The notes under the pieces: generated by a model | Told to the model about the DNA's origin: nothing | Databases searched by the model: none | What the model saw: the letters and a program-made list of their open reading frames with translations, nothing else | Part shown: piece after piece, positions 1-64,000 of the stretch | How the letters are laid out: each line of letters starts with the position of its first letter | How positions within the stretch are numbered: the stretch's first letter is position 1 | Made by a program: the position numbers and the translations under genes | Assembly: GCF_000166395.1 (NCBI RefSeq) | Contig: NC_014655.1 | Span: 1,798,001-1,862,000 of the forward strand | DNA length: 64,000 nt | From: Leadbetterella byssophila DSM 17132 | Lineage (GTDB): Bacteria > Bacteroidota > Bacteroidia > Cytophagales > Spirosomataceae | Direction of reading: 5' to 3'

Positions 1-186
1 GAAGAGAAAAGGTTCCGCCTTGATCTCCACGCTGTCCTTCTTCTCTGCAAAGCCTCTATCATTCAATTGCTCCAGATATACCTTGCCCTTTGCTTCCTTA
101 TGGGTCAACTTTATTTGAATCTCCACAGGAAGATTTTGTGCGAAGGCATTTACAGCCACCAAACACAGGAGAATGAGTTTCTTCAT
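1..186 (-). CDS. Secreted protein N-terminus, DUF4369/TlpA-like (partial)
   Basis: Only the first 62 codons are inside the window; the rest lies beyond position 1. The start ATG (184-186) follows the gatB stop codon by one base, so the two are almost certainly cotranscribed. The product begins with a Lys-Lys and hydrophobic signal peptide ending near AFAQ (residue 17). The following segment, with KGKVYLEQLN and a later DSVEIK, resembles the beta-rich DUF4369 domain found in front of thioredoxin domains of Bacteroidota periplasmic disulfide reductases. No CxxC motif is visible because the gene is cut, so the thioredoxin part is inference from the family. Secretion is well supported; the family name is moderate. 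Confidence 0.6.
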   Translation of the reverse strand, partial: MKKLILLCLVAVNAFAQNLPVEIQIKLTHKEAKGKVYLEQLNDRGFAEKKDSVEIKAEPFLF

Positions 187-187
187 C

Positions 188-1636
188 TTATTTTAATTTT
201 TCGATTAAAAGCTTATTTACTTCTTTAGGATCTGCAGAACCGCCTGAGAGCTTCATCACCTCACCTACAAATAATCCCAACAGACCCTTCTTACCTTTTT
301 TATATTCTTGCACCTTTCCACTGTGCTTCTCTAAAACTTCATCAATCCAAGTACCCAAACTCCCGGAATCCTGAGTCAACACCCAACCGTTTTCTTCGGC
401 AATGGTCATCACAGCCAATTCAGGAGTCTCTTTCAAATGATTTAAAACCTTCTGGGCTGCAGTATGACTTATGGCGCCGCTTTCTACCGCATGAATCAAC
501 TCAGCCAGTTTCTTAGGCCGTATAGGATAGTCAGATATTCCAATTGTAGACTCATTCAATTCCCCGCGAATAGTAGACGTTAACCAATTGGCCACCGCCT
601 TTTTATTTTCAGTATATTGGCAAGTTTCCAAATAGTAATCACTCCACTCCTTCTCCTCTGCCAATACAAAAGCCTGATCTGCTAATAATCCATCTTCACT
701 TACAAATCTATCAAACAATTCCACTGGTAGAGCGGGCAATTCAGCCTTATACTTTAGAAGTTCTTCTTCCAAAATTTCTATGGGAGCAAGATCTGGCTCT
801 GGGAAATAACGATAATCATTGGCAGTTTCTTTTACCCGCATTCCCTCTGTTACCCCAGTTTCCGGTATAAAAGTTCTGGTTTCCTGTATAATTTGATCAC
901 CCTTACTCAAGATTTCCGACTGCCGTTTCACTTCATATTCTGCCGCTCTTTGAAGAAAACGTATAGAGTTCATGTTTTTGATCTCCACTTTTGTGCCCAA
1001 TTCAGAACTACCTTTTGGCTTTAACGATACGTTTAAATCTGCACGAAGAGATCCTTCTTCCATGTTTCCGTCACTAATCCCTAAATTACGTACTATTCTC
1101 CTAATTTCGGCAAGATAACCTGCGGCTTCCTCAGGAGAACTTATGCAGGGATAAGAAACAATCTCCAATAAAGGAGCCCCTGCCCTATTGTAATCTAATA
1201 AAGTACCATCTATACCATGTACGGATTTCCCTGCATCTTCTTCCATATGGATATGATGAACTTGGACAGTGTGCTTTTTATATTCCCTACCCTCCTTTAG
1301 CATGAAGGATACAGCACCTCCAACACAAACAGGCCTTGCATCCTGAGTAATTTGATAACCTTTAGGTAAATCCGGATAGAAGTAGTTTTTACGATCAAAA
1401 TAGTTAATCTTATTGATTTCCGAACCAAAGGCCAAACCTAGCTTCACAGCGCTTTCTACCACAGCCCTGTTAGTTCGCGGCAAAACCCCTGGATGCGCTA
1501 AAGTTAGCACACTGATATTTTGATTTGGATCATCTCCAAAACTATTATGATCTGAAGCAAATATTTTACTCTTTGTATTTAATTGGCAATGCACCTCTAA
1601 ACCGATCACCACATCAAACTCCATTTGTATTTTCAT
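188..1636 (-). CDS. gatB: Aspartyl/glutamyl-tRNA(Asn/Gln) amidotransferase subunit B
   Basis: GatB binds and activates the misacylated Glu-tRNA(Gln) or Asp-tRNA(Asn) and works with GatA and GatC in the cytoplasm to make the amidated tRNA. The protein (482 aa) has the GatB opening VVIGLEVHCQL, the DYNRAGAPLLEIVS segment and an EGSLRADLNVS metal/tRNA-binding region. The C-terminal GatB/YqeY tail ends with GLFVGEVMKLSGG and the final helix. Length is normal for the family. Two starts are possible: ATG at 1636 or ATG at 1624 (MEFDVV). A TATTTTTG box at 1643-1650 would leave almost no leader for the first, so 1624 may be the true start. gatA and gatC are not in the window. Confidence 0.95.
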   Translation of the reverse strand: MKIQMEFDVVIGLEVHCQLNTKSKIFASDHNSFGDDPNQNISVLTLAHPGVLPRTNRAVVESAVKLGLAFGSEINKINYFDRKNYFYPDLPKGYQITQDARPVCVGGAVSFMLKEGREYKKHTVQVHHIHMEEDAGKSVHGIDGTLLDYNRAGAPLLEIVSYPCISSPEEAAGYLAEIRRIVRNLGISDGNMEEGSLRADLNVSLKPKGSSELGTKVEIKNMNSIRFLQRAAEYEVKRQSEILSKGDQIIQETRTFIPETGVTEGMRVKETANDYRYFPEPDLAPIEILEEELLKYKAELPALPVELFDRFVSEDGLLADQAFVLAEEKEWSDYYLETCQYTENKKAVANWLTSTIRGELNESTIGISDYPIRPKKLAELIHAVESGAISHTAAQKVLNHLKETPELAVMTIAEENGWVLTQDSGSLGTWIDEVLEKHSGKVQEYKKGKKGLLGLFVGEVMKLSGGSADPKEVNKLLIEKLK

Positions 1637-1642
1637 TTTTTA

Positions 1643-1650
1643 CAAAAATA
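1643..1650 (-). promoter_or_regulatory. Putative gatB promoter -7 box
   Basis: On the minus strand this reads TATTTTTG, an exact match to the Bacteroidota -7 consensus TAnnTTTG. It lies 7 bp upstream of the first possible gatB ATG, which favours the second ATG (1624). I see no good -33 TTTG at the usual distance, so confidence is limited. Confidence 0.4.
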
Positions 1651-1663
1651 AGCTGTTTCCCAA

Positions 1664-1701
1664 GGATTAAAAACAAAAAAGCTGACCATCAGGCCAGCTT
1701 T
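1664..1701 (-). terminator. Intrinsic terminator after gldN
   Basis: Arms AAAGCTG (1678-1684) and CAGCTTT (1695-1701) form a 7-bp stem with a 10-nt loop. On the minus strand it is followed by a T-rich run (forward A-rich 1668-1680). It lies 23 bp past the gldN stop and separates the gld operon from gatB. Confidence 0.7.
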
Positions 1702-1723
1702 CCCGTATTTTTTCAAAAGAATA

Positions 1724-2623
1724 TTAATTCTCCCAAAGATTACTTTCTTCTTCCATGATTTTATACTCCCATTCTTGAGATTTTAACAAAGCCTCACGAG
1801 GATTCTTATAGATCTGATCCAAATACCTGTTCCTAGGATCTGAAGTACGTACTATTCTACCACTGAACAAACGAAGCTCTATGGCATCCGCATAGTTCAT
1901 GTGTTTAGCAGTGTTCTCTTCGTTAAACCACAAACAATTTGGATTCAAACGAAAATACGACTCTAATTCTTTGTACTTAAAGGAAGCTAAATCTCTTTCA
2001 ATACCTTCAGGGGAATATTCCGCAGGAATCTTAATGGTCACCACCAAAACATCGTAATAAGCTCTTGACCTTTGAGAATCAAAGATCCAATCTTCTTTTA
2101 ATTCAATAAGATAAAGCTCACTAGGAAGCAAATCATAGCCCGTAGCTAACTGGGTAACCTGATCATCACCCCAGCCATCTTGAGAACTAGACGCCTTCTT
2201 CGTTTCTGTAGAAGTAGTAGTTTCACTACCCCATCCTAAATCTTCTTCAGTAGCCTTGCCAAATCCCGCATCAATTTCATCCTGCGATAATCCACCACCT
2301 TCAAAATCCCTATGAATTCGTTTATTAAACTCTTCTAAGGTAATCTTAGTAGCCAATGAATCATTGGAGAATGGTTCCAGAACCCCGGCCCTAACACCAT
2401 CAATAATATGCTTTGTGATCTCACTGCCTTTTGCAAAGAATGGAAGATTTACTTTTTCTCTTAAATCTATTCTGCGCCAAAGGGTATACTTCTTAGCTTG
2501 ATTGATAGTTTCTATTGGTCGTAAAGAAAGGGGATTCACCCCGTTGTCGGATCGCTCTTGAGCCATTAGACTTCCACTGAAACCTAATAAGCTGACAAAC
2601 ACGTAAATCGCTAATTTTTTCAT
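1724..2623 (-). CDS. gldN: Type IX secretion/gliding protein GldN (PorN-like)
   Basis: GldN is a periplasmic T9SS component that associates with the outer-membrane GldK ring and links it to the GldLM motor. The 299-aa product has a signal peptide (about residues 1-21, ending SLMAQ) followed by the GldN core with the YTLWRRIDLREK segment. A Ser/Thr/Gly/Trp-rich linker lies at about residues 121-156, between conserved blocks. The C-terminal half contains WIFDSQRSRAYYDVLVV, typical of the family. The gene starts 4 bp after gldM and is last in gldKLMN, before a clear terminator. Confidence 0.93.
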   Translation of the reverse strand: MKKLAIYVFVSLLGFSGSLMAQERSDNGVNPLSLRPIETINQAKKYTLWRRIDLREKVNLPFFAKGSEITKHIIDGVRAGVLEPFSNDSLATKITLEEFNKRIHRDFEGGGLSQDEIDAGFGKATEEDLGWGSETTTSTETKKASSSQDGWGDDQVTQLATGYDLLPSELYLIELKEDWIFDSQRSRAYYDVLVVTIKIPAEYSPEGIERDLASFKYKELESYFRLNPNCLWFNEENTAKHMNYADAIELRLFSGRIVRTSDPRNRYLDQIYKNPREALLKSQEWEYKIMEEESNLWEN

Positions 2624-2627
2624 TTTA

Positions 2628-4229
2628 TTAATTAAGAGCTAATACTACTATACCGCTTTCTCCAATGTTCACATTTTCCACGTTACCCTGGAAATTCTTT
2701 CTTTGAACGGCGTTTACGGTGATTACATAACGATCTCCCGGAGAAGCTTCACTCGCTAAGCCCGCCAAGTTCACGGAGTTAGAGCTACTTTCTACATTCC
2801 CTTTGGCCCTGGCACCTGCAGCTAAGACTACTTTAAGTCCCGCCACACGGAATGCAGCATCTTCAGGGTTTGTCTCTTTGAAGCTAGGATCAGCTTCAGC
2901 TACTAAAGTGATATTTCTCACTTGTGAGGCGGTAAAACCTCTTCTTAAATTCTCTGTAGACACCGGCGAACCGTTCACCAATACCTTAATGGTAGGTTTA
3001 GGTACTAATTTCACACTGAATGGGAAAGTCTGTAATAAAATCCCATCGTTCTTCACTTCCAAGTTTACCTTGTTTGCAGTAGGTACTACAGTAACTTTAC
3101 CTCCACCCCCAGGAATAAATTCAGCACCTGTACCTGAGAAGGAAGGATTATACTGTGCACCTAAACCAGGACTCATAGTCTGAAGACGGTTAGCACATTT
3201 GAAATACAATGCCGGCATTGAAGAAGTTGCTATTTGAACAGATGGCTTCAATACGGTGTATTCTTCCTCTTTCGTTACCGTTTCTCTAGTCCCATCAGGT
3301 TTAGGATATGAGATGGTAGCAGTATAAGAACGTTTTAATTGACCATTATTGTCAAAAGTTCCTCCACCTGCACGCACTTCATACACACCTTTACCCTCTT
3401 TTACAGGTAAAGCAGAGCCGTTAATGCTTATGCTAGGGCTAATAGAGCTGGAATAAGCACCTATAGCGATTTCCGCCTTGTAGGTTTGTCCGGCTACTAC
3501 CGTTCTACTGTCTGGAATCACCACTGCAAATAACTTATCAAACTTAATTTCCTTAGCACCTACTTGTTGGGCTAAATAATCCAATACCTCCGCCTCATAT
3601 CTTCTGATCACGGATTGCTTCTGGCTAATACCCGCTAGAGCCGCTGGAACCGGAGTTTGAGCAAACAACAATTCAGCAAAATCCTTTCTCTTCGTCATAG
3701 GATCTGCATCTTGCATTGCAGGGTCATCTTTAGCGTCCAAAGCCAAAGGTTGGAATTTCAAATTCGGAGCATGTTTCTGAAGATAAGCTACATACTCATC
3801 CAGTTTCTGCTTCAATTCATAACCTTTTTTATTCTTCACGAAGATGTTGGCCACCTTTTCTTCTTCAGCCAAATTCTTGATCTGATTTGTCTCAGGATCT
3901 ATTCCTCCACCTGCTTCATTTCGTAAAATATCTTTAAGCCCATCCATATAAGAGATCAGCTCGCTGGTTTTCTTACGTACATCCACTGCATTGTTATACA
4001 AAGCCCTGTATTCCGGCTTATTCCCGGACTTATCCACGGCATCATTCATGGAGTCTAAAGTACGTTTGTTACTGAGATCTGCAGCTTTATTTGCCTGGTC
4101 AAGAGAGCTATCTAAGAGCATAAACTTTTCCAGAATTGCATTACTGATCTGAAGGGCAAGCATAGCCGTCAACACAAGATACATCATGTTGATCATCTTC
4201 TGCCGCGGACTTTCCTTCACTCCTGCCAT
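2628..4229 (-). CDS. gldM: Type IX secretion/gliding motor protein GldM (PorM-like)
   Basis: GldM is a single-pass inner-membrane protein with a long periplasmic region. With GldL it forms the proton-driven motor that powers T9SS and gliding. One transmembrane helix near the N-terminus (about residues 12-30, MINMMYLVLTAMLALQIS) is preceded by the short PRQK segment, as in known GldM. An alpha-helical part follows, and then several beta domains with ISINGSALPV and SMPALYFKCAN. The length (533 aa) is normal. The gene lies 4 bp before gldN and 19 bp after gldL. Confidence 0.95.
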   Translation of the reverse strand: MAGVKESPRQKMINMMYLVLTAMLALQISNAILEKFMLLDSSLDQANKAADLSNKRTLDSMNDAVDKSGNKPEYRALYNNAVDVRKKTSELISYMDGLKDILRNEAGGGIDPETNQIKNLAEEEKVANIFVKNKKGYELKQKLDEYVAYLQKHAPNLKFQPLALDAKDDPAMQDADPMTKRKDFAELLFAQTPVPAALAGISQKQSVIRRYEAEVLDYLAQQVGAKEIKFDKLFAVVIPDSRTVVAGQTYKAEIAIGAYSSSISPSISINGSALPVKEGKGVYEVRAGGGTFDNNGQLKRSYTATISYPKPDGTRETVTKEEEYTVLKPSVQIATSSMPALYFKCANRLQTMSPGLGAQYNPSFSGTGAEFIPGGGGKVTVVPTANKVNLEVKNDGILLQTFPFSVKLVPKPTIKVLVNGSPVSTENLRRGFTASQVRNITLVAEADPSFKETNPEDAAFRVAGLKVVLAAGARAKGNVESSSNSVNLAGLASEASPGDRYVITVNAVQRKNFQGNVENVNIGESGIVVLALN

Positions 4230-4248
4230 ATACTTTTATATTTGAGGG

Positions 4249-5073
4249 TTAAACACTAGCTGATCCTTTCATGGCCGAAAGCATGCTTCCATACACATTA
4301 TTCAGACTAGCTAAATTAGTGGTTAATTTATTCAATTCTGCTTTAAACTGCTGACTGTCTTTTGAAACATCAGACATGTCATTTAAAACATTGGAGAAGT
4401 TACCATAGAATGCATTCATGGACTTCAAATGACGATTCGTGTCTTGAAGCTCGATTTCATAAATCGCATTCAGTGCACTCATATTTTGAGAAATCTTATG
4501 GAACTGATTTCTGTATTCCTGGGCATCGCGAGTAGCATCACCTAGACTAACCATAGCTCCTACAGCATTGCCTAAACTAGAATTCATCTCACCAATTTTC
4601 GCTGCAGCTTCTTTAACCTTTCCATTGAATTCTGCTGTAACTACTCCGGTGGAAGTTATCTCACCTAAATTAGAAACACTTTGATTCAGATTTTGAATAC
4701 CCGCTTTCAAGCTTTCAAAAATATCCGGATTAATCTTAGCATTTGCTAACATATCATCCATTTTAGCGGTAAGACCTAATCCGCTGCTCTGAGTAGTACT
4801 AGAACGGGTAGGCAATTCGCCTTTATAATTTACATCTAATTCTGGATAAACTCTTTCCCACTGATACTCCACTGTAGGACGTAGGAGAGATTGTGCGGCA
4901 TAAATAAGGAAGATCACTGCTTCTACACTAAGACCAACTGGTAGCATGACTGAAGCCCAATCATAGTGCATGATTTTCCCCATAGCCCCTACAATTACAA
5001 CTGCCGCACCGGCACTGTAAATAAAAGGAATGATTCTGTCCCAAAATACACTGGGACCATTATTAGCTGCCAT
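4249..5073 (-). CDS. gldL: Type IX secretion/gliding motor protein GldL (PorL-like)
   Basis: GldL is the inner-membrane stator-like partner of GldM. The 274-aa product shows two transmembrane helices at about residues 14-32 and 43-63. The second includes LPVGLSVEAVIFLIYAAQ, with the conserved Glu inside the membrane segment. A long cytoplasmic coiled-coil-like tail rich in Asn, Ser and Met follows, with repeated NLNQSVSNLGE-like heptads. Gene order gldK-gldL-gldM-gldN matches characterised gliding and T9SS operons. Confidence 0.95.
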   Translation of the reverse strand: MAANNGPSVFWDRIIPFIYSAGAAVVIVGAMGKIMHYDWASVMLPVGLSVEAVIFLIYAAQSLLRPTVEYQWERVYPELDVNYKGELPTRSSTTQSSGLGLTAKMDDMLANAKINPDIFESLKAGIQNLNQSVSNLGEITSTGVVTAEFNGKVKEAAAKIGEMNSSLGNAVGAMVSLGDATRDAQEYRNQFHKISQNMSALNAIYEIELQDTNRHLKSMNAFYGNFSNVLNDMSDVSKDSQQFKAELNKLTTNLASLNNVYGSMLSAMKGSASV

Positions 5074-5106
5074 ATTTTATTAGGATGGTTTGATATTTTT
5101 TTTTGA

Positions 5107-6189
5107 TTATTCTCTTCCGGGCACTGAACCCATTCTATCCATTACACAACGGAATCCTATATAAGATTTGGTTGCGTTTCTATATTCATAGGTAGAGGTA
5201 CCTGCTTCCAGGTAATAAGCCACATCTTTCCATGAGCCTCCCTTAACTACTTTCCGTGGTTCATCTCTGTTGTCAAAGTTTGGATTCATATCCCAAGTTA
5301 ATGGCATATAAGATTCTGAATAGGCATCTTGTGTCCACTCAGCCACATTACCTGCCATGTTATATAGGCCAAATCCATTCTTTTCATACATGTTAACTGG
5401 AGCGGTGTATTGGAAACCGTCTTTCTGATAGTTACCTCTGTTAGGCTTGAAGTTAGCTAAATAACATCCCTTAGCATTAGCCACATATGGGTTACCCCAA
5501 GGATATTTTGCTCCTTCTTTACCACCACGGGCTGCCCATTCCCACTCTGCTTCTGATGGCAGACGGAAACTTGGGGAGCGGAATTCATTATTCTCTGCTC
5601 TATAGCTGTTATAAAGATTCGTTCTCCATTCGCAGAACTTCTGAGCAGCATCCCAACTTACCCCTACCACAGGATAATTATCAAATGCCGGGTTACCAAA
5701 GTAGTTTTCTGTCAACTGATCACCATTATGGTAAGTGAAGTCTTTTTTCCAAACCGTAGTATCCGGATATAGGTTAGTCATGATAAATTCTTCTCCAAGA
5801 GATTCTAGTGAGTCAGCTAAGATGGAATTCACAAACATACGATACTCGTTATTGGAAATTTCTGTATCGTCCATATAAAATGCAGGAATGGAAATGCGTT
5901 TGTTCAAACCTATACGTGTAGACATCACATCCTCGTCAGCTTGACCTTTGATGTAAGATCCGGACGGGATTAGTACCATACCTTCAGGGGCCACTTGCTT
6001 ATAACCCTTTCTGGTTTTTGCCACAATTTGACCATCTTTAATACCTGCTAGAGGATCCTCTACGCTTCCGCCACCTTTCTTACCTCCTTTTCCGAAGATC
6101 TTATTTACTGTATCGCAACTTTGTAATAAGAACGCTGAGGAAATAATAACTGCAACAGTTAGGATCTTTGTTGAAATGCGCTTATTCAT
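5107..6189 (-). CDS. gldK: Type IX secretion/gliding lipoprotein GldK (FGE-sulfatase fold)
   Basis: GldK is an outer-membrane lipoprotein that forms the periplasmic ring of the T9SS with GldN. The signal peptide ends in the lipobox LLQSC, with Cys25 as the lipidated residue. From about residue 70 to the end is a formylglycine-generating-enzyme-like (SUMF1) domain, with GMVLIPSGSY, PVVGVSWDAAQKFCEWR, RLPSEAEWEWAARGG and GFRCVMD. GldK is a structural member of that fold; enzyme activity is not expected. GldJ is a relative, but the position directly before gldL identifies this as gldK. It is the first gene of the gldKLMN operon. Confidence 0.94.
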   Translation of the reverse strand: MNKRISTKILTVAVIISSAFLLQSCDTVNKIFGKGGKKGGGSVEDPLAGIKDGQIVAKTRKGYKQVAPEGMVLIPSGSYIKGQADEDVMSTRIGLNKRISIPAFYMDDTEISNNEYRMFVNSILADSLESLGEEFIMTNLYPDTTVWKKDFTYHNGDQLTENYFGNPAFDNYPVVGVSWDAAQKFCEWRTNLYNSYRAENNEFRSPSFRLPSEAEWEWAARGGKEGAKYPWGNPYVANAKGCYLANFKPNRGNYQKDGFQYTAPVNMYEKNGFGLYNMAGNVAEWTQDAYSESYMPLTWDMNPNFDNRDEPRKVVKGGSWKDVAYYLEAGTSTYEYRNATKSYIGFRCVMDRMGSVPGRE

Positions 6190-6263
6190 TTTTTGAAAGC
6201 AAGAATTTATTTTTTACTTGACAGAACGTTAGTCCTTATACTTATATTGTTTTATGCTTATTA

Positions 6264-6292
6264 CAAAAATCTATGCTTTTGCAGGGTTCAAA
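6264..6292 (-). promoter_or_regulatory. Putative promoter of the gldKLMN operon
   Basis: On the minus strand there is TTTG (6289-6292), a 17-bp spacer, then GATTTTTG (6264-6271). This matches the Bacteroidota layout TTTG-N17-TAnnTTTG except for the first base of the -7 box. It predicts a leader of about 70 nt before the gldK ATG. Confidence 0.5.
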
Positions 6293-6377
6293 ACACAAAC
6301 CATGCCAAGCCTGATTCTTTAAGCTACGCAAAAATCATAAAAACTATTTTACTTTCATAAAATAGCACCTAATCTTT

Positions 6378-7331
6378 TTACGGAATACTATAACGAGGTG
6401 TCTTCACTATGGATTTCTTACCCATACGTAATGAACCTAAAACATACCTCAAAAATAACTCGTGTGACGTGGTAGACTTCGCCCCTTGTCCCTCAGTGAT
6501 AATATCCAAGGCATACCCCAACTTCAATTTATTTTCTAATAGATTTGTTCCAATCAAAAATGACCCGGCATCCTGTAACCTATAATTGCCCCCTAACCAC
6601 AACCTTTGATTATAGGTGACTAGGGCCCCTACTTCCACCTGAGTGCTTACCAAGTCAGATCTTACCATAAGCATTGGACTAAGATCCAGTGTATAAGATA
6701 AAGGGAAATCATACCTAGCTGTTAACACATAATCCCTCTTGTCCTTAAAGGCCCCTTCCGTACCCCCCATCTTATATTCAGGTTCCAAGAGATTCCTAGC
6801 TGAAAGCCCAATTTGATAGGAAGGATTCACCAAATAAATCCCCGCATTTACTCTAGGAGCAATGCTGTTCATACTTTCCGATGGGATATACGGGTCATCA
6901 GGATCACGAGGGATGTACTCATCTCCATGAAGACTTAAACTCCCTATACCTACTCCTGCTCCTATGCCAATGATATTAGAGCCCAACTGCTTATGAAAGG
7001 AATAGGACATTAAAGCTTCAGAAAATCCCTGAGCTTTACTGATGTTTTGATTCGCAAAATGCAATCCAATTCCTCCTTTTAACTTCGCAACAGGCATATC
7101 CACTGACAAAGCCGTCGACAAATTGGAGCCCCCACTGTACTGTGTACCTGTGTACCCTAAATACTGCGAACGCACGGTTGATTGAATCTGTAAACGGTTA
7201 GCCTGGCCAGCTGCCCCCGGATTCAAATAGACAGAATTAAAAACGTATTGCGTAAAATGAGGTAGATTCTGGCCAAAACCTAAACCTCTAAAAAGGGTAA
7301 AAAGTAGAATCAAAATGTACTTTTTGGCCAT
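6378..7331 (-). CDS. PorP/SprF-type T9SS outer-membrane protein
   Basis: This family of outer-membrane beta-barrels binds peptidoglycan-linked partners and T9SS complexes, and SprF-like members help export specific adhesins. The 317-aa product has a signal peptide to about residue 20 (GLGFGQ) and then the family opening LPHFTQYVFNSVYLNPGAAG, where the QY/NP-AG pattern is highly typical. The rest alternates beta strands with Gly and aromatic ends (LWLGGNYRLQ, GYALDI). It lies upstream of gldK on the same strand, 188 bp apart, as PorP does next to PorK in other Bacteroidota. Which PorP/SprF subtype it is cannot be told from sequence reading alone. Confidence 0.9.
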   Translation of the reverse strand: MAKKYILILLFTLFRGLGFGQNLPHFTQYVFNSVYLNPGAAGQANRLQIQSTVRSQYLGYTGTQYSGGSNLSTALSVDMPVAKLKGGIGLHFANQNISKAQGFSEALMSYSFHKQLGSNIIGIGAGVGIGSLSLHGDEYIPRDPDDPYIPSESMNSIAPRVNAGIYLVNPSYQIGLSARNLLEPEYKMGGTEGAFKDKRDYVLTARYDFPLSYTLDLSPMLMVRSDLVSTQVEVGALVTYNQRLWLGGNYRLQDAGSFLIGTNLLENKLKLGYALDIITEGQGAKSTTSHELFLRYVLGSLRMGKKSIVKTPRYSIP

Positions 7332-7349
7332 ATGGTAAAAATAAAGCTA

Positions 7350-7391
7350 CATACAAATAAACAAAATAAGACCCATAATAGTATGGGTCTT
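7350..7391 (-). terminator. Intrinsic terminator between hemD-like and porP-like genes
   Basis: A perfect 10-bp stem, AAGACCCATA (7368-7377) with TATGGGTCTT (7382-7391), has a 4-nt loop. On the minus strand it is followed by a T-rich stretch (forward 7352-7367). It lies just past the stop of the HemD-like gene and upstream of the porP-like start, so the two are probably separate transcripts or attenuated. Confidence 0.75.
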
Positions 7392-7400
7392 ACTTAAAAT

Positions 7401-8174
7401 TTATGCTATGCCGTTCGCTTTTTTAATGTAGAGCTCTAAAGCCCCCACCATGGAAGGTGCATTTGGAAGCGGTGCTTCAATATCTAGAATAAGATCTAAG
7501 TCCCTGATTGCTTTTGCAGTAGTTGGTCCAAAAGCCGCAAGTCTGGTGTGATTTTGTTTCCAATCTGGAAAGTTATGCATCAAAGAGTGCACACCTGAAG
7601 GACTAAAGAAACAGATGATATCGTAAAACACTTCTGTCAAATCAGAAAGATCTGCCGGTACCGTTTCGTAAGTAATGGCCTCTGTTAAAGACAAACCATG
7701 TTTCTTCATCAAATCCGGAATAGCATTATTGCGAATGTTAGAACATGGGAACAAGAACTTCTCGTTCTTATTCTTTAAGATAAATGGCTCCAGATCCGCA
7801 GCCGTCTTATTACCGGAGAAGATCTTCCTCTTCCGAATGGTAATATACTTCTGAAGATAGTTAGCTGTCTGCTCTGTAATACACAGATACTTCATATCTA
7901 TAGGAATCTCCACCCTCAACTCCTCACACAACTTGAAGAAGTGATCTATAGCATGACGACTCGTAAAGATGATAGCCGTATGAGACAATATGTCAATCTT
8001 CTGTTTCCTAAATTCTCTGTGATCTACTTTCCTAACTTCAATGAAATTTCTGAAATCAACCTTGATATCATATTTCTCTGCAAGCTCGGAGTAAGTATGC
8101 GATTTTTCGCCTGGACTGTCCAAAGTAATTAAAATACTTTTAACCTTCCTTAAACGTTCATCATTTCCTGTCAT
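7401..8174 (-). CDS. Uroporphyrinogen-III synthase family protein (HemD-like)
   Basis: HemD closes hydroxymethylbilane to uroporphyrinogen III in haem synthesis. The 257-aa product fits the HemD two-domain fold: an N-terminal half with IIFTSRHAIDHFFKL, a hinge, and a C-terminal half with ICFFSPSGVHSLM and LAAFGPTTAKAIRDL, the last two being the clearest HemD signatures. I start it at ATG 8174; a TTG two codons earlier is less likely. No other haem genes are near. It sits between DUF4271 and porP-like genes beside gldKLMN, so it may be a HemD-fold protein tied to the T9SS instead of the main haem enzyme. The fold is secure; the role is uncertain. Confidence 0.8.
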   Translation of the reverse strand: MTGNDERLRKVKSILITLDSPGEKSHTYSELAEKYDIKVDFRNFIEVRKVDHREFRKQKIDILSHTAIIFTSRHAIDHFFKLCEELRVEIPIDMKYLCITEQTANYLQKYITIRKRKIFSGNKTAADLEPFILKNKNEKFLFPCSNIRNNAIPDLMKKHGLSLTEAITYETVPADLSDLTEVFYDIICFFSPSGVHSLMHNFPDWKQNHTRLAAFGPTTAKAIRDLDLILDIEAPLPNAPSMVGALELYIKKANGIA

Positions 8175-8203
8175 AAACAAATACCTGAAATCAAATTAGC
8201 GGA

Positions 8204-9370
8204 TTAAAATAAAAGACGCAGTACTAGAATTACTGGAAGTCCTTCCGCGATGCAAAGATACGAAAACAAGTACAAAAACTTTACATTGCTCTCCCTGTTT
8301 ATGGTAAAATATATCAGTAAAGCCCTCCAAACGAAGAAGATAATCAATAATATAAATAAAAATCCATCCAAATTATTCGGTAAAGGGATATAGGTATTAT
8401 ACATTATTAAGGTCAAGACCAATAGCAAACTAAAGAAGAAAACACTGCACTGCACCACCTTGAAATAGTGCAGGTCTGTCACCTTTCCCAGGTTAAATAA
8501 TTTGCCCACTATATTCAAGAAAAAGAACTTTAGTACATACAGGACAAATACAATCAAACAGATCTTGAAATAGTTTATGGCATACACCGCAAAGGTGTTA
8601 CCACTCTGGAACAATATACTTCCTTCTATTATCCTCCAACCACCACTTTCTAATAATAGAAAGAAAAATCCCACCATTACACTGAGAAGGATCACAAAGA
8701 AAAGATTGGGTCTATCCAATGGCTTTCCTATCATAAACAAGTCCTCCTTTACCCTTGAAGATAAGACCTCACGAAGGGAAAAGTATTTCCCAAACACCCT
8801 GAAGTAATTAGAGGAAACAAAACTCATCACTACTAAACTCAATACAAAAGCTATGGCTACCCCTGAATTGATTCTTGAAATAGCCCTTGGCATCAACCTG
8901 ACCACTTCCCTAGCCCCTTCTTTGCCTTTCACCTGAGCAGCGCCCCCACTAGGAAATCCTACATAAGCAACTACCTCAGAAGGACCTGATAAACTTAAAA
9001 AGCTGATATAAATCTTCTCTTTTTTGTATTGTCTCCTCAAACTGTCAATACTATAAACAATCCACTCATCTCCCTTCGAAACTCTATCTAATGCCTGGTC
9101 AATAAACAAATTACAAGTCTTATCTCCTGTCTTGATCAAAAGATAAGCCCTCGGGAAACTGGGAAGTCTAAGATGTAAGGAATACGACTTTAATTCCTGG
9201 TCCGGATCATTTCTATAAGGTACATAAACCTTCTCCTGATGGTCATACATCAGCCACTCTTGTGAGAAATCATGTACCATACGGTAATTTTCATACCGCG
9301 GCAATCCAAGAGCTTGCGCACCAGCGAAACAGAATAAAATAATAGCAAATACAGTCCTCAACAGGCACAC
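8204..9370 (-). CDS. DUF4271 family membrane protein
   Basis: The function of DUF4271 proteins is not established; in Bacteroidota they recur next to HemD-like and T9SS genes. The product has a signal-like N-terminus (CLLRTVFAIILFCFAGAQA) and an extracytoplasmic domain of about 150 residues with SYSLHLRLP and VYSIDSLRRQY. The C-terminal half has about seven hydrophobic helices ending in CIAEGLPVILVLRLLF. I chose the GTG at 9370 (388 aa). It puts the signal peptide at the very N-terminus, fits a TTG-N19-TAATTTTG promoter just upstream, and avoids overlap with the divergent gene at 9510. Longer in-frame starts exist at 9475 (ATG) and 9550, but they would cover that promoter and the neighbour's start. 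Confidence 0.75.
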   Translation of the reverse strand: MCLLRTVFAIILFCFAGAQALGLPRYENYRMVHDFSQEWLMYDHQEKVYVPYRNDPDQELKSYSLHLRLPSFPRAYLLIKTGDKTCNLFIDQALDRVSKGDEWIVYSIDSLRRQYKKEKIYISFLSLSGPSEVVAYVGFPSGGAAQVKGKEGAREVVRLMPRAISRINSGVAIAFVLSLVVMSFVSSNYFRVFGKYFSLREVLSSRVKEDLFMIGKPLDRPNLFFVILLSVMVGFFFLLLESGGWRIIEGSILFQSGNTFAVYAINYFKICLIVFVLYVLKFFFLNIVGKLFNLGKVTDLHYFKVVQCSVFFFSLLLVLTLIMYNTYIPLPNNLDGFLFILLIIFFVWRALLIYFTINRESNVKFLYLFSYLCIAEGLPVILVLRLLF

Positions 9371-9378
9371 ATTTTTTA

Positions 9379-9408
9379 CAAAATTAGGAAAGTAAAACCA
9401 AGAGACAA
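9379..9408 (-). promoter_or_regulatory. Putative promoter of the DUF4271 gene
   Basis: On the minus strand TTG (9406-9408) is followed by a 19-bp spacer and TAATTTTG (9379-9386), a full match to the -7 consensus. The predicted transcription start is a few bases before GTG 9370, implying a very short leader. It supports the shortened start chosen for this gene. Confidence 0.5.
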
Positions 9409-9509
9409 TATTCTTTATTACTCTAAACCCTTCTGCTTCCCAAATTAACCTCAGATAAGATTTTTTTAAGGGCATTGTATAGTATTTCAGTCCTATGTAA
9501 TTTTCGATT

Positions 9510-11063
9510 ATGAAATCCACTTTACTTATACTATTGACCTGCTTCAGCACTCAGGCACAGATCATTACTGAGTTCTTTCCTGACCCCAGCCCCAGCAAGG
9601 GGCTACCGAACTATGAATTCCTAGAAATTTACAACCCCACAGAATTTCCTATACGGTTAAAAGGTTACACCTTACTTTATGCAGGTTCAAAAGCCACTTT
9701 CCCAGACAGCACTCTTCTTCCAAAAGAATATGCAGTAGTTTGCAGGTACAATCGGGCAAATGATTTTATACCTTACGGTAAAGTAATTGCACTTTCTAAC
9801 TTTTCACTACCCAATGCTTCTTCCTCCCTACATTTGATAGATTCCTTCGGTCAGGAAATATTTTCTCTATTCTATGATGAATCGTGGAACATTCAGGGCG
9901 GAATAAGCATGGAGATGAAAGATACGGAGTTCGCCTGTTTAGGTAGAGAAAACTGGACACCCTCCATACACCCCTTGGGAGGCACTCCCGGAAAACCCAA
10001 CTCCGTTCTAGAACCTATTAGAAACATCGAACCACCACGGCTGATTTCATTTGATCTACTTACAGATTCATTGATAGTACAATTTAATCGAGCCATGAAT
10101 GCCAGAATGCTAAACTATGAACATTACCTCGCAGAAAATAAGGAGATTAAATCCATCTCTTTCTTCGAAAACAATAAATCAAAAATTCTCCTAACCTTTA
10201 ACACCCCTCCACATCACCTTTATATCTTCTCACCTACAGACTGTCTAGGAGGTGTTGGAGAAGATTTAACCTTAGATTTCGTAGATACCCAAACACCGGA
10301 AATGGGGCAAATCTTGATCTCTGAATTACTTTTTGATCCTCCAAAAGATTCCTTCGATTATATCGAAATACAAACCAGCGTCCCCATTAATCTAAAAAAT
10401 TGGAAGTTAAGAAGAATATTTGGTCAGAGATCTGAAGAGATCTCCCTTGCTACACAGTATCTAGTCTCACAGCCTTATCAAGTGTTTACCACAGATACCC
10501 TCAGTCTAAAACTTCAGTTTCCCATGGCCACTAACATGATCCAAGTTCCAAAATTGCCTACACTACCTCAAGATTCTGCCACCCTCCTATTGTTAGATCC
10601 AAAAGGGAAAGTGTATGATAGAATACATTATCACACTAAAATGCATGCAGCACTTCTAGACTCACCGAAAGGCAAAGCCCTAGAAAGAATGAATAACACT
10701 TGGAAAACAGCATCTATGGATAGCGGATATGGCACACCAGGATATGAAAACTCTCAAAATGTAACCGAATCTGGGAATTCTTTTCGAACCGAACCTGAGG
10801 TATTCAGCGATGAAGTAAGCCTCCATTATATACTACAAAACAGTGAATTATACGCTAGAATCATGATTATAGACAGAGACGGACAAGTAATCTTCAAATA
10901 TCCTACCCCCTATTATTTAGGAACAAATGGTAAAATCACTTGGAACGGTTGTGATTCCAGAGGACAATCCCTCCCAAACGGACTCTACATCTTTCGCATC
11001 CAAGTATACGGGAAAGATTTACAGCAAAATTATTATGTAAAATGCGTACTGAAACGCCTCTAA
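9510..11063 (+). CDS. Secreted lamin-tail domain protein
   Basis: The 517-aa product has a signal peptide (residues 1-16, CFSTQAQ). A first lamin-tail (LTD) domain follows at about residues 17-150, with ITEFFPDPSPSKGLPNYEFL and EIYNPTEFPIRLKGYTL. A Big/Ig-like segment near residues 170-250 resembles those that follow LTDs. A second LTD-like unit starts near ILISELLFDPPKDSFDYIE. The C-terminus (GKITWNGCDSRGQSLPNGLY then IFRIQVY) looks like a FlgD/CHU_C-type Ig domain, which in this phylum often directs or accompanies surface export. A direct T9SS role is inference. No catalytic residues are evident; an adhesive or structural surface role is most likely. Confidence 0.8.
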   Translation: MKSTLLILLTCFSTQAQIITEFFPDPSPSKGLPNYEFLEIYNPTEFPIRLKGYTLLYAGSKATFPDSTLLPKEYAVVCRYNRANDFIPYGKVIALSNFSLPNASSSLHLIDSFGQEIFSLFYDESWNIQGGISMEMKDTEFACLGRENWTPSIHPLGGTPGKPNSVLEPIRNIEPPRLISFDLLTDSLIVQFNRAMNARMLNYEHYLAENKEIKSISFFENNKSKILLTFNTPPHHLYIFSPTDCLGGVGEDLTLDFVDTQTPEMGQILISELLFDPPKDSFDYIEIQTSVPINLKNWKLRRIFGQRSEEISLATQYLVSQPYQVFTTDTLSLKLQFPMATNMIQVPKLPTLPQDSATLLLLDPKGKVYDRIHYHTKMHAALLDSPKGKALERMNNTWKTASMDSGYGTPGYENSQNVTESGNSFRTEPEVFSDEVSLHYILQNSELYARIMIIDRDGQVIFKYPTPYYLGTNGKITWNGCDSRGQSLPNGLYIFRIQVYGKDLQQNYYVKCVLKRL

Positions 11064-11132
11064 AAAAAAGTCAGGAATGCATTGGACATAAACAATTAGC
11101 ACCTATTTTTAGCACATTAAAGCACGTTTTTT

Positions 11133-12686
11133 ATGTCACCATTTGTTTTATTGTTGGATTGGCAAGGGTTCGAAAAGGATAAATACGTTCACACGGTTCT
11201 TGAAGATAATTTACTCCCACACTATTTACAGAAATGTTCTTGGCTCTCAAACAAAAAGATAGGCAGAATCAAGATCACAGGAGCTATTAGAATGCAATAT
11301 GAGGAAGACGAGTTCTTCTTTGTATACCTACAGATCAAAAGCGCCGGATCAGACCCACAAACCTACTTATTTCCAGTATCTTTCGTAGAAGAAGGCACCA
11401 CTGAAATCCCGGAAGAAGCCTTTATCTCCCGAGCTACATTAGACGAAAAAGAAGGATTTCTGGTAGATGCTGTTTATGATCCAAAATTCAGATTAGCGCT
11501 ATTTTACAATATCCTTAGGACAACTCAAACTCCTCAGAAAAACGATCAGATCTTAGAGTTTGATAGAGGAACAGGAATCCTTGAAGAAAATGAATTAGAA
11601 AGCTCATATCTGGACATCGGCAGTAATAACACAGCCTTTGTATATAATGACAAATACTTTTTCAAACTTTACAGAACTCTTCATCAAGGCATTAATCCTG
11701 AAATTGAAGTCCTGCGTTTCTTGTCAAGAACTCAGAATTTTAACTCCTACGCAGATTACTGCGGAAGCATTAACTTGACAGAAAATGGAAATACAGTATA
11801 TACCTTCGGTGTCTTAACAGAATATATAGCAGAGTCAAAAGACAATTGGTCCTTAACCGGAGATTACCTCAATGACTTTATCAGCGGTCTGGTAGACGGA
11901 AATTTTCAAGTGAAGGAAGATGTATTCGTCAAAGTAGCTGATTTAGGTAGAGAGACGGCCATTATGCACGATGCTCTCTTTGACTTAGGATCAGAAGAAT
12001 CTTTCAGACCCGAACAAATCAATAGAACATATAGAACTGAGATACATAGGCAAGTAGAGGTAAGCCTGGATAAGGTATATGACCGACTAATAGACAAATA
12101 CCTGGAATTAGACACTCCTACCCAAGCACTGGCCTGGCAGTTTATGGAGGCGAAGGATAAGATTCTGAACTTCATTGACCAAATCCTTACCCGGGTATTT
12201 AATTCCCTAAGAATAAGAATTCATGGAGATTTTCATCTTGGACAAATCCTGATCAATCAGAATGGAATTCACGTAATAGATTTTGAAGGAGAACACTTGA
12301 TTCCTATAGAACAAAGAATGATCAAGCACAGCCCCTTAAAGGATGTTGCTTCCATGATTCGATCTTATCACTATGCCGTCTCTGCCAAATTGTACAATTC
12401 AGACCATACCAAGAAAATCCCAGAAAAAGATCTACTTCGAGCCTCTGATCGCTGGTACAAACTGATGCGAGATACCTTCTTGGAGGAATATTTGGGTTAC
12501 TTTGGTCCACATCATACCCTTCTTAAAAACAATAATGAGGTGAATTACCTCCTACAATTCCATTTGTTAGAAAAAGCTATCCATGAATTAGATTTTGAGA
12601 TTTCTCATAGGGAATCTTGGATTAAGATTCCTCTAAAGGGCATTTTGGATGTGGTCCGCGAGATTGAAAAACTTAGAACCGTATGA
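11133..12686 (+). CDS. Maltokinase-like phosphotransferase
   Basis: Maltokinase phosphorylates maltose with ATP to maltose-1-phosphate for the GlgE glucan pathway. The 517-aa product has an N-terminal cap domain and an aminoglycoside-phosphotransferase-like kinase core. RIHGDFHLGQ has the catalytic-loop HGD at residues 364-366, followed by HVIDFEGE (metal-binding Asp383) and HSPLKDVASMIRSYHYA. The last three blocks are strong maltokinase signatures, also seen in the C-terminal part of fused TreS-Pep2 proteins. No treS, glgE or glgB lies nearby, so the partner steps must be elsewhere or the substrate may differ. It overlaps the next gene by 4 bp (ATGA), indicating translational coupling. Confidence 0.85.
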   Translation: MSPFVLLLDWQGFEKDKYVHTVLEDNLLPHYLQKCSWLSNKKIGRIKITGAIRMQYEEDEFFFVYLQIKSAGSDPQTYLFPVSFVEEGTTEIPEEAFISRATLDEKEGFLVDAVYDPKFRLALFYNILRTTQTPQKNDQILEFDRGTGILEENELESSYLDIGSNNTAFVYNDKYFFKLYRTLHQGINPEIEVLRFLSRTQNFNSYADYCGSINLTENGNTVYTFGVLTEYIAESKDNWSLTGDYLNDFISGLVDGNFQVKEDVFVKVADLGRETAIMHDALFDLGSEESFRPEQINRTYRTEIHRQVEVSLDKVYDRLIDKYLELDTPTQALAWQFMEAKDKILNFIDQILTRVFNSLRIRIHGDFHLGQILINQNGIHVIDFEGEHLIPIEQRMIKHSPLKDVASMIRSYHYAVSAKLYNSDHTKKIPEKDLLRASDRWYKLMRDTFLEEYLGYFGPHHTLLKNNNEVNYLLQFHLLEKAIHELDFEISHRESWIKIPLKGILDVVREIEKLRTV

Positions 12687-13513
12687 TCTATAGAGTCCTA
12701 ATCTTCCTTTTTGGAATCAAAGTGGCCCTGGTCACCTGCCAGTATGAAGATAAAAAAGTAGGACTGGATAAGGAAAAATACCGAATAAGAAAATGGGGCA
12801 AACTCGATAAGTCCATTTCTGAAGCCTCAGGATTGGCACTGAATGGAGAATATCTCCTCTGGTCCATCAATGACAGTGGCGGAGGTGCCATCATTTATGA
12901 AACAACTCGAGAAGGCGTATTAAAAAGAGAAATACCTATACCGCAGGCTTCGAACAAGGACTGGGAAGAAATTTGTAGGGATGATAACGGTAATACTTAC
13001 ATAGGGGATTTTGGAAACAATAACAGTACTCGCAAAGATCTCACGATATACAAATGGGATGGAAGTAAAACAGAAAGGATTCAATTTACTTATCCTGATC
13101 AAATAGAAGGGAAAAAAGAGCACGACTGCGAAGCCTTCTTTTGGACCAAGGACTCCTTGTATTTATTTACCAAAAGTTGGGAATCCCCAGCCGTAAAAGT
13201 TTGTAGATTATATGTACTGAGTGATCAACCGGGCCTACAAGTAGCAAAGAAAATAGACGAAATATGGCTAAAAGCACAAATTACCGGAGCCGCCATTAGA
13301 CCTGACAAGAAACAATTTGCCTTGATTTCTTATGGAAAGATATTCCTATTTGGAATAGAAAACCAAAATATCAACTTCCAAAAACCCCAGCAATGCATAA
13401 AGATTGCAAAGAAACAAACGGAAGCCATAAGCTACGACGGCCTTACCCGACTCATTTTCACTAATGAACAAAGAGGAATTTTCGCGTTTGATACTGATTT
13501 AACATTGCCTTAA
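12683..13513 (+). CDS. Exported beta-propeller-like protein, function unknown
   Basis: The 276-aa product has a hydrophobic N-terminus (FLFGIKVALVTC, Cys19), which could be a signal anchor or a lipoprotein signal. It carries repeated beta-blade-like segments: SGLALNGEYLLWSINDSGGG, NKDWEEICRDDNGNTYIGDF, HDCEAFFWTKDSLYLFTK, and a final EAISYDGLTRLIFTNE. Acidic residues at matching blade positions (DWEE, DCEA, TEAI) recall SdiA-regulated and phytase-like six-bladed propellers, but I cannot assign activity. The ATGA overlap with the maltokinase gene suggests a functional or at least expression link. Confidence 0.65.
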   Translation: MIYRVLIFLFGIKVALVTCQYEDKKVGLDKEKYRIRKWGKLDKSISEASGLALNGEYLLWSINDSGGGAIIYETTREGVLKREIPIPQASNKDWEEICRDDNGNTYIGDFGNNNSTRKDLTIYKWDGSKTERIQFTYPDQIEGKKEHDCEAFFWTKDSLYLFTKSWESPAVKVCRLYVLSDQPGLQVAKKIDEIWLKAQITGAAIRPDKKQFALISYGKIFLFGIENQNINFQKPQQCIKIAKKQTEAISYDGLTRLIFTNEQRGIFAFDTDLTLP

Positions 13514-13532
13514 CATAAGAACTTTACTTTTG
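13504..13532 (+). promoter_or_regulatory. Putative promoter of the two-component operon
   Basis: TTG (13505-13507), a 17-bp spacer and TACTTTTG (13525-13532) match the Bacteroidota promoter pattern. The predicted start lies about 15-20 nt before the response-regulator ATG at 13556. Confidence 0.55.
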
Positions 13533-13555
13533 TAAAAAAAAACACACCAATCAGT

Positions 13556-14224
13556 ATGAACGGAAAGATCTTAGTCGTAGATGATGACGAGGATATCTTG
13601 GAATTACTCATTTACAATTTAGAAAAAGAACAATACCAGGTCAGATCCGCAGAAAATGGCCTAAAAGCTATAGAGGTAGCAAAAGAGTTTCAGCCTGATA
13701 TCATACTAATGGACATCATGATGCCCCTTTTGGATGGAATCGAGGCAGGAAAGATCATCAAAACAGAGCAGCCTCAAACCCATTTGATCTATTTGACGGC
13801 GAGAGCTGAAGAATATTCAGAAGTTGCAGCATTTGAGGTAGGCGCTGACGACTATATCACCAAGCCCATCAAACCCAGAGCCCTATTAAGTAGGATTCAA
13901 GCCTATTTCCGAAAGGAGAAATCTCAAGAAAAAAACGTCTTGGAAATCAGCGGCTTAGTGATAAACAAGCAAAACTATTCAGTTACTACAGAAGATGGAA
14001 GCGTTAAGGTGCTGCCCAAAAAGGAGTTTGAAATCCTTTATTTTTTAGCCTCCCATCCTAATAAAGTCCAAAGCAGAGATTCACTTCTACAAAAGATCTG
14101 GGGAACAGATATCTACGTAGTGGAAAGAACCATAGATGTTCATATCAGGAAAGTTAGAGAGAAGATAGGCGATAAATATATTGGCACTCTAAAGGGTGTA
14201 GGATATATGTTTAATGCAGAATAA
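13556..14224 (+). CDS. OmpR/PhoB-family response regulator
   Basis: This is a cytoplasmic DNA-binding regulator activated by phosphorylation. The receiver domain (residues 1-120) has the acidic pocket VVDDDED, phospho-acceptor Asp53 in LMDIMMP, the Thr switch in LTARAEE and Lys103 in ITKPIKP. The C-terminal winged-helix domain (about 128-222) has KEFEILYFLASHPNKV, RTIDVHIRKVREKIG and the closing GVGYMF. It is followed 31 bp later by a sensor kinase, its likely partner. PhoB-like by architecture; the stimulus is not evident because no phosphate genes are adjacent. Confidence 0.93.
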   Translation: MNGKILVVDDDEDILELLIYNLEKEQYQVRSAENGLKAIEVAKEFQPDIILMDIMMPLLDGIEAGKIIKTEQPQTHLIYLTARAEEYSEVAAFEVGADDYITKPIKPRALLSRIQAYFRKEKSQEKNVLEISGLVINKQNYSVTTEDGSVKVLPKKEFEILYFLASHPNKVQSRDSLLQKIWGTDIYVVERTIDVHIRKVREKIGDKYIGTLKGVGYMFNAE

Positions 14225-14255
14225 ATGGCATCTTTGAACTAAATCTAAAGTATCT

Positions 14256-15275
14256 ATGCGTCTTTCTCCCAGATGGATTTCCTTACTTATCTCTCTCTCC
14301 ATCTCCGTGATCACCGTAGTTTTTCTACAGTTCGTTCCGGGAGCAGACCGCACCATGATGTTTATCACAGGCTCCACTTCATTTTTGATAGCCTACCTTC
14401 TGGTGTACTACGTCATTGATGTACTGGTTTTCCAAGAGGTGAATAAGATCTATCATAGCCTTCGCGAATTAAAAGACGCAGAAATATCAAAAAAGAGCAT
14501 CATTAAAAGTGTCAATCCTTTAAAGAAGTTAAAGAATGAGATTTCCCATTATGTTTCAAAAAAGGAGGAAGAAATTGACACCTTGAAAAAGATGGAAACC
14601 TTTAGGCGGGAGTTCCTCGCTGACGTTTCTCACGACTTAAAAACACCCATCTTTGCGGCACAAGGCTTTATACATACACTCTTAGATGGTGCCATCGAAG
14701 ATCCGGAGGTGTCTCACAAATTCCTAAAAAAGGCTGCAAAATCCTTAGACGGGTTAGAAGTTTTAGTAAAAGATATCCTCATCTTAACGCAAGTGGAATC
14801 AGGAGATATCCGCATGCATTTTGAGCCTATTGATCTAAAGGAGGTGGTCGAAGAGGTATTTGAACAATTAGAAAGCAAGGCTAAAAAAAGAGACATCCGT
14901 TTATATATAAAAACTAAAGACCCACTGCTTGTCAATGCTGACCGACTACGAATCTCCCAAGTCCTTACTAATCTGGTCTCCAACGGAATAACCTATGGAA
15001 AACCAGGTGGAAAGGTTACTGTAACCATTAAAGGTACCGAGGTCAAAGTCGCTGATAATGGCATAGGCATTTCTGAAGAGCACCTACCGAGAGTTTTTGA
15101 AAGGTTTTACAGGGTTGACAAAAGTAGATCACGTGCGGTAGGTGGAACCGGCCTCGGATTAGCCATTGTAAAGCATATCCTTAATGCTCATGATGCCTCT
15201 ATAGATGTTATATCAAAATTAGGAGAGGGTACTACCTTTACCTTTACGCTATCAAAGCCTGAAAATTCTTTGTAA
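14256..15275 (+). CDS. Sensor histidine kinase (PhoR-like)
   Basis: The 339-aa kinase has two N-terminal transmembrane helices (about residues 8-25 and 33-56) with almost no periplasmic loop between them, so it probably senses the membrane or a partner protein. A short coiled linker leads to the DHp domain with phospho-acceptor His126 in DVSHDLKTP. The ATP-binding domain shows the N box (NLVSNGITYG), the G1 box (VADNGIGIS), the F box (FERFYRVDKSRS) and the G2 box (GGTGLGLAIVKHI). All catalytic motifs are intact. It is cotranscribed with the regulator upstream. Confidence 0.93.
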   Translation: MRLSPRWISLLISLSISVITVVFLQFVPGADRTMMFITGSTSFLIAYLLVYYVIDVLVFQEVNKIYHSLRELKDAEISKKSIIKSVNPLKKLKNEISHYVSKKEEEIDTLKKMETFRREFLADVSHDLKTPIFAAQGFIHTLLDGAIEDPEVSHKFLKKAAKSLDGLEVLVKDILILTQVESGDIRMHFEPIDLKEVVEEVFEQLESKAKKRDIRLYIKTKDPLLVNADRLRISQVLTNLVSNGITYGKPGGKVTVTIKGTEVKVADNGIGISEEHLPRVFERFYRVDKSRSRAVGGTGLGLAIVKHILNAHDASIDVISKLGEGTTFTFTLSKPENSL

Positions 15276-15280
15276 CTTTG
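15273..15280 (+). promoter_or_regulatory. Putative -7 box for the RluA-family gene
   Basis: TAACTTTG matches TAnnTTTG exactly and begins in the stop codon of the histidine kinase gene. It would start transcription about 5-8 nt before the TTG start of the next gene. No clear -33 TTG is visible at the usual spacing. Confidence 0.4.
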
Positions 15281-15291
15281 CAAAAAAATCT

Positions 15292-16050
15292 TTGGCATTG
15301 GATTTAAGCAAATTTAAAAAGGCTCCAAAAAATCTGGACATAAAAGACTTGGTCATCTTTGAAAATGAGCACTACGTGGTAATCAATAAACCACCATTTG
15401 TACCTTCTTTAGATGAACGTACCGCTGACAAAAGTCTAAGCATCTTAAAACTTGCCAGAGAAGCCTATGGAGACATCCAGCTTTGCCACAGACTAGACAA
15501 AGAAACCTCAGGAGCCTTAGTTCTAGCAAAAAATCCGGAAGCGTATAGAAATCTTGCTATGCAGTTTGAGCATAGAGAAGTTCAAAAGGAATACCACGCT
15601 GTAGTAAACGGCGCACATGATTTTGATAGCATCGGGGTATTTTTACCCATAGCCATACTTAAGGACGGGACAGCGGTAAGAATAGACAGACAAAAAGGGA
15701 AATTAGCAGAAACTATCTTTTTTACTTTGCAAAAGTTCCAAAGACATACCCTAGTACGCTGCGTACCCATCACAGGTAGAATGCACCAAATCAGGGTTCA
15801 TTTGCAATGCCTAAACGCCCCTATAGTTTGCGACCCCACCTATGGCGGAGACTATATTTTCCTCTCACAAATCAAAAGAAAATTCAACTTGAAAGCAGAA
15901 TCAGAAGAACTTCCTTTGATCAAACGAGTGGCCCTTCATGCACATAAGATCCATTTTAGAGATGTGGATGGAACGGTGTTAAGCATCACCGCACCTTATC
16001 CGAATGACTTTGAAGTTCTGGTTAACCAATTGGTTAAATTCTCTTCTTAA
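15292..16050 (+). CDS. RluA-family pseudouridine synthase
   Basis: The enzyme converts specific uridines in rRNA or tRNA to pseudouridine. The 252-aa protein has the RluA active-site motif LCHRLDKETSGALVLAK with catalytic Asp69, the VVINKPP entry strand and GRMHQIRVHLQ near the C-terminal part of the core. There is no N-terminal S4 domain, unlike RluC or RluD. No ATG is available near the N-terminus, so TTG at 15292 (or 15298) is the start. The target site cannot be predicted. The gene ends convergently with the AI-2E family gene, overlapping it by 17 bp. Confidence 0.9.
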   Translation: MALDLSKFKKAPKNLDIKDLVIFENEHYVVINKPPFVPSLDERTADKSLSILKLAREAYGDIQLCHRLDKETSGALVLAKNPEAYRNLAMQFEHREVQKEYHAVVNGAHDFDSIGVFLPIAILKDGTAVRIDRQKGKLAETIFFTLQKFQRHTLVRCVPITGRMHQIRVHLQCLNAPIVCDPTYGGDYIFLSQIKRKFNLKAESEELPLIKRVALHAHKIHFRDVDGTVLSITAPYPNDFEVLVNQLVKFSS

Positions 16051-17155
16051 CCGTTTCAAAGAATTCTTTAAAACGGAAATATTTAGTTACGTGCTTTACA
16101 TCTTCATTTTCTGCATCACCCAGTAAAAAGCCCCAAGCCTCAGTACGTGGATTTGCATCGAAGATGACCTTTAAGATCGCAGTCATAGGTAAGGCCAAAA
16201 TCATACCGCCTATACCCCATAATTTTCCAAAAAGGAGTAAGGCAGTTATCGCAATCAATGCGTTAATACTCACCTGATTCCCCACCACATAAGGAGTTAT
16301 GAAATTCCCTTCCAAAAACTGTATAACGGCAAAAGAAGCTGCCACCATCACGGCGGCAAGGTAGGAATCTTGTGTAATCAGTGCCACCAAGATGGGAAGT
16401 GCAGAACCTAATGCCACACCTATATAAGGAATAATAGCCAAAAAAGCGGCGAAGAATCCAAAGAACAAAGCATGATCTATGCCTATAAAATATAAAGCTG
16501 TAGAATTCAATGTTCCAATGATCAAAATAACCAGTACTAAGCCCGTAATATAGCCTCTAACTACTGATTTTACCTTATTGATGGTGGTCACTATCTTGTG
16601 CTTACTCGTATCCTTTAACCATTTGAAAACAAAGGTCTTTAAAAAATCCCTGTACATCAACATCAGGAATATATAGAGAGGCAATAAAGCAATGCTCATT
16701 AGGAAATTTGAAGTGCCCCCAATGGTTGCTCCAAGAAATTGAGAGCCGCTCTTTACAGCATCAGATATATGCTTTTGACCTTCTGCAATCAGCTGCTGCT
16801 TATCAATATCAAAATTGCTAAGCAGACTCGCTAGCGCACTAATCCACTCATTAAAACGCTTTTCTATCTGTGGAAATAAATCCTGTAGCTTAATAACCTG
16901 TGTATAGGCCGCGTACATAACCCCGCCTATAATAGCTATAATTAATACAATAGAAATCAGAATTGCTATTACCCGTGGTATCCTATGATTTTCAAGATAT
17001 TGAGTAATGGGAACTAAAAGAAAAGACAAAAGAGCAGCAAACAGAAATGGAACAACCACATCTTCCAATATATAGGCAATAAAGACTATAATGACGATGG
17101 ATAGTAATGTACTTCCTAAACTGCGTGGTGCACTTAACTTCTTAAATGTGTTCAT
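16034..17155 (-). CDS. AI-2E family transporter (YdiK/TqsA-type permease)
   Basis: This is an inner-membrane protein of 373 aa with about seven or eight transmembrane helices. Paired hydrophobic stretches near the N-terminus (VIIVFIAYILEDVVVPFLFA) are followed by a soluble helical part and a C-terminal helix cluster. The latter contains FLAIIPYIGVALGSALPILV and GGMILALPMTAILK, both characteristic of the AI-2E/PerM superfamily. Members export varied solutes or act as Na+/H+ antiporters; the substrate here is unknown and autoinducer-2 transport should not be assumed. It overlaps tatC by 14 bp and is probably cotranscribed. Confidence 0.88.
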   Translation of the reverse strand: MNTFKKLSAPRSLGSTLLSIVIIVFIAYILEDVVVPFLFAALLSFLLVPITQYLENHRIPRVIAILISIVLIIAIIGGVMYAAYTQVIKLQDLFPQIEKRFNEWISALASLLSNFDIDKQQLIAEGQKHISDAVKSGSQFLGATIGGTSNFLMSIALLPLYIFLMLMYRDFLKTFVFKWLKDTSKHKIVTTINKVKSVVRGYITGLVLVILIIGTLNSTALYFIGIDHALFFGFFAAFLAIIPYIGVALGSALPILVALITQDSYLAAVMVAASFAVIQFLEGNFITPYVVGNQVSINALIAITALLLFGKLWGIGGMILALPMTAILKVIFDANPRTEAWGFLLGDAENEDVKHVTKYFRFKEFFETVKKRI

Positions 17156-17999
17156 CTTCTAACTGTTTGAGATTAGCTGCGTATATTCTTTTCGATACCA
17201 ATATACTAACTTCAAACAGGAAATAAAGAGGAAAGGCCACTAATAACTGACTAATTACATCCGGCGATGGGGTAATCACAGCAGCTACAATCAAAATAAC
17301 CACAAATGCATGTCTCCTATACTCTTGCAAAAAGGAAGGATTAACAATCCCAATCTTCGTCAAGACAGTAATGATAACAGGCAATTGGAACATCAAACCA
17401 CAGGCCAGGGTCAGTGTAGTAAGAATAGAAAGATAATTTTTTATGTCGTACTGATTTTCAATAGACGGATCCAATTGGAATTCCGCTAGAAAATGTACCC
17501 CAAACGGTGTTACTATAAAATAACCGAACGCAACACCCGCAAAGAACAAGGTAGAAACGATAAACACTGCACCCCTTGCCGCACGTCTTTCTACTGGTCT
17601 AAGACCCGGTTTAATGAAAGACCAAATCTCCCAGATAACGTAAGGGAATGCGATCAATAAACCGATCACAGCAGAAGAGGTAATAGCTAGCATGAACTGG
17701 CCGGAAACCTCCCTGTTTTGGAATTTAAATGCGACCTCGTTAAAGCATAGGCCATCTACGCCTATGCTTTGTCCAAGATCACAGAGTTTTTTGTATGTCC
17801 AAAAATCCGGCTTGGTTGGACCTAATATTAATTCACCATAAACCCACTCCTTTAAAAACCAGGCGGCGATCATAAAGATAAAAATAGCCGCAATAGACCT
17901 AATTAAATGCCACCTGAGTTCTTCCAGGTGCTCCAAGAAGGTCATTTCCTTTTCTCCGTCTAATTCCTCTTCTAAATGGTCTTGGTCTAATGGTGTCAT
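17142..17999 (-). CDS. tatC: Twin-arginine translocase subunit TatC
   Basis: TatC is the receptor of the Tat pathway for folded proteins in the inner membrane. The 285-aa product has the conserved N-terminal MTFLEHLEELRWHLIRS before the first helix, IKPGLRPVERRAA before a central helix, and FGYFIVTPFGVHFLAEF, with six hydrophobic helices in all. A slightly longer region between helices 1 and 2 contains two Cys residues (KLCDLG, GLCFNE). No tatA/tatB gene is adjacent. Two predicted Tat substrates occur at 59837-60697 and 60828-62228. It lies 8 bp downstream of glyA. Confidence 0.95.
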   Translation of the reverse strand: MTPLDQDHLEEELDGEKEMTFLEHLEELRWHLIRSIAAIFIFMIAAWFLKEWVYGELILGPTKPDFWTYKKLCDLGQSIGVDGLCFNEVAFKFQNREVSGQFMLAITSSAVIGLLIAFPYVIWEIWSFIKPGLRPVERRAARGAVFIVSTLFFAGVAFGYFIVTPFGVHFLAEFQLDPSIENQYDIKNYLSILTTLTLACGLMFQLPVIITVLTKIGIVNPSFLQEYRRHAFVVILIVAAVITPSPDVISQLLVAFPLYFLFEVSILVSKRIYAANLKQLEDEHI

Positions 18000-18007
18000 A
18001 CAGGTGA

Positions 18008-19285
18008 TTACTTAAATAGAGGGAACCATTTCATCCATTCATTTACTTCAGCTTTGGTAGTGTTCAAAACCTTTTCATTATCATGGTTCATCAATACGCG
18101 GTCTACTAATTCAACAATGCGTACAAAATCTTTTTCTTCTAAACCTCTGGTGGTCATTGCAGCAGCACCTACACGTATACCTGAAGTAGTCATAGCAGGA
18201 GCATCGTCAAATGGCACCATGTTTTTGTTAACAGTGATGTCTGCTTTGATCAAAGCATTTTCAGCCAATTTGCCGTTCAATCCTTTTGGTCTCAAATCAA
18301 TCAAAGCCAAATGGTTATCCGTACCTCCACTGATCACTTTGTATCCCTTCTCCACAAAGGTATCCGCCATGATCTTAGCATTCTTTTTCACTTGCTTAAC
18401 ATAAGCCGTGTAATTATCTGTCAATGCTTCACCAAAGGCTACGGCTTTAGCAGCAATGATATGTTCCAAAGGCCCACCTTGGATACCTGGGAATACCGCA
18501 GAATCCAAAAGAGAAGTCATGGTTCTAACTTTTCCTTTTGCAGTAGTGATACCAAATGGGTTTTCAAAGTCATTTCTCACCATAATTACACCACCTCTAG
18601 TTCCTCTTAAGGTCTTGTGAGTAGTAGTGGTAACAATGTGACAGTGATCAAATGGATCATTCAATAATCCCTTAGCAATCAAACCAGCAGGGTGACTGAT
18701 ATCTGCCAATAACAAGGCGCCCACTTTATCAGCAATATTTCTCAAACGCTCATAATCCCAGTCTCTGGAATATGCAGAAGCTCCACAAATGATCAATTTT
18801 GGACGCTCAGCTAAAGCCGTTTGTTCTACCTTATCCCAGTTAATTAAACCTGTAGCCTCTTCCACACCGTAGAACAAAGGCTGAAAGTATTTTCCGGAAA
18901 TATTCACCGGAGAACCGTGAGTCAGGTGACCTCCGTGTGCTAAATTGAAACCTAAGATCTTATCTCCAGGGTTAAGACATGCCAAAAACACTGCTGTGTT
19001 TGCCTGAGCTCCGGAATGAGGCTGAACGTTTGCCCAACCTACATTGAACAACTCCTTCAGACGGTCAATCGCTATTTGCTCTACTTCATCTACCACTTCA
19101 CATCCTCCGTAATAACGTTTTCCCGGAAGACCTTCCGCATATTTGTTGGTCAATACGCTACCGGCTGCTGCCATAACCTGTTCAGAAACAAAGTTTTCTG
19201 ATGCAATCAATTCAATCCCGTGTAGCTGTCTTTCATGCTCCTTCTGGATCAAGTCAAAAATGCGGGTGTCTGCAAAATTGTTCAT
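18008..19285 (-). CDS. glyA: Serine hydroxymethyltransferase
   Basis: GlyA interconverts serine and glycine while loading one-carbon units on tetrahydrofolate, using PLP in the cytoplasm. The 425-aa protein has the family opening [16 protein letters not shown], the [11 protein letters not shown] block, the PLP region [11 protein letters not shown] and the Schiff-base Lys224 in [14 protein letters not shown]. All key residues are present and the length is standard. An exact TAAATTTG -7 box lies 31 bp upstream of the start. Confidence 0.97.
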
Positions 19286-19315
19286 AAATAATTGATGATC
19301 GGTTTAATTCCGCAG

Positions 19316-19323
19316 CAAATTTA
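19316..19323 (-). promoter_or_regulatory. Putative glyA promoter -7 box
   Basis: The minus strand reads TAAATTTG, an exact match to TAnnTTTG, giving a leader of about 25 nt. A matching -33 element is not obvious. Confidence 0.45.
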
Positions 19324-19438
19324 AGCTATCTTTTTGAACTATGTGAAGGATTATTGGAAATAAGGCAGTTCCCATCCCTATTTTTTTTCCCTACTATTTT
19401 TCCGAACAATCAGTATATTCGTAAAAACATTCAACCTC

Positions 19439-20656
19439 ATGAAAGAGCAAATCTTTGAGAACCTGCAAAATCCCGAAGTACTTGAACATTTGTACCGAAA
19501 AAATAAATCGGGTTTCAAGACTGCCTTTTCTTCTCTTCCTGAGGAAGTTAATCACTTACCCATCGTTCAATTTTGGAATACCAGACTATACTTTAAAGAA
19601 GAGTCTGTAATCACCAAAAACGAATGGATGACCGTAGGCTTGATCTGTTTTTTTCTGGGACTGTATGCTAAAATTCCCGACTTCTTTCCGGCAGTTGAAT
19701 CGGACAGTTTCTATCTCAGAAATTTGCCATTTATCCTCTTTGGTGGCTTATCGGTATACTTCGTCTGGTCGAAAAGAATAGCCTTATCCACCATCTTGCC
19801 CTTTCTCCTGATCTTCCTGCTCTCCTTGTGCTATATCCACTTCCTTCCTCTGAATAGAGATACTACCCATCTGGCTTTTATCCACCTCCCCTTTTTCCTT
19901 TGGTCTATTTTGGGCTATATCTATGCAGGAAATGACAATAAAGCCAAACTGGAATTTTTACAGTACATAGGAGATCTGGTAGTGATGACTGTCATTATCC
20001 TCCTTTCCGGAGCCCTGATGACAGGATTAACGCTAGGCCTTTTTGATCTAATTAATGTAAACATTACTGATTTTTATGTTCACTACGTCATCATTTGGGG
20101 ACTAGCATCAGCGCCGGTGGTTTCCACCTTTTTGCTGGAGAAATATCCGCAAATGGTCAGCCAGGTTGCTCCCACCATAGCAAAGATCTTCACCCCTATG
20201 GTCCTACTCATATTAAGTGCCTATCTGGTCACCTTATTATATTCGGGGAAGGATCCCTATACGGACAGAGACTTTTTGTTGGTGTTTAACCTAGTCCTTA
20301 TAGGAGTTCTGGCCCTGATCTTCTTCTCCATTGCAGAAAACAATGGCAGCTCTTTCAGCAGATGGGTTTTATTCCTTTTGGCACTGGTTAGCTTCATAGT
20401 TAATGCAGTGGCCTTGTCAGCTATCCTCTTTCGAATCACTTCCTACGGATGGACACCTAACAGATTCGCCATCTTCGGAGGCAATCTCCTCATCTTTATT
20501 CATTTACTATGGATAACCTGGCAATTAGGAAGATCCCTTAAGAGTTCTATTCCACTTGAAGGAGTAAACAGAGTACTCTTGAGTTATATTCCGGTGTATA
20601 TCTTATGGATGATGTTTATCACCTTCTTTTTGCCCTTGATTTGGAGTTTCAAGTAA
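19439..20656 (+). CDS. DUF4153 family multi-spanning membrane protein
   Basis: The 405-aa inner-membrane protein has a soluble N-terminus of about 60 residues (NPEVLEHLYRKNKSGFKTAF) and around ten to eleven hydrophobic helices. The pattern, including the NRFAIFGGNLLIFIHLLWI segment near the C-terminus, fits DUF4153, which is common in Bacteroidota and Firmicutes and has no proven function. No catalytic motif is visible. Its 3' end overlaps the convergent pentapeptide gene by 8 bp. Confidence 0.75.
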   Translation: MKEQIFENLQNPEVLEHLYRKNKSGFKTAFSSLPEEVNHLPIVQFWNTRLYFKEESVITKNEWMTVGLICFFLGLYAKIPDFFPAVESDSFYLRNLPFILFGGLSVYFVWSKRIALSTILPFLLIFLLSLCYIHFLPLNRDTTHLAFIHLPFFLWSILGYIYAGNDNKAKLEFLQYIGDLVVMTVIILLSGALMTGLTLGLFDLINVNITDFYVHYVIIWGLASAPVVSTFLLEKYPQMVSQVAPTIAKIFTPMVLLILSAYLVTLLYSGKDPYTDRDFLLVFNLVLIGVLALIFFSIAENNGSSFSRWVLFLLALVSFIVNAVALSAILFRITSYGWTPNRFAIFGGNLLIFIHLLWITWQLGRSLKSSIPLEGVNRVLLSYIPVYILWMMFITFFLPLIWSFK

Positions 20657-21197
20657 GAGAGAGCTGATATTTATCCAATAAACCAGCAATATTATCTTTA
20701 GAAAACTTGGCCCTTTTCATCCTGTTTTGTTCAGGATCAATAGAGAAATTCCTAGCAGATCTAAAGTCGGCCTTTTCTAAAATGCTCCTTTCAAATGTGG
20801 CATTGCTTAAGTCAGTCTCCTGAAAGACAGCCTCTGTTAGATCTGCTCCTGTGAAATCAGCACCTTCCATCACACATTGAATGTAAGGGGTCTTCTTCAT
20901 ACGCATACCCAGGAAGGAGGCATGCTGCAACTGGCAGTTTTGAAACCTTAAGGAAAGTCCGAAAGGGGTAACCGTATCAAATCTCACTCCTAGGATTTTA
21001 CAATCCCTAAACGTAACATCTTGAAAAGTTGCACTTTCCACCCTACACATGCTTAAATTACAACTATCAAACTTACAATCTATGAAGGCTATTCCACTCA
21101 GGTTTTCCTCTGTAAAATCTACACTATTAAAGGTACAACTTTCATATTCGCCCTTCCCGGGGAATTCCTTTTCAAAATGTCGAGATTCGTAGTACAT
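20649..21197 (-). CDS. Pentapeptide-repeat protein
   Basis: The 182-aa protein consists almost wholly of A(D/N)LXX-type pentapeptides, for example SGIAFIDCKFDSCNLSMC and GADFTGADLTEAVFQETDLS, predicting a right-handed quadrilateral beta helix. Size and Cys-rich turns resemble the Qnr/MfpA group that mimics DNA and protects gyrase, but many such proteins have no known role, and resistance activity should not be assumed. The C-terminal helix (DNIAGLLDKYQLSL) could mediate dimerisation, as in that group. It has its own promoter-like sequence. Confidence 0.88.
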   Translation of the reverse strand: MYYESRHFEKEFPGKGEYESCTFNSVDFTEENLSGIAFIDCKFDSCNLSMCRVESATFQDVTFRDCKILGVRFDTVTPFGLSLRFQNCQLQHASFLGMRMKKTPYIQCVMEGADFTGADLTEAVFQETDLSNATFERSILEKADFRSARNFSIDPEQNRMKRAKFSKDNIAGLLDKYQLSLT

Positions 21198-21213
21198 TCA
21201 CTAAATTTTTGAA

Positions 21214-21242
21214 CAAAAGTAGCCGTAAACTCAATATACCAA
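21214..21242 (-). promoter_or_regulatory. Putative promoter of the pentapeptide-repeat gene
   Basis: On the minus strand TTG (21240-21242), an 18-bp spacer and TACTTTTG (21214-21221) form a good Bacteroidota-type promoter, about 17 bp before the ATG. It is back to back with the promoter of the MFS gene. Confidence 0.55.
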
Positions 21243-21263
21243 CTAAAAGCTTCTACTTTTTTG

Positions 21264-21271
21264 TACCTTTG
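21264..21271 (+). promoter_or_regulatory. Putative -7 box for the MFS transporter gene
   Basis: TACCTTTG is an exact TAnnTTTG match 22 bp before the ATG at 21294. It sits inside an upstream in-frame extension of the coding frame, which argues that translation starts at 21294. Confidence 0.5.
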
Positions 21272-21293
21272 CGCCCCAAAAAATATAAATCAC

Positions 21294-22523
21294 ATGCAAC
21301 ATTGGAAAAGAACTTTTGCCATTCTCTTTACAGGACAATTCATCTCCATTATAACCAGTAGTTTAGTGAATTTTGCAGTGATGCTTTGGCTCAGCATCAC
21401 TTATGACTCTGCTGTAGTACTGGCAAATTCCGCTATTGCAGGCTTCTTACCACAAGCTATTCTCGGTTTGTTTTCAGGAGTGTATGTAGACAAATGGAAC
21501 AGAAAGCTAACCATGATGCTAGCAGATGGATTCATCGCCTTATGTACCTTGGCCATCTCTCTATACTTTGTCTATGGAGAACCAGAACTTTCTCTACTTT
21601 ACCTCTTAATGGCTTTGCGATCAGCAGGTTCTGCCTTTCATATGCCGGCTCTACAGGCCTCCATACCCTTATTAGCCCCAGAGGACCAACTTTTAAGAGT
21701 TTCCGGATTGCAACAAACCATACAGTCCATTTCCACTATAGGAGGACCGGCTCTTGGAGCGCTTGCCATAACCTACTTAGATATTGAATATGTATTGCTT
21801 TTTGACGTCATTGGAGCCATAATGGCCATAGGTTCTTTATTCTTCATTCACATCCCTCAACCTCCGGCTTCTGAATCCCACTCAGAAAGCATTTTTTTCC
21901 AAATAAATGAGGGAATTAAAGCCATCTTATCTAAATCTGGCATGGGACTACTATTTCTAGGTTCTATCTGCGTTACCTTCTTTATCATGCCTATAGCCGT
22001 GCTTTTCCCCCTAATGACCATCCGCCATTTTGAAGGAGGGAAATTTGAAGTAAGCGTTATTGAAGTTATCTGGGGAGTAGGTATGTTTATTGGAGGCAGC
22101 GCCTTAGGTATTAGTAATTCTAAAATCAACAAAGTAATTCTAGTAAATCTAACCTACCTAGTGTTAGGTTTTAGTATGTTGTTTATTGGAGTCTTACCAA
22201 AAGAGTATTTTATCCTGTTTGTAAGCTTGACAGGCTTAGGGGGAGTAGCCTCATCCGTTTATTATGCCAGCTTTAATACACTCATTCAAGAGAAAATAGA
22301 ACCTGAAGTCCTAGGAAGAGTCTTTGCCATGTTTGGAAGTATATCCCTCTTCCCTTCCCTATTAGGCTTAATGGGTATTGGTATCTTTGCAGAAGATTTG
22401 GGAATCAGAAATTCCTTCATTCTACTAGGAGGATTGATTGCAGTTATTGGTTTAATCTCTTTCTTTATCCCGAAAGTGATGAACATCGACCGCCTTAAAA
22501 ATCAAAGTCAGCCCGAACTCTAA
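21294..22523 (+). CDS. MFS transporter
   Basis: The 409-aa major-facilitator protein has twelve hydrophobic segments. The N-terminal FTGQFISIITSSLVNFAVML and the loop-2 motif FSGVYVDKWNRKLTMMLADG (a variant of the MFS GxxxDRxGRR motif) fit the enterobactin-exporter-like or macrolide-efflux-like MFS group. The substrate is unknown. The frame stays open 11 codons upstream (from 21261), but a promoter box lies there and ATG 21294 gives the usual N-terminus. The 3' end overlaps the convergent DUF5686 gene by 29 bp. Confidence 0.88.
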   Translation: MQHWKRTFAILFTGQFISIITSSLVNFAVMLWLSITYDSAVVLANSAIAGFLPQAILGLFSGVYVDKWNRKLTMMLADGFIALCTLAISLYFVYGEPELSLLYLLMALRSAGSAFHMPALQASIPLLAPEDQLLRVSGLQQTIQSISTIGGPALGALAITYLDIEYVLLFDVIGAIMAIGSLFFIHIPQPPASESHSESIFFQINEGIKAILSKSGMGLLFLGSICVTFFIMPIAVLFPLMTIRHFEGGKFEVSVIEVIWGVGMFIGGSALGISNSKINKVILVNLTYLVLGFSMLFIGVLPKEYFILFVSLTGLGGVASSVYYASFNTLIQEKIEPEVLGRVFAMFGSISLFPSLLGLMGIGIFAEDLGIRNSFILLGGLIAVIGLISFFIPKVMNIDRLKNQSQPEL

Positions 22524-24939
22524 TACCCACTTTGGAAATATCCGGATGATGGATATAAGTAAATCTCTTTACTAAATCTATCCTGAAAAACTTAAGGATA
22601 TTTCCAACACCCACTCCTCCTTCTATGTAGGGCTTATTGCCCAGAGCATACATGGTAGGTAGTCCTTCCTCATTTTTAGGAAAGTCAAAAGCCCCATTTC
22701 TATTAGAGGAGCTTAGTCCTCCGCTAAGCATCTTTAAGGACAAAAGCTCTCGCCATTTTAGATGGGAAAGCAGAGGAATCTTATTCAATAAGGCCCCATT
22801 AAAATTATGTTCCAGTTTTAAAGCCACAAACCTATCTCCTACAAACTCCATGAAGTTCATCATATTATAAGAAGCTTGTTGGAAAGTATACGTTTGATTT
22901 GCCCGCATAATGTCCAAAAGAGGGTAAGGCAATCTTTTACCATAAGTCATACCCATCTCAAAATTGGTTTCGGTATAACCTAACGGTCCCAATAACATTC
23001 GTTTATCTATATTTAGACTCCACTTCTGATAATTATATTCCCCGCCCTGCAGGCCTTTTACTCCCCAAGATGTACGGAGGGTAAAGACGGGATACTGGGT
23101 GGTTAGGCTTGACCTACTGGTTTTACCTTGATAAAATCTCTCGTTTGGGGCATACCTTAACTCCCCTTTGAACTCCGTGGTGGTTAATTCATCAAAAATC
23201 CTTTCTCCCTTCTTAAATATCAAACTTCCTGCAGCCTCTTGGATAGTATTTTCGTAGGTTAGTCGGTAGGAGAGTCTATTTTGAAACTCTTGCACCCACT
23301 TTAAGGTGAATCTCTTGTAATACACCCACTTATCCGTTTCACCTCGAGGAATGTTGAGTAAGAAACTGTAATCAGCTGTATATCTTAAGTTGTTTCCCGG
23401 GATTTCTATATCCTTTCTATAGCCTACGGTTATATTCTTCATTGGGAAGACGTACTTATTCTTCCCGGTAAAGGAGTAGGTGAACATGGCATTGTATTTC
23501 CAACGTTCATCTCTGAATCCATAAGCACCAAAGCCTTCCAAGAAAACCTTATTACTAAAAGCCGGCTGGGTCCTGGCTCCCACCCTCATTCGAAATCCTT
23601 CCAAGGTATTATGCCCAATAAAGGTGGAAAGAGGTCCTACCTCTGCAAAGGGGCTGGCACTAAAATATCCGTACCCCAGTACACCAATGGCCTGACTCAC
23701 TTGTTTGAAACGTTTGGTATCTTTCAAACTATCCAGTGTAGCATAGATCTTGTCATCATAAGCTGAACCTTCCCCTATAGATTCGTGTGCTTCCTTCACC
23801 ACAGGCTTCACCTCCAACTCATCCCAGTTCTTTGCCTGATTAACCTGATAATTACTAAACTCAATCAACTTCTCCGTCAGGATTGATTCCTTCATGTTAG
23901 AAGTGATGGAAAATTCCATAGCCACATTACTCACCCGCAGGCTATATCGTCCCTCCGTATTACGTATAAATTGCTGATCTATCTCTAAATTCCTGATCCA
24001 GTTCAGGTTTATTCCTTTACCCGTACGAAGAGATATACTAGTCACACCATACGTTTCTAGATCTACTCGCATCTCACCCCAAAATAGAAAATCTTTAGAG
24101 TTTCTGGGGGTAAAATAAACCTTGACATATTTTCTACCTTGAACTAAGGACGTATCACCCAAATCATACATATAAAATGTAGGACCCAGATCAGAGATGG
24201 GGCTCACAAACTGATTGGTGATTAACATCATGGAGTTATCATAAATATCAAAAGGCTGGTAGGCATGGGCTATGTACATCTTGATACCCTCATTATCGAA
24301 AATATTTTCATCTAATTTTACTGCCTTTTCTTCCAGCACCCTCTTGTGCATTTTCTCCCCTTTGTAGTAGACTTCGTTCAATTGATCCTGAACAAAAAGG
24401 GGCAAAAAGACCTTTCCTTCTATTCTAGTTGAATCAAAATTATGAGCTAGGGCAGGAAAAAGCTTAACTACTGGATGTTTGAGCATTTTTTCCTTCTTAT
24501 TGACCAATCCTATTCTGACCTTCTCATGCTCCTTGTAATAAAGATGTTCGTATCCGCTATTTCTATTCTGTGCCTTATGATCTATAACTTGTTTGATGAA
24601 TTCAACGGCCGGATTCCCTTTGTTCCTGTATTTCTTCTTTTTGACAGTAACTGCAGCGAGAGAAATGAAATTTTCTTGTAATAAGACCGTATAGGAAGAG
24701 AGTCCGGGAGTTAGTTCAAGGGTATAGGTGTTATAACCTACGGAACTGATTCTCAGAATTCCGGATTTTGGAACAAAACTAAAAACTCCTTCAGGATCTG
24801 TTTGACCTACAGCCATGTTTCCGTCCCAAATCACTGCAGCGGGAACGCCTTCCCTACTCAGAGAATCCAATACCTTTATCTGGATCTGAGCTTGTAAGGT
24901 AAAGGTGGAAAATAGTAGTAAAAGAAATATTAGTCTCAA
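22495..24939 (-). CDS. DUF5686/carboxypeptidase-regulatory-like outer-membrane protein
   Basis: The 814-aa product has a signal peptide (1-18, TFTLQAQ) and a carboxypeptidase-regulatory-like beta-sandwich at about residues 20-95 (VKVLDSLSREGVPAAVIW-like layout). A DUF5686 region follows, ending in a large outer-membrane beta-barrel with many alternating strands and a terminal aromatic/hydrophobic strand (KVGIRVRADFDF). The architecture is common in Bacteroidota; its role is not established and may be in envelope assembly. Translation starts at a TTG that overlaps the mtgA stop as TTGA, so it is probably coupled to mtgA. Confidence 0.83.
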   Translation of the reverse strand: MRLIFLLLLFSTFTLQAQIQIKVLDSLSREGVPAAVIWDGNMAVGQTDPEGVFSFVPKSGILRISSVGYNTYTLELTPGLSSYTVLLQENFISLAAVTVKKKKYRNKGNPAVEFIKQVIDHKAQNRNSGYEHLYYKEHEKVRIGLVNKKEKMLKHPVVKLFPALAHNFDSTRIEGKVFLPLFVQDQLNEVYYKGEKMHKRVLEEKAVKLDENIFDNEGIKMYIAHAYQPFDIYDNSMMLITNQFVSPISDLGPTFYMYDLGDTSLVQGRKYVKVYFTPRNSKDFLFWGEMRVDLETYGVTSISLRTGKGINLNWIRNLEIDQQFIRNTEGRYSLRVSNVAMEFSITSNMKESILTEKLIEFSNYQVNQAKNWDELEVKPVVKEAHESIGEGSAYDDKIYATLDSLKDTKRFKQVSQAIGVLGYGYFSASPFAEVGPLSTFIGHNTLEGFRMRVGARTQPAFSNKVFLEGFGAYGFRDERWKYNAMFTYSFTGKNKYVFPMKNITVGYRKDIEIPGNNLRYTADYSFLLNIPRGETDKWVYYKRFTLKWVQEFQNRLSYRLTYENTIQEAAGSLIFKKGERIFDELTTTEFKGELRYAPNERFYQGKTSRSSLTTQYPVFTLRTSWGVKGLQGGEYNYQKWSLNIDKRMLLGPLGYTETNFEMGMTYGKRLPYPLLDIMRANQTYTFQQASYNMMNFMEFVGDRFVALKLEHNFNGALLNKIPLLSHLKWRELLSLKMLSGGLSSSNRNGAFDFPKNEEGLPTMYALGNKPYIEGGVGVGNILKFFRIDLVKRFTYIHHPDISKVGIRVRADFDF

Positions 24940-25634
24940 AACTTCCGAAGGCCTTCTATGTATTTAAATCCACCTAATGCACGCATATATTTTTGTATAA
25001 CCCCGGATCTCCGGGTAACATAAGGACCTGGCTTAGCTGCAGACCATTTCACCGGACTAGGTAAAACAGCGGCTAATCGGGCAGCTTCTGCCCGCGTCAA
25101 ATGGGATGCCGGCTTCCCAAAGAATCGTTGAGAAGCTGCTTCTGCTCCGAAGGTATTTGGCCCCATCTCAGCCACATTCACATACACCTCCAGTATACGC
25201 TGCTTTCCCCAAATAAGCTCTATAAGTGCAGTAAAATACACCTCTAAGGCCTTTCTTAAATAGCTTCTGCCTTGCCACAGAAATACATTTTTTGCTACTT
25301 GTTGGCTAATGGTACTAGCACCTCTCACTTTTTTACCTTTCTGATTATTGACATATGCCTTTTGTAAGGCTTTAATATCGAATCCCCAATGTACAGGAAA
25401 GTTTTGATCTTCCGCTGCAACTGCCGCCAGATGCATTTCTCTGGAAACCTTATGGTAAGACCTCCACTTGTAATGGATCTTTGAATCTTTACCCTCAGCT
25501 ATGGCACTGACCTTTCGGTCTAACATGGTCCAGGTAAAAGGAATGGGCAAAAACTTAAACAGCAAAACACCTCCTATTGAAAAGGCAAAGAAGTAGAAAA
25601 TAATCTTACTGAGAAGTCTGCGAATCTTTCTCAT
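24936..25634 (-). CDS. mtgA: Monofunctional peptidoglycan glycosyltransferase
   Basis: MtgA polymerises lipid II into glycan strands at the periplasmic face of the inner membrane. The 232-aa protein has one N-terminal membrane helix (about residues 9-28). The GT51 domain shows AAEDQNFPVHWGFD with catalytic Glu75, KGKKVRGASTISQQVAKNVF, and KQRILEVYVNVAEMG, the standard GT51 blocks. No transpeptidase domain follows, which separates it from class A PBPs. It precedes DUF5686 with a 4-bp overlap and follows a terminator after sufB. Confidence 0.95.
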   Translation of the reverse strand: MRKIRRLLSKIIFYFFAFSIGGVLLFKFLPIPFTWTMLDRKVSAIAEGKDSKIHYKWRSYHKVSREMHLAAVAAEDQNFPVHWGFDIKALQKAYVNNQKGKKVRGASTISQQVAKNVFLWQGRSYLRKALEVYFTALIELIWGKQRILEVYVNVAEMGPNTFGAEAASQRFFGKPASHLTRAEAARLAAVLPSPVKWSAAKPGPYVTRRSGVIQKYMRALGGFKYIEGLRKF

Positions 25635-25639
25635 ATGGT

Positions 25640-25673
25640 TCTAATTAAAAAGGTCTACTAAAAAGCAGACCTT
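25640..25673 (-). terminator. Intrinsic terminator after sufB
   Basis: Arms AAGGTCT (25650-25656) and AGACCTT (25667-25673) form a 7-bp stem with a 10-nt loop. On the minus strand it runs into TTTTTAATT. It falls between the sufB stop (25700) and the mtgA start (25634). Confidence 0.65.
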
Positions 25674-25699
25674 CTTTTAAAATATATTGGCAATATTAA

Positions 25700-27145
25700 T
25701 TAACCTACTGAACCTTCCAAGGAAACGGCTAGAAGTTTTTGCGCTTCCACCGCAAATTCCATAGGTAATTGATTCAAAACTTCTTTAGCATAACCGTTAA
25801 TGATCAAGGCTACGGCCGTTTCAGTATCAATACCTCTTTGATTACAATAGAACAATTGATCTTCTCCTATTTTTGAGGTAGTAGCCTCATGTTCTACATT
25901 TGCCGTAGGGTTATTACACTCAATATATGGGAAAGTGTGCGCACCACAACGGTCACCTAGTAACATGGAGTCACACTGGGAGAAGTTTCTGGCATTATCT
26001 GCACGTTTAGAAATTTCTACCAATCCTCTATAAGAGTTTTGACTTCTACCCGCAGAAATACCTTTGGAAACGATTCTACTACGGGTATTCTTACCGATGT
26101 GAATCATCTTCGTACCGGTATCTGCTTGCTGGAAGTTATTCGTAACGGCTACTGAATAGAATTCTCCAATAGAATTATCCCCTTTCAAGATCACAGAAGG
26201 ATACTTCCAAGTTACTGCAGAACCCGTTTCTACCTGAGTCCAGGATATTTTAGAACGATCTCCAAAGCAAAGACCTCTCTTCGTCACGAAGTTAAATACT
26301 CCACCTTTTCCTTCTTTATCTCCAGGATACCAGTTTTGTACAGTAGAATACTTCACTTCTGCATTTTCATGGGCAAAGATCTCCACTACCGCAGCGTGCA
26401 ATTGGTTCTCATCTCTCATCGGAGCGGTACAACCCTCCAAGTAGCTTACATAAGCACCTTCATCAGCGATGATCAAGGTACGCTCAAACTGACCCGTTCC
26501 CGCAGCGTTAATACGGAAATAAGTAGAGAGTTCCATAGGGCAACGAACGCCTTTTGGAATATAACAGAAGGATCCGTCAGAGAATACGGCCGAGTTCAGA
26601 GCAGAATAGAAATTATCCTTCACCGGAACTACAGAACCTAAATATTTCTTCACTAAATCAGGATATTCCTTGATAGCTTCAGATATAGAACAGAAGATAA
26701 TCCCTTTTTCAGCTAATTCAGCTCTGAAGGTAGTGGCCACTGACACAGAGTCAATAACGGCATCCACTGCTACTCCGGAGATTCTTTTTTGCTCACTAAG
26801 AGAAATCCCAAGCTTTTCAAAAGTCTTCCTCAATTCAGGATCCACTTCGTCCAAACTATTCAGTTTCTTTTGTTGTTTAGGAGCAGAATAGTATTTGATA
26901 GCCTGAAAATCAGGTTTTTCATAGGTAACATTCGCCCAGTTAGGCTCCGTCATCTTTTCCCATTCTCTATACGCCTTCAATCTCCATTCTAACATCCATT
27001 CCGGTTCATTCTTTTTTGCAGAAATAAACCTAACGATGTCTTCGCTTAAGCCCGGAGGGGCTTCATCCGCCTCTATATCCGTATAAAATCCGTACTTGTA
27101 CTCGGAGGAGGTGATTTCCTCCAATATATCTGTATCTTTACTCAT
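25700..27145 (-). CDS. sufB: Fe-S cluster assembly scaffold SufB
   Basis: SufB builds iron-sulfur clusters with SufC and SufD in the cytoplasm. The 481-aa product carries the SufB signatures [32 protein letters not shown], the beta-helix core [20 protein letters not shown], and the C-terminal [18 protein letters not shown]. Length and key Cys and His positions look intact. I start at ATG 27145; a GTG two codons upstream is also in frame. Unusually, sufC, sufD and sufS are not next to it; the neighbours are a lipoprotein and mtgA. Confidence 0.96.
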
Positions 27146-27212
27146 ATTCACAGTCCATTACTCTTTCCTAACAAGCATTTGGAGAAATACGTTTCTAATC
27201 TCCGCATTTTTC

Positions 27213-27689
27213 TTACTTGAATTCAGAAAAGGTCAATTCAATCTTGTTTACGTTCAAAGAATTTGTAGGAACTTGATTAATAGCACCCGAAAAAGTACTG
27301 TTTTTCAGTTCTTTAATATCTAATACTACATTATTAAAACTTCTGCCTAATAATGAAATTTCTGCCAATTTGATCTGAAGAGGTTCCTTATTGAACTGCC
27401 ATACATCTTCAATTCTATCAACCTCAGAACATTTTACCCCGGTATCTTCCAAAAGATAGGTACCTTCCTTTCTTAAAGTTAGTTCATTATCACCCAGACA
27501 GCGATTAGCACTATTGTGAATCAAATCCACTTCAGCACCGGAAGAATATGCGATAGCTTTCGTTAATCTCCATTTTTTCTCACCCGTACCGGTCAATCTT
27601 TCCAATGGTGCACCCTCATTATCCGGATCATCTTTATCACATGCCCAGATTCCCGCGATTAGTACGAAAGCAAATAGTATCTTTTTCAT
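27213..27689 (-). CDS. Lipocalin-like outer-membrane lipoprotein, function unknown
   Basis: The 158-aa product has a lipoprotein signal with Cys17 in GIWACDKD and an Asp-rich start. The body (KKWRLTKAIAYSSGAEVDL, GTYLLEDTG, EDVWQFNKEPLQIKLAE, then alternating strands) matches the lipocalin-like small lipoproteins common in Bacteroidota. No ligand can be named. It overlaps lpxB by 4 bp (ATGA), so its expression is tied to lipid A synthesis, but a functional link is only inference. Confidence 0.72.
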   Translation of the reverse strand: MKKILFAFVLIAGIWACDKDDPDNEGAPLERLTGTGEKKWRLTKAIAYSSGAEVDLIHNSANRCLGDNELTLRKEGTYLLEDTGVKCSEVDRIEDVWQFNKEPLQIKLAEISLLGRSFNNVVLDIKELKNSTFSGAINQVPTNSLNVNKIELTFSEFK

Positions 27690-28783
27690 TTGTTTTGTTG
27701 GATTAAAATTTCTTCAGCAGCTGTTCTGGAAGCTTCTTTAACTCCCAGTGTTCTTATGATTTCTGCATATTCATCTAACTGCTTTTGTCTTGATTTATTA
27801 TCAAACAATAGTTTTTTAAGCTCAGTTAAGGTCTTCTCCGCCGTATAATCACTTTGAATCAGCTCCTTTACCACCTCTTTATCAGCCACTAAATTCACCA
27901 AAGATATAAACTTAATCTTTACTAATAGTTTAGCTATGGCATATGTAACAGGATTTGTCTTATAAACCACTACCTGAGGAACCTTAAACAATGCCGTTTC
28001 CAATGTAGCGGTTCCGGAAGTCACTACGGCAGCACTGGCTATGCTTAATAGATCATACGTCTTTCCATACACCAGTTCAAAGTTGCCACCCTTTGATCTA
28101 TAAAAATCTTCAGAAAAACTACTCACTCCGGCAACGATAAAAGTATAATCCTCCACCTGCTTGCTGATCTCTGCCATGGTTTCTAGCATGGCTTCAATCT
28201 CCTGCATCCTACTACCCGGTAAAAGTGCTACCACCTTTTTACCTTCCCACTTCTTCAGGAATGCTCCATCTGCCTCATACTTACGGATGGCATCAAAAAG
28301 TGGATTTCCCACATATTTCACATTCACCCCAAATTCTTTGAAGAAAGGAACTTCAAAGGGGAAAATAGCTAAGGTCAGGTCCGTCAACGTTCTAAGCTTA
28401 TGTGCTCTACTCCTGTTCCAAGCCCATGCTTTAGGTGGAATATAATATACTACCTTATAACCTTTGCTCTTTGCCCAGGAGGCTAACCTCAAATTAAATC
28501 CTGCATAATCTACTAAAACCAAAACGTCTGGTGCGAATGCATCAATCTGTGCCTTTGCACTCTCCATAAAACCTTTGATCTTTCCCAGATTTTTGAGGAC
28601 CTCCACAAAGCCCATGATAGCTAATTCTTCATAATCCTGTAGAACCTCCACACCGGCAGCCCTCATTTGGTCTCCACCCCAGCCTTGCATTTGCACCTCT
28701 GGGTGAATATCCTTTAAAGCCGCTGCCAGATTACCTGCATGCAGGTCTCCGGAACGTTCTCCACAGATGATAAAGCATTTCAT
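27686..28783 (-). CDS. lpxB: Lipid-A-disaccharide synthase
   Basis: LpxB joins UDP-2,3-diacylglucosamine and lipid X to form the lipid A disaccharide at the inner membrane. The 365-aa protein shows the GT19 opening CGERSGDLHAGNLAAALK, WGGDQMRAAGVEVLQDY, IPPKAWAWNRSRAHKL, VKYVGNPLFD, LLPGSRMQEI and the C-terminal VTSGTATLETALFKVPQVV. All family blocks are present. ATG 28783 overlaps the queD stop by one base (TGATG); a TTG one codon upstream is less likely. It is followed by a 4-bp overlap with the lipoprotein gene. Confidence 0.96.
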   Translation of the reverse strand: MKCFIICGERSGDLHAGNLAAALKDIHPEVQMQGWGGDQMRAAGVEVLQDYEELAIMGFVEVLKNLGKIKGFMESAKAQIDAFAPDVLVLVDYAGFNLRLASWAKSKGYKVVYYIPPKAWAWNRSRAHKLRTLTDLTLAIFPFEVPFFKEFGVNVKYVGNPLFDAIRKYEADGAFLKKWEGKKVVALLPGSRMQEIEAMLETMAEISKQVEDYTFIVAGVSSFSEDFYRSKGGNFELVYGKTYDLLSIASAAVVTSGTATLETALFKVPQVVVYKTNPVTYAIAKLLVKIKFISLVNLVADKEVVKELIQSDYTAEKTLTELKKLLFDNKSRQKQLDEYAEIIRTLGVKEASRTAAEEILIQQNK

Positions 28784-29193
28784 CAATGACCAAAGTATTC
28801 TACGTAGTGATTTGCCGTCTCAGTTAACTTGATCTTATATAAATCTACACCGTGCTTTTGCTTGATGGCAGGTTTCAAAATATCCCAGATGGCTATGGCA
28901 AAGTTCTCAGTAGTAGGTAGTTTACCCGCAAGAAATGCCACATCCTCATTCAAATAGGTGTGATCTACCTTGGAGATAACCTCTTCTCTCATAGTCCTAC
29001 TTAGAGCTTTGAGATCCACCACAAATCCGGTATCCTCCGCCACCTCTCCAATGACAGTAACAAACAACTCCCAATTATGACCGTGCACCTTAGAGCATGG
29101 ACCAAAAACCTCATAATTCTTCTCCTCTGACCATTTTGGATTAAACAGGCGGTGCGCCGCGTTAAAGGTCTCTCTCCTAGTAATTTGTATCAT
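28783..29193 (-). CDS. queD: 6-carboxytetrahydropterin synthase family protein (QueD-like)
   Basis: QueD converts dihydroneopterin triphosphate to 6-carboxytetrahydropterin for queuosine synthesis; close relatives make 6-pyruvoyl pterin. The 136-aa protein has the zinc-binding His residues in NAAHRLFNP (His14) and VHGHNW (His36, His38), and Cys32 in GPCSKVHG, the expected catalytic Cys. The C-terminal acid appears in KIKLTETANHYVEY. I start at ATG 29193 because a full promoter box (29213-29220) lies 20 bp upstream; the upstream TTG (29208) would be nearly leaderless. No other queuosine gene is adjacent. Confidence 0.9.
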   Translation of the reverse strand: MIQITRRETFNAAHRLFNPKWSEEKNYEVFGPCSKVHGHNWELFVTVIGEVAEDTGFVVDLKALSRTMREEVISKVDHTYLNEDVAFLAGKLPTTENFAIAIWDILKPAIKQKHGVDLYKIKLTETANHYVEYFGH

Positions 29194-29212
29194 CACTGTT
29201 TCGTTCAAGTCA

Positions 29213-29243
29213 CAAAATTACCCTCAAAACCCAGAAACCACAA
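29213..29243 (-). promoter_or_regulatory. Putative promoter of the queD-lpxB operon
   Basis: On the minus strand TTG (29241-29243), a 20-bp spacer and TAATTTTG (29213-29220) match the Bacteroidota promoter. It predicts a leader of about 15 nt before ATG 29193 and likely drives queD, lpxB and the lipoprotein. Confidence 0.5.
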
Positions 29244-29351
29244 CATTATTATCTGTAATTTAAGATCAAACCAAGGTTTTTCAGCCCAAAAAAACTTTTA
29301 AATTCATTTTAATTTCCCTTAAAATTATATTAAATTTACTATTTAGGGCCA

Positions 29352-29380
29352 TTTGTTACCTCTTGCTCCCCTTACCTTTG
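29352..29380 (+). promoter_or_regulatory. Putative promoter of the RND efflux operon
   Basis: TTTG (29352-29355), a 17-bp spacer and TACCTTTG (29373-29380) form one of the best promoter matches in the window. The leader to the adaptor ATG (29457) is about 70 nt. The rest of the 263-bp gap back to queD is AT-rich, and I see no other gene in it. Confidence 0.6.
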
Positions 29381-29456
29381 TGGTCTAAACCAATAACCCG
29401 GAGCATTTTTATATCGCCACACTACCCTATTTTGGCTCTCTCCGGTAAGAATCCAA

Positions 29457-30578
29457 ATGAAGAAAATTATTTTATTATGGGGTTTTGCCCTCCCATTTCT
29501 CGCATGTAAGGAAGAAGTTAAAGATGACACCGGTCTGTCTCTACCCGTTAAATCCCTTAAAAAAGACTCTGCAGTCACTACCTTCACATATCTAGGTGCC
29601 ATAGAAGGGAAAGTTAACGTAGAAATACGTCCGCAGGTAGAAGGCATCTTAGAAAAAATCTATATTGATGAAGGTGATTTTGTTAAAGCAGGCCAACCTA
29701 TATTCCTGATAAACGAACTGCCTTATCAGGAGCAAGTTAAGAATGCTCGTGCTAATGTAGAAGTGGAACGCGCCCGACTACGAAACGCAGAAATTGAGCT
29801 TGATAGATTACAACCGCTAGTAGACCATGAGGTCATCTCAGACGTCCAACTAAAAACCGCCCAATCTCACCTAGAAGTGGCAAAAGCCTCATTAGCCAGA
29901 GCACAAGCTCAAGAAGCTACAGCCAGAATCAACATGGGCTTTACCACTATTAAAGCCCCCGTAAATGGATATATAGGAAGGATTCCTAAGAGAATAGGCA
30001 ACTTAGTAGCAAAGAACGATAACCAACCTATCACTGTCTTATCTGACATAGAAGAGGTATACGTTTACTTTACCTTAAGTGAATCTGATTACCTGTTCTA
30101 TAAAAAGATGAGCTCAGATTCTACCGCCAAAAGAATCAATCCAAACGTAAAATTGGTTTTGGCTGATGGCTCTATCTATGAATACACGGGAAAGATTGAT
30201 GCTGACGCTGGTCAAGTGAACCGATCTACAGGGGCTATATCTCTTAGAGCTACCTTCCCGAACCCCAAGAAATTACTTCGTTCCGGAAACTCTGCCAAGA
30301 TCTTGATGGAACAATACCACCCTAACGTTTTATTGATTCCTCAAGTGGCCACTTCTGCCATCCAGGACAGAACTTTCGTCTTCCGTCTTTTACCGGACAA
30401 CACTGTAGAACGCGTATTAGTGGAGATTGAAGGTAAAGCAGGCAAGAACTATATTGTTTCTGACGGAACCTTAAAACCTAATGACAGAATTGTTACATCA
30501 GGACTGGACAAGTTAACTGATGGTGTAAAAGTGAACCCCATGGGTGAAAAACAAATACTAAGTCAGAAATTACCTTAA
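29457..30578 (+). CDS. RND efflux periplasmic adaptor lipoprotein (AcrA/MexA type)
   Basis: The membrane-fusion protein links the inner-membrane pump to the outer-membrane channel. The 373-aa product has a lipoprotein signal with Cys17 (PFLACKEE). A barrel-sandwich/lipoyl half (VEIRPQVEGILEKIYIDEGD) precedes a coiled-coil hairpin (about residues 95-160, rich in Ala, Arg and Glu), the second lipoyl half (TTIKAPVNGYIGRIPKRIGN), and beta-barrel and membrane-proximal domains (NVLLIPQVATSAIQDRTFVF). It is 6 bp upstream of the pump gene. The substrate range cannot be told. Confidence 0.93.
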   Translation: MKKIILLWGFALPFLACKEEVKDDTGLSLPVKSLKKDSAVTTFTYLGAIEGKVNVEIRPQVEGILEKIYIDEGDFVKAGQPIFLINELPYQEQVKNARANVEVERARLRNAEIELDRLQPLVDHEVISDVQLKTAQSHLEVAKASLARAQAQEATARINMGFTTIKAPVNGYIGRIPKRIGNLVAKNDNQPITVLSDIEEVYVYFTLSESDYLFYKKMSSDSTAKRINPNVKLVLADGSIYEYTGKIDADAGQVNRSTGAISLRATFPNPKKLLRSGNSAKILMEQYHPNVLLIPQVATSAIQDRTFVFRLLPDNTVERVLVEIEGKAGKNYIVSDGTLKPNDRIVTSGLDKLTDGVKVNPMGEKQILSQKLP

Positions 30579-30584
30579 TTCCAC

Positions 30585-33500
30585 ATGTTTAAGTATATTT
30601 TGAAGCGGCCGGTGCTGGCTTCAGTGATATCACTATTGATATTGATATCCGGAGCCATTTCTATCCTGCGCCTTCCCGTATCCCGTTTCCCGGACATTGC
30701 CCCGCCCAGCGTAAGCATTAGTGTTTCTTATCCCGGAGGAAATGCAGAAACAGTCGCAAAATCCGTACTACTTCCTCTGGAAGAGGCAGTAAACGGAGTA
30801 GAAAACATGACCTATATTAAATCCTCTGCCAATAATTCCGGTTCAGGAACCATATCCGTTTTCTTCAAACCCGGAACAGATCCGGATATAGCAGCGGTTA
30901 ACGTACAAAATAGCATCTCTAGAGCCGTCAACCAAATCCCCGCTGAGGTAAATGAAGCAGGTATTTCTGTAGTAAAAAGACAGAGTGGTAGTATCATGAC
31001 CATAAACGTCTTTGCTGACAAAACGGATGGCCCTTATGATGAAACTTTCCTTCAGGCCTATGCCAGAATCAATCTGATTCGTGAGATTTTGAGAGTGGAA
31101 GGAGTGGCACAAGCTACCCTCTTGGGAGGCAGGGATTACTCCATGAGAATCTGGCTGAATCCGGAAAAATTAGCAGTTTACGGACTAATTCCTCAAGAGG
31201 TAATCAGCGCTATCAGAGAGCAGAACTTTGAGGCAGCACCGGGTAAATTCGGTGAAGGCTCCTACGAGGTTTTTGAAGCAGTATTAAAACATAAAGGTAG
31301 ATTTTCTGATCCGGAAGAGTACATGAACATACCCATTCGTACGAATCAGGACGGTTCTGTGCTATACCTGAAAGATGTAGCTCGGGTAGAATTTGGATCA
31401 TCTAATTACGGGAGTGACAACAAGGTAAATGCCCGTCCGGGTATCACCATTAATGTATCGCAGACCAATAACTCCAATGCCAAGGTTATAGACCAAAAGG
31501 TAAGAGAGGTACTAGAAAAGACAGCTAAAGTATTTCCGGAAGGCATAAAATATGAGATATCCTATAGCGTAAGAGATCAAATAGACCAGTCCATAAAGCA
31601 AGTAATTCAAACCATTTTTGAAGCCTTCTTACTGGTTTTTGCCACCGTATTCATCTTCTTACAGAACTATAGAGCTACCTTGATTCCGGCTATAGCCATT
31701 CCGGTCTCCCTGGTAGGTACCTTCTTCTTTCTAGACATGATGGGCTTCTCCATCAATGTACTGACCATGTTCGCCCTAGTACTCTCCATAGGTATAGTGG
31801 TGGATGACGCCATTGTGGTTGTAGAGGCCGTGTATCATAAGATGCACAGCGAAAAACTGAAGGTCTACTCTGCCACGGTATCCGCCATGAATGAGATCTC
31901 CAAAGCCCTTATTTCCATCACTTTGGTCATGGCTGCGGTGTTTTTACCCGTTGGATTCCTGGAAGGACCTGTAGGCTTGTTCTATCGTCAATTCGCCTAT
32001 ACCTTAATTGCCGCTGTATTCATTTCAGCCCTAAATGCCTTAACCTTAAGCCCAGTACTGTGTACCCTATTATTAAAACCGGAAGATGAAAACCCACGTT
32101 CAGGCAGCACCTTTGAAAGAATGAAGGATAGGCTATTCACTAACTTTAATAAGAGCTTCGAAGCCTTTACTGAAAGGTATCTAAGAGTAGTTAAGTGGAC
32201 CACTGCCAATAAGAAGATCAGTCTTACCGCATTAGGGGCCGTATTCGTATTGACCTATTTTCTGTTCACTACCACTCCTAAATCTTTTATTCCTACGGAG
32301 GACGACAGCTTCCTGACCTATTCCTTAGCCATGCCTTCTGGTGCCTCATTGGCTAGAACTACGGAAGCTATCACGGAAGCAGATCTAATCATTCAGAAAC
32401 ATCCTGCAGTAGCTTCAGTCAACAGTATTTCAGGGTATAATATCCTTGATGCCTCCTCCAGCCCCTCTTTTGGTATGGGGTATATAAACTTGAAATCCAT
32501 CAAGGAAAGAGAGAACATCAACGATATCATAGAAGATCTAAGGGAAAAATTAAGCGTGGTCACTGACGCAAGGATAACCGTATTTGCCCGCCCAACCGTC
32601 CAAGGCTTCGGAGACTTTGACGGTATTGAATTAGTCATACAAGATAGATTAGGAGGAGAATTTGGGGAATTTAGTGAAGTAGCCAATGAATTCATAAGAG
32701 AGATGAACAAACTCCCTGAAATAGAGAATGCCTTTACTTCTTTCAAAGCGGATTTCCCTCAGTACGAAATCAATGTAGATTATCTCAAAGCCAAAGCCTT
32801 AGGAGTAAATACAAGAGAGATGATGCGTACTGTACAGTCTCTTTTTGGTAGAGTACAAGCCGGAGACTTTAACCGCTTCGGAAGACAATACCGCGTATAC
32901 ATGCAGGCTGATGTACAGTACCGTGATGAGCCGGGAACCCTGAACTCCATCTTCGTCAAAAACAAAGACGGAGAGATGATTCCTATAAATACCTTGATTA
33001 CTATGAACCGAGTATTCGGACCGGAAATCGTTTCAAGGTACAATCTCTTCAATGCCATCAGTATCAAGGCTTCCGCCGCTAAAGGATACAGCTCCGGAGA
33101 CGCCATTGCTGCCGTAGAAAAGCTAGCTTCTGAAAAAATCCCGGCCAGTTACAGCTACGAATGGACCGGCATGAGCTTAGAGGAGAAACAAGCCGGATCC
33201 CAGACGACCCTCATCTTCGCCCTGAGTTTATTGTTTGTCTATTTCTTGTTGGCAGCCCAATACGAAAGTTACATTTTACCTTGGGCCGTACTACTATCCA
33301 TACCTACCGGAATTCTAGGTGTATTTGTATTTGTACGCCTAGCAGGCTTGGAAAACAATATCTATGTGCAAGTGGGCCTAATCATGCTTCTGGGTCTGTT
33401 GGCCAAGAACGCTATTCTTATAGTAGAATACGGTATCCAAAGTAGAAAAATGGGCTATAGTCCGCTTGATGCAGCTATTACCGCTGCCCGACTGCGTTTA

Positions 33501-33719
33501 CGACCTATCATCATGACCTCTTTAGCGTTTGTGGCAGGTTTGGTACCACTAATGCTGTCTAAGGGTCCTTCTGCCATAGGGAATAAATCAGTGAGTATCA
33601 GTGCTGCAGGTGGTATGATCTTCGGAATCTTACTAGGATTATTTATTATTCCTGTCCTTTACCTGATCTTCCAATCCTTACATGATCGCTACGCTAAACC
33701 CATTGAAGATGAAGACTAA
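30585..33719 (+). CDS. RND multidrug efflux permease (HAE1/AcrB family)
   Basis: The 1044-aa proton-driven pump of the inner membrane has the AcrB N-terminus (FKYILKRPVLASVISLLILI). TM4 carries the proton-relay pair Asp407 and Asp408 (SIGIVVDDAIVVVEAVYHKM), and TM10 has the Lys of GLLAKNAILIVEYG. The two large periplasmic loops (about residues 40-335 and 555-870) are complete. Residue spacing matches AcrB closely. The stop codon overlaps the start of the TolC-like gene by 11 bp. It completes a full tripartite pump with its neighbours; no local regulator gene is present. Confidence 0.95.
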   Translation: MFKYILKRPVLASVISLLILISGAISILRLPVSRFPDIAPPSVSISVSYPGGNAETVAKSVLLPLEEAVNGVENMTYIKSSANNSGSGTISVFFKPGTDPDIAAVNVQNSISRAVNQIPAEVNEAGISVVKRQSGSIMTINVFADKTDGPYDETFLQAYARINLIREILRVEGVAQATLLGGRDYSMRIWLNPEKLAVYGLIPQEVISAIREQNFEAAPGKFGEGSYEVFEAVLKHKGRFSDPEEYMNIPIRTNQDGSVLYLKDVARVEFGSSNYGSDNKVNARPGITINVSQTNNSNAKVIDQKVREVLEKTAKVFPEGIKYEISYSVRDQIDQSIKQVIQTIFEAFLLVFATVFIFLQNYRATLIPAIAIPVSLVGTFFFLDMMGFSINVLTMFALVLSIGIVVDDAIVVVEAVYHKMHSEKLKVYSATVSAMNEISKALISITLVMAAVFLPVGFLEGPVGLFYRQFAYTLIAAVFISALNALTLSPVLCTLLLKPEDENPRSGSTFERMKDRLFTNFNKSFEAFTERYLRVVKWTTANKKISLTALGAVFVLTYFLFTTTPKSFIPTEDDSFLTYSLAMPSGASLARTTEAITEADLIIQKHPAVASVNSISGYNILDASSSPSFGMGYINLKSIKERENINDIIEDLREKLSVVTDARITVFARPTVQGFGDFDGIELVIQDRLGGEFGEFSEVANEFIREMNKLPEIENAFTSFKADFPQYEINVDYLKAKALGVNTREMMRTVQSLFGRVQAGDFNRFGRQYRVYMQADVQYRDEPGTLNSIFVKNKDGEMIPINTLITMNRVFGPEIVSRYNLFNAISIKASAAKGYSSGDAIAAVEKLASEKIPASYSYEWTGMSLEEKQAGSQTTLIFALSLLFVYFLLAAQYESYILPWAVLLSIPTGILGVFVFVRLAGLENNIYVQVGLIMLLGLLAKNAILIVEYGIQSRKMGYSPLDAAITAARLRLRPIIMTSLAFVAGLVPLMLSKGPSAIGNKSVSISAAGGMIFGILLGLFIIPVLYLIFQSLHDRYAKPIEDED

Positions 33720-35130
33720 AATATTCATAATACTTCTCATTCTGGTTTCGGCCTGTAAAGTCAAACAAGAATACGTAAGAGACACTAGCAATCTTCCTGA
33801 AAACTTTAGAAATCAGGTAGTCAAAGACACATTAAATGTGGCTAATATTCCGTGGAAAAAGTTCTTTAAAGATAGCTTATTAGTGGCTCTGATTGACACC
33901 GCCCTAAGCGAGAACATTCCTTTGAACATAGCGGCCAGAGATATACTCATAGTGCAGGAACAATTGCTCCAGAAGAAAGCCAACTTCTTTCCTACCCTCA
34001 CTACAAGCCCGGAATTCTATGGGGAGAATCATTCGGTGAACAGATACTCTTCTCCTAATAGCAAATACTACAAAGACAAAGAAATCCCTGATTTCATGTT
34101 TGTGAGTAGAAGACAGTACCTCATCCCCTTCCGCTCAACTTGGGAAGCCGATATCTGGGGAAAACTGGCCAGAATGAAGGAAAGCACTCAAGCTAAATTA
34201 GCTGGCACACTTGCTGAATATCAAGCACTGCAAACTGACTTAGTAGCAGAGGTAGCTATCTCCTATTACAACCTTTTGGTCCTTGATGAACAGCTGAAGG
34301 TGGCGCAAACTAACCTAGCTCTCACCCAAAATACCCTTGATCTGACCAAACTTCAATTTAAAGCAGGTATGGTAACTTCTTTGGCTATCCAACAAACAGA
34401 AAACCAGTTGCTGAATGCCACCGCTTTGATCCCTAAGATTCAAAGGGAAATCAACAGGGAAGAAAATTATTTAAAAAGTCTGATGGGACAATTCCCCGGA
34501 AAAATTAATCGTGAACCTAACTTAGATGGGGAAAGATTCTCGGAGAAGATCTTTACTGGAACTCCCATGGATTTGCTTAGAAACCGACCGGATATTCAGG
34601 CGGATGAATATAATTTGATTGCAGCCTATGCTGATGCAGACGTAGCGAAAGCTAATCGTTATCCTACCTTAGCGTTGAAAGCAGATTTAGGTTTAGACTC
34701 CCAGATTTTTGGAGTGTTATTTAACCCCATAGGATCTTTATATGCTACCTTTTCCAGCTCATTATTGACGCCCATATTCCAAAACAGGAAATTAAAAACG
34801 GCAGAGAACATAGCAAAGATAGAGAAGAGCCAAGCCGCTGATCAATTTAGAAACACCTTAGTCAAAGCCGTTAAAGAGGTTTCAGATGAGGTGAATAACA
34901 TTGAAAAACTCGAAGAAGAATACCTTATTGCTTCAGAACGTTTGGCTAATGCTAAAAAAGCTGTTCAAAACGCAGCTCTCCTTTATAAGAGTGGTATGGC
35001 CAATTATTTAGAGGTGATAAACGCCCAAAGCAATGCCCTAAATAACGAAATGGCATTGTTTGATATCCGCTTAGATATCTTGACGGCAAACATCCAATTG
35101 TATAGAAAATTAGGAGGGGGATGGAATTAA
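33709..35130 (+). CDS. TolC-family outer-membrane efflux channel (OprM/NodT-like)
   Basis: The 473-aa lipoprotein forms the trimeric exit duct of the pump. The signal ends in the lipobox LVSAC (Cys16). Two OEP repeats follow (about residues 40-245 and 255-470), with NTLDLTKLQFKAGMVTSLAI and the matching ALLYKSGMANYLEVINAQS motif, and the NodT marker LRNRPDIQADEYNLIAAYAD. The ATG at 33709 overlaps the end of the permease gene. The frame is open 9 codons upstream, but the lipoprotein signal fixes the start here. The last codons lie in a stem-loop shared with the convergent glycosidase gene. Confidence 0.93.
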   Translation: MKTKIFIILLILVSACKVKQEYVRDTSNLPENFRNQVVKDTLNVANIPWKKFFKDSLLVALIDTALSENIPLNIAARDILIVQEQLLQKKANFFPTLTTSPEFYGENHSVNRYSSPNSKYYKDKEIPDFMFVSRRQYLIPFRSTWEADIWGKLARMKESTQAKLAGTLAEYQALQTDLVAEVAISYYNLLVLDEQLKVAQTNLALTQNTLDLTKLQFKAGMVTSLAIQQTENQLLNATALIPKIQREINREENYLKSLMGQFPGKINREPNLDGERFSEKIFTGTPMDLLRNRPDIQADEYNLIAAYADADVAKANRYPTLALKADLGLDSQIFGVLFNPIGSLYATFSSSLLTPIFQNRKLKTAENIAKIEKSQAADQFRNTLVKAVKEVSDEVNNIEKLEEEYLIASERLANAKKAVQNAALLYKSGMANYLEVINAQSNALNNEMALFDIRLDILTANIQLYRKLGGGWN

Positions 35131-35137
35131 TCCCCCC
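35113..35137. terminator. Stem-loop overlapping both convergent stop codons
   Basis: GGGGGAT (35116-35122) pairs with ATCCCCC (35130-35136) around a 7-nt loop. It contains the TTAA shared by the stop codons of the TolC-like gene (+) and the GH63 gene (-). Neither side has a strong U-run (minus: TAATTTTC; plus: CTCTTTCT), so it may act as a weak bidirectional terminator or an RNA-stability element. Confidence 0.45.
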
Positions 35138-37784
35138 TCTTTCTATTCCTTTCTGCCACTTCAGCAATCAAGTCCGCCACTAATCCCGTCCATCCGGTCT
35201 GATGAGAAGCTCCTAAACCTTTGCCATTATCTCCGTGGAAGTATTCATAAAACTGGTAATAACCATTGAAATGAGGATCTTCACTTAATTTGGACACTCC
35301 TCCATCACAAGGTCTGTTTCCATTTCTATGCAAGAATATCTCTATTAACCTCTCCGATATTTGAAACGCAGCTTCTTTCAAAGTGATTATTTCACCTGAA
35401 TCCGTGGGATATTCTACTTCATAATGTTCCCCATAATAGGAAGAATATTTATGAAGGGCATCAATGATTAGGTAGTTCAACGGAAACCAAATGGGCCCTC
35501 TCCAATTCGAGTTCCCACCCATGATGGACAGGTCAGATTCTCCCGGGGTATAAGTTACCGTCAATCTTTCTCCATGTAAATGGAAGTGATAAGGATTTTC
35601 AAGGTGGTATTTGGACAAAGACCGAATTCCATGTTCAGATAAGAACTCGTTTTCATCAAAGAGTCGCTTGAACACCATCTTCATCCTGTGTCCTCTTAAC
35701 AAAGATAGCAAATGCGTCTCTCCTTTGCCCGGCTCATACCATCTGGAGATCAAGGCGGCAAGATCCGGTCGGTTAGCTAAGATCCAGTCTAATCTCCGCT
35801 TGAAGTCAGGCAACTTCTGCAGCATCTCATCATCAATTACTTCCACGGCACAGAGGGGGATTAGCCCCACTAAGGACCTGATCTTTAAGAACAAAGTCTG
35901 ATTATTATGGGTAAAGATCTTATCGTAGTAAAATTGGTCGTCTTCGTCCCAAAGCCCTAAACCTGACTTGGCCATAGGGGTATTAATGGCTGCCGCGATA
36001 TGTAGAAAATGCTCAAAGAACTTGGATGCCATGTCCTGATAGGCCGGTCTTTCCAAGGCTATCTCCATAGCAATTCTTAGCATATTGAGGGTATAGATGG
36101 CCATCCATCCTGTAGCATCTGCTTGTTGCAACTTCACCCCCGGAATCTGAGCATTTCTATCAAAAACACCGATGTTATCCAATCCCAGAAAGCCTCCTCC
36201 GAAGATATTGTTTCCGTCATTGTCCTTCTGGTTTACCCACCAGGTAAAATTGAGCAATAGTTTATGAAAAACTCTTTCCAAGAACACAATATCACCTTTT
36301 CCATTATTCATCTTCTTGTCATGCTCATAGACCTTTAAGGTGGCCCAGGCGTGAACAGGAGGGTTAACATCAGAGAAATTCCACTCGTATGCCGGAATTT
36401 GTCCGTTAGGGTGCATATAATATTCTCTAAGTACTACTGAGAGTTGGCGCTTCGCAAAGTCGGGATCAATTTTTGCCAAAGTGACAGTATGAAACGCTAA
36501 ATCCCAGGCTGCGAACCATGGATATTCCCATTTATCCGGCATGGAGAGAATATTTGCCATGTAAGCATGATGCCAGGAGGCATTTCTTTCATAATCTCTC
36601 TTATGAAACTCAATGGGCATCTTAGGATCTCCCTTGAGCCATTGATTGATATTATAGTAATAAAACTGCTTACTCCACATCATGCCGGCAAATGCTTGAC
36701 GCTGCACCTTTTTAGCCTCTTCATGATGTACCTCTTCCTGCAGTATGCTATAGAAATCATCTGCATCTTTGATTCTTTCTTCGAAGGTTTCTTCAAAACT
36801 CTCAAATGGATTCTGAAGATTGGTTTTGGTAGTAAATCTTAAACATATATTAATTGAATCTCCACCTTTGATCATCTTTTGATATCTGGCGGCTACCTTG
36901 GTACCAATCTTATTGGGATTTACAGCATCCTTTTTGTCCTTGATGATGTAGTCGTGGAAGCCATCCTTCACGTAAGGAGTCTCATTGTCAGTACCGTAAA
37001 GGCGCTTATTATTACTATTATTTTCTGTAAAGATCAGCTCAACTGCATCCTTACAGTATAATTTCATTCTTGGGAAGAATTGATGGGATACTTCTACTTG
37101 GCGCGTAGAAATTCCACTTAGCATAGGCTTCTTTTCAAATTCCTGATATCCCCAGGACCAGGTATTTCTAAACCATAAAGTAGGCAGAATGGTTAGAGGG
37201 GCACTTTTTGTACCTCTGTTATACGCATGGACACGAATGAGTATATCATCCTTTTCTACTTTTGCATATTCAATAAAGATGTCAAAATAAGCATTCTGAT
37301 CAAAGACACCGGTATCAAGTAACTCGAATTCCGCTTCACCCTTTCCCCTTTTTCTGTTTTCGTTCTTGAGCTGATCATAAGGAAAAGCAGCATGAGGATA
37401 CTTATATAACATCTTCATGTAGGAATGCGTAGGAGTACTATCTAAATAATAGTACAATTCTTTCACGTCTTCCCCATGATTCCCTTCATTATTAGTTAAG
37501 CCAAAAAGGCGCTCTTTTAAGATAGGATCTTTATGGTTCCAAAAGGCAAAAGCGAAGCAAATGTGCTGCTTATTATCAGAAATCCCTCCTATTCCGTCTT
37601 CACCCCATCTATAGGCTTTGGAACGTGACAGATCATGGCTCACATAGTTCCATGCGTCACCATTCATGCTATAGTCTTCCCTTACTGTACCCCACTGTCT
37701 CTCAGAGAGGTAAGGTCCCCATTTTTTCCATCCTTTGTTGTCTGTACGTTCTAAAAGTCGGTGCTTTTCCACGTTAGACATCAT
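35127..37784 (-). CDS. GH63/MGH1-like glucosidase
   Basis: The large cytoplasmic glycosidase (885 aa from ATG 37784) belongs to the mannosyl-oligosaccharide-glucosidase-like GH63 clan. It begins LLERTDNKGWKKWGPYLSER and continues QWGTVREDYS, a pattern highly typical of bacterial MGH1-like proteins. The (alpha/alpha)6 barrel carries PWFAAWDLAFH, PPVHAW and GGNSNWRGPIWFPLNY, where acidic residues such as the Asp in AWDLA are candidates for catalysis. There is no signal peptide. Bacterial members act on glucosyl or mannosyl glycerate or on alpha-glucosides; the substrate is unknown. A TTG start 12 codons upstream (37820) is possible but less likely. Confidence 0.85.
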   Translation of the reverse strand: MMSNVEKHRLLERTDNKGWKKWGPYLSERQWGTVREDYSMNGDAWNYVSHDLSRSKAYRWGEDGIGGISDNKQHICFAFAFWNHKDPILKERLFGLTNNEGNHGEDVKELYYYLDSTPTHSYMKMLYKYPHAAFPYDQLKNENRKRGKGEAEFELLDTGVFDQNAYFDIFIEYAKVEKDDILIRVHAYNRGTKSAPLTILPTLWFRNTWSWGYQEFEKKPMLSGISTRQVEVSHQFFPRMKLYCKDAVELIFTENNSNNKRLYGTDNETPYVKDGFHDYIIKDKKDAVNPNKIGTKVAARYQKMIKGGDSINICLRFTTKTNLQNPFESFEETFEERIKDADDFYSILQEEVHHEEAKKVQRQAFAGMMWSKQFYYYNINQWLKGDPKMPIEFHKRDYERNASWHHAYMANILSMPDKWEYPWFAAWDLAFHTVTLAKIDPDFAKRQLSVVLREYYMHPNGQIPAYEWNFSDVNPPVHAWATLKVYEHDKKMNNGKGDIVFLERVFHKLLLNFTWWVNQKDNDGNNIFGGGFLGLDNIGVFDRNAQIPGVKLQQADATGWMAIYTLNMLRIAMEIALERPAYQDMASKFFEHFLHIAAAINTPMAKSGLGLWDEDDQFYYDKIFTHNNQTLFLKIRSLVGLIPLCAVEVIDDEMLQKLPDFKRRLDWILANRPDLAALISRWYEPGKGETHLLSLLRGHRMKMVFKRLFDENEFLSEHGIRSLSKYHLENPYHFHLHGERLTVTYTPGESDLSIMGGNSNWRGPIWFPLNYLIIDALHKYSSYYGEHYEVEYPTDSGEIITLKEAAFQISERLIEIFLHRNGNRPCDGGVSKLSEDPHFNGYYQFYEYFHGDNGKGLGASHQTGWTGLVADLIAEVAERNRKRGD

Positions 37785-37847
37785 CTTTTCGTATTTCACG
37801 TTTTGTATGGTTTTGCTCAAAAATAAGAAAGCCAGTGATTAAGCCAT

Positions 37848-38597
37848 TCAAAAACAGAAGCTTATTTCCTTAATATCAAATTTTTTCTTGGAATGATCCG
37901 ATGTTATCAATAATTCTCCCCTTTCTCCAATACCAGTTATAACCCCTTGGAAGGTAACACCTTCACTTAGAAAGCTGCGCTCTTTCTGGTAGCCTAACAA
38001 AACACTATAGTATTCCTGCTTCAGGTCATATCCTTTCTTAAGGAGCAAGACATGCTTTTCTAAACCCTCACAAAGGGCGCAAATGACTTCATCTCTTGAA
38101 TAATTATAGCCTGCCAAAGCAAGAGATACTGCTCTTTCAGGAAGATGATCCCGTTGATTAACATTAAGACCTATACCAATGATGGAGGATTTTAGCTTAC
38201 CCTCCCTGATACTGCTTTCTATCAGAATACCACCTAATTTCTTATCCTGCCAATAAATGTCATTTGGCCATTTTATACTTAAATCCTGAACGCCTAAACT
38301 GTTCAGTCCGGAATATACCCCTAAGGCAGTCGCAATACTTAAATCAAACTGTTTATTTACAGAAAGATAGGATGTATTCAACACCACTGACATCATCACA
38401 TTTTGCCCGGGTTCTGCCAGCCAAACCGTGCCCCTTTGCCCCCTACCCGCACTTTGAAAATCCGTATAGACTAAAAGTCCGTCATAATTGTCATCTCGTT
38501 CTGTATATTGGGAGGCAATATCATTAGTGGAATGACAATTTGGCAGAAAAACCTGATTTTGTCCAACAAATAAAGTTTTGGGATGAAGTTTGAGCAA
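37848..38597 (-). CDS. birA: Biotin-[acetyl-CoA-carboxylase] ligase
   Basis: BirA makes biotinyl-AMP and attaches biotin to the carboxyl-carrier protein in the cytoplasm. The 249-aa enzyme has the biotin-binding SAGRGQRGTVW, the ligase KWPNDIYW and KLGGILIESS motifs, and an SH3-like C-terminal domain. It has no N-terminal helix-turn-helix, so it is a class I ligase and should not repress transcription. No ATG is available: the frame has a TAA at 38604-38606, leaving TTG 38597 as the plausible start. It is divergent from rsfS. Confidence 0.93.
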   Translation of the reverse strand: MLKLHPKTLFVGQNQVFLPNCHSTNDIASQYTERDDNYDGLLVYTDFQSAGRGQRGTVWLAEPGQNVMMSVVLNTSYLSVNKQFDLSIATALGVYSGLNSLGVQDLSIKWPNDIYWQDKKLGGILIESSIREGKLKSSIIGIGLNVNQRDHLPERAVSLALAGYNYSRDEVICALCEGLEKHVLLLKKGYDLKQEYYSVLLGYQKERSFLSEGVTFQGVITGIGERGELLITSDHSKKKFDIKEISFCF

Positions 38598-38627
38598 AAT
38601 AAATTAATTTAGCGTTATGAGTAATAG

Positions 38628-38640
38628 GAGTACTATACTC
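38628..38640. repeat. Short inverted repeat at the birA transcription start
   Basis: GAGTA (38628-38632) and TACTC (38636-38640) flank a 3-nt centre. A further GAGTA copy lies at 38619-38623. The geometry is operator-like in the divergent birA/rsfS gap, but it is short and could be chance. Confidence 0.35.
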
Positions 38641-38641
38641 A

Positions 38642-38649
38642 CAAAATTA
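38642..38649 (-). promoter_or_regulatory. Putative birA promoter -7 box
   Basis: The minus strand reads TAATTTTG, an exact TAnnTTTG match, giving a leader of about 35-40 nt. Just downstream, at the predicted transcription start, is the inverted repeat GAGTA-CTA-TACTC (38628-38640). Confidence 0.45.
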
Positions 38650-38666
38650 ACAATTAAGATTTTTGA

Positions 38667-39059
38667 ATGAAGAAAAAAATTTCTAGTGAAGCCTTATGTG
38701 ATCTAATAATAAATGGCATACAGGAAAAGAAAGGGTTTGATATCGTTAAACTGGACTTAAGAAAAATATCAGGAGCCATCACAGACTTCTTTATCATCTG
38801 CTCTGGAGGATCTGACACCCAAATTGGCGCTATAGCAGAATCTGTGGATGAAGAAGTTTTTAAACATGCTCAAGAACTTCCATGGCATAAGGAAGGTTTT
38901 ACAAACAGAGAGTGGATTTTGTTAGACTACGTGAATGTAGTGGTACATATCTTCCGTAAAGATCGTCGAGAATTTTATGATTTAGAAAGCCTTTGGGGGG
39001 ATGCTGATTTCTCTTATTACGGAGATACAATGGTACCTTCAAAAACACCTGTGCAATAA
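38667..39059 (+). CDS. rsfS: Ribosome silencing factor RsfS
   Basis: RsfS binds ribosomal protein L14 and blocks joining of the 50S and 30S subunits when nutrients are low. The 130-aa protein matches the RsfS/DUF143 family: KKGFDIVKLDLRKISGAITDFFIICSG can be read in overlapping parts such as ITDFFIICSGGSDTQIGAIA, and then PWHKEGFTNREWILLDY and VNVVVHIFRKDRREFYDLE. The length is typical. It lies 15 bp upstream of ftsH and is likely cotranscribed with it, a common order in Bacteroidota. Confidence 0.95.
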   Translation: MKKKISSEALCDLIINGIQEKKGFDIVKLDLRKISGAITDFFIICSGGSDTQIGAIAESVDEEVFKHAQELPWHKEGFTNREWILLDYVNVVVHIFRKDRREFYDLESLWGDADFSYYGDTMVPSKTPVQ

Positions 39060-39074
39060 TTAAATTTAATAATT

Positions 39075-41051
39075 ATGTCTGATCAAAATAGCCAACCGAA
39101 CCCTCCGCGCAAGAAGATCAACCCTACGCCTCCCGGTGGTATGCAGGGATGGATGGTAGCCACCTTGATCTTGGCCATTATGGGTTTGTTGTTTTTCAAC
39201 TCTAAAAGTGCTTTACCTACTGTACCCTACAAGACCTTTGAAGACATGGTGAAAAACCAGGAAGTGGAGAGCTTGTCTATAGTTAAGGGTAAAAAACTTG
39301 TTGAAATTTCTTTGAACCAAAAAGGATTATCCAATCCAGCGTATAAGAATAATTTAGGAAACGCTAAATTCACTAAAGGACCTCATTTAGAGATGAATAT
39401 TGTCTCTGATGACTCCTTCATGAATAGCTTTGATAACCTAAAGAAGGAAAGTGACCTACCTGAAGATTACAAAAGTAACCTTTATCCGAATTCTGTGGAA
39501 AGAAGTGATTACATGCAGATCTTCATGTCCCTTTTCCCATGGTTATTCCTGTTCGGTTTGATGTACTTCTTAATGAGCAGGATGTCAGGAGGTGGGCCGG
39601 GAGGAGCCATTTTCAACATTGGAAAATCAAAAGCTGCCCTCTTTGATGCGGATAACCGCGTGAAGGTCACCTTTGCAGATGTAGCAGGTTTAGATGAAGC
39701 AAAAGAAGAATTAACGGAGATCGTTGAATTCTTAAAGAAGCCAACCAAATACACGGAACTTGGGGGTAAAATACCTAAAGGAGCCCTACTTGTAGGCCCT
39801 CCGGGTACAGGTAAAACCTTGATGGCAAAAGCAGTGGCAGGTGAAGCTTCCGTTCCTTTCTTCTCTCTATCCGGTTCTGACTTCGTAGAAATGTTCGTAG
39901 GGGTAGGTGCTGCAAGGGTTAGAGACTTGTTCAAACAAGCCAAAGAGAAAGCTCCTTGTATCATCTTTATTGATGAGATTGATGCCGTAGGTAGAAGTAG
40001 AGGTAAAGGTGCCATGCCTGGTGGTAATGACGAAAGAGAGAACACGCTGAACTCCTTACTAGTAGAAATGGATGGTTTCGGCTCTGATACCGGTATCATC
40101 ATTCTGGCCGCAACTAACCGTCCGGATGTATTGGATGCTGCCCTCCTAAGACCGGGTAGATTTGACCGTCAAATCTCTGTTGATGTACCGGATATCAACG
40201 GTAGAGAAGCGATCTTCAAAGTGCATTTAAAACCTATCAAGGCTTCTTCTGAAGTAGATGCAAAAAAACTTGCTGCACAAACTCCAGGATTTGCCGGTGC
40301 GGAAATTGCTAACGTATGTAATGAAGCTGCCCTTCTTGCTGCCCGTAGAGGTAAAAAAGAAGTGGAAATGAAGGATTTCCAGGATGCAATAGACCGCGAG
40401 ATCGGAGGTCTGGAGAAGAGAAACAAACTGATTTCTCCAGAAGAGAAAGAGATAGTAGCCTTCCACGAAGCCGGCCACGCCATAACCGGATGGTTCCTAG
40501 AACATGCTAACCCACTGGTTAAAGTGAGCATAGTACCTAGAGGTGTAGCAGCTTTAGGTTATGCCCAATACTTACCAAAAGAACAATACCTGTACCGTAC
40601 AGAACAATTGTTCGATGAGATGTGCATGGCCCTTGGTGGCAGAGCCGCAGAGGAAGTAGTTTTCGGTAAGATCTCTACAGGTGCCCTGAGCGACTTGGAA
40701 AAGATCACGAAGATGGCCTACAGCATGGTTACCATCTACGGTATGAACGATAAATTAGGACATATCTCCTATTACGATTCAAAAGGACAAAGCGAATATT
40801 CTTTCTCTAAACCCTATTCAGAAAGCACTGCGAAACTGATAGATGAGGAAGTGAAAAAACTCATAGATCATGCCTATGAGACCACGAAAGCCCTCTTGAT
40901 AGAAAAACGTCAGGAACTGGATGCTTTAGCTAAGGCCCTACTGGATAGAGAAATCATTTACCAGCATGACTTGGTAGAAATCATTGGAGAAAGACCTTTC
41001 GATAAACCTACCGTTTATCAAGAGTTTTTAGATAAGAAAGAAGAAGCATAA
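39075..41051 (+). CDS. ftsH: ATP-dependent zinc metalloprotease FtsH
   Basis: FtsH is a hexameric inner-membrane AAA+ protease that degrades misassembled membrane proteins and short-lived regulators. The 658-aa protein has two membrane helices (about residues 24-41 and 150-168) around a periplasmic domain. The Walker A motif GPPGTGKT is at residues 231-238, the Walker B motif is [11 protein letters not shown], the SRH contains [20 protein letters not shown], and the zinc site is HEAGH (454-458). The C-terminal tail is short and charged. All catalytic residues are present. It ends at a strong terminator. Confidence 0.97.
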
Positions 41052-41079
41052 GCCATCGAAAGATGGCTTTCTTTTTTTT
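41050..41079 (+). terminator. Intrinsic terminator after ftsH
   Basis: AAGCCATC (41050-41057) pairs with GATGGCTT (41062-41069) around a GAAA tetraloop and is followed by a T-rich run to 41079. It begins at the ftsH stop codon and has a T-tract only on the plus strand. Confidence 0.85.
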
Positions 41080-42766
41080 ATTTCACGATTAATCCTGCCG
41101 GCGCCTCATAGGTAGTTTTCACCTTCCCGTCCCTCCCCTTTTCATGTCGGATTTTAAGAATCCCCTTTGAAGTAGGATAAGTACCTTCCGCATAAGACAA
41201 ATGCCCCAATTCAGGCTTAATCTCCACCGTATCTTTATCTATAACATTTACGCCTAATACATACTTACTCAAAAAGGCGGTAGGCCCAGATGCCCATCCG
41301 TGACTTAAACTATGTCTATAGCCCACGTAGCAATAATCTCCAAAATCACCGTGTATGTCCTTTTTACCGGGAACAGGCATCTCATCAATACGCGTACTAC
41401 CTTCTGTCCACTTCAAATCAAAATCTTCCCAAAAACTTGTAGCACCCATGTTTATCATTCCGCCCCAGTATTCCTTTATGATCTTCAAAGCCTCAGGCAC
41501 TCGCTCCCCTTTGGCCATAGCTTCTAACATATAATAACCGTAAAAGGTAGAGAAACCATCCGCACCACCCTTCTCAATGATATTTCGTGATGCATTTTTG
41601 GCATCCAAGCTTCCTGCTAAAGCTAACAATGCCGTAGCCTGTTTATTTTCTGTGAATTCAGGCTTTGCCCTTAGCATCTTATTTCTGAGGTTTTGACACT
41701 CCTTTTCTAATTCTACATCCTCTAGGACCTTACATAATTCCGCACCCGCTTCCAGTGTCCATATCATCATTGCCTGCAATCCCACGTCCACTGCCCTTTT
41801 ATTATTACTGGTGGGCCAGTCTAAGAATCTGTTTCCATCTAATTTCTCTCTACCATCTGCATCAACTTTATTCATCAAATGTTTTAATAGGGACTTCAGG
41901 TAATCCTCCTGCTCCTTCAAATAGGTTAAATCCCCATACTGTCTGAACCAATCTCTTTGAATAATCAGCCACCACATGGAATAGGTACTGATCCCGTTCA
42001 TCCATTCCGGCAATGGAGTAGTTTTTCTTGCTAAATCCAAACTCTTTTTCACCACCTCTAAGTCCCCAAATACAGCCATCACCGTAGAAACTTCCGGGTG
42101 AAGATCACCCACCCATACTAATCTATCTCTCTTGATCCCATCCCAAAGATAGTCTTGCAGATTCAAGTGTACTGTGTAAGCGCCCGTCTGCCATATTTGA
42201 TTTAACATGCTATCACTGCTATGAAAAGAGCCTAGGTAGGGCAAGTCCCTCATGACCACTGCGGCATTCACCTCCCTCAGGTACAAGTCCTGATTCTCAT
42301 CCAGCATATCTATCCGTACAAACCTAAAACCTGTGTCCCCTATACGTATTTTGCCCAGCCAGGGGACACTCACCTCCATGTCCCTCATAGCATGATCATT
42401 TGTAGCACTTGAACCGTGATCACTCATAGCTTCCCCCACAGATTCCCCAAATCTCACCCGCAGTTTTATGGGCTTGTTTCCCGGATACATCCCCGTGACT
42501 ATTTCCAGCCCTCCATGAACTTCCTGTCCAAAATCAAGGAGAAATCCCGGCAAGGTGCCCTTTTTGCTCTTCAGTTTCACTACCCCTTCATTGCTCAACA
42601 CAGCTTGTCCACTATTCTGACTAAGCAATTGACTCAATCCTTCTATGCCTTGATCACTCTGCCATACTATGCGCTTAGCATTTCTGTAGGTAGTGATGGT
42701 TTCATCCCTTCTAACTTGCGCATGAGCTGCCCAACTAATAAGAAGCAATAATATTATCTTCCTCAT
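41078..42766 (-). CDS. Secreted GH78-like alpha-L-rhamnosidase (short form)
   Basis: The 562-aa product has a signal peptide (1-16, SWAAHAQ). It holds a compact beta-domain (GFLLDFGQEVHGGLEIVTG) and a six-hairpin catalytic barrel with DGIKRDRLVWVGDLHPEVST, the counterpart of the DCPQR..GWTGD site in classical GH78, then SFWEDFDLKW and HGWASGPTAFLSKYVLGV. It lacks most N-terminal accessory domains of full-length rhamnosidases, so activity on small glycosides is plausible. It overlaps the following larger GH78 gene by 4 bp (ATGA), so the two are coexpressed. Substrate identity is inferred from the fold. Confidence 0.82.
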   Translation of the reverse strand: MRKIILLLLISWAAHAQVRRDETITTYRNAKRIVWQSDQGIEGLSQLLSQNSGQAVLSNEGVVKLKSKKGTLPGFLLDFGQEVHGGLEIVTGMYPGNKPIKLRVRFGESVGEAMSDHGSSATNDHAMRDMEVSVPWLGKIRIGDTGFRFVRIDMLDENQDLYLREVNAAVVMRDLPYLGSFHSSDSMLNQIWQTGAYTVHLNLQDYLWDGIKRDRLVWVGDLHPEVSTVMAVFGDLEVVKKSLDLARKTTPLPEWMNGISTYSMWWLIIQRDWFRQYGDLTYLKEQEDYLKSLLKHLMNKVDADGREKLDGNRFLDWPTSNNKRAVDVGLQAMMIWTLEAGAELCKVLEDVELEKECQNLRNKMLRAKPEFTENKQATALLALAGSLDAKNASRNIIEKGGADGFSTFYGYYMLEAMAKGERVPEALKIIKEYWGGMINMGATSFWEDFDLKWTEGSTRIDEMPVPGKKDIHGDFGDYCYVGYRHSLSHGWASGPTAFLSKYVLGVNVIDKDTVEIKPELGHLSYAEGTYPTSKGILKIRHEKGRDGKVKTTYEAPAGLIVK

Positions 42767-45297
42767 GGTTCCACCTTAAAAGTATGTCTCCCCGCTTTCA
42801 ACTTAAGTACCTTTGATCCGCCAACAAATTCCTTTGGAACATGTAATTCCGCCTCTACGCCGTCCGGTATCTCCAAGGTATAATTCCTTCCTTCCCATCC
42901 TGAAACAATCTTTCCCAACGGACTTTCTAATTCTACAGAAAAACGCTCCAGCTCTCTGGGAATAAACGGCTTAACTAATATCTTCTGAAATCCTGCAGAT
43001 TCAGGTCGAATTCCTCCTAACGCCTTATAGTACCAGGCACCTATCTCTCCAAACATGATGTGATTCATGGAGATGTCAGATTTCGCATCTATAGGCCAGT
43101 TCTCAAATAAGGTAGTGGCCCCATTCATGATCCACCATCCCCAGGAAGGATATGTCTTTCTGCTAGCCAAGGCATATGCTACCTCACCATGTCCCCCATC
43201 ACTCAAGGCTTGAAGTATAGCTTTGGTACCTAATAATCCTACATCCAACCCATCAGATTTTACTCTTATAGCCAAGTTATCCGCCACTTGCTGCTTGTAC
43301 TCTTTTGGCACTAAACCCCAATACAGAGGAACCGCCAATTCTGTTTGCAGCCCAGAACCATAAATAGCCTTTTCAGGGATAAAATACTTCTGGTTGAAAG
43401 TATTTTTAATATAATCTGCCTTATCCGCGTAGAACTTTTCATCTTCTTTATTACCTAAAACTCCGGCCATCTTAGACAAGATCAGTACATCTGTATAGTA
43501 ATAAGCTGTAGACGTGAGTTCTACAGGAGATCTTGATTTAACAGGAATCCAATCGCCAAGCCCCCAATCCGTCAAACCGCTTGGATAGTTCTCCAGCAAA
43601 TACCCTACATACCTTTTCAATGCATCATAGTTCTCTTCTAAAGGTCTTTTATCTCCATAATACATATACAAATTCCAAGGGATAATGGCTATAGTACTGG
43701 TCCAGTCGGGACCATTCCCCCACTCGTATCCCCAGCCCCCTGTAGGAATAATGGAAGGCAGAACCCCGTTGGCTTGTTGCTCATCTCTATGATCAGCCAA
43801 CCACTTCTCATACACCGTGATCCCATCAAAATTAAACAGGCCTGTCTCACTAGCTATATGAGCATCTCCTGTCCATCCGTTTTTTTCTCTCTGAGGACAA
43901 TCCGTAGGATATCCTACAAAATTGCTTAAGTAAGAAGCATTAGTAGCCTGCCAAATCTTGTTTAGAAGCTCATCTGAAGAATTGACTTTCCCTTTAACCG
44001 GCACATCCGAGTGCACAAAGTAGGCTTTAATATCCAGGATCTTTATAGGTTCTTTGCATTGGATCTCCACATACTGGAAACCCTTATAATTGAACTTCGG
44101 ACAGAAATACTCTTCACCTTTCCCGGATAGGATGAAAATATCCGTTTGGAAAGGATCTGTATCATCTGTGGGTCTGTAATGCGCATCTATATTTGAAATG
44201 TCAGTTCTTCCATTCTCATAAAGCCTTTCCGCGTGCCGCAATCTCACCTCCGTACCTTCTGCTCCCTTAACTTTGATTCCAGTAACTCCTGAGATATTCC
44301 TACCAAAATCCACTACTCTTATACTATCATTCAGTTGGATTATTCTCACTGGCTTTATCTCTAAAGTTTTCCGAATGGGCCTAACACTTTGAGAAACGAT
44401 TTTACCCGCGGGTGCACTTCTGGGAATAGCATTCTTCCAATCTTTATCGTCAAAATCCGCAGAATCCCACCCGGATATTTCTAGCCTAGCATCATAATGT
44501 TCCGCCGTGTAAATGCTATTGAAAATGGTAGGAGAAAGCGCCGTTTTCCAGTTTCGTCCTGAACTGACACGCTCTTCTGTCCCATCGGTATATTGGATAT
44601 ATAAGTCCAAACAGAAAGTAGGCCTGTTCCTCCAGGGAGCCTTATCAAAGTACCAAACGGCCGTAGATTGATGATTATACCATCCGTTCCCCAATAATAC
44701 TCCAATGGCATTTTCTCCCCTTTGCAAGGCTGAAGTAACGTCATGTGTCACATACAGCACCCTTCTATCAAAACGAGTATACAAGGGATCCAAAAAATGA
44801 TCTCCTATCCTCTGTCCGTTTAGACTTAATTCGTACAGACCGCCAACAGCTATATAGGCTCTCGCTTGCTTTATAGGCTTCTTAACCGTGAATTTATGCC
44901 GGAAATAAGGCGCTGGTTTAAGATCTATATCTCTGCTGTCTGAAATCCAGTGGCCCTTCCATTCCTTCATAATCCCAGTCTCAAATTGTGCCGCAGAAGA
45001 CACTGCCGTTAATCCTTCTTTGGTCCATACCTGCACCTTCCAGTAATACTTTGTCCTGGGTTTTAGTTGGGGGCCATCATACGCAAAAAGGGGAAATCCC
45101 TCCTGCTTCTTCCCGGAAGTGTAACTCCATTTAAGCGAATCTGTACTAACCCAAATTTGAAAATGAGTTTGTTCCCCTCCTTTTACTTTCCAGGTAAACC
45201 TAGGAGCTTCCACATCAATACCCAATGGGCTATCCAGGTGTTCTGTACGTAAATCTTGAAGAAAAAGACTAGAGATAAAGAAGAGAAAACGGAACAT
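42763..45297 (-). CDS. Secreted alpha-L-rhamnosidase, GH78
   Basis: The 844-aa enzyme releases terminal L-rhamnose from glycans. It opens with a short signal-like segment (FRFLFFISSLFL) and the GH78 start LRTEHLDSPLGIDVEAPRFT. Beta-domains follow with SRNWKTALSP-like and GLYELSLNGQRIGDHFLDP blocks. The catalytic barrel has PTDCPQREKNGWTGDAH, in which the Glu and Asp are the conserved acid residues, and GWWIMNGATTLFENW. The C-terminal beta-domain ends with GVEAELHVP. It is likely first in a two-gene operon with the short GH78 protein. No SusCD pair is adjacent, so this is not a classical PUL. Confidence 0.92.
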   Translation of the reverse strand: MFRFLFFISSLFLQDLRTEHLDSPLGIDVEAPRFTWKVKGGEQTHFQIWVSTDSLKWSYTSGKKQEGFPLFAYDGPQLKPRTKYYWKVQVWTKEGLTAVSSAAQFETGIMKEWKGHWISDSRDIDLKPAPYFRHKFTVKKPIKQARAYIAVGGLYELSLNGQRIGDHFLDPLYTRFDRRVLYVTHDVTSALQRGENAIGVLLGNGWYNHQSTAVWYFDKAPWRNRPTFCLDLYIQYTDGTEERVSSGRNWKTALSPTIFNSIYTAEHYDARLEISGWDSADFDDKDWKNAIPRSAPAGKIVSQSVRPIRKTLEIKPVRIIQLNDSIRVVDFGRNISGVTGIKVKGAEGTEVRLRHAERLYENGRTDISNIDAHYRPTDDTDPFQTDIFILSGKGEEYFCPKFNYKGFQYVEIQCKEPIKILDIKAYFVHSDVPVKGKVNSSDELLNKIWQATNASYLSNFVGYPTDCPQREKNGWTGDAHIASETGLFNFDGITVYEKWLADHRDEQQANGVLPSIIPTGGWGYEWGNGPDWTSTIAIIPWNLYMYYGDKRPLEENYDALKRYVGYLLENYPSGLTDWGLGDWIPVKSRSPVELTSTAYYYTDVLILSKMAGVLGNKEDEKFYADKADYIKNTFNQKYFIPEKAIYGSGLQTELAVPLYWGLVPKEYKQQVADNLAIRVKSDGLDVGLLGTKAILQALSDGGHGEVAYALASRKTYPSWGWWIMNGATTLFENWPIDAKSDISMNHIMFGEIGAWYYKALGGIRPESAGFQKILVKPFIPRELERFSVELESPLGKIVSGWEGRNYTLEIPDGVEAELHVPKEFVGGSKVLKLKAGRHTFKVEP

Positions 45298-45402
45298 AAG
45301 GTTGAATTTTGTTCCGTAAGTATACTAAATTTCACAAATCCTTAATGTATATTTCTTTTATAAACCCATGAATTTCAGGATTTTTGAAACAAAAACAAGA
45401 AA

Positions 45403-45486
45403 ATGGAAGAAATCCTATTACATCCCGAAGACTTTGACTTCCCCGATTACGAGGAAGTAGAGTATGAAAGGCTAGACGATAAATAG
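45403..45486 (+). CDS. Candidate 27-aa acidic small protein
   Basis: ATG at 45403 opens a 27-codon frame ending in TAG at 45486, immediately before the mutS stop on the other strand. The peptide begins MEEILLHPEDFDFPDYEE and ends YERLDDK, with about ten acidic residues and none of the low-complexity look of random AT-rich sequence. A GATTTTTG sequence (45379-45386), one base off the promoter -7 consensus, lies 17 bp upstream. Small acidic ORFs of this kind are often missed by annotation. I do not recognise a family; coding status rests on composition, position and the promoter-like box. Confidence 0.4.
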   Translation: MEEILLHPEDFDFPDYEEVEYERLDDK

Positions 45487-48081
45487 TTAGCCTTTCACCA
45501 AATTTTGTAAATCATTTAATTTCAATAGCGCCTCAATAGGTGACATGGCGTTCAAATCCATGGCTTTGATCTTCTCTTTCAAAGTCTCTGCCACAGGATC
45601 TACCGGATCGAAAAAGTTTAACTGGAAGTTATTCTTAGGCGCCTCACTGATCTTGGCCTTATTCTTCTCTTTGGCTTCGCTCTTTTCAAGCTCTTGCAAG
45701 ATCTCATTAGCTCGTAAAACTACACTCTGTGGCATTCCGGCTAATTGAGCCACATGTATACCAAAACTGTGTTCGCTACCCCCTTCTTTTAACTTCCTTA
45801 AGAATACCACCTTGCCATTCATCTCCTTTACGGCAACATTGAAGTTCTTGATTCTCGGGAAATCATTGCTCAAATTATTCAACTCGTGATAATGCGTAGC
45901 AAAGAGTGTTCTTGGTCTTTGTTTTTTATGATTATGCAGATATTCTGCAATACTCCAAGCTATACTTACCCCATCATAGGTACTGGTACCTCTACCTATC
46001 TCATCCATAATCACCAAGCTCCTATCACCAAGATTATTCAAGATGGAAGCCGTTTCCGTCATCTCCACCATGAAGGTAGATTCCCCTCTGGATAGGTTAT
46101 CATTCGCCCCTACTCTGGTAAATATCTTATCCACTATACCCACCTCAGCACTAGCAGCAGGCACAAAAGAGCCAATCTGCGCCATCAATACAATCAAGGC
46201 CGTCTGACGTAGCAAAGCACTTTTACCTGCCATGTTAGGACCGGTGATAATGATGATTTGTTGTTCCTCATCATCCAAGTAAAGATCATTTGGTACATAA
46301 CTTTCGCCGGTAGGTAATTGTTGCTCAATCACCGGATGTCTACCGCCCTTGATATCCAAGCGTTTCTCCTCCGTTATTACAGGCCTTGCATAACCATTCT
46401 TCAATGCTACTCGTGCAAATGAGAGCAAGGCATCCAGATTAGAAATTACCCTTGCATTCTCCTGAATAACATTAACATACTCCGCGGCAGTGAGTACGAG
46501 TTCATTGAAGATTCTGAACTCTATCTCATTGATCTTGCTCTCTGCCGTTAAGATCTGCTCCTCATACACTTTCAGCTCCTCAGTGATATAACGTTCCGCA
46601 TTCACCAAGGTTTGTTTTCGAATCCATTCTTGAGGCACCTTATCTTTATGGGCATTTGACACTTCCAAATAGTACCCAAACACCTTGTTATAAGCAATCT
46701 TCAAAGAAGGTATACCCGTACGCTCTGATTCCCGGTTTTGGATATCAACCAAATAATCCTTGCCTGAAAAAGCTATCTTATGGAGCTCATCCAAAGGGGC
46801 ATCCACCCCCGTCTTGATCATTCCTCCCTGATTCATTTGCGTAGGAGCATCATCACGGAGTTCTCTCTCAATCTTTTCTACAAGGAATTTGCAGTCATTC
46901 AATTGACCGGTTAGCTTTTCCATGGAAGGATGCCCTACCAGCAACTCTTTCAATGGTTCAATCTGTGCCAAAGCCTTTTTAAGCTGAACCATTTCCCGTG
47001 GATTAATCCTGCGTACGGCCACTTTAGATACCAAACGTTCCAGATCACCTATAGGCTTCAGCACTTGTATCAAGTTTTGCAAGACTTGATCGTCCCCTGC
47101 AAAATATTGTACGGTATTCAGCCTCTCTTCGATTTGAGCTTTGTTTTTCAATGGCAAGACTAACCATTTTCTCAGCAAACGAGCCCCCATAGGCGTGACC
47201 GTCTGGTCTAGAATATCTATCAATGGAACCCCTCCTTCGTGAGGAGAAAATAACAATTCCAGATTTCGAATAGTAAAACGATCTAACCAAACGTACTGCT
47301 CCTGATCCAGGCGGGTAAGTCGGTTGATATGATCCACCTCCCTATGCTCCGTATCCTTCAAATACTGGAGTATAACACCTGCTGCGGTCACCCCTTCCTG
47401 CAGATTCTCCACCCCAAATCCCTTCAGATTATTGGTTTTGAAATGCTGGATCAATTGGTCGTAAGCAAAATCATAGGTAAATACCCAATCCTCAAAGGTG
47501 TAAGTATTATACTTCTCTCCAAAAACCTGTTCAAAACGCTTCTTGTGTTTCTTACAATAGAGAATTTCAGCAGGACTAAATCCTTGAATCAATTTATCTA
47601 CATAAGCCAAACTGCCTTGGGTAGTGAAGAATTCCCCAGTGCTTATGTCTAAAAAGGCCACTCCTATTAGATCTTCACTTGCAAAATGCAAAGAAGCTAG
47701 ATAGTTATTTTGCCTCACATCTAAGACATTGTCGTTAAAGGAGACCCCAGGCGTCACCAGTTCTGTAACCCCTCTTTTAACTATCCCTTTAACCGTCTTA
47801 GGATCTTCTAACTGATCACAAATGGCTACCCTCTGTCCGGCTCTCACCAGCTTTGGCAAATAGGTATCCAAAGAATGGTGAGGAAATCCTGCCAACTCAT
47901 CATTGGAGCCCCCGTTATTTCTACGAGTCAAAACTATCCCTAAGATCTTAGATGCTTTTATTGCATCTTCTCCAAAGGTCTCATAAAAATCCCCTACCCG
48001 AAATAAGAGCATAGCTCCCGGATATTTTGCCTTTATCTGATTATATTGTTTGTTTAGAGGTGTCTCCTTGGTTTGGGCCAT
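45487..48081 (-). CDS. mutS: DNA mismatch repair protein MutS
   Basis: MutS recognises base mismatches and small loops and recruits MutL. The 864-aa protein has the mismatch-binding N-terminus with [20 protein letters not shown] (containing the F-x-E wedge motif), the connector, lever and clamp domains, and the ATPase with Walker [16 protein letters not shown] and the signature [14 protein letters not shown]. Walker B is [16 protein letters not shown]. The [11 protein letters not shown]-type segment appears as [13 protein letters not shown]. Length and motifs are those of MutS1. An exact -7 box lies 22 bp upstream. Confidence 0.97.
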
Positions 48082-48102
48082 CTGCTGTCTATTGATTCAG
48101 GT

Positions 48103-48110
48103 CAAAATTA
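48103..48110 (-). promoter_or_regulatory. Putative mutS promoter -7 box
   Basis: The minus strand reads TAATTTTG, an exact TAnnTTTG match 22 bp upstream of the mutS ATG. No -33 element is clear. Confidence 0.4.
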
Positions 48111-48168
48111 GCTATTTTTACTCGGATTTTGTTTATTTGTCTACACATGGAGAAAAAAAATCGATCCT

Positions 48169-48567
48169 ATGAAATTTGAACATTTGGGCATAGCAGTAGC
48201 TAACTTGGAAGAGGCTAACGCCATATTTTCCAAGATCTTTGCCAGCTCTCCCTATAAAACGGAGACCGTAGAATCAGAAGGTGTTACTACCTCCTTTTTT
48301 CATACAGGTAATGGCAAAATGGAGCTCCTGGAAGCCACTAGAGAGGATAGCCCCATTGCAAAATTCATAGCGAAAAAAGGCCCGGGAATTCATCATGTGG
48401 CCTTTGAAGTGGAAGACATCAGAGCAGAAATGCAACGTTTGAAACAAGAAGGATTCCATCTCCTCAATGAAGAGCCAAAGAGAGGAGCAGATAATAAATG
48501 GGTATGCTTTTTACATCCAAAAGACACTCAATCCGTACTAATAGAACTTTGTCAGGAAATCCTTTGA
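48169..48567 (+). CDS. mce: Methylmalonyl-CoA epimerase
   Basis: The enzyme interconverts (2R)- and (2S)-methylmalonyl-CoA, linking the B12-dependent mutase to propionate metabolism. The 132-aa VOC-fold protein has FEHLGIAVANLEEA (metal His5), the middle ELLEATREDSPIAKFI, GPGIHHVAFEVEDI with the second His, and the closing VLIELCQ with the metal Glu. It is a standalone gene; methylmalonyl-CoA mutase and carboxylase genes are not in the window. The 3' end holds a promoter-like box for the following polysaccharide genes. Confidence 0.92.
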   Translation: MKFEHLGIAVANLEEANAIFSKIFASSPYKTETVESEGVTTSFFHTGNGKMELLEATREDSPIAKFIAKKGPGIHHVAFEVEDIRAEMQRLKQEGFHLLNEEPKRGADNKWVCFLHPKDTQSVLIELCQEIL

Positions 48568-48577
48568 TCTTTTCTGC

Positions 48578-48585
48578 TAAATTTG
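48578..48585 (+). promoter_or_regulatory. Putative -7 box for the WbsX-glycosyltransferase block
   Basis: TAAATTTG is an exact TAnnTTTG match, 11 bp after the mce stop. The predicted start of transcription is about 48592, just before the GTG at 48609, which decides the start chosen for the WbsX-like gene. Confidence 0.45.
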
Positions 48586-48608
48586 CACCTCAAATTCGAG
48601 CTGAAAGA

Positions 48609-49691
48609 GTGCAGAACAATAAAAAAATAAGAGCTTTAGCCGTGGTACTTCCCCAGTTCCACCCCTTCCCGGAAAACGATGAATGGTGGGGCAAAGGTTT
48701 TACAGAATGGACCAATACGGTGAAAGCCCGACCTAGATATAAAGGACATTACCAACCGCAGTTGCCTGCCGACTTAGGCTTCTACGACATGCGCCTGCTC
48801 CAAACCCTCTGTGATCAGGCTAATTTGGCTAAAGAATACGGTCTTTACGGATTTTGCTATTACCATTATTGGTTCAATGGCAAAATGCTGATGGAAAGAC
48901 CCCTGCAAGAAATATTAAAGTCGGACAGACCAGATTTCCCCTTCATGCTAGCCTGGGCCAATGAAAACTGGTCTAGACGCTGGGACGGAAAAGACAAAGA
49001 AGTCCTTATTGAACAAAAATACTCTTTAGAAGACCACAGACAGCACGCCACTTACCTGTGCCAAAAGGTCTTTTCAGATCCTAGATATATCAAAATAGGA
49101 GGAAAACCTTTCTTCCTATTTTACAATACACATATCATCCCGGACTTGCCGGAAGCGGTGAAGATCTGGAGGGAGGTTGCCCGTGAAAACGGATTTGATG
49201 ACCTCTACCTCGGCGGTATCATCACCTCCTCAGAATTTGAAGTAAACGCCCAGGAAGTAGGTTTGGATCTGGTGATTGATTGGCAGCCCGACTGGTCCCA
49301 CCTCAAGATCATTCCCGGATTGATCCAAAGGATAAAGAACAAGTTAGGTTGGGGACAAACCTATAGAAAAATAGATTATGCTGAGGTAGTGCAGAGGATG
49401 AAGTCAAAACCCAGCTTTACTCAGAAGCATTTTAAGGCCCTGGTTCCCGGTTGGGACAATAGCGCCAGAAGGAAAAATGATGCCTTCATAATGCATGATG
49501 CCACCCCGGAACTCTATGAAGATTGGTTAGACCATACCTGTAAAACCACTACCATTTACAGCGAAGAAGAGAACTTCCTCTTTATAAATGCCTGGAACGA
49601 ATGGGCAGAAGGAAACCACCTGGAGCCGGATAAAAAATGGGGACGTGCCTTCCTGGAGACCACAAAGAAAATCTTATCGAAGTATGCCTAA
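48609..49691 (+). CDS. WbsX-like glycan-processing protein (GH99-like)
   Basis: WbsX-family proteins occur in O-antigen and capsule clusters and have a GH99-like TIM barrel; the exact reaction is not settled. The product (360 aa) begins RALAVVLPQFHPFPENDEWW and continues GKGFTEWTNTVKARP, both diagnostic of the family. Later come GFCYYHYWFNGKMLMERPL, MLAWANENWSRRWDG (acidic active-site region) and INAWNEWAEGNHLEPD. The frame is open back to 48498, inside mce, but GTG 48609 follows a promoter box and gives the usual family N-terminus. It overlaps the next GT gene by 8 bp. Confidence 0.85.
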   Translation: MQNNKKIRALAVVLPQFHPFPENDEWWGKGFTEWTNTVKARPRYKGHYQPQLPADLGFYDMRLLQTLCDQANLAKEYGLYGFCYYHYWFNGKMLMERPLQEILKSDRPDFPFMLAWANENWSRRWDGKDKEVLIEQKYSLEDHRQHATYLCQKVFSDPRYIKIGGKPFFLFYNTHIIPDLPEAVKIWREVARENGFDDLYLGGIITSSEFEVNAQEVGLDLVIDWQPDWSHLKIIPGLIQRIKNKLGWGQTYRKIDYAEVVQRMKSKPSFTQKHFKALVPGWDNSARRKNDAFIMHDATPELYEDWLDHTCKTTTIYSEEENFLFINAWNEWAEGNHLEPDKKWGRAFLETTKKILSKYA

Positions 49692-50520
49692 GGTTTCTGT
49701 CATCGTCCCAAATTATAATCATGCACCTTACTTAGAGCAGAGGCTTGCGTCCATTCTGAATCAGACATTCACTGACTTTGAACTGATCTTTTTGGACGAT
49801 AGCTCTCAGGACAACAGCGTGTCTGTGGCGGAAACCTTTCGCCATGATCCCAGATTTGTTCACCTGGAAGTGAATGAGCGCAACTCCGGTTCTACGTTTA
49901 TACAGTGGGAGAAAGGAATAAGTCTAGCAAAGGGCGAATACTTATGGCTGGCCGAAAGTGATGATACAGCAGAACCCGGTTTTCTAGCGGCTATGGTTAA
50001 GGCTTTGGATCAAAACAAAGACTACGATGTAGCCTACACTTCCTCCATTTGGATAGACGACAAAGACCAAGAAATCCACCGTCCTCCCCATGAGAAGGGC
50101 GATGCATATTTACTAGGTAAGTATTTAGTCCAAAAGGAATTTCTACAAGGGCCAGTAATCTACAACGCCAGTTCCGCAGTATTTAGAAAACCGAATCATA
50201 TAGACTTCAACTTACTAAAGACTTTTAAATATACGGGCGACTGGCTATTCTGGGTCATGATGGCCGGTCCTTCAGGAATCATACGCTTGGATTTGCGTCA
50301 TAATAGATTCCGAAGACACGAAAATAATGTTTCTTTCCGTTCAGAACGGGAAGGATTACTCTTTTCAGAGGGGTTTCGAGTGATGGATTATATATATAGC
50401 CATTACCCCGTATCCTGGTGGAATAAGAGAATCAATGCCCTAAGGTGGGCCAAAAGAATTGGAGATTTCCGTGAGGGCATTCCTGCGGAAGTTCGTTTTT
50501 ATAATCGTTTTTTGAAGTGA
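49684..50520 (+). CDS. Family 2 glycosyltransferase (first of pair)
   Basis: The 278-aa GT-A enzyme uses a nucleotide sugar. Its opening VSVIVPNYNHAPYLEQRLAS and ILNQTFTDFELIFLDDSSQD are classic GT2, and the metal-binding acidic motif is in LWLAESDDTAEPGF. The catalytic half contains FKYTGDWLFWVMMAGPSGII. ATG 49684 overlaps the WbsX stop; the open frame begins earlier (49588) but only inside the WbsX gene. The acceptor and sugar are unknown. It is followed by a second GT2 that starts in its stop codon. Confidence 0.9.
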   Translation: MPKVSVIVPNYNHAPYLEQRLASILNQTFTDFELIFLDDSSQDNSVSVAETFRHDPRFVHLEVNERNSGSTFIQWEKGISLAKGEYLWLAESDDTAEPGFLAAMVKALDQNKDYDVAYTSSIWIDDKDQEIHRPPHEKGDAYLLGKYLVQKEFLQGPVIYNASSAVFRKPNHIDFNLLKTFKYTGDWLFWVMMAGPSGIIRLDLRHNRFRRHENNVSFRSEREGLLFSEGFRVMDYIYSHYPVSWWNKRINALRWAKRIGDFREGIPAEVRFYNRFLK

Positions 50521-51515
50521 AAGGAATATCAGTCATAATAGCATGTTATAATAGCTCCAGGGTACTGGCAGATACACTAAGACACCTTCAAGTACAGAAA
50601 GGCTGCGAAGGGATAGCTTGGGAGGTTATAGTAGTAGACAATGCCTCCACAGATCACACTGCCGAAATCGCAGAAAAGGTTTGGGAAGAAAACCCTATTG
50701 TTCCCTTAAGAGTAATATTAGAGACAAAACAGGGCGAAGCTCATGCACGTAGAGCAGGCATACTGGCTGCAAAATACGATATACTAAGTGTAGTGGATGA
50801 TGATAACCGAGTAGCAGACAATTGGATTGCCACCTTACACAAATACTACCAAAATCCGGAGATAGGACTGATAGGCTGCGCCGGAGAAGGTGCATTTGAA
50901 ACCCCACCACCGGCATGGTTCAAGAAAAACGAGCACGCATTTGCTATAGGTAAACTCTATGAGGGACAGTTCACAGACATCACTGAACATGCACTGGTAC
51001 CTGGTGCCGGACTGAGCGTCAGGAAGAAAGTTTACGATCACCTGTATACTCAAGGCTGGAAACCCTTCTTAGAGGGAAGAGTGGGGAATAAACAGACTGC
51101 CGGCGCCGACAGCGAAATGTGCCTGATAACTAGAAGATTAGGATATAAGATCTACTATTCCAATGAGCTGCACTTCAGACACTTTACCACAGCAGATCGT
51201 ATCACCTGGGAGCGTCTGAGAAACATGACCTATGGATTCGGGGCAGCAGATGTTTTTATTTTAGTGTACCAAATTCACTGGCTAGAAAGCACGGGAAGGA
51301 CCTCAATGATGACCCGACTAAGAAAACTTTGGTGGTTCAATTTATTGGGCAAAAAGATCAATTATTTCACAAAGAAGAATAAGATCAAAGACCCGCAGGA
51401 AAGGGAGCTGTTTGAGATTCGTAATAAAGCCTTTTGCGAGACTATCGTGAAGGAAAGGATTAAATTCCAGGAAGCCTTTGCCTACCTAGAAGATATAAAA
51501 CCTATAAAACCCTGA
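50517..51515 (+). CDS. Family 2 glycosyltransferase (second of pair)
   Basis: The 332-aa GT2 enzyme starts at GTG 50517, overlapping the preceding TGA as GTGA. It has GISVIIACYNSSRVLADTLR, IVVDNASTDHTAEIA, the acidic motif VVDDDNRVADNW, and WKPFLEGRVGNKQTAGADSE followed by a C-terminal helical tail. AGADSEMCLITRRLGYKIYY is the typical ED/QxxRW-like region of this family. It is cotranscribed with the flanking genes; the stop and the next ATG share one base (TGATG). Target sugars are unknown. Confidence 0.9.
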   Translation: MKGISVIIACYNSSRVLADTLRHLQVQKGCEGIAWEVIVVDNASTDHTAEIAEKVWEENPIVPLRVILETKQGEAHARRAGILAAKYDILSVVDDDNRVADNWIATLHKYYQNPEIGLIGCAGEGAFETPPPAWFKKNEHAFAIGKLYEGQFTDITEHALVPGAGLSVRKKVYDHLYTQGWKPFLEGRVGNKQTAGADSEMCLITRRLGYKIYYSNELHFRHFTTADRITWERLRNMTYGFGAADVFILVYQIHWLESTGRTSMMTRLRKLWWFNLLGKKINYFTKKNKIKDPQERELFEIRNKAFCETIVKERIKFQEAFAYLEDIKPIKP

Positions 51516-52558
51516 TGGTTTATATTCATCAAGCCATAAGAGTACCTAACGGTAAAGTGGGAGGAATTTACAAAAGGACTCCCCCGGAAAACCTAATGGC
51601 CCACTTGATGAAGAAACTCCCAGAGTTACCGGAAGAGATTATTCTAAGTACTTCAGTGGGTACAGGGGGAAACATGGCCAGGTTTGCTTCTTTAACAGCT
51701 GGCTATCCTTTAGAAATCCCTGCAAGCACCATAGATGCTCAGTGTATAGGAGGTTTGAAAAGCATAGAAATGGGATTTGCCTTGATCGCATCCGGGCTCA
51801 GGAAATCTGTCTTAGTGGGAGGCATGGAAAGCGTCAGCTTAGCTCCCATCAGAATCTATACCCAAAATGACCCTAGATACACCGGAAAACCCTATTCTCA
51901 AGCTGTATTCAGTCCTAATGGAGAGCTTAGTCTTCTTCCGGCAGCAGAAAGATGTGCAAAGGACATAGATAAAGAAAGCATGTGGAGATGGTTCAAAAGA
52001 TCACATCTCCTGGCATCTCAATCTAAAGAGGTTCTTGCACCCTACCTGTGTGCTTTAGAGCCTAAACATACGGATTTGTCTTTCCGACCAGATATTCAGC
52101 TCGAGGCCTACAGTACTGCAGAAAAAATAGACCGCACCACCACGGCTCCTCCTGCTGACGGAGCTGCAGTTTTATACTTATCTTCGGATCCCCAAGGAGC
52201 TTTGGCACGTATACATACTGTAAAAACCATAGGTACAGACCCGGCATTTGCCCCCTTGGGAATAAGGAATGTCATTTCATCCTTGAACACAGATTTGGAT
52301 AGAATAGACTTGTTTGAAATCTCTGAATCCTTTGCGTTTATTCCTGAAATATTCTGCAATGACACAGGCATTGCTGAATCCAAGGTCAACGTTCTCGGAG
52401 GAACTTTAGCCTACGGGCATCCTTTTGGTGCGAGCGGTACCATCCAAGTGGTGCATTTACTGGCCGCTTTAAAAAGCAGAAACAAAAGTTGGGGTTTAAC
52501 GGTTATACCGGGAGCAGGTGGATTAGCCTCCGCCTTAATTTTGGAAAATGTTATTTGA
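51515..52558 (+). CDS. Thiolase-family acyltransferase with altered active site
   Basis: Thiolases join or split acyl-CoAs using two cysteines, a His and an Asn-held water. The 347-aa protein keeps the acyl-binding Cys77 (DAQCIGGLKSIEMG) and the GHPFGASG motif (His302). The NEAF motif is SESF (Ser270 replaces Asn), and the second Cys of the CxGGGxG motif aligns with Pro332 in VIPGAGGLAS. This suggests it is not a standard degradative thiolase; a condensing or acyl-transfer role is possible. It is short for the family. It sits between glycosyltransferases and an acyl-CoA-ligase gene that it overlaps by 11 bp. Confidence 0.8.
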   Translation: MVYIHQAIRVPNGKVGGIYKRTPPENLMAHLMKKLPELPEEIILSTSVGTGGNMARFASLTAGYPLEIPASTIDAQCIGGLKSIEMGFALIASGLRKSVLVGGMESVSLAPIRIYTQNDPRYTGKPYSQAVFSPNGELSLLPAAERCAKDIDKESMWRWFKRSHLLASQSKEVLAPYLCALEPKHTDLSFRPDIQLEAYSTAEKIDRTTTAPPADGAAVLYLSSDPQGALARIHTVKTIGTDPAFAPLGIRNVISSLNTDLDRIDLFEISESFAFIPEIFCNDTGIAESKVNVLGGTLAYGHPFGASGTIQVVHLLAALKSRNKSWGLTVIPGAGGLASALILENVI

Positions 52559-53828
52559 CAGGTGGAAAAATATTGATCCAGATAAACTGGCCCTGAAATT
52601 TCCGGGTAAAAGTTATTCCTATGGAGAACTATATGCAGAAATACGGAAGCGATCCTCAGGATTAAAGCGAGGTGCTTATTTACTTTGCCATCATTCTGAA
52701 TCAGAAAACCTGATAAATTTTCTGGCTGTTCTGCATAAGGGTGGGAAAGCCGTCTTCGCAGGAAAACACAGTAATGAAGACCTAAAAAGAGAGTATGCGC
52801 ATGTCCACCAATTAATTCCTTTAGATTTTGTACCAAAGGGGGAGTATGACTTAGAAGAACCCTATTCCCCACAAAAATCTGATCTATTCCTGGGAGTTCT
52901 CAGCTCAGGAAGTACTGGCCAACCAAAGCTCATTTGGAAGGATTATCAGGCTTGGTTTTCTGCATTTCCTGCCCAGTCAGAAGTATTCCAAATCCAAGCA
53001 GACGACACACTCTTGTGTTTGGATGCTATGGCGTATTCGGCCAACTTAAACGCGGTCATTCACGGTTTATGGCTAGGCGCAAGCATCTATCTAACTCCTC
53101 TTCAAAATGCGAGTAAATGGGCTGAGCTGTTAAAGGAAGTAAGTGCCATCTTCATGGTGCCTTCGCATTACCGCCTATTACCCAATAGAGGAGCATATAC
53201 GCATATCCGCTCTGTAGTGAGTGCCGGAGAGAAATTAGAAGTTAAACTGGCAGAACAGCTGCTTCGAAATTTCCCCAATGCCTGTATCACGGAATATTAC
53301 GGAGCCGCTGAGTTAGGACATATCTCCTATATCCAGAATGAGGAAATCATTAATCTGCCCACCTCAGTGGGTAAACCCTTCCCTGGAGTAAAAATCTCTA
53401 TCAAAGAGGAAAAAATTTGGGTAGATAGTCCCTACGTTTCTCCTGATTACCGACATCAACCTACGGTATCCGACTTAGGATTTATAGATCCAAACGGCTA
53501 CCTCTGCTTATTGGGTAGAGAAGGTCGAATGTTTAACCGTAGAGGTTTAAACATCTTTGCAGAGGAGATCGAGCAAGTCACTTTACTCCACCCAAAGATC
53601 AGAGAAGCCGCCTTAGTTTCGCCCCTACCTGACCTTCTGGTTCTATATGTGGTGCCTACTGAACCAATAAGCCACCATGAATTAAGAAACTATCTCCTCA
53701 GTAAACTGAGTTCTGATAAGCTACCTAACCGTATACAATTCTTCCATGAGCTTCCCAGATCCAGCTCAGGAAAAGTAGATTTCAAAGTATTAGCTAAAAA
53801 ACCTATAGAAGAAGATAGTAGCAAATAA
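52548..53828 (+). CDS. AMP-binding acyl-CoA ligase-like enzyme
   Basis: The 426-aa adenylate-forming enzyme activates an acyl or aryl acid to an AMP ester, probably for transfer to CoA. The P-loop is SSGSTGQPK, the A5 motif is YYGAAELGH, the Asp-bearing A7/A8 region is VSDLGFIDPNGYLCLLGREG, and the C-terminal catalytic Lys is in SSSGKVDFK. It is shorter than typical acyl-CoA synthetases, mainly at the N-terminus, but all core motifs are present. The gene pairing recalls the staphylococcal vraA-vraB (ligase plus thiolase) arrangement; that comparison is from memory and not tested. The substrate is unknown. Confidence 0.85.
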   Translation: MLFDRWKNIDPDKLALKFPGKSYSYGELYAEIRKRSSGLKRGAYLLCHHSESENLINFLAVLHKGGKAVFAGKHSNEDLKREYAHVHQLIPLDFVPKGEYDLEEPYSPQKSDLFLGVLSSGSTGQPKLIWKDYQAWFSAFPAQSEVFQIQADDTLLCLDAMAYSANLNAVIHGLWLGASIYLTPLQNASKWAELLKEVSAIFMVPSHYRLLPNRGAYTHIRSVVSAGEKLEVKLAEQLLRNFPNACITEYYGAAELGHISYIQNEEIINLPTSVGKPFPGVKISIKEEKIWVDSPYVSPDYRHQPTVSDLGFIDPNGYLCLLGREGRMFNRRGLNIFAEEIEQVTLLHPKIREAALVSPLPDLLVLYVVPTEPISHHELRNYLLSKLSSDKLPNRIQFFHELPRSSSGKVDFKVLAKKPIEEDSSK

Positions 53829-53866
53829 TTAATTAAATATTTTGCTAATTATAATATTCTATATTT

Positions 53867-55765
53867 ATGAAATTCTATATTTTTTTAACTATATACTTTT
53901 TTACATATCTAAATATTTTTGCACAAAAGGATACCGTGCAACTAGAAGTGGTAACCGTTTCAGCTACCTTATTACGAAATGAAATCAAAAACACAGCTAG
54001 AAACATCAGCATAATCGACCGAAAAACGCTGGAAAGTGCACCTGTAAAGACCCTAGACGGCATTCTACAGTATGCATTAAACGTTGACGTTCGCTCCCGC
54101 TCTGCTTTTGGTGTTCAAGCTGACATCAGCATTCGTGGTGGACATTATGACCAAACCCTCATCCTATTAGATGGAGTAAAAGTGAATGATCCTCAAACAG
54201 GACACCATGCTTTAAATCTCCCTGTACCTTTTTCCATGATAGAAAAGATTGAGGTTTTACAAGGAGGAGCTTCCCGGGTCTTCGGCCCATCTGCTTTCTC
54301 CGGTGTAATCAATATCATCACCAAAAAGCCGGCTAAGTCAGAAGGAGAGATCCAATTGGGCGCCGGCCAGTTCCACACCTGGCAGTCGGCCTTATACGGC
54401 ACTTGGGTAAAAGACAAATGGAACGTAGGCGCAGGGCTGGATTTGGTAAAGAGTGAAGGTTTCCAAGCTGCCACCGACTATAAAAAACATAGTTTAAATG
54501 TAAATGCAGAAAGAAGTTGGACCAAAGGAACCATACAGCTTTTATACGGACAAATGAGCAATGACTTTGGGGCATCTAATTTCTACCACCCAAAGTTCTT
54601 TAACCAATACGAAGAGGTATCTTCTCATCTGGCTAATCTGGCCTGGAAGCAGAGATATTCGGACAAATGGCAATCTACCTTCCTAGCAAACTACCGCCTG
54701 CATTATGATATGTTTGACTTCGATAATTATAGAAACACAGACAAAATAAATCTTCTCAATGTACATAGATCTGATGTCTGGGACATAGAATGGAAGTTTA
54801 ATTACAAAAATCACACGGCATTTGGTTTAGAATGGAGAAAGGAAGGTATACTTTCAAACAGAATAGGAGATCCCCTTGATCAGCCAAGAAAAGAAGCAAA
54901 AGATTGGTCGGACCTAACTTACACTCATCAAAAGAGCAGAGATAATCTCAGCCTGTTCTTTGAACGTAAATTTGTATGGCAGAATTTCAATCTGAATGTA
55001 GGAACTTTGGGCAGTTATAATTCCAAGTTTGGATTCTCCCTATTCCCCGGCTTAGATCTTGGTTATGCTTTAGATAACACTTCCCGCATTTATTACACGG
55101 TCAATAGGTCGCTTCGATTCCCTACCTTTACGGAATTATATCTCAAAAATAACACCGTTACTGGTGACCCTAACCTACTCCCGGAAAAGGCTTGGACTCA
55201 GGAGCTGGGATTCAAAAAGCAGTCGCATGGTTCCCTTTCTCAAGTTTCTCTATTCTATACGCATACAGAAGATGCCATAGATAAGGTCAAGCGACCAGGC
55301 ATTACGGTACCACTAATGGAAAACATGGATTATCTGAACCGCTGGGGCATAGAACTGGCCCAAAAATGGAATTTCAGTAAAAACCCTATTCGCCTCAAAC
55401 AATTTAGCCTGAATTATGCCTGGATTCACGCCGATAAAAAAGAAGAAGGTTATCAATCCTTCTATACCTTAAACTACCTGAAGCACAAAGCCACCTTAGG
55501 AACCTTGTTTGAACCTCTACCTTCATGGAACCTCAGCCTATGGTATACCTTTAAGGATAGAGCCGGACAATACTCCTGGGATGATGCATCCGCTCCTATA
55601 GATTACGCATCCTTTGGACTTTTGGACTTTAGAACTTCCTATAAAATTCAAAAGTTTGAAATCAGGTTAGACCTGAATAATCTTCTGAACAAGGAATACT
55701 TTGAATATGGCTTTGTCAAACAGCCTCCTCGTACCATAACGGGCACTATAGTATACGGCTTTTAA
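53867..55765 (+). CDS. TonB-dependent outer-membrane receptor (BtuB-like size)
   Basis: The 632-aa receptor imports a scarce ligand with TonB-derived energy. It has a signal peptide (about 1-19, NIFAQ), a TonB-box-like segment (LEVVTVSA), the plug domain (about residues 40-150, ISIRGGHYDQTLILLDGVKV) and a 22-strand barrel ending KQPPRTITGTIVYGF. The carboxypeptidase-like N-terminal domain of SusC-type receptors is absent, and size and plug motifs are closest to BtuB or siderophore receptors. Cobalamin would fit with the nearby B12-linked mce gene, but this is inference. A terminator follows. Confidence 0.9.
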   Translation: MKFYIFLTIYFFTYLNIFAQKDTVQLEVVTVSATLLRNEIKNTARNISIIDRKTLESAPVKTLDGILQYALNVDVRSRSAFGVQADISIRGGHYDQTLILLDGVKVNDPQTGHHALNLPVPFSMIEKIEVLQGGASRVFGPSAFSGVINIITKKPAKSEGEIQLGAGQFHTWQSALYGTWVKDKWNVGAGLDLVKSEGFQAATDYKKHSLNVNAERSWTKGTIQLLYGQMSNDFGASNFYHPKFFNQYEEVSSHLANLAWKQRYSDKWQSTFLANYRLHYDMFDFDNYRNTDKINLLNVHRSDVWDIEWKFNYKNHTAFGLEWRKEGILSNRIGDPLDQPRKEAKDWSDLTYTHQKSRDNLSLFFERKFVWQNFNLNVGTLGSYNSKFGFSLFPGLDLGYALDNTSRIYYTVNRSLRFPTFTELYLKNNTVTGDPNLLPEKAWTQELGFKKQSHGSLSQVSLFYTHTEDAIDKVKRPGITVPLMENMDYLNRWGIELAQKWNFSKNPIRLKQFSLNYAWIHADKKEEGYQSFYTLNYLKHKATLGTLFEPLPSWNLSLWYTFKDRAGQYSWDDASAPIDYASFGLLDFRTSYKIQKFEIRLDLNNLLNKEYFEYGFVKQPPRTITGTIVYGF

Positions 55766-55770
55766 TTATT

Positions 55771-55797
55771 GGCCCGGAGATTTCCGGGCCTTTTTTC
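55771..55797 (+). terminator. Intrinsic terminator after the TonB receptor gene
   Basis: GGCCCGGA (55771-55778) pairs perfectly with TCCGGGCC (55783-55790) around a 4-nt loop, followed by TTTTTTCTT. It starts 5 bp after the receptor stop codon. Confidence 0.9.
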
Positions 55798-55801
55798 TTG
55801 T

Positions 55802-55809
55802 TATATTTG
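55802..55809 (+). promoter_or_regulatory. Putative -7 box for the papain-like/lipoprotein operon
   Basis: TATATTTG is an exact TAnnTTTG match directly after the terminator and 13 bp before ATG 55823. It lies inside the upstream open frame, which supports the ATG at 55823. Confidence 0.5.
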
Positions 55810-55822
55810 CAGGCAAATCCAT

Positions 55823-56686
55823 ATGTACAAATTCCTTCTATCGCTCTTGCTGCTCAGTTCTTTAGCCTGGGCTCAACCTCCAAAACCAAATATGGAGGTT
55901 CAAGAACGCGCCTTGAAGAAAATTGAGGCAGCACGACAAAAACCCAAAAGTCAGGTTTGGCCCCATTTGGAGAAAAACTGGTTCTTTGATAACCTTGTAC
56001 TAAACGTACGCCAACCCCTTTCTCTCAATCAAGGTAAACCAACCTATTTCTGCGGATACGCCGCTCTTACCCATTATATCCTACTTTGGAATCCCGAATT
56101 CTACGTAGATAAAGTCCTGGAACTATATTTTAAGGGAAGCACTGAAGTGTCTGATCGTACACTAAATTCTTCTGATGAAATCAGACAGGCTGCCGGCACC
56201 CTGTACAATAAGGGCAAAATGGATATCAGACATGCTGACCAAATGTGGTTCTTGGTTTTGGCCGATAATTATAAAGGTTACCTAAACAACAAGGACAAAA
56301 CCTTTGACATGGGAGATGAAAACAACTTCTGGGCAGCCAGCAATTACAAGAAATTCAATAATATGCTTCGCTCCCTGACGCAGAAGGAAATCCATGCCAA
56401 AGGAGCGGACCTAATAGGCCCCGTGTTCCTTAATTATGGGAAGTTTATTCAAAACATTTCTAAAGACCATACAGTCATCCTTTATCTCAATAATAAGGCC
56501 CTTTATCCTAATAAGTTTTTCCGTTTCATACTTCCCACTCCTACCCATTTCGTGGTGCTTTACCAGATGGAAGAAAAAGAGGGACATTATGTTTTAGATT
56601 ATTGGGACTATGGATTGAGAACGAAAATGAATCTGAAAAAAAGAAAACTTAGAAGGTTAGTTTACGGCATCACCTATATTCCATGA
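55823..56686 (+). CDS. Secreted papain-fold (C39-like) cysteine peptidase candidate
   Basis: The 287-aa product has a signal peptide (1-17, LAWAQ). The segment KPTYFCGYAALTHYILL holds Cys77 before Gly-Tyr-Ala-Ala, preceded by Gln70. The C-terminal segment PTPTHFVVLYQM (His242), followed by HYVLDYWDYG (Asp259 or Asp262), completes the Gln/Cys/His/Asp pattern of papain-like peptidases such as C39. No ABC transporter or double-Gly leader is nearby, so it is not a classical bacteriocin-processing enzyme. Activity is inferred from the motif only. It overlaps the next lipoprotein gene by 4 bp. The frame is open back to 55769, but the signal peptide and promoter box fix the start. Confidence 0.6.
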   Translation: MYKFLLSLLLLSSLAWAQPPKPNMEVQERALKKIEAARQKPKSQVWPHLEKNWFFDNLVLNVRQPLSLNQGKPTYFCGYAALTHYILLWNPEFYVDKVLELYFKGSTEVSDRTLNSSDEIRQAAGTLYNKGKMDIRHADQMWFLVLADNYKGYLNNKDKTFDMGDENNFWAASNYKKFNNMLRSLTQKEIHAKGADLIGPVFLNYGKFIQNISKDHTVILYLNNKALYPNKFFRFILPTPTHFVVLYQMEEKEGHYVLDYWDYGLRTKMNLKKRKLRRLVYGITYIP

Positions 56687-57246
56687 AAAAGCTACTGCTT
56701 CTATCCCTTATTCCACTTCTCTCCTCCTGCTTCACCTCCAAAGTGAGGAAGTCAGAGGAATATTATTTTATCAATGAAGGTTCTATAAAAGACTTATTAA
56801 AGAACTATGATAAAATGTACCAAAAACAACCCTTCGCCTTGGGATTTTCAGATAGAAGATTCAGCTATTATACCTTGATCATGTATACAGATACCGTCAG
56901 GTATATCTATAATTCCAAATTAAAACGAGAACTAGTTTTTGAAGAAATGATGAAATCCCCCCTTCAAAATGAAGAACTCACGCAATTAGCTCAGCAGATC
57001 AAAGAATTAGAGTGCCTTTGGATAGACAAGTCGGAACTCTACTTAGAAGGAAGAAAAATTCCTGCCACTTTCCTGTCCTTCAAATCACTGCTCTTTCACC
57101 GACCGTTTGAGGAAAATAAATATTATATTCTGGCCTTCTTAGACTCTCCACTCCCTAAAACTACTACCACCAGAAGGCTGAGAAAATACGGTTATCATGA
57201 GGTAGGACACAATGTATACTTCACCATCTCCAATAGATTTAGATAA
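56683..57246 (+). CDS. Lipoprotein, partner of the papain-like protein
   Basis: The 187-aa product has a lipoprotein signal with Cys16 in LLSSCFTSK. The mature part is rich in Lys, Glu and aromatic residues (EEYYFINEGSIKDLLKNYDK, SYYTLIMYTDTVRYIYN) and shows no known catalytic motif. It starts in the stop codon of the upstream gene (ATGA), indicating translational coupling. It could anchor, inhibit or assist the papain-like protein. I do not recognise the family. Confidence 0.6.
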   Translation: MKKLLLLSLIPLLSSCFTSKVRKSEEYYFINEGSIKDLLKNYDKMYQKQPFALGFSDRRFSYYTLIMYTDTVRYIYNSKLKRELVFEEMMKSPLQNEELTQLAQQIKELECLWIDKSELYLEGRKIPATFLSFKSLLFHRPFEENKYYILAFLDSPLPKTTTTRRLRKYGYHEVGHNVYFTISNRFR

Positions 57247-57324
57247 TTTCAAAAATATCTAATAAAAAAGGTGCGTTTTTTGATTTAAAAAATTGATTTA
57301 TATTGGGTTAGAAAAATTCAACCT

Positions 57325-59832
57325 ATGAATCATTATTTAAAAATAGCTGCAGGATTCCTGACCCTCCTGACGGCTGCTTCAGAAACCCCTATCCAGATAC
57401 AGGAGGATTTTAAAGTAGAAAAACTCTATTCCCCCTCAGAAGCAGGACTAGGCTCCTGGGTTTCCATGACCTTTGACCCGCAGGGAAGACTAATCACTTC
57501 AGATCAGTTTGGAGGGCTGTATCGTCTCCGCCTAGAAAGCCCCATCCAAGTGGAAAAACTGAGTATTCCGGGGGACACACTAGGTTTCGGGGCCGCCCAA
57601 GGCATGGTCTTCCACAAAGACGTCTTATATCTTTTGGTCAATTATAATGGAAAAGATCAACACAAGAGTGGACTGTACAAATTAGAAGACCTGAACAAAG
57701 ATGACACCTTTGAAACCTTAACTCTCATCAAAGGCCTAAAAGGAGAAGGGGAACATGGCCCTCATAGCCTGGTTTTAGACCCCGCAGAAGAACACCTATA
57801 CCTCATCGCCGGAAATCATACGGACCTACCGAAAATGGACGAGTACCTCCTTTCTCCTACTTGGAAACACGATAACCTATACCCTTTCCTCAAAGATCCT
57901 AGAGGGCATGCTACAGACCGCAAAGAACCCGGAGGGTGGATTGCGAAAGTTGAACTAGCCTCCGGTAAGTGGACTCTGGTAGCCGCAGGATTCAGAAATG
58001 CCTTTGATTTGGCCTTTAACGAAGACGGAGAACTCTTTGCTTACGACTCTGATATGGAATGGGATTTAGGCATGCCTTGGTACAGGTCCACTCGCCTTTG
58101 TCACGTCATTAATGGAAGCGAGTTCGGTTGGAGAACCGGTTCTGGAAAATGGCCAGAATACCACGTGGATCAGGTGGCACCATTACTTCACATGGGACAA
58201 GGATCCCCCACAAACCTCATCTCTTTAAAGAACGCCGCCTTCCCCGAAGATTATAAGAATACCTTACTAGCCTTTGATTGGAGCTTTGGCATCATATATT
58301 CTATACATCTAAAAAGAGAAAGGGAGTCTTATCAGGCTGAAAAGAAAGAATTTTTAAGTGGTATTCCTTTACCCCTGACTGACGGTGTAATTGGGCCTGA
58401 CGGTGCGCTTTATTTCTTAACCGGGGGACGTAAGTTGCAATCTAATCTGTACAAGGTTTCTTATGTGGGTAATAAGCCCAAAATCAAGCCCAGCGAAACG
58501 CTCCATCCTTTTGCTCTTAGAAGAAAGCTTGAAAGCCTCCCTAAAGACTTAGATCAAATATGGCCTTATCTGGATCATGAGGAAGCTCAGATCAAGTATG
58601 CAGCCAGAATGGCTTTAGAGCACATTTCTCCTGAAAAATGGGAGACAAAAGTCCTTTCAGAACCCTCCTTTTCCAAAAGAATTATAGGCTTAATGGCTTT
58701 ATGCCGGGCAAAAGAGAAAGTAAATAAAGCAGGGCTAGAAAGGTCTCTGTTAGAAATACCTGTCAACACACTTACACTTCAGCAAAGACTGGAATACTGG
58801 CGGGTTTGGGAAATCTATATCTCTCGCCACGGTCAGCCCATTCAAATAACGGCATTCCATCAATTCTTACCCTTCCCTAATCAAGATGATTCGGAGAATA
58901 GACAAGTAGCCAAGTTAATGGTAGCCACTCAGCATCCCCAAGCGGTTAGCAGACTCTTACCCTACTTGGAGCAGAATCAGGAAAATGTGCAGTATGCCTC
59001 CGCTGAACATTTGATCCTTAGAAATCCCAATTATGGCATAGACCTAGCCAGGCTACTTGAAAAACTACCTCCTGAAAATCAAATGTTCTATGCTATACTC
59101 TTATCTGAACAAAAAGTAGGATGGACTCCAAAGTTAGAGGAAACTTACTTCAAGTGGTATAAAAAGGCATTCCAATACAGAGGAGGTCTTAGCTATGTAG
59201 GCTTTTTGGACAATGCACGTAAAAATGCATTAAACAGAGTCACTCGCAAAACCTTTCTGCATCAACTTTCAGGAGGAGATGACCTGAATCCAAGCGGGAA
59301 TGATCTGATCACTGCCCCGGAAGGACCAGGGAGAAGTTGGAAAACTGAAGATGCCACCGCCTTATTTAAAGACGGCTGGGGCATAAGAGATTTTTCTAAA
59401 GGCCAAAACCTGTACAAAGCTACTCTTTGCGACAAATGCCATACTCTACAAGGAGAGGGCGGTAATATTGGTCCGGATCTCACCCGCTTAGGAACCAGGT
59501 TTGATATCAAGGGGATAGTAGAAGCTATTATAGAGCCTAACCTTTCCATATCAGATCAATACGCTGCCACACACCTCCAACTGAAAAATGGAGAAACCCG
59601 GGTAGGGAAAATCATAAACGAAGATGCACAGTACATTAGCTTGTCGCAAAACCCCTTCACGCCTACTATTACTATGAAAATACCCAAAAAAGACGTAGTT
59701 TCAAGGCAAATTTCAACGGTATCCATGATGTTACCCGGCTTGATCAATGGTTTAAATGAGGAGGAAGTAAGAGACCTTGTAGCATTTCTCATGGCCGGTG
59801 GAGATCCTAATCATTCCGTTTACCAACCATAA
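57325..59832 (+). CDS. PVC-type heme-binding dehydrogenase-like protein
   Basis: The 835-aa exported protein has an N-terminal signal peptide and a soluble-sugar-dehydrogenase-like beta-propeller (about residues 25-370, with ITSDQFGGLYRLRL, GEGEHGPHSLVL, GWIAKVELASGKW and GFRNAFDLAFNEDGELFAYD). An Arg/Leu-rich helical repeat region follows (about 400-640). The C-terminal cytochrome c domain has the heme motif CDKCH (Cys702, Cys705, His706) and a likely Met ligand in VSMMLPGLINGL. This architecture is known from Planctomycetes-Verrucomicrobia and Bacteroidota sugar-oxidising systems. Neighbouring sugar isomerase and Gfo/Idh genes fit a keto-sugar pathway; the substrate is unknown. Confidence 0.88.
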   Translation: MNHYLKIAAGFLTLLTAASETPIQIQEDFKVEKLYSPSEAGLGSWVSMTFDPQGRLITSDQFGGLYRLRLESPIQVEKLSIPGDTLGFGAAQGMVFHKDVLYLLVNYNGKDQHKSGLYKLEDLNKDDTFETLTLIKGLKGEGEHGPHSLVLDPAEEHLYLIAGNHTDLPKMDEYLLSPTWKHDNLYPFLKDPRGHATDRKEPGGWIAKVELASGKWTLVAAGFRNAFDLAFNEDGELFAYDSDMEWDLGMPWYRSTRLCHVINGSEFGWRTGSGKWPEYHVDQVAPLLHMGQGSPTNLISLKNAAFPEDYKNTLLAFDWSFGIIYSIHLKRERESYQAEKKEFLSGIPLPLTDGVIGPDGALYFLTGGRKLQSNLYKVSYVGNKPKIKPSETLHPFALRRKLESLPKDLDQIWPYLDHEEAQIKYAARMALEHISPEKWETKVLSEPSFSKRIIGLMALCRAKEKVNKAGLERSLLEIPVNTLTLQQRLEYWRVWEIYISRHGQPIQITAFHQFLPFPNQDDSENRQVAKLMVATQHPQAVSRLLPYLEQNQENVQYASAEHLILRNPNYGIDLARLLEKLPPENQMFYAILLSEQKVGWTPKLEETYFKWYKKAFQYRGGLSYVGFLDNARKNALNRVTRKTFLHQLSGGDDLNPSGNDLITAPEGPGRSWKTEDATALFKDGWGIRDFSKGQNLYKATLCDKCHTLQGEGGNIGPDLTRLGTRFDIKGIVEAIIEPNLSISDQYAATHLQLKNGETRVGKIINEDAQYISLSQNPFTPTITMKIPKKDVVSRQISTVSMMLPGLINGLNEEEVRDLVAFLMAGGDPNHSVYQP

Positions 59833-59836
59833 TCTT

Positions 59837-60697
59837 ATGAAATCAACGCGTAGAAAGGCATTAAAAAGTATGTTAGGAACTGCCGCTTTAGGTTTAACCA
59901 TAGGAGAAGCCTGTGCTACTCCTAACACAGCATTAAAAGGAAACATTAAACACTCGGTTTCTAGATGGTGTTTTGACGCAATCCCCTTAGAAAAACTCTG
60001 CCAAGAAGTGGTAAAAATGGGGATTCAGTCCATTGAATTACAAGGTCCAAAGGAATGGCCTATCCTGAAAAAATACGGATTAACCTGTGCCATGCCTCAG
60101 GGGGCCGGCTTAGGCATTGAGAGGGGTTTTAATGATCCTTCCCTGCATGATGAGCTGATCAAGAGTTATGAAGCCATCTTCCCTTTACTAAAGGAAGCCG
60201 GACTTGATAAGATCATCTGTTTTTCCGGAAATAGAAGAGGAATTTCAGATGAACAGGGAATCCAAAATTGTGCCTTGGGTCTCAAAAAATTAATGCCTTC
60301 GGCTGAGAAGTATGGCATTACCATGGTCATGGAATTATTAAACAGCAAAGTAAATCATAAAGATTACCAATGTGATTCCACGGAATGGGGAGTTAAACTT
60401 TGTCAAGCAGTAGGATCAGAAAACTTCAAACTACTTTATGACATCTACCACATGCAAATCATGGAAGGGGATGTAATAGCCACCATCAGAAAGCACCACA
60501 AGTATATAGCCCACTACCATACAGCCGGTGTACCTGGAAGAAATGAGATTGATGAAACTCAGGAATTGTATTATCCGGCCATAGTCAGAGCTATCATTGA
60601 GACAGGATATAAAGGATTCTTAGGTCAAGAATTTGTGCCAAAAGGGACGGATCCTTTGGTCTCTCTGAAACAAGCTATAGATATTTGCGACGTATAA
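59837..60697 (+). CDS. Tat-exported TIM-barrel sugar isomerase/epimerase (hydroxypyruvate isomerase-like)
   Basis: The 286-aa product begins with a twin-arginine signal (STRRKALKSMLGTAALGLTI, Arg5 and Arg6). The TIM-barrel shows IELQGPKEWPIL, MVMELLNSKVNHKDYQC (metal-binding Glu), KLLYDIYHMQIMEGDVI and HYHTAGVPGRNEID, followed by GFLGQEFVPKG. This is the xylose isomerase-like AP-endonuclease-2 family, closest by motif to hydroxypyruvate isomerases. ATG 59837 begins 4 bp after the dehydrogenase stop; the longer upstream frame would overlap that gene. Export through Tat fits with tatC in this window. Confidence 0.85.
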   Translation: MKSTRRKALKSMLGTAALGLTIGEACATPNTALKGNIKHSVSRWCFDAIPLEKLCQEVVKMGIQSIELQGPKEWPILKKYGLTCAMPQGAGLGIERGFNDPSLHDELIKSYEAIFPLLKEAGLDKIICFSGNRRGISDEQGIQNCALGLKKLMPSAEKYGITMVMELLNSKVNHKDYQCDSTEWGVKLCQAVGSENFKLLYDIYHMQIMEGDVIATIRKHHKYIAHYHTAGVPGRNEIDETQELYYPAIVRAIIETGYKGFLGQEFVPKGTDPLVSLKQAIDICDV

Positions 60698-60700
60698 AAA

Positions 60701-60746
60701 AGAGGCTGTCCAAAAAGGTCAGCCTCTCATGTTTTTTGTTATTTTT
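60701..60746 (+). terminator. Terminator-like hairpin after the sugar isomerase gene
   Basis: AGAGGCTG (60701-60708) pairs with CAGCCTCT (60720-60727), extended inside by CC/GG, and is followed by a T-rich run (60732-60746). It may function as the terminator of the plus-strand operon even if it derives from a mobile-element end. Confidence 0.6.
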
Positions 60747-60822
60747 ATTCGTACCCCCCTGCAGGCAGGGTGTCTAAATATTCAATTCTCAGACCACTCA
60801 TCTACCTTTTTAGACGGCTCCT
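60701..60822. repeat. MITE-like element with imperfect terminal inverted repeats
   Basis: The 19-bp ends AGAGGCTGTCCAAAAAGGT (60701-60719) and the reverse complement of 60804-60822 match at 15 of 19 positions, and all four mismatches are transitions. The ends resemble IS termini that begin GAGGCTGTC. The interior holds a palindrome CCCTGCAGGCAGGG (60757-60770) and no ORF. The element is 122 bp and non-coding. No clear target-site duplication is visible. An alternative is two unrelated terminator hairpins. Confidence 0.45.
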
Positions 60823-60827
60823 TCTCT

Positions 60828-62228
60828 TTATACTTTATAGTATTGTTCCCATTCTTTTCTAGGAGGTGCCCCAGTAAGGTAAGCGTTAGCAAACTTGTTA
60901 TTTGTGATCGTCTTCGTCACCGCATCAAAATACAATGGGGTATTTAATTTCTGTGCTAATACCCCTAAGCTAAACACTTGAGAAAGCACGCCATTGATTT
61001 CGAATGGACTTCTTGTCTTTTCTTTCCCTTGAATGGCTAGGATAAAGTTCGCGAAGTGATTAGATGGACTCTTTGGCACTTCCGGCAATTTAGGAGCCAT
61101 TTCTTTCGCCACTTCTTCAGGGATAATGCTCAAGGTAGATCCGTGACTACCGCCTTTGAAGATTAGATCCTTAGTATAAATAATCTTACCCGGACTTAGA
61201 GTGGTCTGAACCTGACCCTGATTAGTGGCAGGCACATCAGCAGCGCCTACTGCACCTCCGAATCCTTTTGGAAGCGGTGGAAGGTTCTTCAAACCATCGT
61301 ACCAGGTGATATCTACCGGTGGCATTCCCTTTCTAGCACCAAATTTAAACAATAGGGTAGAGGACATTGGGAAGAAGAAGTCATTGTGATCTTCTAGATA
61401 TAATGGATTAATCTCATACGGAAGTCCTAGATCTAGGAATTCATGTACGGTATCAATTAGGTGCGCTCCCCAGTCGCCAAGGGCTCCCATACCATAATCA
61501 AACCAGCATCTCCATTCTCCATTGTGGTATAGGTCGTTATAAGGCTTAGGCATAGCTGTAGTGTGCCAAGTATCCCAATCAAGGGTGGAAGGGACAGGTT
61601 GCGGAGCCGGCCAGGTCTTCATTTTAGGATCCAACTTATGCCAACGGCGCCCCATGTTCATGTGTGCCGTGACAGCAGTGACATCTTTGATTATTCCTGC
61701 TTCAAACCAGGTTTTGAACTGGAAATAATTCCCTTCTGAGTGGCCTTGGTTACCCACTTGCGTTACAAGATGAGGATTCTTTCTAGCCATCTGCATCATG
61801 AGCTCAGCTTCGAGAAAGGTACGTGACATAGGCTTTTCTACATACACGTGTTTCCCGGCTTGCATACATGCCATGACAATGGGAAAATGCGAAAAGTCAG
61901 GTGTAGCAACAGTCACGGCGTCAAATTCCTTTCCAGCTTTATCTAAGAGTTGACGAAAATCCTGGAATCTCTTAGCCTTTGGAAACTTGTTCATGATTTT
62001 CTGTGTATGCGGAGCTCCCATATCTACATCACACAGGGCCACTACATTCACAAGACCAGTTTTATCAAAATCATTGATGATCTGTTCCCCACGGTTTCCA
62101 ATACCAATATGAGCTATGTTCACTTTCCCGTTAGCACCCAAAATATTGGAGTAACTACGAGCTGAAGTGGCCGCAATAGTGGCTGAAGTCAAGGCTGTGG
62201 AAGCCAAAAATTTACGTCTTGAGAGCAT
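60828..62228 (-). CDS. Tat-exported Gfo/Idh/MocA-family oxidoreductase
   Basis: The 466-aa protein has a twin-arginine signal (LSRRKFLASTALTSATIAAT, Arg4 and Arg5). A Rossmann NAD(P)-binding domain follows, with VNIAHIGIGNRGEQI and FDAVTVATPDFSHF, and the family motif VEKPMSRTFLEAELMMQMAR with the catalytic Lys of EKP. The substrate domain includes WRCWFDYGMGALGDWGAHL. Such exported members often act on inositol- or glycoside-like sugars, and some are glycosidases using NAD as a tightly bound cofactor. The exact reaction is unknown. It faces the sugar-pathway genes on the plus strand. Confidence 0.9.
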   Translation of the reverse strand: MLSRRKFLASTALTSATIAATSARSYSNILGANGKVNIAHIGIGNRGEQIINDFDKTGLVNVVALCDVDMGAPHTQKIMNKFPKAKRFQDFRQLLDKAGKEFDAVTVATPDFSHFPIVMACMQAGKHVYVEKPMSRTFLEAELMMQMARKNPHLVTQVGNQGHSEGNYFQFKTWFEAGIIKDVTAVTAHMNMGRRWHKLDPKMKTWPAPQPVPSTLDWDTWHTTAMPKPYNDLYHNGEWRCWFDYGMGALGDWGAHLIDTVHEFLDLGLPYEINPLYLEDHNDFFFPMSSTLLFKFGARKGMPPVDITWYDGLKNLPPLPKGFGGAVGAADVPATNQGQVQTTLSPGKIIYTKDLIFKGGSHGSTLSIIPEEVAKEMAPKLPEVPKSPSNHFANFILAIQGKEKTRSPFEINGVLSQVFSLGVLAQKLNTPLYFDAVTKTITNNKFANAYLTGAPPRKEWEQYYKV

Positions 62229-62246
62229 TTTACTTTTAGGTTAAGG

Positions 62247-63551
62247 TCAAATTCTAACTATTTCTGCACCTAAGGCATTCAGACGTCCGTCGATGTTCTG
62301 ATAGCCTCGGTCTATTTGGTCGATATTGTCAATTATACTGGTGCCGTCAGCAGATAATGCAGCTATTAAAAGAGCTACACCGGCACGAATATCCGGAGAG
62401 GTCATACGTATACCCCTTAAATTATATTCACGGTTAATTCCTATCACCGTAGCTCTATGCGGATCACAAAGTATGATCTGAGCACCCATGTCAATCAACT
62501 TATCCGTAAAGAACAAGCGTGATTCAAACATCTTTTGGTGAATTAGAACAGTTCCTTTCGCTTGGATAGCTGTAACTAGAACTATAGAAATCAAGTCCGG
62601 TGTAAATCCAGGCCATGGAGCATCATACACGGTGAGAATAGAGCCGTCTATGAGTCGGTTGATCTGATAGTGCTTTTGAGCAGGTACATAGATATCATCT
62701 CCTCTGAATTCCATTTGGATACCTAATTTCTTAAAGACATCAGGAATAATCCCTAATTCAGGAATTCTGCAATTCTTTATGGTTATCTCAGATTCTGTCA
62801 TGGCTGCTAAGCCTATGAAACTTCCTATCTCAATCATATCAGGAAGCATAGTGTGCTCACAGCCGCTTAATTCATGTACGCCTTCAATGGTCAGCAAGTT
62901 TGATCCCACTCCGGTGATCTTTGCGCCCATTCTGTTCAGCATCTTACATAATTGCTGTAGATAAGGTTCACAAGCTGCATTATAGATCGTCGTAGTTCCC
63001 GGAGTTACTACAGCTGCCATGATGACATTGGCGGTTCCTGTTACGGAGATTTCTTCCATCCAAATGTATGAGCCCCTCATCTTATCACCGTCTACATGAT
63101 AGAAGGCATCATCTGAGTCATAACTAAATGTAGCTCCTAGTTTTTGAAACCCTACAAAATGGGCATCTAAGGGTCTTCTACCTATCTTATCTCCACCGGG
63201 TTTCGGTGCTCTACCCTTTCCAAATCTACCTAACATAGGACCAAGGAGCATCACTGATCCTCTAAGTTGGGCAGCTTTGTCTTTGTATTGTTCGGACTCA
63301 AAATAAGAGAAATCCACATCTGCAGCTGTAAACTCTACAGAGCCAGGACCTAACTTACGCGTTTTCACCCCCATGCTTTCCAATAGATCTATCAGCTTAT
63401 TGACATCTCTAATGTCTGGAATGTTATGAATAGTAACAGGTTCCTTCGTCAACAAAACAGCACATAAGATCTGTAATGCCTCATTCTTCGCCCCTTGAGG
63501 GATGATCTCCCCTTTTAATTTCTTTCCTCCCGTTATCTTAAATGAACCCAT
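62247..63551 (-). CDS. murA: UDP-N-acetylglucosamine 1-carboxyvinyltransferase (Asp-type active site)
   Basis: MurA performs the first committed step of peptidoglycan synthesis, transferring enolpyruvate from PEP to UDP-GlcNAc in the cytoplasm. The 434-aa enzyme begins MGSFKITGGKKLKGEIIPQG with Lys/Asn in GAKNEALQIL. At the usual active-site Cys position (KPGGCAIGARP in E. coli) it has PGGDKIGRRPLDAH, with Asp121. Asp variants are known naturally in several bacteria and are insensitive to fosfomycin. The C-terminal RAGVALLIAALSADG is standard. ATG 63551 follows the upstream DUF4290 stop by one base; the in-frame Thr-rich extension to 63716 is a shadow of that gene. Confidence 0.95.
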   Translation of the reverse strand: MGSFKITGGKKLKGEIIPQGAKNEALQILCAVLLTKEPVTIHNIPDIRDVNKLIDLLESMGVKTRKLGPGSVEFTAADVDFSYFESEQYKDKAAQLRGSVMLLGPMLGRFGKGRAPKPGGDKIGRRPLDAHFVGFQKLGATFSYDSDDAFYHVDGDKMRGSYIWMEEISVTGTANVIMAAVVTPGTTTIYNAACEPYLQQLCKMLNRMGAKITGVGSNLLTIEGVHELSGCEHTMLPDMIEIGSFIGLAAMTESEITIKNCRIPELGIIPDVFKKLGIQMEFRGDDIYVPAQKHYQINRLIDGSILTVYDAPWPGFTPDLISIVLVTAIQAKGTVLIHQKMFESRLFFTDKLIDMGAQIILCDPHRATVIGINREYNLRGIRMTSPDIRAGVALLIAALSADGTSIIDNIDQIDRGYQNIDGRLNALGAEIVRI

Positions 63552-63552
63552 A

Positions 63553-64000
63553 TCACTGCGGTCTTCTGCGGTTATTATTGTATCTGTTCTTGTTGTTATT
63601 TTGTCCGTTCTTATTGTGCTGAGAACCGTTTCTATTGTTGTTGTTGTTTCGGTGACGATTGTTGAAATTCGTTCTTTGTTTGAATGACACAGGACCGTCT
63701 TTTGGATTGGCCTCATCTACCATTCCGTTTGCCAACAAATCATCAATCTCTGGCTTAAGTTTTCCGCCCGAAAGCTCTAAGATTTGGTTCATACATACAT
63801 TCGTCTCTACGGAGTCTCTGTTCCAGCTCAAATAGAACGACTTCATCAATTTCACCAGGTAAGACACAAAAGCCTTTCTCTCCTCAAAGGTTTCCGCCAT
63901 CATGGCTTTTAAAACCAATAGTTCCAGATTTCTTCCGTAAAATTTATGCTTTAACTTACTTTGAGTATAAGGGATTTGCTTAGGTTTCTTACCCAAAATC
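63553..64000 (-). CDS. DUF4290 family protein with Asn-rich tail (5' end outside window)
   Basis: The visible 147+ residues match the DUF4290 family of Bacteroidota: IPYTQSKLKHKFYGRNLELL, then LSWNRDSVETNVCMNQILEL and a helical region. The last 40 residues are an unusual low-complexity tail of Asn and Arg (for example NNRHRNNNNNRNGSQHNKNG), likely disordered and possibly RNA-binding. An in-frame TTG at 63996 exists, but the frame remains open to the window edge, so the true start is probably beyond 64000. It is followed at one base by murA, a gene pair seen in other Bacteroidota. Function is unknown. Confidence 0.75.
   Translation of the reverse strand, partial: ILGKKPKQIPYTQSKLKHKFYGRNLELLVLKAMMAETFEERKAFVSYLVKLMKSFYLSWNRDSVETNVCMNQILELSGGKLKPEIDDLLANGMVDEANPKDGPVSFKQRTNFNNRHRNNNNNRNGSQHNKNGQNNNKNRYNNNRRRPQ

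What the first reader, a model, noticed from the sequence alone, without database searches (positions are those of the whole stretch)
51515..53828. Thiolase homologue lacking two catalytic residues, paired with an acyl ligase inside a glycosyltransferase operon
The thiolase-like protein keeps Cys77 and His302 but has Ser270 where the NEAF Asn belongs and Pro332 where the second Cys belongs. It overlaps an intact adenylate-forming ligase by 11 bp and is directly coupled to two GT2 genes and a WbsX gene. Classical thiolytic activity is unlikely. An activated acyl group could be condensed with or transferred to a glycan or lipid, giving an uncharacterised modified polysaccharide or lipid. The vraA/vraB-like pairing elsewhere is a partial precedent.
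Basis: partly seen in the sequence, partly recalled or inferred. Interest (0 to 1): 0.65.

Follow-up and report, generated by a model that had tools for sequence, protein, structure and literature searches.

The report
Biotin-linked thiolase–ligase pair, not glycan
Two neighbouring genes that look like part of a sugar-coat operon most likely belong to a little-understood vitamin (biotin) acquisition module shared by distant bacteria, in which a thiolase that has lost one of its two catalytic cysteines works with an acid-activating enzyme, perhaps to rebuild damaged biotin; the function is inferred and untested.

Summary
In detail: Cys77 and His302 are kept, Ser270 replaces the NEAF Asn, Pro332 aligns with the second catalytic Cys, and the ligase is intact. 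The glycan reading fails: of 16 other Bacteroidota loci with the pair, one has WbsX-GT2-GT2 upstream, whereas all 16 (and the window) have a TonB receptor downstream. Losing the second Cys is a family trait (kept in 0 of 80 relatives, 31 of 31 controls); Asn to Ser is private to the window. Outside Bacteroidota the pair lies near BioY, the biotin importer component, in 53 of 64 loci, sometimes behind a BirA-like site, like the BirA-regulated yhfTS genes of Bacillus and Staphylococcus, whose function is not established in what I read. In 37 genomes of the window's family, BioB is in 0 of 13 with the pair and 15 of 24 without; those 13 all have biotin protein ligase. Best reading: a biotin-acquisition module whose thiolase, KAS III-like in its relatives, extends ligase-activated acyl chains, perhaps side-chain-shortened biotins. 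The biotin link is fairly well supported; substrate and reaction are inferred. The window's copy, lacking the Asn, may be impaired.

The parts
51515..52558 (+). thiolase-fold protein of the family lacking the second Cys (347 aa)
   Evidence: Pfam Thiolase_N and Thiolase_C; AlphaFold2 pLDDT 94.2, best PDB match Z 49.6 to a type-2 thiolase; groups with the other Cys-less members on one side of a branch
51743..51745 (+). Cys77 codon, nucleophile position, kept
   Evidence: Cys in 80 of 80 relatives and 31 of 31 controls
52322..52324 (+). Ser270 codon at the NEAF Asn position; private to the window
   Evidence: Asn in 79 of 80 relatives, Gly in one
52418..52420 (+). His302 codon (GHP motif), kept
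   Evidence: His in 80 of 80 relatives
52508..52510 (+). Pro332 codon at the second-Cys (CxG) position; loss shared by the family
   Evidence: Cys in 0 of 80 relatives and 31 of 31 controls
52548..53828 (+). adenylate-forming acyl ligase (426 aa), partner of the thiolase
   Evidence: Pfam AMP-binding and AMP-binding_C; top NCBIfam equivalog PRK07638, below its cut-off; ANL fold, Z 35.7 to DltA and 35.4 to MenE, tied
53867..55765 (+). TonB-dependent outer-membrane receptor, conserved next gene after the pair in Bacteroidota
   Evidence: Pfam Plug and TonB_dep_Rec_b-barrel; next gene after the ligase in 16 of 16 Bacteroidota loci; 45-63% identical orthologue in the 12 other pair-bearing genomes of the family and in G007 (49%), weaker match (33%) in G054 of another family

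Best explanation
The thiolase, the ligase and the downstream TonB receptor form a biotin-acquisition module, the Bacteroidota branch of a family whose other members sit beside BioY and resemble yhfTS / vraAB. Proposed working: (1) the receptor brings a biotin-related carboxylate across the outer membrane (inferred); (2) the ligase adenylates it and makes a CoA or carrier thioester (enzyme class shown by sequence and fold, substrate inferred); (3) the acyl group moves to Cys77 and, because the proton-abstracting second Cys is gone family-wide while the Cys-His-Asn set remains in relatives, the enzyme condenses it decarboxylatively with a malonyl thioester in the manner of KAS III rather than cleaving 3-ketoacyl-CoA (inferred); (4) reduction, dehydration (FabA-like or tentatively MaoC-like neighbours in many Bacillota loci) and reduction finish a two-carbon extension (inferred). 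The most economical substrate is a side-chain-shortened biotin such as bisnorbiotin, so that the product is biotin in cells that cannot make it. My odds by step: biotin link of the family about 0.75; chain extension rather than cleavage about 0.5; shortened biotin as substrate about 0.3. In the window the Asn is lost too, so this copy may have altered or weakened condensation. The confidence given is for the whole chain.
For: BioY within about 3.5 kb in 53 of 64 non-Bacteroidota loci, usually abutting the thiolase start, ligase adjacent in 59 of 64 (Pfam BioY in 3 of 3 tested). BirA-like palindrome (consensus recalled) at 2 or fewer mismatches before 13 of 58 such operons against 1 of 278 control gene starts in the same loci. 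Published: BirA binds the B. subtilis yhfU operator of yhfUTS (PMC4016012, passages); S. aureus BirA represses the yhfS-yhfT promoter in E. coli reporter strains and binds it (PMC6391492, passages). Window's family, 37 genomes: BioB in 0 of 13 with the pair, 15 of 24 without, Fisher p 2.3e-4; only genomes at least 90% complete 0 of 12 against 13 of 20, p 4.5e-4; by genus 0 of 5 against 15 of 23, p 0.013. The 13 and G007 all carry biotin protein ligase. Receptor right after the ligase in 16 of 16 Bacteroidota loci. Second Cys absent in 80 of 80 relatives and in 18 of 18 ligase-adjacent Bacilli thiolases inspected, present in the 11 of 11 inspected there that are not ligase-adjacent; one change of this state on the tree. 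FabA-like neighbour over the Pfam cut-off in the one tested (L093).
Against: There is no substrate evidence. B. subtilis YhfU, the BioY homologue of yhfUTS, was reported in 2024 to import pantothenate (PMC11487621, passages), so a BioY-type neighbour does not prove biotin. No BirA-like site at 3 or fewer mismatches before 15 of 15 Bacteroidota operons scanned (the window was not among them), so there the link rests on a receptor of unknown substrate and on missing BioB. Nine of 37 family genomes lack both pair and BioB, so not every auxotroph has the pair; G007 has the receptor without the pair. The family counts are not corrected for descent (10 of 37 are one genus). Most Bacillota relatives have another conserved Cys (GNAC, 61 of 64) that might replace the lost base, which would weaken the decarboxylative reading there; Bacteroidota (1 of 16) and the window lack it. 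MaoC-like neighbours: 2 of 5 tested match MaoC below the cut-off, 3 of 5 not at all. YhfS and VraB themselves were not retrieved.
Confidence: 0.33

Rival explanations
1. Lipid adaptation to biotin shortage: when biotin, and so acetyl-CoA carboxylase, is limiting, the ligase activates exogenous fatty acids and the thiolase-like enzyme elongates or transfers them. The biotin link is regulatory only.
For: Ligase nearest to acyl-CoA synthetase models; vraABC is described as fatty-acid metabolism (PMC11730646, passages); BirA control of yhfS-yhfT fits shortage signalling (PMC6391492).
Against: Does not explain why the pair is locked to a TonB receptor in Bacteroidota without a BirA-like site, nor the exclusion of BioB there. 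A malonyl-dependent enzyme is an odd answer to low malonyl-CoA (inference).
Confidence: 0.2
2. The window's thiolase is losing catalysis: with the Asn, the second Cys and neighbouring loop residues gone it keeps only acyl transfer or a structural role for the ligase.
For: Ser270 is the only Ser among 81 sequences; the loop reads TAPPADGA where the 11 family relatives have A-H/D-x-H/N-D; end branch 0.73 against 0.47 for L047; identity to outgroups lower than L047's in 4 of 6 comparisons.
Against: Open frame, confident T2 fold, Cys77 and His302 kept; changes at outgroup-invariant columns are 7 in the window against 6 in L047, so no clear acceleration.
Confidence: 0.18
3. Pantothenate or a CoA-related acid rather than biotin: the BioY-like partner imports pantothenate and the pair acts on it or on another vitamin acid.
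For: YhfU was shown genetically to be the pantothenate S-component PanU in B. subtilis (PMC11487621, passages).
Against: BirA control in B. subtilis and S. aureus and BirA-like sites in part of the Bacillota operons; BioB exclusion in the window's family. A condensing enzyme has no obvious step on pantothenate (inference).
Confidence: 0.08
4. Pimelate supply for biotin synthesis, as BioZ does from glutaryl-CoA.
For: A KAS III-like site plus ligase and dehydratase would suit it; BioZ precedent (PMC11089781, passages).
Against: Of 36 pair-bearing genomes, 0 of 10 Bacteroidota have BioB or BioA over the cut-off; of the 26 others, 20 have BioB and 13 BioA. The product would be of no use in genomes without the later steps.
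Confidence: 0.06
5. One reading: an acyl group is put on a glycan or lipid made by the GT2/WbsX operon.
For: Tight coupling to GT2 genes in the window and in L047.
Against: Order absent from the other 15 of 16 Bacteroidota loci; no homologue of the two GT2 genes at E 1e-8 in any other of the 80 loci, WbsX only in L042-L047.
Confidence: 0.05

Closest known systems
B. subtilis yhfU-yhfT-yhfS and S. aureus yhfT-yhfS, the BirA-controlled ligase and thiolase genes (that the S. aureus genes are vraA and vraB is recalled)
   Different: In Bacteroidota the order is thiolase then ligase, a TonB receptor stands in place of BioY, no BirA-like site was found, and hosts lack BioB. YhfS and VraB themselves were not retrieved by name, so their own residues were not checked.
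Type-2 biosynthetic thiolases (Z. ramigera)
   Same: Fold, Cys77, His302.
   Different: The second Cys (378) is absent family-wide and the Asn (316) in the window. [quoted passage not shown] the paper itself was not read.
KAS III and BioZ
   Same: Relatives retain a Cys-His-Asn set without a second Cys, as KAS III does (recalled).
   Different: Best sequence and structure matches are thiolases; decarboxylation untested; the window lacks the Asn.
Mycobacterial thiolase-like protein TLP1
   Same: Thiolase fold with catalytic motifs replaced, NEAF and CxG included (PMC3406046, passages).
   Different: TLP1 keeps none of the thiolase catalytic residues and carries an extra C-terminal domain; a ligase partner is not mentioned in the passages seen.

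Membership tests
Type-2 thiolase (acetyl-CoA acetyltransferase) | thiolase fold | tested here: met
   predicted model: Z 49.6 to 3ss6_A, rmsd 1.8 over 341 residues
Type-2 thiolase (acetyl-CoA acetyltransferase) | nucleophile Cys and GHP His | tested here: met
   Cys77, His302
Type-2 thiolase (acetyl-CoA acetyltransferase) | NEAF Asn | tested here: not met
   Ser270; Asn kept in 79 of 80 relatives
Type-2 thiolase (acetyl-CoA acetyltransferase) | second Cys of CxG | tested here: not met
   Pro332; Cys in 0 of 80 relatives, 31 of 31 controls
yhfTS / vraAB type pair | thiolase gene next to an AMP-ligase gene | tested here: met
   window; 16 of 16 other Bacteroidota loci and 59 of 64 others
yhfTS / vraAB type pair | same tree group as YhfS / VraB | tested here: inconclusive
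   groups with unnamed ligase-adjacent Bacilli thiolases on one side of a branch (SH-aLRT 98 and 99, quick unrooted trees); named YhfS and VraB were not in the tree
yhfTS / vraAB type pair | BirA operator | tested here: not met
   0 of 15 other Bacteroidota operons at 3 or fewer mismatches to a recalled consensus; the window itself was not scanned
yhfTS / vraAB type pair | BioY-type gene beside the pair (as in B. subtilis) | tested here: not met
   0 of 16 Bacteroidota loci; BioY over the cut-off in 0 of 37 family genomes
KAS III-like decarboxylative condensing enzyme | Cys-His-Asn set | tested here: not met
   79 of 80 relatives meet it, the window has Ser for Asn
KAS III-like decarboxylative condensing enzyme | malonyl-thioester decarboxylation | not testable with these tools
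   needs an enzyme assay
ANL acyl/aryl ligase | P-loop, A5 Glu, A8 Arg, A10 Lys | tested here: met
   Glu255, Arg324, Lys409 invariant and Gly121 nearly so in 27 rows; motif names recalled

The most novel reading that the evidence does not exclude
A vitamin repair route: bacteria rebuild biotin from side-chain-shortened biotins by one two-carbon extension, using an AMP ligase and a thiolase that has turned into a condensing enzyme by losing its second Cys; Bacteroidota auxotrophs coupled it to a TonB receptor. This would give a function to yhfTS / vraAB, BirA-regulon genes for which the passages read here name no established function.
Probability: 0.25. Interest if true: 0.8.

Novelty: new variant of a known kind. 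Interest (0 to 1): 0.55.

Why it matters
The BirA-controlled pair yhfTS has no established function in any passage read here. The present data tie the family across phyla to BioY and BirA-like control, show a family-wide loss of the thiolase base, and reveal a Bacteroidota branch confined, in the genomes examined, to hosts without biotin synthase. That narrows the chemistry and makes a direct feeding test possible. It also suggests that genes annotated as acetyl-CoA acetyltransferase in these operons are not classical thiolases, and it offers a candidate outer-membrane receptor for biotin vitamers.

Tried and rejected
Pimelate synthesis: disfavoured by missing BioB and BioA. Beta-oxidation of biotin: disfavoured by the Cys loss and by BirA repression in relatives; not tested. 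An alternative Cys restoring the classical site: of the columns with Cys in more than 30% of the 80 relatives there are two, Cys77 and the column of window Ala211. The latter is Cys in 61 of 64 non-Bacteroidota relatives, 18 of 18 Cys-less Bacilli rows, 1 of 42 canonical rows and 1 of 16 Bacteroidota. Whether it reaches the active site could not be measured, as no model coordinates are given out. Pseudogene: no support. A wider Bacteroidota distribution: a phylum sample (395 genomes, up to 5 candidates scored in most genomes) gave 63 genomes with hits at E 1e-60, but apart from the window's own thiolase no hit exceeded 236 bits, and the 29 such loci inspected keep the second Cys, so those are ordinary thiolases; rarer members could have been missed.

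PRK06690 does not single out the window: an ordinary thiolase of the same genome scores higher with that model (268 bits; window 73 and 63 in two pieces). The family assignment rests on the tree and on gene neighbourhood. Hot-dog assignment of vraC-like small ORFs: neighbour profiles hit six loci with the ligase-thiolase-ORF order at 20-37 bits, and L161 and L164 with one profile at 22-24 bits; Pfam did not confirm any of 4 tested, so tentative. Ligase fold matches (DltA, MenE, MatB and others, Z 33-36) do not point to a substrate. Literature: searches (yhfTS, vraABC, BioY with thiolase; bisnorbiotin) showed no paper that gives yhfTS a function or describes norbiotin repair by it, in the listings and passages seen; several listings were cut (20 of 228, 3 of 74,907, 15 of 20). 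The library is open-access only. Rodionov 2002 on the biotin regulon is recalled and not held.

Rows dropped or not independent: one search kept the best 80 of 267 confirmed relatives. The 36 genomes are G000 and those of 35 of the 80 loci, chosen by me for spread. The 29 Bacilli loci inspected are the best-scoring ones of a much longer hit list. The BirA-site scan used 73 of 80 loci (operon start found, at least 200 bases of upstream sequence). Several loci without BioY are cut short by contig ends. The second tree used 35 of the 80 loci and left out L168 and L137 (over-long ORFs); L053 is a long branch. L053 (a run of X) was dropped from the ligase alignment before folding. G002 counts as pair-bearing on its ligase at a contig end and its receptor. 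The family name Spirosomataceae for group f1 is recalled from GTDB; the tree listing places named members in NCBI's Leadbetterellaceae, Cytophagaceae and Spirosomataceae.
Full report
1. Observation. The two genes are real and tightly packed: thiolase 51515-52558 and ligase 52548-53828, both on +, overlapping by 11 bp, with the preceding GT2 gene sharing one base with the thiolase start. Pfam confirms Thiolase_N/C, AMP-binding and AMP-binding_C, two GT2 and WbsX upstream, and a TonB receptor downstream at 53867-55765. The residue claims hold on alignment: Cys77, Ser270, His302, Pro332. The genome also has two ordinary thiolases with all four residues.

2. What is shared and what is private. Eleven family relatives and then 80 loci from named genomes (best 80 of 267 confirmed) were aligned. 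The nucleophile Cys and the His are in 80 of 80, the Asn in 79 of 80, the second Cys in 0 of 80; 31 canonical controls have all four. So the loss of the second Cys marks a family, and Asn to Ser is an extra change of this genome. A sample of 200 genomes of the class of Trichococcus (Bacilli) gave many hits; of the 30 best loci, 29 besides Trichococcus itself were inspected: 18 lack the second Cys and all 18 sit next to an AMP ligase; 11 keep it and none of them is adjacent to one (3 of the 11 have a partial ligase hit about 0.8-0.9 kb away). On quick maximum-likelihood trees the Cys-less rows are one side of a single branch (SH-aLRT 99 and 98).

3. Neighbourhood. In the 64 non-Bacteroidota loci (by record title mainly Clostridia and Negativicutes, also Halanaerobium, Trichococcus and one Spirochaetaceae MAG) the ligase is adjacent in 59 and BioY lies within about 3.5 kb in 53, mostly abutting the thiolase; Pfam confirmed BioY in the three tested. 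Proteins matching the hot-dog neighbour profiles lie near in 35 of 64; the FabA-like kind passes the Pfam cut-off in the one tested, while of five MaoC-like ones two match MaoC below the cut-off and three do not. A BirA-like palindrome with at most 2 mismatches precedes 13 of 58 such operons against 1 of 278 control starts (consensus recalled). In the 16 Bacteroidota loci there is no BioY, no BirA-like site at 3 or fewer mismatches in the 15 scanned, and the next gene after the ligase is an orthologue of the window's TonB receptor in 16 of 16. WbsX-GT2-GT2 precedes the pair in L047 alone; in L042-L046 a WbsX homologue lies on the opposite strand.

4. Distribution against biotin synthesis. Among 37 genomes of the window's family (group f1, GTDB Spirosomataceae by recall), 13 have the pair (G002 by ligase and receptor at a contig end). 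BioB over the cut-off: 0 of 13 with the pair, 15 of 24 without (Fisher p 2.3e-4; by genus 0 of 5 against 15 of 23, p 0.013). The receptor is in these 13 and in G007, which lacks pair and BioB; a weaker match (33% identity) is in G054 of another family. The 13 and G007 carry biotin protein ligase over the cut-off, so they use biotin. BioY is over the cut-off in none of the 37. In a second set of 36 pair-bearing genomes, which shares 7 Bacteroidota genomes with the first, BioB is over the cut-off in 0 of 10 Bacteroidota and 20 of 26 others, BioA in 0 of 10 and 13 of 26. The module therefore does not depend on de novo synthesis. These counts are not corrected for common descent, and nine of the 37 genomes lack both pair and BioB.

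5. Known relatives. B. subtilis BirA binds the yhfU operator of yhfUTS (PMC4016012, passages), and S. aureus BirA represses the yhfS-yhfT promoter in reporter strains and binds it (PMC6391492, passages). A 2024 study assigns YhfU to pantothenate uptake (PMC11487621, passages), which counts against reading every BioY-type partner as a biotin importer. vraABC is described as fatty-acid metabolism with the adaptive role of vraA open (PMC11730646, passages), and VraC with VraP as affecting cell wall (PMC10620731, passages). That yhfT-yhfS of S. aureus are vraA-vraB is recalled. None of these passages gives the pair a tested enzymatic function.

6. Mechanism. In Z. ramigera thiolase Cys378 is the base and Asn316 with His348 forms the oxyanion hole (PMC3406046, passages). 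A natural family without the base but with Cys, His and Asn resembles KAS III (recalled), which condenses by decarboxylation. With a ligase beside it and a dehydratase-like gene near it in many genomes, chain extension fits better than cleavage. Since the pair also serves genomes without BioB, the product would have to be biotin itself or something unrelated to synthesis; extension of side-chain-shortened biotins is the simplest chemistry that meets this. All of this is inference. A second conserved Cys (GNAC, 61 of 64 non-Bacteroidota, 18 of 18 Cys-less Bacilli) leaves open that Bacillota enzymes have a relocated base; Bacteroidota, with 1 of 16, do not share it.

7. The window's own copy. 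Fold prediction is confident (pLDDT 94.2; best match a type-2 thiolase, Z 49.6), and the ligase model is a two-domain ANL enzyme (pLDDT 89.7; best Z 35.7). The thiolase has an extra loss (Asn), an unusual loop, a longer end branch than L047 (0.73 against 0.47) and lower identity to outgroups in 4 of 6 comparisons, yet changes at outgroup-invariant columns are about equal (7 and 6). It may act with altered chemistry or be weakening.

8. Verdict. Observation confirmed; glycan interpretation not supported; reassigned to a biotin-linked ligase and thiolase module of unproven reaction. New variant of a known but functionally unassigned pair.

Noticed in passing
window 37878-38546 (-): Biotin protein ligase (TIGR00121 over cut-off) lies in the same window about 13 kb from the pair; in G009 it is about 12 kb from the pair on the same contig.
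   Followed up: partly
window 48169-48567 (+): Methylmalonyl-CoA epimerase (TIGR03081 over cut-off), overlapped by the listed start of the WbsX ORF, whose true start is probably later.
   Followed up: no
L061, L093, L103 and other Bacillota loci, GNAC loop of the thiolase: A conserved Cys at the canonical Ser position of this loop in 61 of 64 non-Bacteroidota and 18 of 18 Bacilli Cys-less thiolases, in 1 of 42 canonical rows.
   Followed up: partly
window 52548-53828 (+), residues 166-168: The ligase family has an ANLN stretch (Asn166 and Leu167 invariant in 26 rows) where other acyl-CoA ligases have the A4 His motif (recalled), hinting at an unusual acid pocket.
   Followed up: no
G007: Same genus as the window: receptor orthologue present without the pair and without BioB.
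   Followed up: no
window 57325-59832 (+): Long ORF with a CDKCH motif read by eye as a c-type cytochrome site; not searched.
   Followed up: no
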